NCBI RefSeq assembly: GCF_039634785.1
Contig: NZ_JBBIAB010000032.1
Location: 1-48,443 of the forward strand
Direction: 5' to 3'
Length of the DNA: 48,443 bases
Origin: Tistrella mobilis
GTDB taxonomy: Bacteria > Pseudomonadota > Alphaproteobacteria > Tistrellales > Tistrellaceae
Position 1 is the first letter of the stretch, and each line of letters opens with the position of its first letter. Of the stretch, positions 1 through 48,443 are shown one piece after another. A program made the translations under genes and the position numbers. The notes under the pieces were generated by a model. It ran no database searches. It saw only the letters and a program-made list of their open reading frames with translations, and was not told where the DNA came from.

Positions 1-32
1 TCGATCCACACTGCCAACCGCCTACGCCCTGA

Positions 33-110
<78 letters not shown>

Positions 111-115
111 GTTTC

Positions 116-157
116 CAGCAACGCCGCCCCGGCCACTCGCCGCGGGCGGCGTTGCTG
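116..157 (+). terminator. Strong hairpin downstream of tRNA-fMet
   Basis: Positions 116-129 (CAGCAACGCCGCCC) pair perfectly with 144-157, giving a 14-bp uninterrupted stem with a 14-nt loop that starts 7 nt after the tRNA CCA. There is no T-run after the stem, so it is either a non-canonical terminator or a processing structure for the tRNA 3' end. Position and strength favour transcription termination. Confidence 0.7.
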
Positions 158-275
158 CGTTCGGGCCCTGCCATCGGGCAGGGGCCCCCGCGATCTTCCT
201 TCTGTCTTCCCTCTCCAACGCCCCCTATTGTCGTTCTCCGCACCAGGCGCGCAGCCCCCACGCAAAGGTCGGACA

Positions 276-1508
276 ATGACACGCCAGCTTCTCGCAATCC
301 TGACAGCGATGACCTGTCTCTTCGCAGCGCACGCCATGGATGCGCGGGCCGGGGGGGCTGTGCTGACATGCCGGATCGAGGGGCATGATCGCGAGGCTTC
401 GGTGGCCATTGATGGCGACAGCGCCGTCTATCGCTACGGCCCGCCCGGCGGGCAGGCCGAGCTGACCCTCACCACGCCGCTGGCCGATCTCGACTACCGC
501 CGCAATAGCGGGGCCGGCGACACGATCGACGAAGTCGTGACCTTCAACAACGGCAACACCGCCTATCGTGTCGCCGCCGGTTTCCGGGACGGGCTGGCGC
601 CGGATCCGTCTGCCCTTGTCCCCTTCGGCAGGCTGACCGTCCTCCGCAACGGCAAGAGCCTTGCCCGGCTGACATGTCGCCCCGACAGCATCAGGCGCAC
701 GCACGATCTGTTGCTCTCCCGCATGCGGGCCATCGGGCGGGAGCAGACCTCGGATGGCGAGCCCTTTCCGAACTATCCGATCGACCATCCGGCCCCTGCC
801 GACCAGTCGCCCCCCTGCGAGGCGCAGTCCAATGTCGACAGCTGCTGGAGCAGGGGGGTGGCGGCCGCGCGCGGCGGGGATCTGCGTGCGGCACTCGGCC
901 ATTACGACATGTCGTGCGATGCCGGCTTCAACGATCTCGGCTGCTACGAGGCCGGGAAGATCTATCTTCACAGCCGGGCGCTGCGCGATTACGACCGCGC
1001 CACGGCGCGACTGACGCGGGTCTGCGAGGGGGATGATCCGGGACAGGGGCCCTATGCCTGCAAATATCTGGGCTGGATGTCTCTGACCGGCACCGGCACG
1101 GCGCGCGATCTGGATCGCGCCTGGGACAGGCTGGCGAAAGCGTGCTTCCTGCACAACGGCGTGATCACCATCGACCCCGAAGGCTGCCATTTCCTGGCCG
1201 AGACCATCCGTGCCGTGCAGAAGACCCCCGTGCCGGGATTGCCCGACAGCGATTTCCTGGCCTATGTCGCCCTTGCCCAAGGCTGCACCGACGATGCCGA
1301 AACCGTCTGCGACGAGGCGCGGACGTTCTACGCCACCGCAGCCGCGCGCGGCGCGACATGGATTACCAGCTGCGACGAAATCGTGCGCGCCCGCAATCTC
1401 TTCGACTCCTGCACGCAGATGACGGCGGCACCGGCGGATTACGAGGAGATGATGGCGTTGCGCCGCAAGCTTGTGTCGGTCTTCCGCGAGGAACTCGACG
1501 TGGAGTGA
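276..1508 (+). CDS. Secreted Cys-rich Sel1/TPR-like protein
   Basis: The product has 410 residues and begins with a Sec signal peptide (MTRQLLAILTAMTCLFAAHA, cleavage probably near residue 20-26). The N-terminal half shows no recognisable domain. From about residue 190 onward it has Cys-paired alpha-helical repeats (patterns like SCDAGFNDLGCYEAGKIY and CEGDDPGQGPYACKYLGWM) resembling Sel1-like/Hcp cysteine-rich repeats, where regularly spaced Cys residues form disulfides inside each helical pair. This suggests a periplasmic or secreted protein-binding scaffold. I chose ATG 276 because an AAGG element lies about 10 nt upstream and the signal peptide starts there; a TTG at 228 in the same frame would add a non-signal-like extension. 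It stands alone after the tRNA terminator. The exact function is unknown. Confidence 0.8.
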   Translation: MTRQLLAILTAMTCLFAAHAMDARAGGAVLTCRIEGHDREASVAIDGDSAVYRYGPPGGQAELTLTTPLADLDYRRNSGAGDTIDEVVTFNNGNTAYRVAAGFRDGLAPDPSALVPFGRLTVLRNGKSLARLTCRPDSIRRTHDLLLSRMRAIGREQTSDGEPFPNYPIDHPAPADQSPPCEAQSNVDSCWSRGVAAARGGDLRAALGHYDMSCDAGFNDLGCYEAGKIYLHSRALRDYDRATARLTRVCEGDDPGQGPYACKYLGWMSLTGTGTARDLDRAWDRLAKACFLHNGVITIDPEGCHFLAETIRAVQKTPVPGLPDSDFLAYVALAQGCTDDAETVCDEARTFYATAAARGATWITSCDEIVRARNLFDSCTQMTAAPADYEEMMALRRKLVSVFREELDVE

Positions 1509-2038
1509 CGGGGGCACCTCCGGCCCCCCGCGATCTTCCGTCTTGTCCCGTCCCGTCCCCCTCCCGTCCCGTCCCCCTCCCGAAACGGGAAAGCCAACGC
1601 GGGAAAGGGGGCACCACCGCGGTTGCGAATGCGTCTCAGCTGTGGAAGACTGTGCCCCAGCCGTCGAAGGCCCGGTTCGGGTCTCCGGCAGATCTGAATG
1701 ATCGAAGAAGGCCGTCCGCATGTTCGAGCCGCTGTGCTCCATGATGACCGGATCCCCGGCCATTACCGTCATGACCGCTGCACCGCTTGTGCCGACCCTT
1801 GATGGGCGCTCGGTGCCGAACGGCATGGCCGAAGCGCCGTAAGATTACCGACGGCTCCGCCGGGCCGCTCGCGGCCCTGGCCGGCGCGCCGGCGCCGATT
1901 TTCCATCCGATCCCATCCGTTTCCTGTCCGGTCCGGTGTCGGCTGCTCCCTTTGCCGAGCGGCCGGCCGGCCGTCCCGTGCCCTTGCTCTGCCTGACCGG
2001 GCAAGGGGCCGGGCAGGGGACGCAGAGAAGGCAAGTCC
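1509..2038. other. 530-nt non-coding stretch upstream of efeU
   Basis: No convincing gene is visible here. It contains a weak GGGGG/CCCCC hairpin just after the preceding stop (about 1509-1530), a 16-bp tandem repeat (1546-1582), a 14-bp perfect palindrome GCCGGCGCGCCGGC at 1880-1893, and a 7-bp stem CCCTTGC/GCAAGGG at 1981-2007 in the probable efeU leader. I see no Fur-like box, although this is where an efe promoter should lie. Confidence 0.5.
1546..1582. repeat. 16-bp tandem repeat, about 2.3 copies
   Basis: The unit TCCCGTCCCGTCCCCC occurs at 1546-1561 and 1562-1577, followed by a partial TCCCG. It is itself built from TCCCG pentamers, so replication slippage is the simplest origin. Confidence 0.85.
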
Positions 2039-2884
2039 ATGCTCGCACCCTTTCTGATCATGCTGCGCGAGGGGCTGGAGGCGGCCCTGATCGTGGGCAT
2101 CATCGCCGGCTATCTGCGCCAGACCGGCCGGCGCGACCAGCTGCCTGCGGTCTGGGTGGGGATCTTCCTTGCCGCCGCCATGGCGCTGTTCACGGGCGCC
2201 GCCCTGCAGATGGTCAGCGCCGGCTTTCCGCAGAAGGCACAGGAGCTGTTCGAGGCCGTGGTCGGCATCGCCGCCGTGGTCGTGCTGGTGGCGATGGTGT
2301 TCTGGATGCGCCGGGCGGCGAAATCGATCCGCCGCGAGTTGCATGCCGGCATCGATCAGGCGCTGGCGGCAGAGGGCGGCCGTGCGGCCGGCTGGGCGCT
2401 GATCGGCATGGTGTTCTTCGCGGTGGCACGGGAAGGGCTGGAATCGGTGTTCTTCCTGCTGGCGATCTTTCAGCAGAGCCGGGATGCCGCAGCACCTCTG
2501 GGCGCGCTTGCCGGGATCGCGGTGTCGGCGGGGATCGGCTGGGCGATCTATCGCGGCGGGCTGCGGCTGAACCTGGCGCGTTTCTTCCGCTGGACCGGGG
2601 TCGTCATCCTGTTCGTGGCGGCGGGGCTGCTGGCCGGCGCGCTGAAGGCCCTGCACGAGGCGGGGCTGTGGAACGGGCTGCAGGGCGTGGTCTACGATCT
2701 GGGCCGGGTGCTGCCGGAATCGGGGGCCGTGGGCACGGTGCTGTCGGGGCTGCTCGGCTATCGCGAGGCACCGACTTTGGGGGAGGTGCTGGTCTACGCG
2801 GCCTTCCTGGCGGTGACGCTGATCCTGTTCCTGCGGCCGGCCGCCCCCGTGGCTGCGGCACGCCCGGTCGCGCGGGAGGGGTGA
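2039..2884 (+). CDS. efeU: EfeU/FTR1-family ferrous iron permease
   Basis: This is an inner-membrane iron permease of 281 residues, the usual size for the family, with about seven hydrophobic segments. Both signature REGLE motifs are present, at residues 10-14 and 131-135. In FTR1/EfeU proteins these Glu-containing motifs sit in membrane helices 1 and 4 and form the iron passage. The start at 2039 has AGAAGG 8 nt upstream. It is followed after 1 nt by efeO and then efeB, the classic EfeUOB order. In that system EfeU imports iron prepared in the periplasm by EfeO and EfeB. The reading frame appears intact, unlike the frameshifted copy in E. coli K-12. Confidence 0.95.
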   Translation: MLAPFLIMLREGLEAALIVGIIAGYLRQTGRRDQLPAVWVGIFLAAAMALFTGAALQMVSAGFPQKAQELFEAVVGIAAVVVLVAMVFWMRRAAKSIRRELHAGIDQALAAEGGRAAGWALIGMVFFAVAREGLESVFFLLAIFQQSRDAAAPLGALAGIAVSAGIGWAIYRGGLRLNLARFFRWTGVVILFVAAGLLAGALKALHEAGLWNGLQGVVYDLGRVLPESGAVGTVLSGLLGYREAPTLGEVLVYAAFLAVTLILFLRPAAPVAAARPVAREG

Positions 2885-2885
2885 G

Positions 2886-4064
2886 ATGAGCGGATCCGAG
2901 ACCTCTCGTGCCATGCAGCTGGCGGTGGCGGGTGCCGCCGTTCTTGCCATCGCCGGTGGTGCTGCCTTCTGGTATGCGACCGAGCACAGCCGGCAGGCGG
3001 GCCCTGATCGGGCCGCCGATCAGGTGGTCACCGTCACCGGTGGGCGCTGCGATCCGCAGACCATCACCCTGCCCGGTGGCCGGCGCAGTTTCGAGATCGT
3101 GAATGCCTCGGACCGCCCGATCGAATGGGAGATCCTGGACGGGGTGATGGTGGTCGCGGAGCGCGAGAACATCGTGCCGGGCTTCCACCAGATGCTGACC
3201 GTGCAGCTGTCCCCCGGCGATTACGAGATCACCTGCGGGCTGCTGTCCAGCCCGCGCGGGGTGCTGCATGTGACGGCCTCGGACGAGGCGGCGGCCGCAG
3301 CGTCGGAAGTGACGCTGCGGCAGTTCCTGGGGCCGCTCGCCGAATACCGGGTCTATCTGGTGATGCAGGGCCGGGCGGCGGTGAAGGCCGCGACGGTGCT
3401 GCGCGATGCCATCGCGGCCGGCGACCTGGAGGCGGCGCGCCGGGCCTGGACGGCCGCGCGGCTGCCCTGGCGCCGGATCGAGCCGCTCGCCTATCGCATT
3501 GCCGATCTGCAGGCGGTGATCGATCCGCAGGCGGCCTATCTGGCCCGGCGCGAGTCCGACCCCGGCTTCATCGGCTATCACCGTATCGAATACGGGCTCT
3601 TCACCCGGGGCAGTATCGAGGGGCTGCTGCCGGTCGCCGATCGGCTGGTCGCGGATCTTGAAACCCTGAACCAGCGGCTGAAGACCACCGAGGTGACGCC
3701 GGCCCTGCTGCTGGCCCTGCCGGCCGACATGACCGGCCGGATCGTCGAGACCCGGCCGGGCGCCGCCGAGGGGGGTTTTGCCGACCAGCATCTGGACGAG
3801 CGTCATCTGGCAGAGCTTGAGGCCAGCCTCGACGGCATCGCCAAGCTGACCGGCCTGCTGGGGCAGATCGTCTCGGGCGCCGATCCGGCGCTGGAGGCGG
3901 AGCTGACCGCCGCACTCGACCGGGTGGCGGGCGATCTTGCCCGCCTGCGCAAGGCCGATGCCGCGACCGCCGCAGCGGGGGAGGGGCGCGCCGCCCTGAC
4001 GCGCGATCTGGCCGGGCTGAAGACGACCCTGGGCAAGCTGCCCCCCGTGATCGGGATAAGTTGA
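2886..4064 (+). CDS. efeO: EfeO: cupredoxin plus M75 imelysin iron-binding protein
   Basis: This is the periplasmic partner of EfeU, 392 residues long. It has a hydrophobic N-terminal segment (residues about 10-30) acting as signal or anchor, then a cupredoxin-like domain (about 45-132) and an M75/imelysin helical domain (about 140-392). Visible landmarks are Cys55 and Cys117 in the cupredoxin domain, the near-invariant GVMVVAERENIVPGF stretch, and the M75 HxxE motif at His232-Glu235 in GYHRIEYGLF. The two-Cys cupredoxin site is known to bind metal in EfeO. The start lies 1 nt after the efeU stop, so the two are co-translated. It is expected to capture iron for EfeU. Confidence 0.95.
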   Translation: MSGSETSRAMQLAVAGAAVLAIAGGAAFWYATEHSRQAGPDRAADQVVTVTGGRCDPQTITLPGGRRSFEIVNASDRPIEWEILDGVMVVAERENIVPGFHQMLTVQLSPGDYEITCGLLSSPRGVLHVTASDEAAAAASEVTLRQFLGPLAEYRVYLVMQGRAAVKAATVLRDAIAAGDLEAARRAWTAARLPWRRIEPLAYRIADLQAVIDPQAAYLARRESDPGFIGYHRIEYGLFTRGSIEGLLPVADRLVADLETLNQRLKTTEVTPALLLALPADMTGRIVETRPGAAEGGFADQHLDERHLAELEASLDGIAKLTGLLGQIVSGADPALEAELTAALDRVAGDLARLRKADAATAAAGEGRAALTRDLAGLKTTLGKLPPVIGIS

Positions 4065-4065
4065 G

Positions 4066-5388
4066 ATGACTGCAGATGTGAAAACCGGTCCCGGCGGATA
4101 CAATCCGCTGACCACCAGCCGGCGCAGCCTGTTGATGGGGCTTGGGGCGGGCGCTGCCGCGGGCGCGCTGATCCGCCAGGCACGGCCCGCCGCCGCGGCG
4201 GTCTCCGCCCCCCGGGTGGATGACGCCCCCCGCGCCCATATGGGCAGCATGCAGGGGCGGGTGCCGTTCTACGGCGCCCATCAGGCGGGGATCACCACCC
4301 CGCGCCCGGCCAACGGCATCATCGCCGCCTTCGACGTGGTCGCCATGTCGCTGGACGATCTGGAGCGGATGCTGAAGGCGTTGAGCGCGCGCGCCGCTTT
4401 CCTCGCCACGGGCGGCCCGGTGGCGGCCCGCGATCCGAAATTGCCGCCGGCGGATTCCGGCATTCTGGGGCCGGTGGTCACGCCGGATGATCTGACCATC
4501 ACCATCGGGCTTGGCGCCTCGCTGTTCGCGCGGCCCTGGCTGGCGGGCCTGGCGCCCGCGAAGCTGACGCGGATGGTGGAATTCCCCAATGACGCGCTGG
4601 ACCCGGATCTCTGCCACGGCGATCTGTCGATCCAGTTCTGCGCCAATACCCAGGACACCAATATCCACGCGCTGCGCGACATCGTGAAAAACCTGTCGGC
4701 CTTTCTGGTCCTGCGCTGGATGGTCGAAGGCTCGGTGCCGCCGGTCGCCGCCGCCGCCGACGGATCGACGCCCAGCGCCCGCAACTTCCTGGGCTTCCGT
4801 GACGGCTCGGCCAATCCGGCCTCGGGCGATGCCGCGCTGATGGACCGGGTGGTCTGGACCAGTGCCGCGAACGAGCCCGGCTGGGCGCGGGGCGGCAGCT
4901 ATCAGGCGGTGCGGATCATCCGCAACATGGTCGAGCGCTGGGACCGCACGCCGCTTGCCGAACAGGAACGGATCTTCGGCCGCAACAAGGTGACGGGCGC
5001 GCCGCTGGATGGCGGGCCGGGGGCGACGGAGCATGACGTGCCCGATTATGCCGCCGATCCGGACGGGGCGAAGACCCGGCTCGATTCGCATATCCGCCTC
5101 GCCAATCCGCGCACGCCCGCAAGCGCCGCCAATCTGATCCTGCGGCGGCCGTTCAACTATTCGCGCGGCGTGATGAAGAACGGCCAGCTGGATCAGGGGC
5201 TGATCTTCATCTGCTATCAGGCGGATCTGGAACAGGGCTTCATCACCGTCCAGACGCGGCTGAACGGCGAGCCGCTGGAGGAATACATCAAGCCGATCGG
5301 CGGCGGGTATTTCTTCGTGCCGCCCGGCGCCACCGATGCGGACGACTATGTCGGATCATCGCTGATCCAGGCCGCCCGGCAGGCCTGA
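4066..5388 (+). CDS. efeB: EfeB: Tat-exported Dyp-type haem peroxidase
   Basis: This is a periplasmic dye-decolourising-type peroxidase of 440 residues. A twin-arginine signal with SRRSLLMG (Arg19-Arg20) is followed by a hydrophobic, Ala-rich region and an Ala-rich cleavage zone. The diagnostic GxxDG motif is GFRDG at 243-247, and the HIRLANPR segment (His342) carries the expected proximal haem ligand of this family. The gene starts 1 nt after efeO. In EfeUOB systems EfeB is thought to oxidise ferrous iron, or to act on haem-bound iron, ahead of uptake. All catalytic landmarks are present, so the enzyme should be active. Confidence 0.95.
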   Translation: MTADVKTGPGGYNPLTTSRRSLLMGLGAGAAAGALIRQARPAAAAVSAPRVDDAPRAHMGSMQGRVPFYGAHQAGITTPRPANGIIAAFDVVAMSLDDLERMLKALSARAAFLATGGPVAARDPKLPPADSGILGPVVTPDDLTITIGLGASLFARPWLAGLAPAKLTRMVEFPNDALDPDLCHGDLSIQFCANTQDTNIHALRDIVKNLSAFLVLRWMVEGSVPPVAAAADGSTPSARNFLGFRDGSANPASGDAALMDRVVWTSAANEPGWARGGSYQAVRIIRNMVERWDRTPLAEQERIFGRNKVTGAPLDGGPGATEHDVPDYAADPDGAKTRLDSHIRLANPRTPASAANLILRRPFNYSRGVMKNGQLDQGLIFICYQADLEQGFITVQTRLNGEPLEEYIKPIGGGYFFVPPGATDADDYVGSSLIQAARQA

Positions 5389-5433
5389 TCGCGTTGCCGC
5401 GTCATACCCTTTACGAGAGATGCAGGAGGCAGC

Positions 5434-6258
5434 ATGGCTGCAAAGCTCTTCACCACCGGTGCCATGATCGTCGGTCTTGTTGCGGCGACGGCGCCGGCCG
5501 CGCTGGCGGCGGATCCGTCGCTCGATCTGGTCGGGCCGCTGTCGGCCTATAAGATCTATGTCGCCGAGAACACCGATCAGCTGGTGAGCGATACCGAGGC
5601 GCTGACGGCGGCGATCAAGGCCGGCGATCTCGACAGGGCCAAGGCGCTGTTTGCGCCCACCCGCACCAGCTATGAGAAGATTGAGCCGATCGCCGAGCTG
5701 TTCGCCGATCTCGACGGGTCGATCGATGCCCGCGCCGACGACTACGAGAAGGGCGAGAAGGACGAGACCTTCACCGGCTTCCACCGGATCGAATACGGGC
5801 TTTGGGAAACCGGCAGCACCCGGGGGCTGGAAGGCTATGCCGACCGGCTGCTGGCCGATGTGAAAGACCTGAACAGCCGGATCAACGCGCTGACCTTCCC
5901 GCCGGAAGCGGTGGTCGGCGGGGCCGCGGCGCTGATGGAAGAGGTGGCCGCGACCAAGATTTCGGGCGAGGAAGACCGCTACAGCCATACCGATCTCTGG
6001 GATTTCGACGCCAATTTCGCCGGCTCGAAAGAGATCTACGACCTGCTGCGGCCGCTGATCACCGACAGGGACTTCATCGCCCGGGTCGACGGCAATTTCG
6101 CCGAGGCCGGCAAGGTTCTGGAGAAGTATCGCAGCGCCGGCGGCGGCTTCGTCTCGTATGAGAAGCTGACCGATGCCGACCGGCGGATCCTGGCCGCGAA
6201 GGTGAACACGCTGGCCGAAGATCTGTCGACGCTGCGCGGCAAGCTGGGCCTTGCCTGA
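5434..6258 (+). CDS. efeM: EfeM: stand-alone M75/imelysin iron-uptake protein
   Basis: This 274-residue exported protein has a Sec signal peptide (MAAKLFTTGAMIVGLVAATA, cleaved near residue 25) and a single M75/imelysin domain with no cupredoxin domain. The HxxE motif is His117-Glu120 in TGFHRIEYGLW, matching the one in EfeO. An AGGAGG ribosome site ends 4 nt before the ATG. It lies 45 nt after efeB on the same strand, making an efeU-O-B-M gene order in which the operon carries two M75 proteins. It probably binds periplasmic iron as a second donor to EfeU or EfeO. There is no lipobox Cys, so it looks soluble. Confidence 0.9.
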   Translation: MAAKLFTTGAMIVGLVAATAPAALAADPSLDLVGPLSAYKIYVAENTDQLVSDTEALTAAIKAGDLDRAKALFAPTRTSYEKIEPIAELFADLDGSIDARADDYEKGEKDETFTGFHRIEYGLWETGSTRGLEGYADRLLADVKDLNSRINALTFPPEAVVGGAAALMEEVAATKISGEEDRYSHTDLWDFDANFAGSKEIYDLLRPLITDRDFIARVDGNFAEAGKVLEKYRSAGGGFVSYEKLTDADRRILAAKVNTLAEDLSTLRGKLGLA

Positions 6259-6272
6259 ACCGACAGACAGGT

Positions 6273-6306
6273 ATCTCTGGCAGCCCGGCATCTCTGGCAG
6301 CCCGGC
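6273..6306. repeat. 17-bp direct duplication after efeM
   Basis: ATCTCTGGCAGCCCGGC is present twice back to back (6273-6289 and 6290-6306), 14 nt after the efeM stop. The rest of the 288-nt gap to the sigma-factor gene shows only a short GGGCC/GGCCC hairpin near 6330 and no clear promoter. Confidence 0.85.
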
Positions 6307-6546
6307 GCGTCCTGGTCTACACTCCGCGCCGGGCCTGCGGGCCCCCATAAAGAACCAGCCGCCGCGCCTGTGACCGATCCGTTCCGCCCCCAGCCCGTCG
6401 CCCGGGGATCCTGGCCCGGACCTTTGTCACTGCCGGTTTGTCGTGTGTGCGGGGGCGTGTCGCCTCCACCGACGCTGCATCGATCCGGCCGCCAGATGGC
6501 GGGCCGGGCGTGGATGCACGTCCGCGACACGAAGGCATCGGAGCCC

Positions 6547-7047
6547 ATGGATCTACCGGCCCTGTTCCGCCGGCATGCGACGGATATCGGATCATCCCTG
6601 CGCGCCCGCGGCGTTTCGGCGGATGTCGCCGCCGACATCACCCAGGACGTGTTCGTGAAGCTGCTTGCGGGCGGCGGCGGCACGGCGGTGCTGCACAATC
6701 CGCGCGCCTATCTGAAACGCATCGCGCTCAACCTTCTGGTCGACCGGCACCGGCGTGAGCCGGGGGCGGCCCTGGTCGAGCTGTCGCCCGATCTGCTGGA
6801 CGAGATCGCCGACGAGGCACCGGATGCCGAGCGCGCCGCCGCGGCCCGCCAGCGGCTGGCGGTGGTGGAGGCGGCCCTTGCCGAACTGCCGCCGCGCACC
6901 CGGCGCGCCTTTGAACAGCACCGGCTGGGCGAGCGCAGCCTGGCCGAAATCGCCGCCGAGCTGGAGGTGTCGACCGCCCGGGTCTGGGCGATGGTGCGCG
7001 ATGCCTATGGCCACGTGAAACGCCGGCTGGACGAGCACGCAGAATGA
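6547..7047 (+). CDS. FecI-type ECF sigma factor
   Basis: This is an extracytoplasmic-function sigma factor of 166 residues, the normal size. The region 2 core (ADVAADITQDVFVKLL) and region 4 helix-turn-helix (RTRRAFEQHRLGERSLAEIAAELEVS) are both recognisable. I chose ATG 6547 because the protein then begins MDLPALFRRHA, as FecI-like proteins do; in-frame ATGs at 6496 and 6514 would add a poorly conserved leader. It overlaps the FecR-like gene by an ATGA junction. With FecR and an STN-type receptor next door, it most likely transcribes the receptor gene when the outer-membrane receptor signals ligand binding. Confidence 0.92.
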   Translation: MDLPALFRRHATDIGSSLRARGVSADVAADITQDVFVKLLAGGGGTAVLHNPRAYLKRIALNLLVDRHRREPGAALVELSPDLLDEIADEAPDAERAAAARQRLAVVEAALAELPPRTRRAFEQHRLGERSLAEIAAELEVSTARVWAMVRDAYGHVKRRLDEHAE

Positions 7048-7982
7048 CGACGGCGCCGCCTGATCGCGAAACGCTCTGGCAGGAGGCTTTCGACCTTCTG
7101 ATCCGTCGCCAGAACGCCCCCGACAACCCGGTGACCCTGCGGCTGATCGCCGAATGGCGGGGCCGGAGCCCGGTTCATGACGGCATCTGGCGCGAGGCGC
7201 TGGAGCTGCATGCGCTGACCGGCCGGGCCGTGGGGGCGGCCGGCCGGATCCCGCAGCCTCCCGCACGCCGGATCGGGCGGCGCGCCGTTCTGGCCGGCGG
7301 TGTGGCAATGGCGGCCGGGGTGGCGGGGCTGGCCCTGGTTCCGCGGTTGACCGCCGGGACGCGGACGGATGTGGCCGCGATCCGAAGGATCGACCTGCCC
7401 GGCGGCGGCCAGGCCACGATCGGGCCGCTGACCGCCGTTACCCTGAGGGCCGCACCGGGGGCCGCGCCGGGGGCCGACCTGCGCGAGGGGCTGGCCTGTT
7501 TCGAGCCATCGGGGGCAGCCCCCTTCACCGTGACCACGGACGGCCTGACCCTGCAGAGCCTGGCCGGGCCCGCGCGCTTCGATCTGGCCGTCGAGGGCGC
7601 GCTCAGCGTGGTGAGCGTGGGCGCGGGGCGGGTGCAGATCGGGGGCGCGGGTGCCGCACTTGCCTGCGCCGCCGGCGACCGCCTGACGATCGACGGCGGC
7701 ACAGGCACCGTGACGCGCGGCCGGCTCGCCCCGGGGCAGTTCGCGGCCTGGCGCTCGGGACGGCTGGTGGTGGAGGGGGAGCCGGTCGCGGCGGTGCTCG
7801 CCCGCATCGCCCGCTGGTATGACGGCCGGATCATGCTGCTGGATGACGATCTGGGTGCGATGCCGATCAGCGGTGTCTATACCGCGACCGACCCGGAGGC
7901 GGCGGCCCGGGCGGTGATCCGCCCCTATGGCGGGCGGCTGCGCCGGATCGGCCCCTGGGCGATGGTGATCGACCGGGCGTGA
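7044..7982 (+). CDS. FecR-type anti-sigma / sigma regulator
   Basis: The 312-residue product has the FecR layout. A cytoplasmic N-terminal domain (about 1-80, WxEAFDLLIRRQNAPDNP) binds the sigma factor. A single membrane segment follows (about 82-105, AVLAGGVAMAAGVAGLAL), then the periplasmic FecR domain with beta-rich repeats (about 125-230) and a C-terminal secretin/STN-like fold that contacts the receptor. It is translationally coupled to the sigma factor (ATGA overlap) and is followed by the STN-domain receptor, so it should relay the receptor signal across the inner membrane. Confidence 0.92.
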   Translation: MTTAPPDRETLWQEAFDLLIRRQNAPDNPVTLRLIAEWRGRSPVHDGIWREALELHALTGRAVGAAGRIPQPPARRIGRRAVLAGGVAMAAGVAGLALVPRLTAGTRTDVAAIRRIDLPGGGQATIGPLTAVTLRAAPGAAPGADLREGLACFEPSGAAPFTVTTDGLTLQSLAGPARFDLAVEGALSVVSVGAGRVQIGGAGAALACAAGDRLTIDGGTGTVTRGRLAPGQFAAWRSGRLVVEGEPVAAVLARIARWYDGRIMLLDDDLGAMPISGVYTATDPEAAARAVIRPYGGRLRRIGPWAMVIDRA

Positions 7983-7995
7983 GGGTCCGCCCGAA

Positions 7996-8018
7996 TTGCG
8001 ATTGAAAATAATTCGCAA
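7996..8018. promoter_or_regulatory. Fur-like iron box upstream of the TonB receptor
   Basis: TTGCGA (7996-8001) and TCGCAA (8013-8018) form a perfect inverted repeat around an AT-rich core (TTGAAAATAAT). It sits 13 nt after the fecR-like stop and 58 nt before the receptor start. The sequence resembles Gram-negative Fur sites of the TTGCGAATNATTNTCAATNGCAA kind. This implies that the receptor has its own iron-repressed promoter in addition to readthrough from the sigma operon. Confidence 0.6.
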
Positions 8019-8076
8019 ACAGGGGGTTCAAATCCGGCGCCGGACTCCGTCTGGGCAGACAGGAGGGTGCGGTGCA

Positions 8077-10602
8077 ATGGCATGCAAGCCAGGCCTGCAC
8101 CCGATCTGCTGCACAGAGGATCGGACGGACGTGATGATGGCTGGTCTTGGAGGACGGGGACGGCGGCTGCGCCGGGCCCTGATGATGTCGGTTGCGGTGG
8201 TGGCGGTGGCGGGTGGCCAGCTGCCCGGCCAGCCGGGCATTGCGGTTGCCCGCGCGGCGGAGCGCGGCTATGCCGTGCCCGCCGGCCCGCTTGCCCAGGC
8301 CTTGCAGGTTTTCGGCCAGCAATCGGGGCTGCAGATCTCGTACATCCCCTCTCTGGCCGCTGGCCGTACCAGCCCGGGTGTGACGGGCGAGATGGATGCG
8401 ATCCAGGCGCTGGTGGCGCTGCTGGAGGGCACCGGCGTCGATTTCCGCACGGGAGAGGGTGGCCTTGTCACCCTGGTGCCGGCGGCCGATCAGGGCCAGG
8501 GACAACAGAGCCGGGCGCAGAAGCTGGACCCGGTGGTGGTGATCAGCGCGCTGACCGATGTCCGCACCATCGCGACCTCGACGGTCGACCGCGAGACCAT
8601 CGAGCGGCTGCAGGCCAATTCGGTGCCGGAACTGCTCAACGATCTGCCGGGTGTCGATCTGGTCGGCTCGGCCAGGCCCGACGGGCATTCGCTCAACATC
8701 TGGGGGTTCGGCGATCAGGAGGATGTGGCGATCACGCTCGACGGTGCCGACAAGAGCTTCGAGAAATACCGCCAGGGCACGGTGTTCATCGAACCGGAGC
8801 TGGTGAAAGAGATCACCGTCGACAAGGGCTCGTTCTCCCCCCGCGGCTATGGCGCTTTCGGCGGCACGGTGGCGCTGACCACCAAATCCGCCTCGGACAT
8901 GCTGCTGCCGGGGGAGAATACCGGCGGCTTCCTGAAGCTCGGCTATGGCGTCAACGGCAAGGAATGGAGCCGGACCACCGCGCTCTTCGGCCGTGACGAC
9001 GACAGCGGCGCCGAACTGCTGGTCTCGGCCACCCGGCGTGACAACGACAAGTACCGGACGGCCGACGGGCAGAAGCTCAACCTGTCGGAAGGCGAATTGC
9101 TGAGCGGCCATTTCAAGGGCAGCGTCGCGCGCGAGGATCATTTCCTGGAACTGAGCGGCGCCATGTCGACCAGCGACGTGCTCGGCCCCTTCGCCGCCAA
9201 GACCGGCCAGATCGTGCCGTCGGATTATCAGATCGATCGCTACGGTTTCGAACAGGCGCTGGCCCGGCTGACCGTGCGGCGCCAGACCGATGACCGCTCG
9301 CTGTCGGGCAAATATGTCTACGACCCGGCCGACCCGCTGGTCCGCACCACCGTGCAGCTGTCGTGGTCCGAGACGAAGCAGCACGATAAGCGCCAGGTCG
9401 AGGACATCTATGTCAACCTGGGCCTCGGCGGCAATGAAAGCTGGCTGTCTTACGAGAACTACGGCGCCGAGATTTATAACGAGAGCCGTTTTGCGGTCGG
9501 TGGCCTGGAGACGACGCTCAGCATCGGCGCCCAGGTGAAGCACCAGGACCGCGACAGCATGGCCTATTCCTGGACGGACCGGAACGATCCCGATCGCAAT
9601 TACGGCCATCTTCAGCCCTACAACATTCCGGCCGGCACCCAGACGATCTATGCCGGCTGGATGGAATACGAGGTCGATTTCGGCAACGGGCTGACGGTCA
9701 CGCCGGGCCTGCGCTACGACCATATCCGCACCGACGGCGTGCCCAATGCCGCGGCCGATTACAGCGACCCCGCCAAGGGGCACGACTATTCGGCGGTGGT
9801 GCACAAGGGCTTTTCGCCGACGCTGAACGCGCTCTATCAGGTGAACGACAATCTGGCGCTGTTCGGCGGGCTCGCCTACAAGCTGCGTGCACCGCTGGTC
9901 GACGAGATCTACGAGGTCGGCACCAACCGGTCCTCTGCGCGCCAGCTGGAGGCCGAGCGTGCTTTCGAAAAGCGGATCGGCGCGGTGCTGACCTTCGGCG
10001 ATGTCCTGGAGCCGAAGGACAAGGTGCTGACCCGGCTCCAGATCTATCGCAACGACGTGTCGGACAACATCATGCGGGTCTTCGGCTCGCCCAATGTCGG
10101 CCGCTATCCCGACCGGGTGCCCAGCCATCACAATCTGCGCGGCTTCTATACCCAGGGCGTGGAGCTGGAAGCTTTCTATGACAGCCCGCTCTACATCGCC
10201 GGCTTGAGCCTCGCCTATGCCGAAGGCGAGCATGAGGGATCGGTGCGCGACATCTATGGCGCCGATCAGCCGGTCTACGACATCGCGCCGTTCAAGCTGG
10301 TCGCCCAGTTCGGCCGCAAGATCCCGGAATACGACCTGCTGGTCGGCTGGAAGGGGCTGTTCGTCGCCGGCCAGGACGACGTCCCGAATGATGCGCTGAT
10401 CCCCTATACACCCTATCCGGCCAGCGCCGGCTATGGTGTCCACGACGTCTATGTCAGCTGGACGCCGCGCGATGGCCTGTTCGGCGGGGCGACCGCACGG
10501 CTGACGGTGCAGAACCTGTTCGACAAGGACTACAAGGCCTATTTCAACGGCTTCTCGGCCAAGGGGCGCAGCGTGAAGGCGGCGGTGGCCTACACCTTCT
10601 GA
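8077..10602 (+). CDS. STN-domain TonB-dependent outer-membrane receptor
   Basis: With this start the precursor has 841 residues. A long N-region and a hydrophobic signal segment (MMSVAVVAVAGGQLPG) come first. An STN signalling domain follows (about 63-136: GYAVPAGPLAQALQVFGQQSGL), then a TonB-box-like DPVVVI near 151-156. A plug (about 165-290, ending PRGYGAFGGTVALTTKSAS) and a beta-barrel ending in AVAYTF complete the protein. The barrel resembles haem/haemoglobin-type receptors, so haem or a siderophore is the likely ligand, but this is not decisive. ATG 8077 has a strong AGGAGG 10 nt upstream; ATG 8134 is a possible shorter start. The STN domain plus the adjacent sigma/FecR pair indicates cell-surface signalling. 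It overlaps the convergent MFS gene by 13 nt. Confidence 0.93.
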   Translation: MACKPGLHPICCTEDRTDVMMAGLGGRGRRLRRALMMSVAVVAVAGGQLPGQPGIAVARAAERGYAVPAGPLAQALQVFGQQSGLQISYIPSLAAGRTSPGVTGEMDAIQALVALLEGTGVDFRTGEGGLVTLVPAADQGQGQQSRAQKLDPVVVISALTDVRTIATSTVDRETIERLQANSVPELLNDLPGVDLVGSARPDGHSLNIWGFGDQEDVAITLDGADKSFEKYRQGTVFIEPELVKEITVDKGSFSPRGYGAFGGTVALTTKSASDMLLPGENTGGFLKLGYGVNGKEWSRTTALFGRDDDSGAELLVSATRRDNDKYRTADGQKLNLSEGELLSGHFKGSVAREDHFLELSGAMSTSDVLGPFAAKTGQIVPSDYQIDRYGFEQALARLTVRRQTDDRSLSGKYVYDPADPLVRTTVQLSWSETKQHDKRQVEDIYVNLGLGGNESWLSYENYGAEIYNESRFAVGGLETTLSIGAQVKHQDRDSMAYSWTDRNDPDRNYGHLQPYNIPAGTQTIYAGWMEYEVDFGNGLTVTPGLRYDHIRTDGVPNAAADYSDPAKGHDYSAVVHKGFSPTLNALYQVNDNLALFGGLAYKLRAPLVDEIYEVGTNRSSARQLEAERAFEKRIGAVLTFGDVLEPKDKVLTRLQIYRNDVSDNIMRVFGSPNVGRYPDRVPSHHNLRGFYTQGVELEAFYDSPLYIAGLSLAYAEGEHEGSVRDIYGADQPVYDIAPFKLVAQFGRKIPEYDLLVGWKGLFVAGQDDVPNDALIPYTPYPASAGYGVHDVYVSWTPRDGLFGGATARLTVQNLFDKDYKAYFNGFSAKGRSVKAAVAYTF

Positions 10603-11894
10603 TCCGCCAGCCGGGCCGAGACCCGGCGGACGGTCAGCACCAGCACCGGGCAGATCAGGCCGCAATAGCACCCCATGCCGGCGATCAGCCAGGGCAGGGG
10701 AATCCCGGCATCGACCAGCAGCCCGGCCAGGCCGGGGCCGGCGGCGGCGGCCAGCACCATGGCCGCCACCACCACCCCCCGCACGGCGCCCAGATGGCGG
10801 GTGCCGTAGACCTCGGGCCAGAGGCTGCCGAAAAGGGTGAGCGAGATGCCGTCGGTGATGCCGTAGAGCAGCATGAAGGCGAAGGCCGACCAGGGCGCCT
10901 CGACGCCGGCCAGAACCAGGCAGGCGGCCCCGAAGGGCAGCAGATAGACCGGCAGCAGGCGCCGCGCGCTTGCCCGGTCGATCAGATGGCCCGACAGCAG
11001 GACATTGCCGATCGCGATCACGGCATAAAGGGTGAAGGCCGAGGCGAAGACCTCGGGCGCCCAGAAGCGGGCGGCGGCAAGGCTGGTCTGGTGGAAGAAG
11101 ATGGTGTTGCTGATGAAGGCGGGCGGCAGCATGCCGGCCAGCAGCAGATAGAAACAGGGATCGCGCAGCACCTCGGCCCGCGACCAGTGGCGGATGGGTG
11201 GCGCCGCCGCGGCCGGATCCGCTGCCGCCGGCTGCCGGTCGCGGGCGGCAAGACGGGCCAGCACCGGCCAGAGCAGCAGAACAAGGCCGGCCGCGACGAT
11301 CCAGCCGAGGCGCCAGCCGATGGCGCCCGCCAGCACCACCTGACCCAGCGGCAGCAGCGCCTGACCGGTGTTGAGGCCAAGGGCCGCGATCGAGACCGCC
11401 CGGCCGCGCCCGGCCGCGAACCAGCGGCCGATGGTGGTATAGGCCAGATGCACCATCATCCCCTGCCCACAGAAGCGAAGCAGCAGCAGGCCCGGGATCA
11501 GCTGGAGAAGGTGAGTTGCCGTGCCGGTCAGCACGGCACCGGCCGCGAAGGCGGGCAGGGTGAAGGCCAGCACGCGCGTGACCGGCATCCGGTCGACCAG
11601 CCCGCCGGTCAGTGCCAGCAGCAGGGCCCCGCCCAGGGTGACGGCGGTGTAGATCAGCCCGAAATCGCCCGCCGAAAGGCTGAACGCCGCCCGGATGTCG
11701 TTCCCCGACAGCGCCACGAAAAAGGTCTGTCCGAAGGACGAGGCGAACATCGCAAGATAGCCGGTCGCATACCAGCGGGCATCGGCGCGAAGCGGGGCCA
11801 GGATCGGCGGAAGGTTCGGGGTAAGGTTCGGGGCAAGGGGCACGCGGCTGGGTCCGGGGCGGCGGCAGGGACGGGAACCCGCAGCCTGCACCAT
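10590..11894 (-). CDS. MFS transporter
   Basis: This is a 12-helix major facilitator protein of 434 residues. It has typical loop motifs, such as GLVDRMPVTRVL between helices 2 and 3 and GHLIDRASARRLLP in the second half, and a central hydrophilic loop near residues 210-235. The first 40 residues are Pro-rich and contain a small duplication (NLTPNLPP) with no strong ribosome site, so the true start may lie downstream of the ATG used here. It is 35 nt downstream of, and co-oriented with, the AraC-family gene, which may control it. Its 3' end overlaps the TonB receptor gene tail to tail by 13 nt. The substrate is unknown; export or import of an iron chelator is possible only from location. Confidence 0.85.
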   Translation of the reverse strand: MVQAAGSRPCRRPGPSRVPLAPNLTPNLPPILAPLRADARWYATGYLAMFASSFGQTFFVALSGNDIRAAFSLSAGDFGLIYTAVTLGGALLLALTGGLVDRMPVTRVLAFTLPAFAAGAVLTGTATHLLQLIPGLLLLRFCGQGMMVHLAYTTIGRWFAAGRGRAVSIAALGLNTGQALLPLGQVVLAGAIGWRLGWIVAAGLVLLLWPVLARLAARDRQPAAADPAAAAPPIRHWSRAEVLRDPCFYLLLAGMLPPAFISNTIFFHQTSLAAARFWAPEVFASAFTLYAVIAIGNVLLSGHLIDRASARRLLPVYLLPFGAACLVLAGVEAPWSAFAFMLLYGITDGISLTLFGSLWPEVYGTRHLGAVRGVVVAAMVLAAAAGPGLAGLLVDAGIPLPWLIAGMGCYCGLICPVLVLTVRRVSARLADQKV

Positions 11895-11929
11895 CCCTGC
11901 GACAAAGGCGATGGATGATCCGTCAGCCG

Positions 11930-12850
11930 TCAGCCGCCGGTTGCGCGGTTCTCCTGCGCCCAGCCGCGCGGCGCGCGGCCGTGGACGCGCTTGAAGGCCG
12001 TGCCGAAGGCGCTTTCCGAGGCATAGCCCAGCCGTTCGGCCAGGGCACCGATCGTGGTGCCACCCTGGCGCAGCGCCGCCCGGGCCAGGCGCATCCGCCA
12101 GTGGAGAAGATGGTCGATCGGCGTGGTGCCGGTCGCCTCGGCGAAGCGCCGGGCAAAGCCCGATCGCGACATGGCGGCAAGCCGCGCCAGCTCTGCCACC
12201 GTCCAGTCGCGGCCGGGATCGGCATGCATGGCGGCAAGGGCCGCGCCGATCTTCGGATCGGCAAGCGCCGCAAGCAGCCAGCCTCCCTCTTGCGTCGCAC
12301 GGCCGGCATGGGCGCGCAACATGTCGATCAGCAGCACCTCGGCCAGGCGCCGGGCCACCAGATCCACCCCCAGATCCCCGGCCAGAAGCTCGGCTTCCAG
12401 CCGCGCCAGGGTCGCCCGCACCCCGGCCGCGCGGGGATCGGCCATGTCGATCTTAAGGAAGGGCGGCAGGATCCCGTGCAGCAGCTCGCCATCCGGGCGG
12501 TCGATGGTGAAGCTGCCGCCGATCAGCACCACCTCGTCCCCGCCGCAGGTGACGCTGCCGCGCGCGGCGGCGGCGAACAGCGCCGATCCGTCCGCCGGCG
12601 GCAGCTCCGGATCGCTCGCGACCGTATAGCCGGGGGGAAGGGCCAGCAGGAAGGCATCCCCCGCCTGCAACTGCACCGGCGCGCCACCGTCGAGGGTCAG
12701 CCAGCATCGGCCGCGCAGCACGGCGTTGAACTTGACCAGCGGGCGGGGCCGGAAGGCCAGCGACCAGTCGCCGCCGGCTTCCAGCCGCACGAAAGCAGCC
12801 CCGCGCACGTCGAGCAGGCCGAGGATGCCGGAGAGGGGGTCGGTCGACAT
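11930..12850 (-). CDS. AraC-family regulator with cupin sensor domain
   Basis: This is a transcription factor of 306 residues. An N-terminal cupin-type ligand domain (about 1-185, with LTLDGGAPVQLQAGDAFLLALPPG) precedes two AraC helix-turn-helix motifs at the C-terminus (about 205-300, ending LGYASESAFGTAFKRVHGRAPRGW). The start at 12850 gives MSTDPLSGILGLLDVRG, the usual beginning of this cupin/AraC subfamily. It is divergent from the SDR gene at 12947, with a 96-nt shared promoter region, and co-directional with the MFS gene downstream. Genes like this typically activate the divergent oxidoreductase, so the SDR and MFS genes are its likely targets. Confidence 0.9.
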   Translation of the reverse strand: MSTDPLSGILGLLDVRGAAFVRLEAGGDWSLAFRPRPLVKFNAVLRGRCWLTLDGGAPVQLQAGDAFLLALPPGYTVASDPELPPADGSALFAAAARGSVTCGGDEVVLIGGSFTIDRPDGELLHGILPPFLKIDMADPRAAGVRATLARLEAELLAGDLGVDLVARRLAEVLLIDMLRAHAGRATQEGGWLLAALADPKIGAALAAMHADPGRDWTVAELARLAAMSRSGFARRFAEATGTTPIDHLLHWRMRLARAALRQGGTTIGALAERLGYASESAFGTAFKRVHGRAPRGWAQENRATGG

Positions 12851-12946
12851 TGGACGATCTCGCCGAAACTCTGGATCCCGTCTCATAGCAACACCGAAAG
12901 CTGCCGGCTAGCCTCTTGGAAACCTATCGATGACGGAGGCGATGCG

Positions 12947-13687
12947 ATGACGGATGGGATCGAGGGCAAGGTGGTGGTGGTGACCGGTGCCGGCAGCGGC
13001 ATCGGCGCGGCGACGGCCCGCCGGCTGGCGGCAGGCGGCGCGAAGCTGGTGCTGGCCGGGCGGGGTGCGGTACGGCTGGAACAGGTGGCCGCGTCGATTG
13101 CCGCCGATGGCGGCACGGTCGCCTGGATGGCCGCCGACGTCGCCACACGCGACGGGCCGGCGGGTCTGGTCGATCTGGCGCTCAAACGCTTCGGGCGGCT
13201 GGACGTGCTGGTCTCCAATGCCGGTGTCGCGCCGATCGGCCCCTTCGACGATCTGGCGGTCGACGACTGGGACCGGATGATCGACATCAATCTGCGCGGT
13301 GTGCTTTATGGCATCGCGGCGGCGCTGCCGGTGTTCCGCCGCCAGACATCCGGCCATTTCGTGACGGTGATCTCCACCGCCGGGCTGCGCATCGTGCCGG
13401 GTATGGGGGTCTATGCGGCAACCAAGAACGCGGTCCGCACGGTGATGGAGGGGCTGCGCCAGGAATCGCGCGGCGATTTCCGCGTCACCGGCATTTCGCC
13501 CGGCTTTGTGCGCACCGATCTTGCGGCATCGATGCCCGATCCCGGCGCCATGGCGGGCATGCAGGACCGGATGGCGGAGATCGGCCTGGATGCCGATGCC
13601 GTCGCCCGCAGCATCGCCTTCGCGATCGCCGAGCCCGACGGGGTCGATATCGGTGATCTGGTGATCCGGCCGACCGTTCAGGACTGA
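12947..13687 (+). CDS. Short-chain dehydrogenase/reductase (SDR)
   Basis: This is a classical SDR of 246 residues. The cofactor motif TGAGSGIG is at 13-20, NAG follows strand 4 (SNAGVAPIG), and the catalytic Ser143, Tyr156 and Lys160 are in place (VYAATK). The start is supported by ACGGAGG about 8 nt upstream. The gene is divergent from the AraC regulator and precedes the FAD oxidoreductase on the same strand by about 100 nt. NAD(P)-dependent alcohol/ketone oxidoreduction is expected; the substrate cannot be told from sequence. Confidence 0.92.
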   Translation: MTDGIEGKVVVVTGAGSGIGAATARRLAAGGAKLVLAGRGAVRLEQVAASIAADGGTVAWMAADVATRDGPAGLVDLALKRFGRLDVLVSNAGVAPIGPFDDLAVDDWDRMIDINLRGVLYGIAAALPVFRRQTSGHFVTVISTAGLRIVPGMGVYAATKNAVRTVMEGLRQESRGDFRVTGISPGFVRTDLAASMPDPGAMAGMQDRMAEIGLDADAVARSIAFAIAEPDGVDIGDLVIRPTVQD

Positions 13688-13788
13688 GCCCCCTGCCTCA
13701 CCCACAATGGCCCATCCGGGTCATGGTGCCATCCGCGACCAGCTTTCAGACTCGGCCCCGGTTGCCGTGAAAAGAGGGGGGCGGGGGC

Positions 13789-15126
13789 ATGCGGGTCATC
13801 ATCGTGGGCGGTGGCATTGCCGGGTTGGGTGCCGCCTGGCGGCTGAGGGCCGAGGGGCACCAGGTGGTGCTGCTTGAAAAGGCGACCGAGCCGGGCGGGC
13901 GCTGCCGGTCGGTGTTCTGGCAGGGCGCCTGGGTTCCGACCGGGGCCTTCGCCTTTCTGGGCGCCGAGACCAATCTCGCCGATCTGTCGCGTGAGCTGGG
14001 GCTGCATGAACCGGGCGACCTGCTGGACCTGACGGCCGCCCATCGCTGGAACGTGCTGATCCGCCGCCGCGAGGTGGCGGATTTCGGCGCCTTCGACATG
14101 ATGAGCGCCGCCCGGCATCCGGCGATCCCCTTTGCTGAAAAGGCGCGGCTGCTGGTGGCCCTGCCGCAGCTGGCCCGGCGGATGCTGGCGGCCGATCCGC
14201 GCGACCTGACCAGCGTGGTCGCCTTCGACGACGTGAATGCCTGCGAGCATTTCCGGCGTCTGTCACCTGCCTTCGTCGACTATTTCCTCGAACCCTGCAT
14301 GGGCATGTTCTGCGGCTATGGCGCCGAGGATTTCTCCCTGGCCTGGACGGCCTGGAGTTCGGCCGGGCGGCTGTCATGGGCCGGCAACCATATGTGGAGC
14401 TATCGCGAGCGTGGCGTCGGCCGGCTGACCTGGGCGCTGGGCCGGGCCTTTGCGGCCGATCCGGGCACCGACTATCGCACCGGCTGCACGGTGCACGAGG
14501 TGCGCCATGATGCCGACGGCGTGCAGGTTGCGTGCAGCCGGGCGGACGAGGCGCCGGAGGTCATCCGCGCCGATGCCGTGATCATGGCGGTGCCCGGCCA
14601 TCTGGTCGCCGGGCTGATGCCGGATCTGGATGCCGGGCGGCGCGGCTTCTTCGAGGCGATCGACTATGCCGGCCACCACATCGTCTATTACCTGCTGGAC
14701 CGGCCCAAGGGCGATCTGCTCGACACCTATGTTCTGCCGGCGGCCGACGGCTTCCATCGCACCGGCAATATGCGCTTCACCGATCGCGGCGACGGTACCA
14801 CCCTGGCGCATGCCCAGTGGAAGGATGCCGGCTGCCGGCAGCATGCCGATGCGACGGATGCGGAACTGATCGCGATCACCTGGGGGGACATGGTCGAGGC
14901 GGTGCCGGGGCTGGCCGGCACGCGGCTGATCGATGCCTTCGTGTCGCGCCAGCCGGCGGCGATCTGCAAGCGGCCCAAGGGCTTCGTCACCCGGCTCAAG
15001 GCCTTCCGGGATCTGGGGCCGCTGCCGCGGGTCGCCTTCTGCGGCGACTATCTGACCAACAGCACCGTGGGCCAGGCCCATTGGTCGGGGCTGCAGGCGG
15101 CGGCGGAGATCATGGCCCGCGGCTGA
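13789..15126 (+). CDS. FAD-dependent amine-oxidase/protoporphyrinogen-oxidase-like protein
   Basis: The 445-residue protein opens with a Rossmann FAD site (VGGGIAGLGAAWRL, about 5-18), followed by the GGRCRS motif near 37-42 that is typical of the flavin amine oxidase / protoporphyrinogen oxidase / phytoene desaturase superfamily. The C-terminus has the second FAD contact (VAFCGDYLTNSTVGQAHWSG). These enzymes oxidise amines, porphyrinogens or carotenoid precursors. No haem or carotenoid genes are adjacent, so the substrate is open. It is followed convergently by the LuxR gene, with a 17-nt tail overlap. Confidence 0.85.
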   Translation: MRVIIVGGGIAGLGAAWRLRAEGHQVVLLEKATEPGGRCRSVFWQGAWVPTGAFAFLGAETNLADLSRELGLHEPGDLLDLTAAHRWNVLIRRREVADFGAFDMMSAARHPAIPFAEKARLLVALPQLARRMLAADPRDLTSVVAFDDVNACEHFRRLSPAFVDYFLEPCMGMFCGYGAEDFSLAWTAWSSAGRLSWAGNHMWSYRERGVGRLTWALGRAFAADPGTDYRTGCTVHEVRHDADGVQVACSRADEAPEVIRADAVIMAVPGHLVAGLMPDLDAGRRGFFEAIDYAGHHIVYYLLDRPKGDLLDTYVLPAADGFHRTGNMRFTDRGDGTTLAHAQWKDAGCRQHADATDAELIAITWGDMVEAVPGLAGTRLIDAFVSRQPAAICKRPKGFVTRLKAFRDLGPLPRVAFCGDYLTNSTVGQAHWSGLQAAAEIMARG

Positions 15127-15826
15127 GCATCCAGGCGCAGAGGGCGGTGCGGTTGGCGACCCCGGCTTTCGCGAACACCGCCCGCAGATGGTTTTTCACC
15201 GTCTCGGGGCTGAGCCCCAGCCGGCGGGCGATCGCCTTGTTGGTGGCGCCATCGGCGACCAGCCGGGCGATCTCGGCCTCCCGCGCCGTGAAGGGCTGCG
15301 CGGTGGCCTGAGGGCGGCGATGGGCCAGGGCATAGCTCATCTCCAGCGCCGGCACCAGCGCGGCGGCGAGGCTGCGATCTTCGGTGGAAAAGTCGGGGGC
15401 ATCCTGGTTGCGCACCAGGCTGAGCGCCGCCGCGATCCGGCCGCCCTGGCGGATGGCGAGGGTCAGCACATGGCGCGCGCCCGTGGGCCGGAGCAGGGTT
15501 TCGAAATAGGGCGCGCGCTGAAGCCCGTGCCCGGGCACCAGATCCGACAGCCGGACGACCGGCGACGTGCCGGGCCGGCTGTCATCCAGCCAGGCGCGGA
15601 TCGGGTCGTGGCTGCGGACCTGCCGGCGATAGGTCTCGGCGCACCAGCCGGGCCAGGCGATGAAACGGCTTTCTCCACCATCGGTGCCGCGCAACGACAG
15701 CACCGCGCGGGGCGCATCGAACAGGGCGGCGATCGCCCGGGCGCCTGCGGTCGCGAACCCCCGTGGATCATCGGCACGGCCGAGCGCGGCAAGCGTCCGG
15801 CCCAGCCGGTCGGCATCGATCTCCAT
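15110..15826 (-). CDS. LuxR-family regulator with GAF-like sensor
   Basis: This regulator of 238 residues has a GAF/autoinducer-like N-terminal sensing region (about 1-165) and a C-terminal LuxR helix-turn-helix (FTAREAEIARLVADGATNKAIARRLGLS, about 178-235). I chose ATG 15826 because GGGAGAGG lies at ideal spacing upstream; ATG 15895 would add a non-conserved segment. It is divergent from tpm (138 nt between starts) and overlaps the FAD oxidoreductase tail by 17 nt. There is no autoinducer synthase nearby, so it is probably a small-molecule-responsive solo regulator. Confidence 0.85.
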   Translation of the reverse strand: MEIDADRLGRTLAALGRADDPRGFATAGARAIAALFDAPRAVLSLRGTDGGESRFIAWPGWCAETYRRQVRSHDPIRAWLDDSRPGTSPVVRLSDLVPGHGLQRAPYFETLLRPTGARHVLTLAIRQGGRIAAALSLVRNQDAPDFSTEDRSLAAALVPALEMSYALAHRRPQATAQPFTAREAEIARLVADGATNKAIARRLGLSPETVKNHLRAVFAKAGVANRTALCAWMLSRGP

Positions 15827-15963
15827 GGCGGCCTCTCCCATCCATCGGGCCGGCCGGCGGGCGCCGGCTGCAGCATCATCCTGCATCGCGTGCACCTTCC
15901 GTCGGCGTCCCGTCGCGACTAGATTGACGCAGATCCCGATCCTTACGGAAGGCGGCAGGCGGC

Positions 15964-16608
15964 ATGAATGCGGATTTCTGGCACGGCAAATGGCAGCGCA
16001 ACGAGATCGGCTTCCATGAAGGCCGGCCCAATCATTTCCTGGTGAAGCATGCCGACCGTCTGGCGGCGGGGGCGGGCAGCCGTGTCTTTCTGCCGCTTTG
16101 CGGCAAGACCCGCGACATCGCCTGGCTGATGGGGCGGGGCGCCCGGGTCGCCGGTGCCGAGCTGAACCGCGGCGCGATCGAGCAGCTTTTCGCCGAGCTG
16201 GAGCTTGCCCCCGAGGTGACGGCGGCGGGGCCGCTGGAGCGCTTTTCCGCCGCCGGTATCGACATCTTCGTGGGCGACGTCTTCGCGCTCACCCCGGCGC
16301 ATCTGGGGCCGGTGGATGCGATCTATGACCGTGCGGCGCTGGTCGCCCTGCCGGGAGATGTCCGGCGGCGCTATGCCGGCCATCTGCGTGGCCTGACCGG
16401 CGGCGCGCGGCAGCTGCTGATCAGCTATGAATACGACCAGTCCCTCGCCAAGGGCCCCCCCTTTTCGGTGCAGGCCGACGAGGTTCACGCGCTCTACGGC
16501 GCGGACTACCACGTTCAGGAGCTTGAGACCGCGCCGGTCGAGCGCGGTCTCAAAGGGCTGAGCGAGGTGGTCGAACGGATCTGGCAGCTGGTGCCGCGCC
16601 AGGGATGA
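15964..16608 (+). CDS. tpm: Thiopurine S-methyltransferase
   Basis: The 214 residues match bacterial Tpm length. The N-terminus FWHGKWQRNEIGFHEGRPNHFL, the SAM motif VFLPLCGKTRDIAWLMGRGARVAGAELN, and the later YDRAALVALPGDVRRRYAGHL and LLISYEYDQS blocks are characteristic. Tpm methylates thiopurines. In Pseudomonas it also methylates selenium and tellurium oxyanions, so detoxification is a plausible role. It stands alone between the divergent LuxR gene and the convergent cyclase gene. Confidence 0.95.
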   Translation: MNADFWHGKWQRNEIGFHEGRPNHFLVKHADRLAAGAGSRVFLPLCGKTRDIAWLMGRGARVAGAELNRGAIEQLFAELELAPEVTAAGPLERFSAAGIDIFVGDVFALTPAHLGPVDAIYDRAALVALPGDVRRRYAGHLRGLTGGARQLLISYEYDQSLAKGPPFSVQADEVHALYGADYHVQELETAPVERGLKGLSEVVERIWQLVPRQG

Positions 16609-16636
16609 GGTCGGGTCAGTGAGGAGGTCGGGTCAG
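16607..16636. repeat. Direct repeat across the tpm stop codon
   Basis: GAGGTCGGGTCAG occurs at 16607-16619 and 16624-16636 (period 17). The first copy starts in the last codon of tpm and the pair fills the gap to the convergent cyclase gene. Confidence 0.75.
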
Positions 16637-17571
16637 GGCTTCGGGCGGAACACCCCGTTTTCGTCGCGCACCAGCGGTGCCGGCTGGCGCGGCAGCGGCG
16701 CGCCCGGCGCCTCGGCAATCGTCACCCCCTCCGGCCAGTCCGCCGGGGCGATGGCGACATAGCGGGCGAAGCCGCCGGAACCGCCTTCGGGCTTTGCGAA
16801 ACCGATGGTCACCAGGGCGCCCGCTTCGGGCACCTTGTCGAGATTGGCGACGCCTTCGGCCTGCACGAAATCATTGTGCAGCAGCCAGTGTTCGCCCTCC
16901 AGCGTCGGCGTGGTGTCGGTGTCGAGCGGCTCGTGACCGTGGAACAGGATCTTCCGGTCCAGATGCAGGAATTTGAGCGCGTCGAGCCCGACCCCGGGGA
17001 AAGGCTTCTGGTTGAAGCGCGCCGTGTCGCTCCATTTTTTGTACCAGTCGGAGCGCACGAACACGACCGAGCCTTCGGGAATGCGGCCGTGCTTCGCCTC
17101 CCAGGCCTCGATATCGGCGATCTGGAGGTGATAGCCTTCATCGGCCGCCACCTTGCCGCTGATGTCGATCACCACCAGCGGCCGCACGGCATAGGTCGGC
17201 GGCAGATCGCTGATCGTGGCACCCAGCGGGTTCCAGTGCGAGGGCGGGTCGAGCTGGGTGCCGTACTGATCGGTGGTCAGGTCATAGGCCGAGGCGACGA
17301 AGCCGTGCTTGTCGTAGGTGAATTCCTCGCCCGTCGCGACATAGCCCGGAATGTCCTGGCCCGCCACCGCCGGCTTGAACCGGGCGTTGGAAAAGCCCGG
17401 CCAGACCGGCTGCACCGGCGCGAAGGCATGGGTGAGGTCGATGTATTTCGCCGATTTCAGGCTCTCGTCATAGACCTTCCACAGCGAACCATCCCCGGCG
17501 AGCGCGCTGCCGCCCGCGGCGAGGAAGGTTGCGGCGGCCAGCGCCAGCCGTGTCACGAACCGCGTCGTCAT
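16633..17571 (-). CDS. Exported cyclase-family (kynurenine formamidase-like) protein
   Basis: The 312-residue product begins with a Sec signal peptide (MTTRFVTRLALAAATFLAAG, cleaved near 26) and carries a PF04199-type cyclase domain. The family metal motif HxGTHxDxPxH is recognisable at 102-112 as QYGTQLDPPSH. The Asp and the last His are kept, but two metal-binding His positions (102 and 106) are Gln. Later blocks (VVFVRSDWYKKW and GHEPLDTDTTPTLEGEHWLLHND) are intact and fit a cyclase subfamily. The start has GAGGAGAG upstream. The changed ligands mean hydrolase activity is uncertain. It lies upstream of, and in the opposite direction to, nothing obviously related. Confidence 0.82.
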   Translation of the reverse strand: MTTRFVTRLALAAATFLAAGGSALAGDGSLWKVYDESLKSAKYIDLTHAFAPVQPVWPGFSNARFKPAVAGQDIPGYVATGEEFTYDKHGFVASAYDLTTDQYGTQLDPPSHWNPLGATISDLPPTYAVRPLVVIDISGKVAADEGYHLQIADIEAWEAKHGRIPEGSVVFVRSDWYKKWSDTARFNQKPFPGVGLDALKFLHLDRKILFHGHEPLDTDTTPTLEGEHWLLHNDFVQAEGVANLDKVPEAGALVTIGFAKPEGGSGGFARYVAIAPADWPEGVTIAEAPGAPLPRQPAPLVRDENGVFRPKP

Positions 17572-17654
17572 CCTGCTCTCCTCAGCGCAAAGGATACCGG
17601 GGGATGCAGCTATCCTCGGGCATGTTGCGCATCGGTGTCGAGAGGCAGGCGCGG

Positions 17655-18263
17655 TCAGGCGGCGTCGGTGGCCCTGTGCGTCGCGAACAGCCGCCGGCCC
17701 AGGGCATGGGCGGTGTCGAGATGGGCGGCGGCCGTCTCTCCGGGATCGGTGTCGACCATCAGCTCGGTGGTCGCCACCGGCGCGCCGCAATAGTCGAAGA
17801 TGCCGTGGTCGATCTGGGTGCGCATGGCGCCGAAATAGCCGTGGCGGGCATAGGTGCGCAGATCGGCGCCGCCCAGCGCCACCAGATGCACCGGCAGCCG
17901 GCCCAGCAGCTTGCGGATCCCGTTGCCTGACCGGTCGTTATAGGCCCAGCCATTGCTGAACACCCGGTCGATCCAGCCCTTGAGCAGGCCGGGCATCGAC
18001 CACCAGTAGACGGGATAGACCAGCACCAGGGCATCGGCCCGATCGATCCGCTGCTGTTCGGCGCGGATATCGGCCGGGATCGGCGCCTGGCCGCGATGGG
18101 CGGCGATGTCGGCGGCGGAAAAGCGCGGATCGAAGCCTTCGGCGGCGAGATCGGCGAGGCCCGCGGTATGCCCCGCCGCACCCACCCCGTCGGCCAGGCG
18201 GGTGGCGACGGCATGGGTCAGCGAGCCGGGATCGGGATGTGACAGGACGATGAGCGCATGCAT
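17655..18263 (-). CDS. Flavodoxin-fold NAD(P)H quinone oxidoreductase
   Basis: The 202 residues have a flavodoxin-like fold of the MdaB/KefF/NQO type. The N-terminal LIVLSHPDPGSLTHA forms the FMN phosphate loop, and LVLVYPVYWWSMPGLLKGWIDRVFSNGWAY is the quinone-reductase core. The start has GGAGAG 8 nt upstream. The gene is divergent from a TetR regulator across a 136-nt promoter region with inverted repeats. This is the usual arrangement for a quinone- or electrophile-inducible reductase controlled by its neighbour. Confidence 0.92.
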   Translation of the reverse strand: MHALIVLSHPDPGSLTHAVATRLADGVGAAGHTAGLADLAAEGFDPRFSAADIAAHRGQAPIPADIRAEQQRIDRADALVLVYPVYWWSMPGLLKGWIDRVFSNGWAYNDRSGNGIRKLLGRLPVHLVALGGADLRTYARHGYFGAMRTQIDHGIFDYCGAPVATTELMVDTDPGETAAAHLDTAHALGRRLFATHRATDAA

Positions 18264-18362
18264 GGGGCGTGCTCTCCGGTAGCAGATGGAGGGGGAGGGG
18301 GGGCAGATGGAGGGGACAGATAGGGGATGGTGGCGGATGGATTGCGCATCGGCCGCGGGTGT

Positions 18363-18395
18363 TATATACTTTTAGTAAGTTACCTTTGGTATATA
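18363..18395. promoter_or_regulatory. Candidate TetR operator with inverted repeats
   Basis: TATATAC (18363-18369) and GTATATA (18389-18395) form a 7-bp inverted repeat. GTAAGTTAC (18375-18383) is a perfect 4-1-4 palindrome between them. The AT-rich block ends 4 nt before the TetR start codon and stands out from its GC-rich surroundings. It would let the TetR protein control both itself and the divergent quinone reductase. Confidence 0.5.
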
Positions 18396-18399
18396 GGCC

Positions 18400-19035
18400 A
18401 TGTCAAGCGCGTCGAACGAGCCGTCCCCCACGCCCGCCGCACCGCCCCGCCGGCGCCTCAGCCGCGAGGAGCGGCTGCGCCAGCTGCTCGACATCTCGTG
18501 GACGGTGATCCGCGACGAGGGCACGGATGCCCTGACCCTGGGCCGGCTGGCCGAGCGGGCGGGGGTCACCAAGCCGGTGGTCTATGATCATTTCGGCACC
18601 CGCGAGGGCTTGCTGACCGCGCTCTATCGCGATTTCGACGCCCGCCAGACCGCCACGATGACCGCAGCGCTGGAAGCGGGCGCCCCCACGGCCGCGGATC
18701 GGGCGCGGATCATCGCCGCCTGCTATGTCGATTGCGTGGCGGCCCAGGGACGCGAGATCCCGGGCGTGCTCGCGGCCCTTGCCGGATCACCCGAGCTGGC
18801 GGCGCTGAAGCGGGATTATCAGCGCGCCTTTCTGGAAACCTGCCGGCAGTTGCTGGGGCCCTTCGCGCCGGGCGGCGATCTGCCGGCCGCCGGGCTCTGG
18901 GCGATGCTGGGGGCGGCGGACGCCCTGTCGGATGCCGCGGTGGCGGGGGATCTGACGACAGCGGAGGCGCAGGCGGAACTCCGCCGGATCCTGCTCGATC
19001 TGATCGCCCGCGGTGCGGCGGGCGCGGGCGGCTGA
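18400..19035 (+). CDS. TetR-family transcriptional regulator
   Basis: This regulator of 211 residues has a TetR_N helix-turn-helix at about 25-75 (IRDEGTDALTLGRLAERAGVTKPVVYDHF) and a helical ligand-binding C-terminal domain. It is divergent from the quinone reductase gene, which is therefore the expected target. Its stop codon (19033-19035) directly abuts the stop of the convergent HxlR gene with no spacer. Confidence 0.92.
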   Translation: MSSASNEPSPTPAAPPRRRLSREERLRQLLDISWTVIRDEGTDALTLGRLAERAGVTKPVVYDHFGTREGLLTALYRDFDARQTATMTAALEAGAPTAADRARIIAACYVDCVAAQGREIPGVLAALAGSPELAALKRDYQRAFLETCRQLLGPFAPGGDLPAAGLWAMLGAADALSDAAVAGDLTTAEAQAELRRILLDLIARGAAGAGG

Positions 19036-19434
19036 TCAGTCCTGGTAATGGTTGCGGGCTGCGCGGATTGCGGCGTGGTTCTCGTCGGCCCAGACCACCA
19101 GCGCCCGCATCGGCTCCATGAACGACCGGCCGAGATCGGTCAGCTCGTACTCCACCCGCGGCGGCACCTCGGCATAGACGGTGCGGCGCACGAAACCGTC
19201 CTGTTCCAGGCGCCTCAGGGTACGCGACAGCATCTGCTTCGAGATGTCGCCGATCTGGCGGCCCAGCTCGTTGAACCGCTTCGTCCCCTCCCAGAGGCTG
19301 GAGAGCACCAGCATGCTCCACTGGTCGCCGATCCGGTCCAGCACGTCGCGAATCGGGCAGGGCTCGTCCGCCGGGCGGTCCCAGGGGCCCGGCGGGTCGT
19401 TGCGCGGGGTGTTCCCGGCGGTCTGCATTGCCAT
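19036..19434 (-). CDS. HxlR-family winged-helix regulator
   Basis: The product has 132 residues and shows the HxlR/MarR-like winged helix: PCPIRDVLDRIGDQWSMLVL, then GDISKQMLSRTLRRLEQDGFV, then YELTDLGRSFMEPM. The Cys in the N-terminal CPIRDVL is the position used for redox or electrophile sensing in several HxlR proteins. ATG 19434 has GGGAGAGG 6 nt upstream; an in-frame ATG 24 nt further upstream lacks a ribosome site. It is divergent from an NAD(P)-binding protein gene whose promoter contains two tandem palindromes. Confidence 0.92.
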   Translation of the reverse strand: MAMQTAGNTPRNDPPGPWDRPADEPCPIRDVLDRIGDQWSMLVLSSLWEGTKRFNELGRQIGDISKQMLSRTLRRLEQDGFVRRTVYAEVPPRVEYELTDLGRSFMEPMRALVVWADENHAAIRAARNHYQD

Positions 19435-19535
19435 GTCGCCTCTCCCGGAAGGCCGCAAAGGTCACGCCGCAGTGACCAGATGACGCGAAGATGACTTCTT
19501 GCGCGGGATCAGGGTTTAGCATACCTCGGATCCAC

Positions 19536-19570
19536 GGTCCACTTTCCGGACCGGGTCTTGAATGAAGACC
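19536..19570. promoter_or_regulatory. Two tandem 17-bp palindromes, candidate HxlR operators
   Basis: GGTCCACTTTCCGGACC (19536-19552; 5-7-5) and GGTCTTGAATGAAGACC (19554-19570; 6-5-6) lie one nt apart, with centres 18 bp apart. They end 34 nt before the start of the NAD(P)-binding gene, in the divergent promoter region of the HxlR regulator. Confidence 0.6.
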
Positions 19571-19604
19571 ACCCTCCACATCCGAGCGGAAGGATCCCTC
19601 AATC

Positions 19605-20216
19605 ATGGCGAAGATCGCCCTCATCGGCGCCTCGGGCAATGCCGGCGCGCGCATCCTGAAAGAGCTGTCGGATCGCGGCCATAGCGTGACCGGCATCGCG
19701 CGGCACCCTGAAAAGATCGCCGCCCTGCCGGGCGTGACCGCGGTTGCGGGCGATGTGTTCGACGTCGAGGGCCTGGCGGCCATTCTGAAGGGGCACGATG
19801 CCGTCGTCAGTTCGGTCCATTTCCTGGCGAGCGACCCGGACAAGCTGATCGCGGCGGTCCGCGCCTCGGGGGTCACGCGCTATCTGGTCGTCGGCGGTGC
19901 CGGCAGCCTGGAGGTGGCGCCGGGCAAGCGCCTGGTCGATCAGCCGGATTTCCCCGCCGCCTATCATGCCGAGGCGAGCAAGGGGTCGGCCTTCCTGGAT
20001 CTGCTGCGCGGCATCGACGATCTGGACTGGACCTTCCTGTCGCCGGCCGCGATGTTCGTGCCCGGCGAGCGCACCGGCACCTTCCGCCTCGGCACCGACC
20101 AGCTGCTGGTGGGCGAGGGCGGCAGCAGCATCTCGTTCGAGGATTACGCCGTGGCGCTGGTCGACGAGATCGAGACGCCGAAGCATATCCGCCGGCGCTT
20201 CACCGTGGGCTATTGA
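19605..20216 (+). CDS. NAD(P)-binding (NmrA/atypical SDR) protein
   Basis: The 203 residues begin with an atypical SDR cofactor site (IALIGASGNAGARILKEL, about 4-21). A later YLVVGGAGSLEV, a YHAEASKG region and TFLSPAAMF complete an NmrA-like Rossmann fold. Proteins of this group are NAD(P)H-dependent reductases or redox-sensing binders. The gene is divergent from HxlR and is followed after 1 nt by the DsbA-family gene, so the two form a short operon probably induced under electrophile or redox stress. Confidence 0.88.
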   Translation: MAKIALIGASGNAGARILKELSDRGHSVTGIARHPEKIAALPGVTAVAGDVFDVEGLAAILKGHDAVVSSVHFLASDPDKLIAAVRASGVTRYLVVGGAGSLEVAPGKRLVDQPDFPAAYHAEASKGSAFLDLLRGIDDLDWTFLSPAAMFVPGERTGTFRLGTDQLLVGEGGSSISFEDYAVALVDEIETPKHIRRRFTVGY

Positions 20217-20217
20217 T

Positions 20218-20877
20218 ATGACCGGCGCGGTGTCCGTCACCTGGCTGTTCGATCCGCTCTGCGGCTGGTGCTACGGCGCCGCGCCTGCCATCCATCATCT
20301 TGCCGGTCAGGCGGGGGTCGTGCTCGATCCGCTGCCCGTGGGGCTGTTTGCGGGCAGCGGCGCCTTTCCCATGAATGATGGCTTTGCCCGCCACGCCTGG
20401 TCGGCCGATCAGCGCATCGCCCGGCTGTCCGGGCAGCCCTTTACCGAGGCCTATCGCCTGAAGGTGCTGGGGGCTGCGGCAGGGCGCGTCGATTCCGGCC
20501 CGGCGACCCTGGCTCTGACGGCCGTGCGTCTTGCTGCACCGGCGGACGAGGTGGTGACGCAGGAGCTGGCGGCGCTGGAGGCGATCCAGCGCGCCCGCTA
20601 TGTCGATGGTGAAGACAATGCCGACCCTGCCGTGATTGCCGGCGTTCTGGAGCGGCTGGGCATGGCGGCTGCGGCCGCGCGCTTCCGGTCGCCGGACCCG
20701 TCTCTGGCGGCGGCAGATCGTGCGCGGGTCGCGGCTGGCCGGGAGGCGATGCGCCGGATGGATGTGCGCGGCGTGCCGGCGCTGATCCTGGGCAAGGGGG
20801 TCGGCGCGCGTCTGTTGGATGCCGGTCAACTCTTCGGCCCGGTGGATGCGCTCGTGGCGGCGGTCGCCGCTGGCTGA
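20218..20877 (+). CDS. DsbA/FrnE-family thioredoxin-like oxidoreductase
   Basis: This is a cytoplasmic DsbA-like protein of 219 residues with no signal peptide. The active-site CxxC is CGWC at 15-18 (FDPLCGWCYG). The helical insertion typical of FrnE/2-hydroxychromene-type proteins follows, and the cis-Pro loop is RGVPALIL. It starts 1 nt after the NAD(P)-binding gene and is probably translated with it. FrnE-like proteins act in thiol redox stress. Its 3' end overlaps the convergent LysR gene by 52 nt, the largest overlap in the window. Confidence 0.9.
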   Translation: MTGAVSVTWLFDPLCGWCYGAAPAIHHLAGQAGVVLDPLPVGLFAGSGAFPMNDGFARHAWSADQRIARLSGQPFTEAYRLKVLGAAAGRVDSGPATLALTAVRLAAPADEVVTQELAALEAIQRARYVDGEDNADPAVIAGVLERLGMAAAAARFRSPDPSLAAADRARVAAGREAMRRMDVRGVPALILGKGVGARLLDAGQLFGPVDALVAAVAAG

Positions 20878-21758
20878 CCCGTCGCCAGCCCGCGCAATGC
20901 CTCCACCGCCGCGCGCAGGCCCTGGGTCAGGCGCTTGTCGCGGCGGATCACCACCGCCAGCCGGCGGTGCAGGCGGGGGAAGAGCGGCCTGACGGTGACG
21001 CCGGGCAGGGTGCCGCCGGGCACCGCCATGCCCGGCAGCACCGAACAGCCGAGCCCGGCGCCGACCATGGCCTTGATCGCCTCGACACTGCCGAGCGACA
21101 TCACCGGCCGGGGCGGCACCGCCGCCCCCGCGAACCAGTCGTCGACGATCCGCCGGGTGTTGCCGCCGGGCTCGAACAATAGCAGCGGCAGCCCCGTCAG
21201 GCTGGACGCGGCGACCCGTGCCGGCAGGGCCATCTCGGCCGGGGCGATGGCGACGAAATCATCCTCCAGCACCGGCGTGATTTCGAGCATCCGCCCCGCG
21301 GCCGGCAGGGTGACCAGGCCCAGATCGATCAGATTGTCTTCGATCGCCTTGACGATATCGGCGGTGTTGCCGGTGGTGACCGTGATCTCGGTGCCGGGAA
21401 AGCGGCGGCGCAGTTCTCCCAGCAGCGGCGGCAGCAGGAAGATGCAGGCGGTGGCGCCGGTGCCGAGCCGCACGCGCCCCGCATCGCCGACGGCGTGATG
21501 CGACACGGCCTCGATCGCGGCGCCGACCGCGGCATCGATCTTCGGCGCATGGGCCAGCAATTCGGCCCCCGCCGCCGTCGGCCGGGCCTTGCGGCCCACC
21601 CGCTCGATCAGCGTGGTGCCCAGACGGCGCTCCAGCTGCCGGATCTGCAGGCTGACCGCCGGCTGGCTCAGGCCCAGCCGTTCGGCGGCGGCGGTGAAGC
21701 TGCCGCAGTCGATCACGGTCAGGAAGGTGCCCAGATAGTCGAGATCCAGCCGGTTCAT
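20826..21758 (-). CDS. LysR-family regulator
   Basis: This 310-residue LTTR has an N-terminal winged helix (LDYLGTFLTVIDCGSFTAAAERLGLSQPAVSLQIRQLE, about 5-42) and a periplasmic-binding-like effector domain (about 92-300). ATG 21758 is preceded by GAGG about 12 nt upstream; an in-frame ATG at 21776 is possible. It is divergent from the GNAT/MFS pair, with a CATGC-TCT-GCATG palindrome between them, so those genes are its most likely targets. Confidence 0.9.
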   Translation of the reverse strand: MNRLDLDYLGTFLTVIDCGSFTAAAERLGLSQPAVSLQIRQLERRLGTTLIERVGRKARPTAAGAELLAHAPKIDAAVGAAIEAVSHHAVGDAGRVRLGTGATACIFLLPPLLGELRRRFPGTEITVTTGNTADIVKAIEDNLIDLGLVTLPAAGRMLEITPVLEDDFVAIAPAEMALPARVAASSLTGLPLLLFEPGGNTRRIVDDWFAGAAVPPRPVMSLGSVEAIKAMVGAGLGCSVLPGMAVPGGTLPGVTVRPLFPRLHRRLAVVIRRDKRLTQGLRAAVEALRGLATGQPAATAATSASTGPKS

Positions 21759-21773
21759 TCGATAAGAATTCCT

Positions 21774-21786
21774 CATGCTCTGCATG
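21774..21786. promoter_or_regulatory. Palindrome in the LysR/GNAT intergenic region
   Basis: CATGC (21774-21778) and GCATG (21782-21786) flank TCT, 16 nt upstream of the LysR start. LysR proteins usually bind interrupted palindromes near their own promoter, so this is a candidate site. It is short and could be chance. Confidence 0.3.
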
Positions 21787-21888
21787 ATTTCCAGAAGCTT
21801 CTTTGATGGCGGGCTCCAGGCCATGATGGCGGGGCACGGAGCGGGGCACGCGGATGGCGCCCGGCCCGGAACCAGAAAGACCCAGGTC

Positions 21889-22473
21889 ATGGATATCGGC
21901 AGAATGACGACCGGGGGTGCTGCAGCCGCGGCCCCCGCAAGGGTGGTCGTGCGCGATGCGACCCCCGCCGACATGGCCGCGATTGCGGCCATCTACGCCC
22001 ATCACGTCCGGACCGGCCGGGCGAGTTTCGAGGAAGAGCCGCCCTCGGTGGCAGAGATCACCGATCGCTGGCAGGGCGTTGTCGCACGCGATCTGCCCTA
22101 TCTGGTCGCGCTGCTGGGCGACCGGGTGGCGGGCTATGCCTATGCCACAGCCTATCGGCCGCGATCGGCCTATCGGTTCACGGTCGAGGATTCGGTTTAT
22201 GTGGCGCCCGATCTGGGCGGGCGGGGCATCGGCACCGCCATGCTGGGGGCGCTGATCGGCCGTTGCGAGGCCGGGCCCTGGCGGCAGATGCTGGCGGTGA
22301 TCGGCGATTCGGCCAATGCCGGTTCGATCGCGCTTCACCGCCGCATGGGCTTCCGCCTGGTCGGCACCTTCGAATCGGTCGGGTTCAAATTCGGCGGCTG
22401 GCTGAATTCGGTGCTGATGCAGCGCCCGCTGGGCGAAGGGGATGCGACCCTGCCCGGCGATGCCGGCCGATGA
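21889..22473 (+). CDS. GNAT N-acetyltransferase (phosphinothricin acetyltransferase-like)
   Basis: The 194-residue product is a single GNAT domain (VVVRDATPADMAAIAAIYAHHV) close to the PAT/Bar/MnaT group. It has the acyl-CoA loop DLGGRGIGTAMLGALIG and the C-terminal SIALHRRMGFRLVGTFESVGFKFGGW typical of that group. The start is uncertain: ATG 21889 and ATG 21904 are both weakly supported. It overlaps the following MFS gene by ATGA, so they are co-translated. Acetylation of an amino-acid-like toxin coupled to its export is a plausible theme. Confidence 0.88.
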   Translation: MDIGRMTTGGAAAAAPARVVVRDATPADMAAIAAIYAHHVRTGRASFEEEPPSVAEITDRWQGVVARDLPYLVALLGDRVAGYAYATAYRPRSAYRFTVEDSVYVAPDLGGRGIGTAMLGALIGRCEAGPWRQMLAVIGDSANAGSIALHRRMGFRLVGTFESVGFKFGGWLNSVLMQRPLGEGDATLPGDAGR

Positions 22474-23636
22474 TCGCCCGGGGCATCGTCCTGCGTCTGG
22501 CCCTTGCCCAGCTCGTCGCCTGGGGGGTGAGCTATTATCTGATCGGCGTGTTCGGCACGGCGATCGCCGCCGATCTGGGCTGGGGCGCGGCCGAGGTGCA
22601 TGGCGGTTTCGCGCTGGGCCTGGCGGTCACCGGCCTTGCCGCGCCTTTCGCCGGCCGGCTGGTCGACCGGCATGGCGGGCGGTGGGTGATGATCGCAGGC
22701 GCCGTCGCCATGGCCGCGGGCTGCCTGCTGCTGGCGGCGGCCCAGGGCCCGCTGCTCTATGTCGCGGCCTGGATCTGCCTGGGCCTCGCCATGTCCTTCA
22801 CGCTTTATGACGCCGCTTTCGCGACCCTCGCCCGCATCGGCGGCCGGCAGGCGGGGCCGGCCATGTCGGCCGTCACCCTGCTGGGTGGCCTGTCGTCCAG
22901 CCTTTTCTGGCCGCTGGGCCAGGGGCTGATGCAGGCGCTGGGCTGGCGGGGTGCGGTGGTCGTCTATGCCGTGCTGGCGCTCGCCACCCTGCCGCTGCAT
23001 CTGGGGCTGCCGGCCGGGCACGGGCCCCGCCCGGCCAGCCTGCGGCCGGTGCCGGCCGCGCGCACACCCCTGGCTGCGCGCACGCCGGCCATGCTCTATG
23101 CGCTGATCATGGCGGTGGCGGCCTTTCTGGCTGCCGGCATGGCCGCCCATATGATCGCGATCCTGGCCGGGCTGGGGCTCGGGGCCCAGGCGGCGGTCTG
23201 GGTTGCCGCCGCCCGAGGGGTCGGCCAGTCGGCGGCCCGGCTGTGCGAAGTGGCGACGGGCGGTCGCAGCGATGCGAAGCGGTTGAACCTGATCGCCTGC
23301 CTGCTGCTGCCGCCCGCTTTCGCCGCCTGCCTCGCGGGCGGCGGTTCGGTCGTGGCGGCGCTCGGCTTCTCGCTCGCCTATGGTGCCGGCAACGGGCTCT
23401 TGACCATCACCCGCGGGACCCTGCCGCTGGTGCTGTTCGATCCCCGCCGCTACGGGCTGACGGTGGGGCGGCTGATCGCACCGGGTTTCGCCGCCGCGGC
23501 CGCGGCCCCGGTGGCCTATGCCGCGGTCATGGCGCGCTGGGGGGCAGAGGGCGCGCTGGTTCTGTCGCTCTGCCTCGGCATCATCGCGGGTGTGGCGGCG
23601 CTGCTGCTGTTCAGGGTCGTCCCCCGGCCGGCCTGA
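22470..23636 (+). CDS. MFS transporter
   Basis: This is a 12-helix MFS protein of 388 residues. The loop 2-3 motif GRLVDRHGGRWVM and a repeated hydrophobic pattern are clear. It starts inside the stop of the GNAT gene (ATGA), so the two products probably work together, for example acetylation and efflux of the same compound. The substrate is unknown. The divergent LysR regulator is the probable controller. Confidence 0.88.
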   Translation: MIARGIVLRLALAQLVAWGVSYYLIGVFGTAIAADLGWGAAEVHGGFALGLAVTGLAAPFAGRLVDRHGGRWVMIAGAVAMAAGCLLLAAAQGPLLYVAAWICLGLAMSFTLYDAAFATLARIGGRQAGPAMSAVTLLGGLSSSLFWPLGQGLMQALGWRGAVVVYAVLALATLPLHLGLPAGHGPRPASLRPVPAARTPLAARTPAMLYALIMAVAAFLAAGMAAHMIAILAGLGLGAQAAVWVAAARGVGQSAARLCEVATGGRSDAKRLNLIACLLLPPAFAACLAGGGSVVAALGFSLAYGAGNGLLTITRGTLPLVLFDPRRYGLTVGRLIAPGFAAAAAAPVAYAAVMARWGAEGALVLSLCLGIIAGVAALLLFRVVPRPA

Positions 23637-23714
23637 TCGTTAATGCTGCCGAAATGATGATGTCGAATCAGGGGAGATTATTTCAAAGCCCATCCGGGCG
23701 CATCTTGTGCGGCA

Positions 23715-23746
23715 CCCAGGGCCACTCAGGCCCAGGGCCACTCAGG
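23715..23746. repeat. 16-bp direct duplication upstream of SDR gene
   Basis: CCCAGGGCCACTCAGG is present twice head to tail (23715-23730 and 23731-23746), directly upstream of the ribosome site of the SDR gene. Confidence 0.85.
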
Positions 23747-23759
23747 CAGGAGACGACAG

Positions 23760-24509
23760 ATGAGCGGACAGGATCAGACGGCGCCGCGGGTTGCGATCGT
23801 GACCGGTGCCTCGCGCGGCATCGGTGCCGCGATCGCCCGGCGTCTGGCCGGGGACGGGCTGGCGGTGGTGGTGAATTATGCCGGCAATGCCGGGGCCGCC
23901 GAAGAGGTGGTGGCCGGCATCACCGATGCCGGCGGGCGGGCGGTGGCCTGCCGTGCCGACATCGCCCGCAGCGAGGACGTGACCGGCCTGTTCGATGCGG
24001 CGATCACGGCTTTCGGCCGGGTCGACGTGGTGGTCAACAATGCCGGCGTCATGACGCTGGGGCCGATCGCCGGGATGACCGACGAGGTCTTCGACCGGAT
24101 GATCGCGATCAATCTGCGCGGCAGTTTCAACGTGATGCGCGCGGCGGCAGGGCGCCTGGGCGAGGGCGGGCGGATCGTCAACCTGTCGTCCAGCGTGGTC
24201 GGCCTGCTGCAGCCGGGCTATGGCCCTTATGCCGGCACCAAGGCCGCCGTCGAGGCGATGACCATGGTTCTGGCGCGGGAACTGCGCGGCCGCGGCATCA
24301 CGGTCAACGCGGTCGCCCCCGGACCCACCGCCACCGACCTGTTCCTGGACGGCAAGTCGCCGGAGCTGGTCGACCGTCTGGCGAAGCTGTCGCCGCTGGA
24401 GCGGCTGGGCACGCCCGGCGACATCGCCGCGGCGGTCGCCTTCCTGGCCGGCCCCGACGGCGCCTGGATCGACGGCCAGACCCTTCGGGTCAATGGCGGG
24501 GTGGTCTGA
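23760..24509 (+). CDS. SDR family oxidoreductase (FabG-like)
   Basis: This is a classical SDR of 249 residues. TGASRGIG is at 15-22 and NNAG after strand 4. The catalytic Ser144, Tyr157 and Lys161 (YAGTK) are present, and the C-terminal DGQTLRVNGG is typical. An AGGAGA ribosome site lies about 7 nt upstream. The 123-nt gap before it contains a 16-bp duplication and no clear operator. It converges with the TIM-barrel/cupin gene, with 22 nt between stops. The substrate is unknown; NADP preference is suggested by the Arg in the glycine-rich loop. Confidence 0.92.
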   Translation: MSGQDQTAPRVAIVTGASRGIGAAIARRLAGDGLAVVVNYAGNAGAAEEVVAGITDAGGRAVACRADIARSEDVTGLFDAAITAFGRVDVVVNNAGVMTLGPIAGMTDEVFDRMIAINLRGSFNVMRAAAGRLGEGGRIVNLSSSVVGLLQPGYGPYAGTKAAVEAMTMVLARELRGRGITVNAVAPGPTATDLFLDGKSPELVDRLAKLSPLERLGTPGDIAAAVAFLAGPDGAWIDGQTLRVNGGVV

Positions 24510-24531
24510 GGGGCTGATCCGGTCGGGCGGG

Positions 24532-25590
24532 TCAGATCGATTTGAGATGGGTGACCGTGCGCCCGCCACCGGCCGTGCCGGTGTTGACCGTGGTCGCCGG
24601 TTCCAGCAGCACCACCTCGCAGGGCTCGTCCAGCGCCACCGGGCAGTGCTCCACACCATGGGGCACGATGATGAACTGGCCGGCCGCCACCTCTTCGTCG
24701 CGGTCGCGGAATTTCATCAGCAGCCGGCCGCGGGTCACCAGGAACAGCTCGTCCTCGACCTCGTGGCGGTGCCAGACGAAGGCGCCGGACAGCTTGACCA
24801 GCTTCAGATGCATGTCGTTGATCCGCCCGCCGATGCGCGGGCTCCAGCAATCGTCGAACCCGGCGAAGGCGCGGGCGAGGTCGACGGTGCCGGCGGCGGA
24901 GATCCGCCCCTCGGCTTCGGCCAGCGCCTTCAGCGCGGCGCCGAGCTGGGCTGAAAGCTCGGGGGCCGCCCCGGCGAAACTACCCTCGATCGCGGCGGTG
25001 CCGATGGTGAAGCCGGCGGCACCGGCCGCGACCACGGCTGCCACCGCTGCCGGGCTGTCGATCGATCCGGCCACGATCACCGGCTTCGGGCCGATGGCCG
25101 CCACCACTTTCGCGATCAGCCCCGCGGCATCGCCCGGCCGGCGCCAGGCCAGCAGATCCACGCCCGAGACGCCATCCATGGCGGCCAGCCGGGCGGCATC
25201 GGCCACGATCTCGTCATCGCTGCCCGACAGCATGCTGGGATGGCCGGACACCGCGCCGGCAAAGGGCATATAGCGCAGGCCGTGGCCGGCGATCACCGGC
25301 AGCACCGCGTCCGGATGCCGGCCGCCGAGCAGCAGGTCGACGCCCAGATCGACCGCCAGCCGTGCCGCCGCCGCTTCGGCGGCGGGATCGAGAGAGACCA
25401 TCTCCAGCACGCTTTCGGCGCCCGCGGCCTTGATGCGGGCATGAAGTGCCGCCAGACCGTTGCGGTCAAGCCCGACATCCTTGAAGCCGATGCGGCGGAT
25501 GCCGAGCGCGGCTGCGGCGTCGACCAGGGCGTCGGCCCCGGCAACGGTGGCATCGTTGCGGGTTGCCATGAAGATCAGGCGGTCGGACAT
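24532..25590 (-). CDS. TIM-barrel / cupin fusion protein
   Basis: The 352-residue product has two parts. Residues about 1-225 look like a beta/alpha (TIM) barrel with regular strand-helix units (IGFKDVG, VLEMVSLD, VDLLLGG, VDLLAWR, PVIVAGSI, GFTIGTAAIEG), including phosphate-binding-like loops. Residues about 255-335 are a single-domain cupin with metal ligands HxHxxxE (His274, His276, Glu280) and His315. ATG 25590 is used because the 52 upstream in-frame codons are Pro/Ala-rich and unlike a protein start. It follows the PdxA gene by 4 nt and is surely co-transcribed. I do not recognise a characterised protein of this architecture. An isomerase or aldolase step on a phosphorylated hydroxy acid is an inference from the PdxA partner. 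Confidence 0.85.
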   Translation of the reverse strand: MSDRLIFMATRNDATVAGADALVDAAAALGIRRIGFKDVGLDRNGLAALHARIKAAGAESVLEMVSLDPAAEAAAARLAVDLGVDLLLGGRHPDAVLPVIAGHGLRYMPFAGAVSGHPSMLSGSDDEIVADAARLAAMDGVSGVDLLAWRRPGDAAGLIAKVVAAIGPKPVIVAGSIDSPAAVAAVVAAGAAGFTIGTAAIEGSFAGAAPELSAQLGAALKALAEAEGRISAAGTVDLARAFAGFDDCWSPRIGGRINDMHLKLVKLSGAFVWHRHEVEDELFLVTRGRLLMKFRDRDEEVAAGQFIIVPHGVEHCPVALDEPCEVVLLEPATTVNTGTAGGGRTVTHLKSI

Positions 25591-25594
25591 GGGG

Positions 25595-26635
25595 TCAGGC
25601 TCCGGTTCGGCTGTCGGCCGGCTGGCGGGATGCCGGGGCGGCGGGATGGCTGGATGCCGGGCACAGGCGGCGGGCGCAGGCGATGGCGGCCAGCAGCGGC
25701 GCCGGATCGGCGATGCCGCGGCCGGCGATGTCGAAGGCCGTGCCATGATCGGGGCTGGTGCGGATCAGGTCCAGCCCCAGCGTGACGTTGACCGCGGCAT
25801 CCAGCCCGTCGAGCTTGGCCGGGATCATCGCCTGATCGTGATACTGGGCGACCACCACATCGAAGCGGCCGCGGCGGGCCTGAAGGAAGACGGTATCCGC
25901 CGGCCAGGGGCCCGAGGCATCGATGCCCTCTGCCCGGGCGGCCGCGATGGCCGGTGCCAGGATCCGGGCTTCGGCATCGCCGAACCGTCCGCCATCGCCA
26001 GCATGGGGGTTGAGGGCGGCGACCGCCACCCGCGGGGCCGGAATGCCGAAGGCGCGTGCCCCCTGATCGGCGGCCCGGATGGCCGCGAGTTCGGTGTCGT
26101 GATCGAGTCCGGCCACCGCCTCGGCCAGCGCCATGTGCAGGGTTGCCGGCACCACCCGCAGATCCGGGCCGGCCAGCATCATCGCCGCAGGCCCCCGGCC
26201 GGCATGGGCCGCCAGCAATTCGGTATGGCCCGGCCAGGACAGCCCGGCCAGGGCGAGCGCCGCCTTGTTGATCGGCGCGGTGACGATCGCGGAACCGCGT
26301 CCCGCCTGCACCAGTCGCACCGCTGCCAGCACGGCATCCACCGCGGCCCGCGCCGCCGCGGCATCGATCCGGCCAAAGCCCGGAAGCGGATCGAGCCGGC
26401 CGCTTTCCACCAGCCTGATCACCCCCGGACCGGCGGTCCCGGCCAGGGGATCGGTGACGATATCGATCCGCATATCGGGGGCCACAAGCCCGACCGCCCG
26501 CGCCATCACCCGGGCATCCCCCACCACCACGACCGGCAGCGGCCGGGCGGCACCCGCCAGCGCCTTCACGATGATCTCGGGGCCGATGCCCGCCGGATCG
26601 CCCATGGTGACCAGAACCGGTGCCGTCTCTGCCAT
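25595..26635 (-). CDS. pdxA: PdxA-family 4-hydroxythreonine-4-phosphate dehydrogenase
   Basis: The 346 residues carry the PdxA signatures: MGDPAGIGPEI at 11-21, TAPINKAAL near 119-127, GHTELLA (His137), TLHMAL (His167), ALNPHAGDGG (His211) and QYHDQAMIP. The metal-binding His residues appear conserved. PdxA oxidises 4-phosphohydroxy-L-threonine in vitamin B6 synthesis, whereas PdxA2 paralogues act on D-threonate or D-erythronate 4-phosphate. No pdxJ or other B6 gene is nearby, and the partner is a TIM-barrel/cupin fusion, so a catabolic PdxA2-like role is at least as likely. A Pro/Ser tail extends the C-terminus by about 20 residues. GAGAGAG precedes the ATG. Confidence 0.9.
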   Translation of the reverse strand: MAETAPVLVTMGDPAGIGPEIIVKALAGAARPLPVVVVGDARVMARAVGLVAPDMRIDIVTDPLAGTAGPGVIRLVESGRLDPLPGFGRIDAAAARAAVDAVLAAVRLVQAGRGSAIVTAPINKAALALAGLSWPGHTELLAAHAGRGPAAMMLAGPDLRVVPATLHMALAEAVAGLDHDTELAAIRAADQGARAFGIPAPRVAVAALNPHAGDGGRFGDAEARILAPAIAAARAEGIDASGPWPADTVFLQARRGRFDVVVAQYHDQAMIPAKLDGLDAAVNVTLGLDLIRTSPDHGTAFDIAGRGIADPAPLLAAIACARRLCPASSHPAAPASRQPADSRTGA

Positions 26636-26717
26636 CTCTCTCGCCCTTCGTGCCTGCTGCGGTGTCGGCCTCAGTCTAGCGGCGGGGCGGGCGGGGAAAA
26701 GCGATGGGTTCCGACCA

Positions 26718-26744
26718 TAACTGGTGAGAATTATGCACCAGTTA
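26718..26744. promoter_or_regulatory. 27-bp perfect palindrome upstream of the pdxA operon
   Basis: TAACTGGTG (26718-26726) and CACCAGTTA (26736-26744) form a perfect 9-bp inverted repeat around AGAATTATG. The centre is about 95 nt upstream of the PdxA start. The TGGT/ACCA core recalls GntR-family (FadR-like) sites, although the spacer is longer. It lies in the 315-nt AT-richer gap (26636-26950) between divergent genes. Confidence 0.65.
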
Positions 26745-26785
26745 GTTTCGCCATTTAATCTTCATTTCTTCCGGATAAATTTCCT

Positions 26786-26809
26786 GTGGGGGGATTTCTC
26801 TGCCCCCAC
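26786..26809. other. Stem-loop in the pdxA / zinc-ribbon intergenic region
   Basis: GTGGGGG (26786-26792) pairs with CCCCCAC (26803-26809) around a 10-nt loop. No T-run follows on either strand, so it is not a standard terminator. It may be an RNA leader element of the downstream gene. Confidence 0.45.
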
Positions 26810-26950
26810 TCCCGATAGCGTTGAGGTCTACGAAGAACTTCGTATATTCAGGGCAGGTTCCGTATTACGAAGAGGAGCTGGTGTCAAAGAAGCGCGTCGG
26901 TGGCTGATCCGGATGCCGTGTTCATCAGCGTTCACAGATGAGGTCGTATC

Positions 26951-27565
26951 ATGAAGATCTGTCGGGCAGGTGAGACCTCGCATGCCATCTGTGCGCACTG
27001 CAAGGCTCTGGTCCCCACGACTTTTGCCTATCGCGACGTGCCGTTCGAAGACGGCGCGGGTATCGTTCGGGGCATTCTTGCGGCGGTCTGCGACCGATGT
27101 GGTCTGGTCGTCGCGATCCCTGCACAATCGACGCCGGCCATCCGCCGTGCGCGGGCGGTCGCAGAGGTTGCGCTGGAAGTCGTTCTGCCCGCGCCCGAAC
27201 TGGAACTGCTCGATCTTGCGATCTGGCGGATCGATCCCGAGGCCGGTCAGCGGCTCCGCAAGTCATTGCTTGCCTTCTACCTGGCGCGTTTCGCCAGTGA
27301 GCCCCAGGGGGCCGATCGGCTTCGTACCCTGATCGAAGCGGCCGAGACTGCGCGCCATCCTGCCGGACTGCCTCGCAAACGCCTGTCGTGCAAGATTTCG
27401 CATCGCACCGACGCGGTGCTGCGCGATATGGCGGCGGGTCTGAAGGCCAGCCGCACGCAGATCGTGCGGGGCCTGATCCGGGAGATCGACCTCCGACTGG
27501 TCCGTCCGGACGTTCCCGAGGATCTGGAGACGTTGCGTCAGGCAGCGGCACTTGTGGCGGCCTGA
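26951..27565 (+). CDS. Zinc-ribbon (MqsA/YgiT N-domain-like) protein with RHH-like tail
   Basis: The 204-residue product begins with a CxxC...CxxC zinc-ribbon-like domain (Cys14, Cys17, Cys47, Cys50). The spacing, the YRDVPFEDG...G linker and the closing CDRCG recall the N-terminal zinc domain of MqsA/YgiT antitoxins. A helical middle (about 80-140) follows, then a short C-terminal region (about 145-182: LSCKISHRTDAVLRDMAAGLKASRTQIVRGLIREID) with ribbon-helix-helix-like character instead of the MqsA HTH. Both ends therefore look suited to DNA or metal binding. The start has TGAGG 8 nt upstream. There is no recognisable toxin partner; the next gene, 2 nt downstream, is a LysR regulator. The function is unknown. 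Confidence 0.8.
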   Translation: MKICRAGETSHAICAHCKALVPTTFAYRDVPFEDGAGIVRGILAAVCDRCGLVVAIPAQSTPAIRRARAVAEVALEVVLPAPELELLDLAIWRIDPEAGQRLRKSLLAFYLARFASEPQGADRLRTLIEAAETARHPAGLPRKRLSCKISHRTDAVLRDMAAGLKASRTQIVRGLIREIDLRLVRPDVPEDLETLRQAAALVAA

Positions 27566-27567
27566 AC

Positions 27568-28497
27568 ATGAAACGATCCGAAATCCCCTCGCTCGACGAT
27601 CTGCGCGCCTTCGAGGCGGTGGTGCGGCTGGGGGGTGTGCGTGCGGCGGCGGAAGAGCTGGTTCTGACCCACGGTGCGGTCAGCCGGCGGATCGGCAAGC
27701 TTGCCCGGGATCTGGGGGTGCGGCTGGTGGAGCCCGAGGGGCGTGGCATCCGGCCCACGCCTGAAGGGGCGGTGCTGGCCGCGGCGGCGCATGCGGCGCT
27801 CGATCAGGTGGGCGAGGCGCTGGCGCGGATCCGCGGGGCGGCCGAGGGGCCGGTGGTGCTGTCCTGCGAACGCTCGATCGCCATGCGCTGGCTGATCCCG
27901 CGGCTCGGCCGGTTCGAGGCGGATCATCCGGATCTGCGGGTGCATCTGTCGGTCGGTGGCGGCCGGCCGGACCCTGGAACAAGCGGCGCGGGGCTGGCGC
28001 TCGGGTGGCTGGCCCTCAGGCGGCTGGATTTCCCGGTCGAGCCGGGCTGGATCGTCGAGCCGGTGGTCGAAGAGGCGATGGGGCCGGTGGCGACGGCGGC
28101 TCAACTGGCGGCCTTCAGGGATGGGGATTATGTGGCGCTGGGGTCCACCACCCGGCCGCGGGGCTGGGCCGACTGGCTGGCCCTGCATCCGGCGGTGCCG
28201 CAGCCGCGCGAGATCCGGCTGTTCGACCATCATGTGCTGGCGGCCGAAAGCGCCGTCGCAGGGCTTGGGGTTGCGCTCTGCCCGCTGCTGGTGGTGGCCG
28301 ACGACCTTGCGGCCGGGCGCCTGACGGCACCCGAAGGGTTCGCCGCCGACGGCTCCCGCTACGGATTGATCCGGCGCGGGACGCGGGGGGTGCCGTCGAC
28401 GGCGGTGGCCCGGCTCGGAGACTGGCTGAAATCCGAGCTGGACCGGACGGTGCGCGAGGCTCAGGCGGCGAGCAGCTCCGCTTCGGCAAAATCGTAA
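27568..28497 (+). CDS. LysR-family regulator (GcvA-like)
   Basis: This is a 309-residue LTTR of the GcvA-like type. The N-terminal winged helix is PSLDDLRAFEAVVRLGGVRAAAEELVLTHGAVSRRIGKLARDLG (about 7-50), and the effector domain follows. ATG 27568 is 2 nt after the zinc-ribbon gene stop, implying co-translation, which is unusual for a LysR gene. It may regulate that gene or the divergent pdxA operon further upstream. Its 3' end overlaps sodB tail to tail by 37 nt. Confidence 0.9.
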   Translation: MKRSEIPSLDDLRAFEAVVRLGGVRAAAEELVLTHGAVSRRIGKLARDLGVRLVEPEGRGIRPTPEGAVLAAAAHAALDQVGEALARIRGAAEGPVVLSCERSIAMRWLIPRLGRFEADHPDLRVHLSVGGGRPDPGTSGAGLALGWLALRRLDFPVEPGWIVEPVVEEAMGPVATAAQLAAFRDGDYVALGSTTRPRGWADWLALHPAVPQPREIRLFDHHVLAAESAVAGLGVALCPLLVVADDLAAGRLTAPEGFAADGSRYGLIRRGTRGVPSTAVARLGDWLKSELDRTVREAQAASSSASAKS

Positions 28498-29069
28498 TTC
28501 GCCAGATTGTCCAGGAAGTTGGCCACGTAATCCGGGCGCCGGTTGCGGAAGTCCAGATAGTAGCTGTGCTCCCAGACATCGAGGCCGAGCAGCGTGCGGC
28601 CGTCTGCGGCCGAGAGCGGGTTGGCGGCATTCGGGCTCTTCGAGACGCCGAGCCTGCCGTCGGGCTTCAGCACCAGCCAGGCCCAGCCCGAGCCGAACTG
28701 GCTGATCGCGGCGGCGCGGAAGGCCTCCTTGAAGGCATCGAGGCTGCCGAAATCCTCCGTGATCTTCGCACCCAGCCGGTCGGGCATGCGGCCGCCGGCC
28801 GGGGCCAGGCTCTGCCAGAAGATGATGTGGTTCCAGTGCTGGCCGGCATTGTTGAACACCGGCGCCATGTCCGCGCGCCCGGCCGAGAGATGGATGATCT
28901 CGTCCAGAGACTTGCCCTGCAGGTTTTCATCCCGGGCGACGAAACCGTTGAGGGCCGTGACATAGGCCTGGTGATGCTTGCCGTGATGGAGTTCCAGCGT
29001 CTCCTGGCTCATGCCGCGGGCGGCGAGGGCCGTGGTGCTGTAGGGCAGGGAGGGAAGCTCGAAGGCCAT
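28461..29069 (-). CDS. sodB: Iron superoxide dismutase
   Basis: The product has 202 residues and is a cytoplasmic Fe-type SOD. The metal ligands are His28 (LHHGKHH), His81 (NNAGQHWNH) and the Asp and His of DVWEHSYYLD. Gln77 in NNAGQHWNH marks the Fe-type active site, where Mn enzymes usually have Gly at this position. FGSGWAWLV and RRPDYVANFL complete the family pattern. ATG 29069 gives the standard MAFELPSLPY start. A TTGCGA-containing iron box lies just upstream (29090-29125), so iron-dependent control is likely. Confidence 0.95.
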   Translation of the reverse strand: MAFELPSLPYSTTALAARGMSQETLELHHGKHHQAYVTALNGFVARDENLQGKSLDEIIHLSAGRADMAPVFNNAGQHWNHIIFWQSLAPAGGRMPDRLGAKITEDFGSLDAFKEAFRAAAISQFGSGWAWLVLKPDGRLGVSKSPNAANPLSAADGRTLLGLDVWEHSYYLDFRNRRPDYVANFLDNLANYDFAEAELLAA

Positions 29070-29089
29070 GGGATCCGGTCCTTTGGTGT

Positions 29090-29125
29090 GTCGCAATTAA
29101 GATTGCGACTCATTATCAATATCAG
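29090..29125. promoter_or_regulatory. Fur-like box with adjoining inverted repeat upstream of sodB
   Basis: GTCGCAAT (29090-29097) and ATTGCGAC (29102-29109) form a perfect 8-bp inverted repeat around TAAG. It overlaps an AT-rich TTGCGACTCATTATCAATAT stretch (29103-29122) that matches Gram-negative Fur-site style. The block lies 21-56 nt upstream of the sodB start and shares the TTGCGA element with the receptor promoter at 7996. Confidence 0.6.
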
Positions 29126-29183
29126 GTCGGATTGTCCCTGGCCCCTGGGAATATGTCAAGCGATGGCTTGTGATATCGCCGGT

Positions 29184-29789
29184 TCAGGCGGCGGGGCCGG
29201 CTGCATCCGGCGCGGCACCGGGGCGGGCCTCGATCCGGCTGCGCAGCAGTTCCAGCATTTCGGCCTGGTGGCGGGAAATGGTTTCGAGGTGCTCGATGCG
29301 CAGCTGATCGATCTTTTCGTGCAGCCGCATGATCTCGAGTTCCGCCTTGAGGTTGACCTCGTAGTCATGGGCGGCGGCGATGCGGTCCTTCGCCGCCTGA
29401 CGGTTCTGGCTCATCATGATGATCGGTGCCTGGACGGCGGCCAGCATCGACAGCATCAGGTTCAGGAAGATGAAAGGATAGGGGTCGAAGGCCAGATGCC
29501 AGAGCTGCAGCAGCCCGGCATTGAGCACCATCCACGCGACCAGCACGCCGGTGAAGCTCAGGATGAAGCCCCAGGACCCGCCGATCGCGGCCACCCGGTC
29601 GGCCAGCCTTTCCCAGCGGCCGGATTGTTCATCGGCGAGGTCCGAAACATCGCGGGAGAGATGGGTGTGCCGCGCGATGCCGGCCAGCACCCGGCGCTCT
29701 TCGGGTTCCAGAGCATCGGGGGTGCTGCCGAAATGGCGACGGGCCAGTTCGGCAATGTCGATGGATTTCAGCGGATGGGGGGTCTTCAT
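29184..29789 (-). CDS. DUF1003 family inner-membrane protein
   Basis: The 201 residues match DUF1003. An N-terminal soluble part is followed by two membrane helices (WGFILSFTGVLVAWMVLNAG and PFIFLNLMLSMLAAVQAPIIMMSQNRQ, about 73-128). A long coiled-coil-like tail follows (about 130-190, rich in Lys/Glu/His), and the end is Pro/Ala-rich. The NLMLSMLAAVQAPIIMMSQNRQ block is diagnostic. The family has no firmly assigned biochemical role. The gene lies downstream of tnaA on the same strand, separated by a 131-nt gap with a 12-bp inverted repeat. Confidence 0.9.
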   Translation of the reverse strand: MKTPHPLKSIDIAELARRHFGSTPDALEPEERRVLAGIARHTHLSRDVSDLADEQSGRWERLADRVAAIGGSWGFILSFTGVLVAWMVLNAGLLQLWHLAFDPYPFIFLNLMLSMLAAVQAPIIMMSQNRQAAKDRIAAAHDYEVNLKAELEIMRLHEKIDQLRIEHLETISRHQAEMLELLRSRIEARPGAAPDAAGPAA

Positions 29790-29806
29790 CGGGCGGCGTC
29801 TCCGGG

Positions 29807-29854
29807 GTCATGCACCGGCCGGCCCGTCTGTCGGGTCGGGAACCGGTGCATGAC
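29807..29854. repeat. Perfect 12-bp inverted repeat with inner hairpin
   Basis: GTCATGCACCGG (29807-29818) pairs perfectly with CCGGTGCATGAC (29843-29854). The 24-nt spacer holds a second small stem, CCCG/CGGG (29823-29835). It lies between the tnaA stop and the DUF1003 start. It could end tnaA transcription or be an operator, but there is no T-run. Confidence 0.7.
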
Positions 29855-29920
29855 GAGACTGCCGGGTGCCGCGGGCGCCGCCAAGCGGCAAAACCATGCC
29901 GCCGGCGGCGAGGCCGTGGG

Positions 29921-31351
29921 TCAGGCGCTGCGGCGCAGCGGTCCTGCGCTGTCCGGGGCCAATCGGGCGGTGAAATGACGCAGCACCCTGGGCTCGTGCA
30001 CGAAACCGAGCCCGGTAAGGTCGTGGGCACGGTCCTTCACCCGGATCAGGGCGTCGGCCACGTAATCCATATGATCGTTGGTATAGACCCGGCGCGGAAT
30101 GGTCAGCCGCAGCAGTTCCAGCTTCGACGGCTTCTGCTGCCCGGTTTCGGGGTCGCGGCCAAGCAGCAGCGATCCGATCTCCACCCCGCGCACGCCGGCT
30201 TCGACATAAAGCGCATTGGCCAGCGCCTGGGCCGGGAAGCGCGCGGGCGGGATATGCGGCAGCATGCGGGCGGCATCCACGAAGACCGCATGGCCGCCGG
30301 TCGGAGCCTGGATCGGCACGCCGCCTTCGATCAGCCGCTGGCCCAGATGGGCGACCTGGGCGATGCGATAGTCCAGGAAGGCCTCGTCCACCGCCTCGTC
30401 CAGGCCGACCGCAAGCGCGTCCATGTCGCGCCCCGACATGCCGCCATAGGTCACGAAGCCCTCCATCGGCACGCAGAGCGCCTGGACCTCGGCGAACAGG
30501 GCGGCGTCCTCGCGCACCGCGCACAGCCCGCCCATATTGACCATCGGATCCTTCTTGGCCGACATGGTCAGCACGTCGCCTTCGGCATAGATCGCGGCCA
30601 CGATTTCGGTCAGGGCCGCATCGCGCCAGGCCGGGTCGCGGCGCTTGATGAACCAGGCATTCTCGGCGAAGCGGGCGCTGTCGATCACCACCGGAATGCC
30701 ATGGGCGCGGGCCAGCGCCGCGGCGGCGCGGATATTGTCCATCGCCACCGGCTGGCCGCCGGCGCTGTTGCAGGTGATGGTGACGATCACGCCGGCGACA
30801 TTCTCAGGCCCGGCCGCATCGATCCCGGCCGCCAGGCGGTCGAGATCGAAATTGCCCTTCCAGTCGAAGGGCCGGCCGGTGTCGTAGGCGGCCGGCGTCA
30901 GCACATCGACCGCGCGCCCGCCAGACAGTTCGACATGGGCGGCGGTGGTGTCGAAATGATGGTTGGACAGAAAAACCGGCCGTGCGGCGGGGTTGCCCGA
31001 CCGCGCGCGGGCCCGGGCGATCAGCACCGGGAACAGGATCTGCTCGGCGCCGCGGCCCTGATGGGTCGGCACCACATGGCGATAGCCGAACAGCCGCCGT
31101 ACCGCGGCTTCCAGCCGATAGAAACTGCGGCTGCCGGCATAGGCTTCGTCGCCGGTCATCATCGCGGCCCATTGGGCATCGCTCATCGCACCGGTGCCGC
31201 TGTCGGTCAGCAGGTCGATATAGACATCCTCGGCGCGCAGCAGGAACAGGTTGTGGCCGGCCTCTTCCAGGGCGGCGATACGGTCTTCGCGGGTGGTCTG
31301 GCGGATGCGCTCGACCATCTTGATGCGGAAGGGTTCGGGAATGCGGGTCAT
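29921..31351 (-). CDS. tnaA: Tryptophanase
   Basis: This is a PLP enzyme of 476 residues (E. coli TnaA has 471) that splits tryptophan into indole, pyruvate and ammonia. It has the shared beta-eliminating lyase core ([40 protein letters not shown] at 264-268 with the PLP Lys). Features separating tryptophanase from tyrosine phenol-lyase are [26 protein letters not shown] and [26 protein letters not shown] marks the start at 31351; further upstream in-frame codons do not match the family. A TnaC-like leader ORF precedes it by 176 nt. No tnaB-type permease gene is adjacent. Confidence 0.93.
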
Positions 31352-31488
31352 CTGATCGCGATGTCCTGACAAGCCGCCCGCCGCGGCATCACGCAGGATG
31401 CGACGGGCGGTGGAGCAGCCGCACGGCCACGACATCCGGCTGCGGCTGCATCCGGTTCGGGCGGTGGGGCGTAAAGCTGTCGGAGAAA

Positions 31489-31513
31489 AGGGCGGCCCGG
31501 CCCTGAAACGGGC
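31489..31513 (-). terminator. Candidate attenuator hairpins between tnaC-like ORF and tnaA
   Basis: On the minus strand, AGGGC-CGGGCC-GCCCT followed by TTT (31489-31504) resembles a short intrinsic terminator. GCCC-GTTTCA-GGGC (31500-31513) is an overlapping alternative hairpin that excludes it. They start 15 nt after the leader stop codon. The stems are short (4-5 bp), and the surrounding spacer is also C-rich, as expected for Rho loading, so either mechanism is possible. Confidence 0.35.
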
Positions 31514-31527
31514 GGCCGCGGGCGCGA

Positions 31528-31683
31528 TCAGGCCCGCGGGAAATCATAGGCGAGGACGATGTCCTGATTGTACCAGGCCTTGGCGCGGTCCGCCCGGCGG
31601 GCCGCGCATGACGGCACGCGCGTCCGCGAACCGTTGCCGGTTCGACGGGAGCACCGTCTCCACGAAACCACCACCATCGGCAT
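31528..31683 (-). CDS. tnaC: TnaC-like tryptophan-sensing leader peptide
   Basis: This short ORF of 51 codons lies 176 nt upstream of tryptophanase on the same strand. GGGAAGG at 31689-31695 is an ideal ribosome site 5 nt from its ATG. The C-terminus reads [15 protein letters not shown] and then stop. The key TnaC residues are all in register: Trp37, Asn39, Asp41 and Pro49. The Trp-to-Asp distance is 4 and Trp-to-Pro 12, identical to E. coli TnaC (W12, N14, D16, P24). Two residues follow the Pro, as in the Proteus-type peptide, which ends P-K-K. TnaC stalls the ribosome when free tryptophan binds, blocking termination before tnaA. The N-terminal 34 residues are basic and differ from known TnaC. 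The Lys next to the essential Trp in E. coli is Ala36 here. Confidence 0.8.
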
Positions 31684-31734
31684 GGCGACCTTCCCAATCC
31701 ACGGGCACTGCTGTTGCAAAAGGTGGCGACAGGA

Positions 31735-31750
31735 TGTGATCCCTGTCAAG
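31735..31750. promoter_or_regulatory. CRP-like site upstream of the tnaC-like leader
   Basis: TGTGATCCCTGTCAAG fits the TGTGA-N6-TCACA pattern at 8 of 10 conserved positions and lies about 52 nt upstream of the leader ATG. The tna operon is CRP-activated in E. coli, which makes the site worth noting. A single imperfect site can be chance. Confidence 0.3.
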
Positions 31751-31809
31751 GGGCAGGACAGCATGTTAGAACTTTGAAGCGCTGCCGTGAGATACAGGGA
31801 CCATGACAT

Positions 31810-33582
31810 ATGGCGACGGCGACCGGTCCGGATAGCGGAATACTTCGCCCTCGTCGGCTGCGTCGGCCGGGGCTCAGAACCCTTCTCACCGTCACGATGG
31901 CCGGGCTCGCCCTGACCACGGTGGTTCTGCTCGCCCTGGTGGTGGCAGAGGTGGCCGGACGGCGGCAGGCGGCCGAGATCGGCGACGGTCTGGACGAGCT
32001 CGCCTTCCAGATGAGCGACAAGCTCGACCGCGCGATGTTCGAACGCTGGCGGGACATCCGGATCATCGCCGCGCGGCCGGTGCTGCGGGGCGACGACACC
32101 ACCGCCAAGCGGGTGGCGCTCGAAATCCTGCAGCAGACCTATCCCGATTACGCCTGGATCGGCTTCACCGATCCCCGGGGCAGGGTTCTGGCCTCGACCG
32201 GCGGCCTGCTCGAAGGCGAGGATGTCTCGGCGCGGCCCTGGTTTACGGCCGGGCTGAACGGGCCCTTCGTCGGCGACGTCCACAAGGCCCTGCTTCTGGA
32301 ACGGCTGCTGACCAACCCCGATCCGGGCACGCCGCTGCGCTTCGTCGACGTCTCGATGCCGGTGATGGCAGAAGGCGGGCTGATCGGCGTCGTCGGTGCC
32401 CATCTGTCGTGGAGCTGGGCCGACGACATCCGCCGGTCGCTGATCGCGCCGGGGGAAAGCCGCAGCGGCACCGACATTCTGGTCGTCGACAAGGATGGCG
32501 CCGTTCTGCTCGGCCCGCGCGCGCTCGAGGGGCAGAAACTCGATCTGCCGGGCCTGGCTGCGGGCACCACGGATCCCGGGCCGCGGGTCGAGACCTGGCC
32601 CGATGACGGCCGTGCCTATCTGACGGCCCTGCACCGCAGCCAGGGGTTTCGCGACTATCCGGGCCTTGGCTGGACGGTGGTGGTGCGCCAGCCGGTCGAT
32701 CAGGCCCTGACCCCGGTCCGCGATCTGCGCCGCCTGATCCTGTGGGGGGCGGTCGCGATCGCGGCCACCGCCTGCGGCTTCGCGCTGTGGCTGGCGGCCC
32801 GCATCGCCTCGCCGCTCGACCGGTTGAGCCGGGCGGCCCGGCGGGTGGGGGAGACCAGCAGCCCCGACGAGGTGCCGCTCGACGGCGGCTATCGCGAGGT
32901 CCGGGACCTGGCCTGGTCGCTGCAGCGGATGATCGCCGCGCTGACGCAGAAACAGGAGGAGCTGGTCCGCGCCAATCTCGGGCTGGAGGCGCGGGTCGCC
33001 GAGCGCACCGCCGAGCTGACCGCCGAGATCGCCGAGCGCCGGAAGGTGGAGCAGGAGCGCGAGGATCTGATCCAGCGCCTGAAACAGATGGCCGAGACCG
33101 ATTTCCTGACCGGGGTGATGAACCGGCGGTCCTTCTTCGACATCGCCGGTCGCGAACTCGCCGCCGCCCGGCGCTATGTCCGCGCGCTGGCCGTCATCGT
33201 GCTCGACATCGATCACTTCAAGCGGATCAACGACCGCTATGGCCACGGCACCGGCGACGAGATCCTGAAGGGTGTGGCAAAACGGCTTGCCGATGAAATG
33301 CGTGCCGGCGACATTCTGGCCCGCTTCGGCGGCGAGGAATTCGTCATCCTGCTTCAGGAAGCCGATCAGGACGCCGCCGTCGCCACGGCGGAGCGGTTGC
33401 GCACGGCGCTGGCCGACAGGAGTTTCGGCCTGATCGACGGCAGCTGCCTGACGGTCACCGCCAGCCTGGGCCTGGCGACCGCCGACCCCGAGACCGGCAG
33501 CATCGACGATCTGATCACCCGCGCCGATGCGGCACTTTACCGGGCCAAAGACGCCGGCCGGAACCGCGTTGAGGTGGGGTGA
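31810..33582 (+). CDS. Membrane-bound GGDEF diguanylate cyclase
   Basis: This 590-residue protein makes c-di-GMP. The order is membrane helix 1 (about 23-48), a periplasmic Cache-type sensor domain (about 50-305), helix 2 (about 308-331), a HAMP linker (about 332-385), a coiled coil (about 390-420) and a GGDEF domain. The active site is GGEEF at 507-511. An RxxD inhibitory site (Arg498-Asp501) sits exactly five residues ahead of it, so product feedback inhibition is expected. The neighbouring SLGLATAD and RADAALYRAKDAGRNRV motifs are intact. The gene is divergent from the tna leader. It probably senses an extracellular small molecule and controls motility or biofilm. Confidence 0.93.
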   Translation: MATATGPDSGILRPRRLRRPGLRTLLTVTMAGLALTTVVLLALVVAEVAGRRQAAEIGDGLDELAFQMSDKLDRAMFERWRDIRIIAARPVLRGDDTTAKRVALEILQQTYPDYAWIGFTDPRGRVLASTGGLLEGEDVSARPWFTAGLNGPFVGDVHKALLLERLLTNPDPGTPLRFVDVSMPVMAEGGLIGVVGAHLSWSWADDIRRSLIAPGESRSGTDILVVDKDGAVLLGPRALEGQKLDLPGLAAGTTDPGPRVETWPDDGRAYLTALHRSQGFRDYPGLGWTVVVRQPVDQALTPVRDLRRLILWGAVAIAATACGFALWLAARIASPLDRLSRAARRVGETSSPDEVPLDGGYREVRDLAWSLQRMIAALTQKQEELVRANLGLEARVAERTAELTAEIAERRKVEQEREDLIQRLKQMAETDFLTGVMNRRSFFDIAGRELAAARRYVRALAVIVLDIDHFKRINDRYGHGTGDEILKGVAKRLADEMRAGDILARFGGEEFVILLQEADQDAAVATAERLRTALADRSFGLIDGSCLTVTASLGLATADPETGSIDDLITRADAALYRAKDAGRNRVEVG

Positions 33583-33704
33583 ACCCGGTGTCATGTCATC
33601 GGCGCATTGCGTCGACTGCGCCGACGGTTCACCATACCGGGCAACGACCGGCCGGCCGGCGCATGGGGTGCCGGCGCGTGCCGGCACCGGAGGAACCGCA
33701 CGCC

Positions 33705-34580
33705 ATGACCGCCGAAGACACCGCCTTCACCTTGACCGCGCCCGACGGCCACGAGATCCGGGTCCGGGCCTGGCTGCCCGAGGGAACGCCCCGGGGCGTG
33801 GTGCAGCTTGCCCATGGCATGGGGGAGCATATCGGCCGCTATGACCGGCTTGCCCGCCGGCTGACCGCCGCCGGCCATGCGGTCTATGCCGCCAATCATC
33901 GCGGCCACGGGCCGGCGGCGGCCGAGGCCGGCGCGCTCGGCGATTTCGGGGCGGCCGGTTTTGCGGCTCTGGTCGACGATCTGGCGGTGATCGCCGCCGA
34001 TCTGGGGCGGCGCCATCCGGGGCTGAAGCGGGTGCTGGTGGGTCACAGCATGGGCTCGTTTGCCGCCCAGGCCTTCATGACCCGGCATCCGGGGGCGGTG
34101 GACGGTGTGGCGCTGTCGGGCACCACCGCGGTCGACATGCTGGGCCAGGCCGCCGCCTCGGGCAGTTTCCGGCTGGAAGACCTGAACCAGACCATCCCCG
34201 ATGCCCGCACCCCCTTCGACTGGCTGAGCCGCGACCCGGCCGAGGTCGATGCCTATATCGCCGATCCCTTGTGCGGCTTCACCGTCGCCGAGGCCTCGTT
34301 CGGCTCCATTTTCGAGGTCTGCGGCCCGATCTGGCAGCCCGAGGCGACCGCGCGGCTGGTGCGCGACATGCCGCTGCTGCTGTTCATCGGCGATCGCGAC
34401 CCGGTCGGCGGCGACATGGTCTGGTTCGATACACTGGTCGGCCGCTATCGGGCGGCGGGTCTGGCCGATGTCTCGGTCCATGTCTTCGGCGGCGCCCGTC
34501 ACGAAACCCTGAACGAGACCAATCGAGACGAGGTGATGACGGTGCTGGGCGCCTGGATCGACCGGGTCACCGCCGCCTGA
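33705..34580 (+). CDS. Alpha/beta hydrolase (monoacylglycerol lipase-like)
   Basis: The 291 residues carry the serine-hydrolase fold of the Hydrolase_4/S33 group. HGMGEHIGRY forms the oxyanion loop, ANHRGHG follows, and the nucleophile elbow is GHSMGS with Ser115. FIGDRDPVGG carries the Asp and GGARHETLNE the His. GGAGGA lies about 10 nt before ATG 33705. This group hydrolyses monoacylglycerols or related esters. It is separated by 122 nt from the upstream diguanylate cyclase gene and converges with dctD. Confidence 0.9.
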   Translation: MTAEDTAFTLTAPDGHEIRVRAWLPEGTPRGVVQLAHGMGEHIGRYDRLARRLTAAGHAVYAANHRGHGPAAAEAGALGDFGAAGFAALVDDLAVIAADLGRRHPGLKRVLVGHSMGSFAAQAFMTRHPGAVDGVALSGTTAVDMLGQAAASGSFRLEDLNQTIPDARTPFDWLSRDPAEVDAYIADPLCGFTVAEASFGSIFEVCGPIWQPEATARLVRDMPLLLFIGDRDPVGGDMVWFDTLVGRYRAAGLADVSVHVFGGARHETLNETNRDEVMTVLGAWIDRVTAA

Positions 34581-34582
34581 AC

Positions 34583-34614
34583 CGTCAACCCGGACATCAT
34601 CAACCCTGGCATCA

Positions 34615-34626
<12 letters not shown>
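34583..34626. repeat. 15-nt imperfect tandem repeat between hydrolase and dctD
   Basis: About three copies of a unit like ATCATCAACCCTGGC run from just after the hydrolase stop into the last codons of dctD. They are imperfect and probably slipped-strand duplications. Confidence 0.6.
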
Positions 34627-35990
<1,364 letters not shown>

Positions 35991-35994
<4 letters not shown>

Positions 35995-37892
35995 CCGGCC
36001 TCCGGCAGATCGATGATGAAGGTGGCGCCGCCCGTCGTCGCGGGCGGCTCTGCGGCAAGCGTGCCGCCCATGTCGCGCACCAGATCGGCCGAGATCACCA
36101 GCCCCAGCCCCAGCCCGTCGGGTTTGGTGGTGCGGAAGGGCAGGAACAGGGCCTCGCGGATATCGGGCGGCAGCCCCGGCCCGTTGTCCGAGACCAGGAT
36201 CCTGAGCCGCGTCGTGCCGTCCCCGGCAATGATGCGCGCGACCCTTATGGCGATCCGCGGTGTCGGGCGCCCCTCGACCGCGTCGATCGCATTGCCGATC
36301 AGGTTGACCAGAACCTGTTCCAGCCGCACCCGCTCCGCCACCACCCGCGTCGCGCCGGTCTCTGACGGGATGTCGCAGACCAGGTCGATGCCGGCGGCCC
36401 GGATCCGGTGGCCCAGCAGCAGCAGGGCGCCGTCGATCGCCTCCGTCACCTGCACGGGTCTGGGCGCGGTGCCGGCCTTGCGGGCGAAGCCGCGCAGCTG
36501 GCCGGTGATCGTGCCGATGCGCGTGGTCAGCTCGCCGATGCGGGACAGATTGGCCAGGGCGGCATCGGCCCGGTCGCGCTCCAGGAAGGCGCGGGCATTG
36601 TCGGCGAAGGCGCGGATCGCCGCCACCGGCTGGTTGATCTCGTGGGCGACGCTGGCGGCGATACGGCCCAGAACCGCCAGCCGCCCGGCCTGGATCAGAT
36701 CGTCCTGCAGGCGCCTTGCGGCGGCCTCGGCCTGGCGGCGTTCCTCCATCCCGGCCTCGAGTGCCGCATAGGCGCGGGCCAGATCGGCGGTGCGGTCGGC
36801 AACCGCCGCCTCCAGCCTCTGCCGTTCCAGGGCGGCGCGGGCGGCCCGGCCTTGCAGCTGCTGGCGGCGATACAGCCCGGCGGCCGCCAGGGCCGCAAGC
36901 AGGGCGATGCCGGTGCCGGCCAGCGCGCGCGCATCGGCCACCGCCCGCAGCATCGCCTGGTCGGCCGGGGTCATCAGATGCAGGGTCCAGCCGATTTCGG
37001 GCATGGTCAGGCTCTGATGCAGCAAAACGGCATCATCGACGCGCAGCAGCGCCTGATCGCCGGCCGCGGGCGCGAAAGGCAGGGGGTCGAGCGGTGCATC
37101 GCCGTATTGCAGCCCGGCGCGGATCGCGGCCCGCATCTCTTCGGGCAGCGGCGTCAGGCTGCGGAAGCGCCAGCCTGCGACCCCGCTGACCAGAACCACG
37201 CCGCGGGCATCGGTGGCGAAGATCCGTTCGGGCGCGCCGGCCCAGATCGCCTCCAGCCGGTCGAATTCGATCTTCACCACCATCACGCCCAGCCCATGGC
37301 GCGGAACGGCGCCCCGATCGTCGTCGATCCGCCGGGCCAGATACATGCCAGGGCGGTGGCTGACCGTGCCCATGGCGAAATGCTCGGCGGCGCCTTCGGC
37401 CATGGCCACGGCGTAATAGGGCCGGAAGCCGTAATCATTGCCCACGAAGCTGACCGGCGTCGCCCAGTTGCTGGCCGCCAGCGTCAGACCGTGATCGTCG
37501 ATCAGGTAGATCACCGCTGCACGGGTGGCGCGGGTCAGCGCCTCCAGCTTGCGGTTCAGCCGGTCGCGGGCGCCGGTATCCTCCGGTGCCCGCAGCACTG
37601 CAAGCGCATCGGGATCGCGCGCCAGCACCACCGGCAGGGCGCGCTGCTTGTCGATCTCGGCGCCCAGCGTCTCGGCGTTCAGCGACAGTGAAACCCGTCC
37701 GGCCTGGCCCAGATCGGCCAGAACCTCGTCCCGTGCGATCCGCCCGGCCTGCCAGACCACAAGCCCGCCGATCACCAGCCACAGGCAGACGAATGCCGCC
37801 CAGACCCGGATCCGTCTCCGGCGGATCAGGCTGGCATCGGCGGGCCCGACGGTGGCGGTGCCCGGGGGTGTGGGGGCGGCGCGGTCGCTCAT
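35991..37892 (-). CDS. dctB: C4-dicarboxylate sensor histidine kinase DctB
   Basis: The 633-residue kinase has an N-terminal membrane helix ([21 protein letters not shown]), a large periplasmic double-Cache sensor ([26 protein letters not shown] and following), a second helix near 275-300 and a coiled coil. The HisKA box has His417 ([15 protein letters not shown]), followed by an HATPase domain with [15 protein letters not shown] and [12 protein letters not shown] 37892 was chosen because upstream in-frame codons lack sensor or membrane features. In rhizobia DctB senses succinate, malate or fumarate and phosphorylates DctD. The gene is divergent from dctA, the usual arrangement. Confidence 0.95.
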
Positions 37893-37936
37893 GGCGCCAG
37901 TGTCCGACGAATCGCGCCCGCGCGCAAATCCACACA

Positions 37937-37955
37937 TTGTGCGGAAATTCGCCAA
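37937..37955. promoter_or_regulatory. Candidate DctD upstream activator site
   Basis: TTGTGCGGAAATTCGCCAA is an imperfect palindrome resembling rhizobial DctD sites (TGTGCGGAAATCCGCACA style). It lies about 110 nt upstream of the sigma-54 promoter, a normal enhancer distance. A second related site at about 37980-38000 is weaker. Confidence 0.55.
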
Positions 37956-38062
37956 TATCGCCGCCAATCCGGGCGGATATCCACACACTTCACGCAAAGT
38001 CCGATGGCGCATGCCGGGTATTCCGCCAGGGAATTCAAGGATTTGTTCGTCCTGGTGCCGGC

Positions 38063-38077
38063 TGGCACGCCGATTGC
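38063..38077 (+). promoter_or_regulatory. Sigma-54 (-24/-12) promoter of dctA
   Basis: TGGCACGCCGATTGC matches the TGGCAC-N5-TTGC consensus exactly, with the -24 GG at 38064-38065 and the -12 GC at 38076-38077. The transcript would start about 88 nt before the dctA ATG. The divergent dctBD pair encodes the matching activator. Confidence 0.9.
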
Positions 38078-38176
38078 CAACAGCGGCCTCCGGGTCCGCC
38101 GGCAGGGGATGGCGGGCCGGATTCCAAGATCGGCCGGCGCCGCACGCCGGCGAAAACCCGGAGGAGGACGCCGGCG

Positions 38177-39589
38177 ATGGCACAGGGTCTCGCAGGGCAG
38201 GGCGCGCAGGCAGGCGCCGCCCGGCCGAAGAAAATTTATCAGCACCTCTACGTCCAGGTCCTGATCGCGGTGGCGGCAGGCATCCTGCTCGGCCATTTCT
38301 ATCCGCAGCTGGGCGCGGATCTGAAGCCGCTCGGCGATGCCTTCATCAAACTGGTCAAGATGATCATCGCCCCGGTCATCTTCCTGACCGTGGTCACCGG
38401 CATCGCGGGCATGAGCGATCTTGAGAAGGTCGGCCGGGTCGGCGCCAAGGCGATGATCTATTTCCTGGTCTTCTCGACGCTGGCCCTGATCGTCGGGCTG
38501 GTCATCGCCAATGTCGTCCAGCCGGGTGCCGGCATGCATATCGACCCGGCCAGCCTGGATGCCGCCGCGGTCAAGGCCTATGCCGACAAGGCCCATGACC
38601 AGACGCTCATCGGCTTCCTGATGGGCATCATCCCGGCCACCGCTTTCAGCGCCTTCGCCTCGGGCGATATTCTGCAGGTGCTGTTCTTCTCGGTGCTGTT
38701 CGGCGTCGGCCTGTCGATGATCGGCGAGCGCGGCGCGCCGGTGCTTGGCTTCCTGAAGATCACCACCCAGGTCGTCTTCAACATCGTCCATATCGTGATG
38801 AAGGTCGCACCCATCGGTGCCTTCGGCGCGATGGCCTTCACCATCGGCAAATACGGCATCGGCTCCATCGCCAATCTGGCGATGCTGGTCGGTACCTTCT
38901 ACATCACCGCCCTCTTTTTCGTGCTGGTCGTGCTGGGGGCGGTCGCCCGTGCCAACGGCTTCTCGATCCTGCGCCTGATCCGCTACATCAAAGCGGAGCT
39001 GCTGCTGGTGCTGGGCACCAGTTCCTCGGAATCGGCGCTGCCTTCGCTGATGGAAAAGATGGAAAAGGCCGGCTGTTCCAAGCCCGTCGTCGGCCTGGTC
39101 GTGCCGACCGGCTATTCCTTCAATCTGGACGGCACCAACATCTACATGACCATGGCGGCGCTGTTCATCGCCCAGGCGACCGACACGCCGCTGGGGCTGG
39201 GCGATCAGATCCTGCTGCTGCTGGTGGCGATGTTGAGTTCCAAGGGCGCCGCCGGCGTCACCGGATCGGGCTTCATCACGCTGGCGGCGACGCTGGCGGT
39301 GGTGCCCAGCGTGCCGGTCGCCGGCATGGCGCTGATCCTGGGCGTCGACCGCTTCATGTCGGAATGCCGCTCTCTGACCAATTTCGTCGGCAACGCCATG
39401 GCCGCGATCGTGGTCGCGCGCTGGGAAGGGGAGCTGGACCGCGACCGTCTGGCGGCGACGCTGGAAGCCGGGCGGGTGCTGGATGATGCCACCGAAGCGG
39501 CCCCCGTACACATGCCGGCCCCTGGCCTTGCCCGGCCGCTTGCCGGCCCACCGATCGCGGGGACTCCGATCGCGGGGCCTGCCGAGTAA
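38177..39589 (+). CDS. dctA: C4-dicarboxylate/H+ symporter DctA
   Basis: The DAACS-family inner-membrane symporter has 470 residues. [26 protein letters not shown] begins the transporter. The substrate/cation core [38 protein letters not shown] and [12 protein letters not shown] are all in place, as is [23 protein letters not shown] lies 9 nt before the ATG. It imports succinate, malate and fumarate, and its promoter is a sigma-54 type served by DctB/DctD. The C-terminus has a short Pro/Ala tail with a 5-residue repeat ([10 protein letters not shown]). Confidence 0.97.
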
Positions 39590-39608
39590 CGGCAGCCTCG
39601 CCAGACCC

Positions 39609-39644
39609 TGCCCCGGGGGAAGGGGCACGCGGCCCCGCCGGGGC
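39609..39644. terminator. GC-rich hairpins between dctA and GST gene
   Basis: TGCCCC/GGGGCA (39609-39627) and GCCCC/GGGGC (39632-39644) form two adjacent hairpins in the gap between convergent genes. There is no T-run; they may serve as a bidirectional terminator. Confidence 0.5.
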
Positions 39645-39721
39645 GCCATCCGTCGGGGGAGGTGGATGGCGCCGGGCGGGGCCGCAGCTTTTGTGCCGGT
39701 GCGGTGCGCCGTCCCGAAGGC

Positions 39722-40333
39722 TCAGGGCAGCTTCTGGGCGGTCTTCGCCGCGTCGCGATCGCGGCAGCGCTTCACCCAGTCCGCGACATGGGGCACGCCC
39801 GACAGATCCATGCGTGCCGCCGCCAGCCAGTGGACGATGGCCGAGACATTGAGGTCGGCCACGGTGAAGCGGCCGCCGACCAGCCAGCCATCGCCCTTGG
39901 CCAGGGCCTTGTCGAGCACGGCGAGCGGCCGGGCAAGGCTGGCTTCCGCCGCCTCGGCGCGGGCGGCATCGCGGGCTTCGCCGCGCAGCACCAGGCGGTG
40001 CAGCAGCACGGTCAGCGACAGCGCCTCCAGATCGGTGACCGCCCAGAAGCTCCACTGGGCCATCAGCCCCGCTTCGGCGGCATTGCCCGCGGCAAGCGGC
40101 CCGCCGTGTTTCGCGGCCAGGTAGAGGTTGATCGCCATGGATTCGGTGATGACCACGCCGTCGTCCTCGATCACCGGAATCCGGAGATTGGGGTTGAGGC
40201 GGGCAATGTCGGGGTCGCTCGCCGCGTCGGCGATCTTGACCGGGATGTGCTCGTAGGCGATGCCGAGTTCCTCGGCCATCCAGAGATTGCGCGAGGTGCG
40301 CGACGCGCTCATCCCGTAGATCTTCAACGTCAT
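39722..40333 (-). CDS. Glutathione S-transferase family protein
   Basis: The 203 residues have an N-terminal thioredoxin-like domain (MTLKIYGMSASRTSRNLWMAEELGI, with the LRIPVIEDDGVVITESMAINLYLA glutathione-binding stretch, where ES follows the cis-Pro) and a helical C-terminal domain. The Ser-rich start SASRTSRN fits an Ser-type or bacterial GST active site. GGAGGA lies about 10 nt upstream. It is downstream of the hybrid histidine kinase on the same strand, 123 nt away, so possible readthrough should be kept in mind. Confidence 0.92.
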   Translation of the reverse strand: MTLKIYGMSASRTSRNLWMAEELGIAYEHIPVKIADAASDPDIARLNPNLRIPVIEDDGVVITESMAINLYLAAKHGGPLAAGNAAEAGLMAQWSFWAVTDLEALSLTVLLHRLVLRGEARDAARAEAAEASLARPLAVLDKALAKGDGWLVGGRFTVADLNVSAIVHWLAAARMDLSGVPHVADWVKRCRDRDAAKTAQKLP

Positions 40334-40456
40334 GACCCGTATTTCCTCCGTCGGTCGGGTCCCCCGGCCTTGCGCGGGGGTATCGTGGACGGCAGGACGT
40401 TAGCACGAGCCGCGGGCCGCGCGCATCGGCGCAGGTGGCCCGCGGGCCGGGGCCGG

Positions 40457-42706
<2,250 letters not shown>

Positions 42707-42763
42707 CTTCCGGCCCCTTCGGCGTGTACGTCCTTCAGATCCTACACTGTCCCGAAAAGGGGT

Positions 42764-42785
42764 AAACAAATCGCGTATATCGCGA
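42764..42785 (-). terminator. Intrinsic terminator of the carbohydrate ABC operon
   Basis: On the minus strand, TCGCG-ATATA-CGCGA is followed by TTTGTTT, starting 5 nt after the ATP-binding-protein stop codon. A 5-bp GC stem plus a T-rich tail fits a Rho-independent terminator. Confidence 0.75.
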
Positions 42786-42789
42786 GCCG

Positions 42790-43860
42790 TCAGACAGAAA
42801 ATCGACCGGATGCCAGCCGGCGCTCATCGGCCCCGAAAGCGTGCAGGCCGGCCGCACGGAGGGTGATCCCGACCCTGTCGCCGGCGGGCGGCGCCGGCTG
42901 ATGATGGCGGACCACGATTTCGTCGCCGTCATCGACCCGCAGATGCAGGATCCGGCTGTCGCCCAGCTCTTCGATCATCCGGACCCGGCCGGTCGTCACC
43001 GCATCGGGGGCGTCGGCGGTGGTGATCGCCAGATCCTCGGGCCGGATGCCGATCCAGGCGGTGGCCTGGGGCAGATCCCCCGCCGCGGCCAGTGCCCGGC
43101 CGGCGGCGCTGGCGGGGGAGGCGACGTTCATCTGCGGGCTGCCCAGGAAGCGGGCGACGAACAGGGTGTCGGGGCGGGTGTAAAGATCATGCGGCGGGCC
43201 CGCCTGCTCGATCCGGCCGCGGTTCAGCACCACCAGCCGGTCGGCCAGCGTCATCGCCTCCACCTGATCATGGGTGACGTGGATGATGGTGGCGCCCAGA
43301 TCGGCATGCATGGCGGCAAGCTCCACCCGGGTGCCGGCCCGCAATGCGGCGTCCAGATTGGACAGCGGCTCGTCGAACAGGAAGACCTTGGGGTCGCGCA
43401 CGATGGCGCGGGCGATCGCCACCCGCTGGCGCTGGCCGCCCGACAGCTGGGCCGGCCTGCGGTCCATCAGCTCGCCGATCTTCAGCATGTCTGCGGCCCT
43501 GGCGATCCGCGCGCGGATGTCGGCGTCCGAGGCCCCGGCGATCTTCAGCCCGAAGCCGATATTGCGACGGACGGTCATATGCGGGTAGAGCGCATAGGAC
43601 TGGAAGACCATCGAGACGCCGCGTTTCGCCGGCGGCAGCTGATCGACCCGGTCGCCGTCGATCAGGATCTCGCCCGCGCTCGGTGCGTCCAGCCCGGCGA
43701 TCAGCCGCAGCAGGGTGGATTTGCCGCAGCCCGAGGGGCCCACCACCACGGTGAAGCTGCCGCGCGGCACGGCGAGGTCCAGCCCGCGCAGCACCTCGGC
43801 CGCGCCATAGCGGCGGCCGAGGCCGCGAAGTTCCAGCATGGGGGGCAGATCGTCGGTCAT
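42790..43860 (-). CDS. Sugar ABC transporter ATP-binding protein (ThuK/UgpC/MsmX type)
   Basis: The 356-residue ATPase has Walker A GPSGCGKST at 41-49, signature LSGGQ at 139-143, Walker B LFDEP near 161-165 and the H-loop His197. A C-terminal regulatory OB-like domain (about 240-356, WIGIRPEDLAI) is shared with the CUT1 carbohydrate importers. It is the last gene of the four-gene operon, 9 nt after the permease gene, and is followed by a terminator. It powers import of a di- or oligosaccharide. Confidence 0.95.
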   Translation of the reverse strand: MTDDLPPMLELRGLGRRYGAAEVLRGLDLAVPRGSFTVVVGPSGCGKSTLLRLIAGLDAPSAGEILIDGDRVDQLPPAKRGVSMVFQSYALYPHMTVRRNIGFGLKIAGASDADIRARIARAADMLKIGELMDRRPAQLSGGQRQRVAIARAIVRDPKVFLFDEPLSNLDAALRAGTRVELAAMHADLGATIIHVTHDQVEAMTLADRLVVLNRGRIEQAGPPHDLYTRPDTLFVARFLGSPQMNVASPASAAGRALAAAGDLPQATAWIGIRPEDLAITTADAPDAVTTGRVRMIEELGDSRILHLRVDDGDEIVVRHHQPAPPAGDRVGITLRAAGLHAFGADERRLASGRFSV

Positions 43861-43869
43861 GAGCGCGCG

Positions 43870-44703
43870 TCAGCCTTTCACGGCGCCCGCCGTCAACCCG
43901 GCCACCAGACGGCGCTGGAAGACCAGCACCAGCGCCACCAGCGGCAGGGTGACCGTGACCGAGGCGGCCATGATCATCCCCCAGGGCAGTTCGTGCTGGC
44001 TGCCGCCGGTCAGCAGCGCGATCGCGACCGGCACCGTGCGCATGTCGTCGGTGAGGGTGAAGGTGAGGGCGAAGAGGAATTCGTTCCAGGCGATGATGAA
44101 GGCGATCAGCCCGGTGGTGACGATGGCCGGCCACATCAGCGGCAGGAAGATGCGGGTCAGGATGGTGAAGGGGCCGGCCCCGTCCATGATCGCGGCTTCT
44201 TCGATCTCGACCGGCAGTTCACGGATGAAGGTGGTCAGCACCCAGACCGTGAAGGGCAGGGTGAACAGCAGATAGGCGAGCGCCAGGCCCCAGAGCGAAT
44301 TGTAGAGGCCAAGCCCGCGGATCAGCGTGAACATGCCCGAGAGCACCGCCACCTGCGGGAACATCGAAACCGCGAGCACCGCCAGCAGGATCAGCCGCCG
44401 GCCGCGAAAGCGGATCCGCCCCAGCGCATGGGCGGCGGTCAGGCCCAGTACGGCCGAGGCGGTCACCACCAGCACCGCCACCAGCACCGAATTCAGGATG
44501 CTGCGCCCGAAGGCGCCGGTTGCGAACAGGGCCCGGTAGTTGCCCAGGTCGATCGCCTCCGGCCACCAGCGGATCCGGAAGATGCCGCTGCCGCTTTCCA
44601 TCGAGGTCAGCACGGCATAATAGAGCGGGAACAGCGACCAGAGCAGCAGCAGGACGACCGAGAGGCCGAGGCCGATGGCGGCAAGCGGGGTGCGGCGGGT
44701 CAT
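43870..44703 (-). CDS. Sugar ABC transporter permease (ThuG-like)
   Basis: This CUT1 inner-membrane permease has 277 residues and about six helices. The cytoplasmic EAA loop is EEAAIMDGAGPFTILTRIFLPLMWPAI. The start overlaps the upstream permease gene by ATGA. The topology fits the MalG/ThuG position. AWNEFLFALTFT and similar stretches are typical of the family. Confidence 0.93.
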   Translation of the reverse strand: MTRRTPLAAIGLGLSVVLLLLWSLFPLYYAVLTSMESGSGIFRIRWWPEAIDLGNYRALFATGAFGRSILNSVLVAVLVVTASAVLGLTAAHALGRIRFRGRRLILLAVLAVSMFPQVAVLSGMFTLIRGLGLYNSLWGLALAYLLFTLPFTVWVLTTFIRELPVEIEEAAIMDGAGPFTILTRIFLPLMWPAIVTTGLIAFIIAWNEFLFALTFTLTDDMRTVPVAIALLTGGSQHELPWGMIMAASVTVTLPLVALVLVFQRRLVAGLTAGAVKG

Positions 44704-45647
44704 GCGCCCGCCCCCCCGTGCCGGCCGCCGGCCGCCGACCGGTCGGGGCGGAGCACCGCCAGCCACAGGATCGTGACCAGCCCCACCACCAGGAAGAGCA
44801 GGGTAGAGGCGGCCGAGCCATAGCCCATGTCCTGGAACTGGACCAGCTGCTGGCGGGCATGGACCGACAGCGTCATGGTCGCCTCGGCATTGCCGGTCAT
44901 GACATAGACCAGATCGAACACCCTGAGCGCATCGAGCAGGCGGAAGACCATCGCCACCGCCAGCGCCGGGCGGATCAGCGGCAGGGTGATGAAGACGAAG
45001 ACTTTCCAGGCGGGGATGCCGTCGACCCGGGCCGCCTCGTAACAGTCGCGCGGCACGGTCTGCAGGGCCGCCAGCATCAGCAGGGCGACGAAGGGCGTGG
45101 TCTTCCAGACATCGACCAGGATCACCGCCGGCAGGGCGGTCGTGGCATCGGCAAGCCAGGCCACCGGCCGGTCGATCACGCCCAGTGCCATCAGCCCGGC
45201 ATTCACGATGCCGAACTGGTCGTGGAGCATCCAGGCCCACATCTTGGCCGAGACCACGGTCGGGATCGCCCAGGGCACCAGCACGGCGGCGCGCACCCAG
45301 CCGCGGCCGGGGAAGTCCGCGTTCAGCACCAGGGCCATGGCGATGCCCAGCACCGTTTCCAGCGTCACCGAGGCGGCGGCGAAGATCAGCGTATTGGCAA
45401 GCGCCCGCCACCAGGTCGGATCGGCCAGGATGCCGTACCAGGCGCCGTCATAGGCTTCCAGATAGTTGGCGAAGCCGACCAGGCCGTAATCGCCGGGGGC
45501 GGTGAGGCTGGCATCGGTGAAGCCGAACCAGATGGTGCGGGCCAGCGGCCAGACCGCGACCAGCGCCAGCACCGCCATCATCGGCGACAGGAAGATCGCC
45601 GCGGTGCGGGCGGAACCGCGGCCGGCGGTGCTGGCCCTCGCGCTCAC
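44700..45647 (-). CDS. Sugar ABC transporter permease (ThuF-like)
   Basis: This CUT1 permease has 315 residues. The EAA loop is YEAARVDGIPAWKVFVFITLPLIRPAL, and about six helices follow the N-terminal AIFLSPMMAVLALVAVWPLARTIWFGFTD. It begins with GTG inside the stop of the binding-protein gene (GTGA overlap) and itself overlaps the next permease by ATGA. All four genes are therefore translationally coupled. It forms a heterodimer with the other permease. Confidence 0.93.
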   Translation of the reverse strand: MSARASTAGRGSARTAAIFLSPMMAVLALVAVWPLARTIWFGFTDASLTAPGDYGLVGFANYLEAYDGAWYGILADPTWWRALANTLIFAAASVTLETVLGIAMALVLNADFPGRGWVRAAVLVPWAIPTVVSAKMWAWMLHDQFGIVNAGLMALGVIDRPVAWLADATTALPAVILVDVWKTTPFVALLMLAALQTVPRDCYEAARVDGIPAWKVFVFITLPLIRPALAVAMVFRLLDALRVFDLVYVMTGNAEATMTLSVHARQQLVQFQDMGYGSAASTLLFLVVGLVTILWLAVLRPDRSAAGGRHGGAGA

Positions 45648-46951
45648 CAGCGTCCGCCGCGCGACAGGCGGCCCAGATCGCGATCGAGGCGGGTGAGGGC
45701 GGCTTCGGGCGTCATCCGCCCGGCCAGCGCATCCTGGGTGCGCTGCCAGACGGCGGCCGACAGCCGGTTATAGGCATCGCCCGTGGCGCGGGACGGCCGG
45801 GCGACCGCCGTCTCGAAAGTCTGGTAAAGCTGGCCGAAGAACGGGTTGGCGGCCAGAACCTCGTCATCCTTGTAAAGCGCGGGGATGGTCGGGTTGTAGG
45901 CGGCTTCGACCGCGCGGCGCTTCTGCTCGGCGGCGCCGGTCAGGAACCGCACCAGATCGGCCGCCTCGGCCGGGTGCTTCGAATAGCGCGAGACCGCCAG
46001 ATGCCAGCCGCCCAGCGTGCCGGTGGTCTTGCCCTCGGGGCCCCCCGGCGGCAGGGCGGTGACGCCGACCTTGTCCCTGACGGGGCTGTCGGCGCTTTGC
46101 GCCAGGGCCCAGGCATAGGGCCAGTTGCGCATGAACACCGCCTTGCCCGACTGGAACACGCCGCGCGCGGCCTCTTCGTCATAGGTGAGCACGCCTTCAG
46201 GCGAGATCTTCCCCACCCAGGATGCGGCTTCGGTCAGGGCGGCCAGGGCCTTGGGGTTGTTCACCGTCACCCGGCCGTCGGCATCGACGATGGTGCCGCC
46301 GCCATAGGCGTCGATCCATTCCAGCGCATTGCAGGTGAGGCCTTCATAGGCCCGGCCCTGCCAGACATAGCCCCAGAGATCGGTCTGCCCGGCCGCGCGT
46401 TCCTTCTGCTGGATGTCGGTGGCGATGCGGGTGAGATCGGACCAGCTCTTGGGCGGCTGGTGGCCATATCGGTCCAGCAGATCCTTGCGGTAGTAGAGCA
46501 CGCCGGCATCGGTCCACCAGGGCATGGCGACCAGCCGGCCGTCGACGGTGTCGTTCTCGATCAGGGCCGGGAAATGCTGCGCGGGGGCATCGCCCATATA
46601 CGCCGACAGATCGACCAGATGCGGCGCCAGCATGCCCGGCCAGACCACGTCGATCTGCAGCACGTCGATATCGTCGGCGCCGGCGCCCAGGATCTGCTGA
46701 TAGAGCGCGAAGCGTTCATTCGAGGAATTGGGGGTCGAGACGATGGCGACCGTGTTGCCGGTCGTCTTTTCCCAGGCGGCGACCCCGTCGCGGCAGAGCG
46801 ACAGCTCGACACCGACCGCGCCGCAGGAAATGGTGAGCGAGACACCCTCGGCCCGGGCGTCCCCGCCGGTGCCGGCAAGGGCCGCCGCCCCCAGCAGCAT
46901 GCCCGCCGCAAGCGTGATGCGGCGCATGTCCCGCCGCGTCGTCATGACCAT
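45644..46951 (-). CDS. Sugar ABC transporter substrate-binding protein (ThuE-like)
   Basis: The 435-residue precursor has a Sec signal (ITLAAGMLLGAAALAG, cleaved near 33) and a periplasmic type-B binding fold. The stretch VAIVSTPNSSNERFALYQQILGAGADDIDVLQIDVVWPGMLAPHLVDLS closely recalls trehalose/maltose-binding ThuE and related alpha-glucoside binders. It is the first gene of a four-gene operon and has no sugar hydrolase or LacI regulator beside it. The ThuE match suggests trehalose, maltose or sucrose, but the ligand cannot be fixed from sequence. The ATG at 46945 is an equally possible start. Confidence 0.92.
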   Translation of the reverse strand: MVMTTRRDMRRITLAAGMLLGAAALAGTGGDARAEGVSLTISCGAVGVELSLCRDGVAAWEKTTGNTVAIVSTPNSSNERFALYQQILGAGADDIDVLQIDVVWPGMLAPHLVDLSAYMGDAPAQHFPALIENDTVDGRLVAMPWWTDAGVLYYRKDLLDRYGHQPPKSWSDLTRIATDIQQKERAAGQTDLWGYVWQGRAYEGLTCNALEWIDAYGGGTIVDADGRVTVNNPKALAALTEAASWVGKISPEGVLTYDEEAARGVFQSGKAVFMRNWPYAWALAQSADSPVRDKVGVTALPPGGPEGKTTGTLGGWHLAVSRYSKHPAEAADLVRFLTGAAEQKRRAVEAAYNPTIPALYKDDEVLAANPFFGQLYQTFETAVARPSRATGDAYNRLSAAVWQRTQDALAGRMTPEAALTRLDRDLGRLSRGGRW

Positions 46952-47363
46952 CGGTCCAGATCCGCTTCTGAATTCGCCGGTGTGCCCGTGCCGGCCTCGT
47001 CATCCTCCGAAACATCCATCGCGACCACGTGATGTCGCGCTCAACTCTGCGCACGACCAGCGGGGGCCGGGTCTTCACTCCCGTCTGGCGGACGGGGGCA
47101 GAGACCCGGAAATCTCACGCGGGCGATCCCTTGTTTCTAATCCGATCTCGGGAAAAGTCCACCGGGTATTGGAAAATCAATGGAGTGTTGACCGTAGACG
47201 GCCCGCTGAGGTGAACCTACAGCGGCAGGCTTGCGAAGCTCGGCCCCCCGGTTGAAACCCGGTTATCGAGAAGCGGGGCGTCCATCGATCAAGCGACCTT
47301 CGTATAATACACAACTCTTCGTAGCGGTGTCCGCGTCGTGATCCAGATTCTGTGGAGAAGCTG
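46952..47363. other. 412-nt non-coding gap between the ABC operon and the IS element
   Basis: No convincing gene is visible. It must hold the promoter of the sugar operon; ATTG-GAAAAT-CAAT (47168-47181) is a small inverted repeat that could be a regulator site. CCGGTTGAAACCCGG (near 47250) is a near-palindrome. CTTCGTA occurs at 47298-47304 and 47317-47323, 19 bp apart. The stretch is clearly AT-richer than its surroundings, as expected next to an insertion. Confidence 0.5.
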
Positions 47364-47385
47364 AGAGTCCGTCCAAGAAGTTATC
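47364..47385. repeat. IS left terminal inverted repeat
   Basis: This 22-nt end begins AGAGTCCGTCC and overlaps the transposase stop codon. It agrees with the right end at 17 of 22 positions. Confidence 0.7.
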
Positions 47386-48240
47386 TATGATTTCCGGCTC
47401 CTTGCGATTCTGCGCATCATGATCCGGATCATCGCGAGGCGGAGGAATGCCAAAGCCATCCGTGAGAGGTTCTCGAAGTCTTTGGCCAGCCTGCGGCAGC
47501 GGCCGAGCCATCCGAAGGTCCGTTCGACGATCCAGCGTTTGGGCAGAACCTGGAAGCCCTTGGCGGTATCCGAACGCTTGACGATGTCCAGGTGCCAGAC
47601 ACCGAGTTCACGCACGGCGGCAGCCGTGGCGGCCCCCTGGTAGCCACCATCGGCGAAGATGCGCTCGATGAACGGGAACAGGCGGCGGACCCCGTTCAGC
47701 ACCGGCAACTTCAGCACCGGCGACGCGCCATCCCGATCCTGAATGTCGGCAGGCTGGATCTGCGCTTCCAGCATCATGCCGAGCGTGTCGACGACGATGT
47801 GCCGTTTCTTGCCTTTGACCTTTTTGCCCGCGTCATGGCCCGACGGATCGATCCGCGCCCCCCTTTTCCGCGCTTTTGACGCTCTGGCTGCCGATGATTG
47901 CGGCGCTCGGTCCGGCCTCTTTCCCGGCCAGCTCGCGAACATCCACGAACAGGGCATGGTGGATCCGCGCCAGTGTGCCATCCTATTCCCACAGACCCGG
48001 ATATTCATGCACCGTGCTCCGCGTCGGCAGATCCTTGGGCAGAGCCCGCCATTGGCAGCCGGTCATCAGCACATAGAATACGCCGTTCAGAACGTCGCGG
48101 ACATCGACCCTGCGCTATTGGCCGCCGCGCTTCGCCGGCGGGATCAGCGGTTCGACCAGCGCCCATTCTTCATCCGTCAGGTCGCTCGGATATCTCAGGC
48201 CCGGCCGTTCATAAACCCGGCGGGTTTCCGTCGTCCACAT
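47385..48240 (-). pseudogene. IS5-family transposase pseudogene
   Basis: Read from ATG 48240, the start MWTTETRRVYERPGLRYPSD and LTDEEWALVEPLIPPAKRGGQ are followed by an in-frame TAG at 48115-48117. A second TAG (47983-47985) replaces the Trp expected in WEWDGTLARIHH. A frame change near the six-C run at 47858-47863 is needed to reach the C-terminal part (KGKKRHIVVDTLGMML, ADGGYQG, RTFGWLGRCRRLAKDFE). The frame change could be a programmed shift of this IS group, but the two stops are not. The first catalytic Asp (usually IIDSQSVK) is Gly (IIGSQSVK, codon 47890-47892). The copy is dead. Confidence 0.85.
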
Positions 48241-48298
48241 TCTGTCCGCTCCCTTTTTCTCTGGCGCGGCAGAGAATCACAACGGATTCACCGGATTC

Positions 48299-48320
48299 GA
48301 TAACCTTCCGGACGGGCTCT
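48299..48320. repeat. IS right terminal inverted repeat
   Basis: Read on the minus strand this end begins AGAGCCCGTCC and mirrors the left end. It lies about 60 nt upstream of the transposase start. Confidence 0.7.
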
Positions 48321-48443
48321 AATACTACAGTTGCATATTATATCTTTTCGCCCCATGCGAAATGGCCGCAACCGCTTGATGTGACTGCCGCCACCGAAAC
48401 CATGCCCAGACGTCCCCTGCGTGGCGTTGTGTCGCGAACAGAA
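48321..48443. other. Window-edge stretch beyond the IS element
   Basis: This 123-nt tail has an AT-rich start with a TATAAT-like box on the minus strand (48337-48342). A plus-strand ORF (ATG 48402, MPRRPLRGVV...) runs off the window with no ribosome site. Nothing can be assigned. Confidence 0.3.

Follow-up and report, generated by a model that had tools for sequence, protein, structure and literature searches.

The window analysed here, a stretch of 48,443 nt from the alphaproteobacterium Tistrella mobilis, carries a tnaA gene for tryptophanase (476 aa) at 29921..31351 on the minus strand. Its product matched PRK13238 above the cut-off, with TIGR02617 second best and below the cut-off, and had Asp, Ile and His at the E. 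coli positions D137, I396 and H463. We take these three residues to be the signature of tryptophanase, as against Thr, Arg and Phe in tyrosine phenol-lyase. On that assumption they bear out the first-pass annotation, which had called the gene a tryptophanase. A tnaB gene was not present after tnaA in the window; a DUF1003 gene and a superoxide dismutase gene lay there instead.

On the same strand as tnaA we found a frame of 51 codons closed by a TGA stop (31528..31683, minus strand), which ended 176 nt upstream of the tnaA ATG. A Shine-Dalgarno sequence, GGGAAGG (31689..31695, minus strand), stands 5 nt before its ATG and was kept at two other Tistrella loci (L003 and L084). The first-pass annotation had described this frame as a leader of the TnaC type, and its coordinates, its Shine-Dalgarno sequence and its reading frame were all confirmed. 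The spacing claimed from E. coli TnaC held as well, with W, N, D and P at +0, +2, +4 and +12, and two residues (Arg-Ala) follow the Pro. W37, D41, L44 and P49 thus stand for E. coli W12, D16, I19 and P24. The putative Trp-sensor part, W37-Y-N-Q-D41 (31561..31575, minus strand), corresponds to E. coli W12-D16, has the aromatic residue Y38 at +1 and is conserved across the family. L44 (31552..31554, minus strand) provides the Leu at +7. The putative stalling part, D47-F48-P49 (31537..31545, minus strand), has F48 at E. coli position 23. Three features went beyond the earlier description, namely the Leu at the Ile19 position, the Phe at the Arg23 position and a second Trp (W8) in addition to W37. 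The Asn at +2 is replaced by Thr in many relatives and is therefore not diagnostic. When the genome was searched with its own leader peptide, one clear copy was found (E 1.6e-31), and the next match had an E value of 0.08.

The tnaC-tnaA pair adjoins a divergent gene for a dCache_1-GGDEF diguanylate cyclase (31810-33582). dCache domains often bind amino acids. Upstream of the leader, the arrangement CTGTC-N9-GACAG-N10-CTGTC (31728-31761) overlaps a TTGACA box, and all three of its units (CTGTC, GACAG and CTGTC) were kept in the second Tistrella species. It is a possible regulator site.

Leaders upstream of tnaA in relatives

A stop-ended frame with the motif W[FYLWH][NTSDAHG].D..[LIVMA] was found in the 600 nt upstream of tnaA, on the tnaA strand, at 86 of 113 tnaA loci. 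These loci comprised the best 80 of 266 from a genome scan and further loci, near-duplicates (e.g. L003 and L083) being included. Over all of the same loci, the control stretches gave one match on the reverse strand, three downstream and one on the downstream reverse strand. With 25 loci of the Pseudovibrio exalbescens family (Alphaproteobacteria, Stappiaceae) and the window added, 139 rows were classed, the best 80 of 266 again among them. D-F-P occupied +10 to +12 in 55 rows, H-x-P was seen in four and F-F-P in three; 38 leaders were without Pro at +12, and in 39 rows no leader was found. In these rows, likewise including the best 80 of 266, a leader accompanied 100 of the 122 genes with the tryptophanase signature, none of the 15 with the tyrosine phenol-lyase signature and neither of two others.

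The motif was not found within 600 nt of the remaining 22 tryptophanase-signature genes (the best 80 of 266 included). Eight of these were distant alphaproteobacterial tnaA genes (47-51% identity; L087-L091, L113, L114 and L155). The others were the loci of Sansalvadorimonas (L004), Parendozoicomonas (L011 and L040), Motiliproteus (L014), Sedimenticola (L026), Marinomonas (L005, with an upstream sequence of 580 nt only) and Microbulbifer (L044, L048 and L080), together with L101, L106 and the Vibrio plasmid copies L118, L121 and L122.

In the Pseudovibrio family, 14 of 87 genomes had a match. The leader was present at 13 of 13 loci with a close tryptophanase, often as W[FY]TQDVRLAYDFP, and at 0 of 12 distant loci; the signature was that of the lyase at 11 of these 12 and that of tryptophanase at L155. 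The second tryptophanase-like genes at L156-L166, with Thr, Arg and Phe at the signature positions and without a leader, serve as an internal control. Among the best 80 of 266 scan loci, the DFP ending was found in 14 of 14 Neisseriales and 20 of 20 Enterobacterales. The consensus of the DFP class was W-[FY]-[NT]-x-D-x2-[LI]-x2-D-F-P. All 53 distinct leaders of this class continue past the Pro, for one to six codons, the first of which encodes Arg in 39 of them. Their stops were mixed (27 TAA, 22 TGA and 4 TAG).

We compared codons within three lineages, after thinning the loci from 13 to 11 in the Pseudovibrio family, from 14 to 13 in the Neisseriales and from 20 to 12 in enterobacteria. These three lineages were not selected by the motif, because the leader was present at each of their close-tryptophanase loci (13 of 13, 14 of 14 and 20 of 20). 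The Trp was invariant across the sets, and D(+4), D(+10), F(+11) and P(+12) showed only synonymous differences in all three. At P(+12), the synonymous and non-synonymous differences were 44/0, 47/0 and 51/0, in the above order of lineages; such counts are pairwise and hence not independent. Leu(+7) changed only synonymously in the Pseudovibrio family and the Neisseriales, and Leu/Ile swaps occurred in enterobacteria (16/36). At +13, the counts were 7/43 in the Pseudovibrio family, where the position is free, 30/22 in Neisseriales and 32/0 in enterobacteria, where Arg is kept. The first-pass annotation had named two checks in relatives, the persistence of the frame with its W/D/P spacing and the balance of synonymous and non-synonymous change. 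Both came out in its favor: the frame and spacing were kept in the second Tistrella species and at all 13 close loci of the Pseudovibrio family, and in that family D(+4), L(+7), D(+10), F(+11) and P(+12) differed only synonymously.

The second Tistrella species (G002, locus L084) keeps the Shine-Dalgarno sequence, the start, the frame and the whole C-terminal part of the leader. In three Tistrella genomes, leader codons 24-52 (31528-31614), 29 in a row, were identical with synonymous sites included. By comparison, 25% of the tnaA codons vary among these genomes and the longest invariant run is 23 codons. The chance of 29 invariant codons in a row is about 2e-4, assuming that codons are independent. 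All leader differences lay in the N-terminal half and were mostly non-synonymous (three of three between the window and L003, four of five between the window and L084). Therefore, the peptide sequence appears to be unconstrained there. That codons 24-52 do not differ even synonymously hints at an additional constraint at the RNA level.

Predicted arrest, host ribosome and read-out

We consider, with high confidence, that the Tistrella leader is a ribosome-arresting leader peptide of the TnaC type. Judging from its sequence, ribosomes very probably stall on it at plentiful free tryptophan, as they do on E. coli TnaC. In this respect the first-pass annotation stood, supported by the residue match, the conservation and the association with tryptophanase. 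It had also assumed that peptide release is blocked, and this part had to be revised: with Arg-Ala after the Pro, peptidyl transfer would be blocked instead. As a sense codon follows the Pro, RF2 cannot be the target of the arrest, and the step blocked should be transfer to the aminoacyl-tRNA that comes next. Arrest by Proteus TnaC is described as blocking peptidyl transfer at Lys33 (PMC3902921), and by analogy the Tistrella arrest should likewise act on elongation, not on release.

We infer the following course of events. W37, Q40 and D41 would form, together with 23S rRNA A752:U2609, psi746 and G748 and with uL22 Arg90, a site in the exit tunnel that takes up a single free L-Trp. Once Trp is bound and the Pro49 codon (CCG) is in the P site, F48-P49 would obstruct the peptidyl transferase centre. 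The peptide could then not be passed to Arg-tRNA at codon 50 (CGG, 31534..31536, minus strand; the putative A site of the arrested ribosome), which would be an elongation arrest like that of Proteus. The stalled ribosome would cover the RNA past the leader, Rho could not terminate and tnaA would be transcribed. With little Trp, the ribosome would finish and leave, and transcription would end before tnaA.

Several published changes bear on these residues. In E. coli TnaC, changes of W12, D16, I19 and P24 are described as abolishing arrest (PMC10941005, PMC3902921), and I19L as functional (PMC3902921). According to PMC8429421, the half-maximal Trp concentration in vitro is about 30-fold lower with R23F, and homologues commonly have Phe at this position. 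Considering this effect, the native Phe48 at the same position suggests that the Tistrella switch may be responsive at low Trp. The N-terminal residues of TnaC are reported to matter little for arrest (PMC8429421), so the long N-terminus of the Tistrella leader need be no obstacle. Speaking against this, insertions right before the arrest motif are reported to weaken the arrest by SecM and the CmlA leader (PMC11190716).

The 23S rRNA was aligned to E. coli rrlA, which is one base longer than the standard numbering, and the positions were corrected by anchors. The Tistrella 23S rRNA was the same as that of E. coli at 746, 748, 752, 2058, 2059, 2062, 2451, 2585, 2609 and 2611, and among the positions printed it differed at 753 and 2586. 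Tistrella thus has the E. coli base at the positions that published work links to Trp sensing, among them A752:U2609 and A2058. In the E. coli complex, L-Trp is described as stacking on A752:U2609 and touching psi746, G748 and uL22 Lys90 (PMC8429421). In Tistrella, residue 90 of uL22 is Arg instead of Lys, with the positive charge kept; this difference belongs to the host's ribosome and not to the leader itself. Using uL22 genes located by tblastn, we found Arg at this residue in 7 of 7 alphaproteobacterial genomes (three Tistrella, one Pseudovibrio and three without a leader), whereas Lys was present in 13 of 13 genomes from outside the class, each of them with a leader. The uL22 genes of L094 and L136 were part of this comparison. 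In E. coli, K90H and K90W are reported to eliminate stalling (PMC8429421) and K90D to lower tna expression (PMC9045200), where position 90 is also described as variable but mostly basic. In the open-licence literature, we found no paper with both TnaC and K90R. It seems that Arg90 could keep the salt bridge.

As for the read-out, the 70 nt past the leader stop (31458..31527, minus strand) are C-rich and poorer in G (34 C, 19 G), and form a candidate rut region. Their C-G skew of 0.28 is at the 96th percentile of the sequence's own stretch; the value after the E. coli tnaC stop is 0.21, at the 89th percentile, and in several Pseudovibrio-family spacers the skew was unremarkable. A hairpin of 10 bp (31492..31519, minus strand; -21 kcal/mol) starts 9 nt past the leader stop. 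It was kept with altered bases in the second species G002. Its U tract is weak; it reads CCUUUUCUCC in the window, and that of the second species is even weaker. The terminator scan found no terminator, and the promoter scan was also unproductive. The fold of the 76-nt stop region was no better than that of shuffles (z -0.31), and the fold of the 201 nt up to tnaA had a z of -1.94. Rfam gave one sub-threshold match to the leader, groES-RNA (E 0.042). Only two of 53 DFP-class spacers had a terminator-like site. With the C-rich stretch and so few such sites, Rho-dependent attenuation as in E. coli is the better guess, and a likely one on the features of the spacer.

Could GC-rich DNA have produced this leader by chance, or is it the end of a longer open frame? 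Its reading frame is indeed open for 719 codons, mostly antisense to the GGDEF gene. However, when the 600 nt upstream of tnaA were shuffled 20,000 times by a first-order Markov scheme and all three frames were scored, W.N.D.{7}P within 10 residues of a stop never occurred, and a looser form of the motif ([LIVM] at +7, no Asn) matched once. The second species had the same base at 60 of 60 positions over 31552-31611, as against 52-57 of 60 in two flanking blocks, and the counts upstream of tnaA (86 of 113 loci, the best 80 of 266 included, against 1, 3 and 1 in the controls) point the same way. Conservation contradicts a chance frame, and we give this explanation practically no weight. A functional small protein was also considered and rejected, as in the Pseudovibrio-family set both the post-Pro sequence and most of the N-terminal part are unconstrained. 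The two Trp codons and the hairpin after the stop recall attenuation by charged tRNA-Trp, in which a ribosome would slow at codons 8 and 37 if the tRNA were uncharged and thereby switch hairpins. Induction by starvation would have the wrong sign, because tnaA degrades Trp. Moreover, the Trp codons of the leader are not in tandem, one of 55 DFP rows (including the best 80 of 266) had another Trp among the 20 residues that precede the conserved Trp, conservation extends beyond the Trp to D, D, F and P, and neither a canonical terminator nor more than a few terminator-like sites in relatives were found. The sign, the lack of tandem Trp codons and the conserved D, D, F and P led us to set this mechanism aside as extremely improbable.

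Two further alternatives accept the peptide as a TnaC and differ in what it does. The leader might have come with tnaA by transfer and now be decayed or idle, on an Arg90 ribosome that does not sense Trp and with regulation lost. The division of Arg90 and Lys90 between alphaproteobacterial and other genomes would fit this explanation, and so would the rarity of tnaA in Alphaproteobacteria, where it was found in 9 of 385 genomes (E<=1e-100), three of the nine being Tistrella, and its location on plasmid pTM3 in T. mobilis KA081020-065. In a TnaA tree built by a quick method from 103 of the 139 rows, with near-duplicates and surplus Vibrio dropped, Tistrella stood on a long branch within an unresolved fork, and the tree pointed to no donor of tnaCA. 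However, the arrest part is unchanged between the two Tistrella species. It is under purifying selection in the Pseudovibrio family, where 11 of 13 loci were compared and the single member examined for uL22 has Arg90 too. Moreover, Arg retains the positive charge. An idle leader is therefore unlikely in our view. Alternatively, the arrest may be real and be read out by an intrinsic terminator at the hairpin 31492-31519, or by another RNA switch, in place of Rho. The retention of the hairpin with altered bases in the second species and the 29 leader codons unchanged at synonymous sites, which suggest an RNA-level constraint, would agree with it. The poor U tract, the negative scan, the fold of the stop region and the few terminator-like sites in relatives argue against it. 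Among these alternatives it deserves the most attention, and we nevertheless regard it as rather improbable beside a Rho-dependent read-out of the TnaC-type arrest.

Comparison with known TnaC peptides and the variation of leader ends

The Tistrella leader resembles TnaC of the E. coli tnaCAB operon in the spacing of W12, F/Y13, N14, D16, I/L19 and P24, in its place upstream of tnaA and in the C-rich stretch past the stop. It differs in having 51 instead of 24 aa, Phe instead of Arg at position 23 and Arg-Ala after the Pro, and its host has uL22 Arg90 and no tnaB after tnaA. With Proteus vulgaris TnaC, as described in PMC3902921, it shares Leu in place of Ile19 and a Pro that is followed by a sense codon; the residue after the Pro is Lys in Proteus and Arg in Tistrella, whose leader has a longer N-terminus (W37 vs W20) and an alphaproteobacterial host. 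The Trp is unique in the E. coli and Proteus peptides, whereas there are two in Tistrella. It also resembles the DFP-class leaders of Klebsiella, Yersinia, Dickeya, Photobacterium, the Neisseriales and the Pseudovibrio family, with which it shares the consensus, and Aquitalea leaders are nearly letter-identical to it from D-I onward. From an ATG preceded by a Shine-Dalgarno sequence to the W, we counted 36 codons in Tistrella and 13-20 in those other DFP leaders in which a crude Shine-Dalgarno pattern found such an ATG. The Tistrella leader also exceeds the length range of 24-36 aa given for TnaC in PMC3902921, a range that is descriptive and not causal.

TIGR02616 (tryptophanase leader peptide) was the only NCBIfam match to the leader, aligning residues 35-49 to positions 8-22 of the 22-position profile. 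The score of 12.1 bits is below the curated cut-off of 23.55, and therefore we describe the leader as TnaC-type and do not annotate it as a TIGR02616 member. Among ten relatives, three passed the cut-off (Klebsiella 40.5, Yersinia 32.3 and L105 26.2), five were below it, and two had no match; a Photobacterium relative scored 22.8. In the open-licence literature we found no paper joining Tistrella and tryptophanase, and our searches there of titles and abstract starts found no alphaproteobacterial leader of the TnaC kind named. PMC8537960 states that leader peptides were excluded from its data. The kind of peptide is already known; its Tistrella member is outside present annotation, unusually long and in an unusual host.

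The ends of the leaders vary. Among the best 80 of 266 loci, Vibrio leaders (assigned by genus name) had Lys at +12 at 29 of 29 loci (27 distinct leaders). They lie 75-182 nt before tnaA (L006, L012, L015, L018 and others) and follow W-[YF]-N-x-D-x2-L-S-L-x2-K. Pairwise differences in the Lys(+12) codon were 26 synonymous and 0 non-synonymous among the same best 80 of 266, and from +13 on the leaders were free (30/255). W+12 is thus the last constrained codon in Vibrio, and the prediction is an arrest on peptidyl-tRNA-Lys, with Lys standing where E. coli TnaC requires Pro24. Eight further leaders without Pro at +12 end otherwise (e.g. SSLHF, FHLSSE). The leaders of L007, L009, L021, L069 and L103 keep W-[YF]-[NT]-x-D-x2-L and have Pro-less ends (e.g. 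SSLHF, ACLHF).

The variation of these ends suggests a fixed sensor joined to varying stalling ends. The arrest peptide might be a two-part module that works on both uL22 Arg90 and Lys90 ribosomes, with a fixed sensor, W-x3-D-x2-L, and a lineage-variable part for the peptidyl transferase centre (DFP in Tistrella, H-x-P in E. coli, FFP in some relatives and Lys for Pro24 in Vibrio). We put this forward tentatively, at somewhat less than even confidence; if it is true, a natural TnaC arrested on peptidyl-tRNA-Lys is predicted. The Tistrella leader also suggests that annotation of alpha- and betaproteobacteria overlooks leaders which score under the present NCBIfam cut-off. Two native features make Tistrella a natural test case for the L-Trp site, namely Arg in place of the ligand-contacting Lys90 of uL22, and Phe at position 23, the same as the laboratory change that raised the Trp sensitivity of E. 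coli TnaC about 30-fold. The textbook case of an arrest peptide that senses a metabolite would be extended to Alphaproteobacteria, in hosts that differ at one Trp-contacting ribosomal position.
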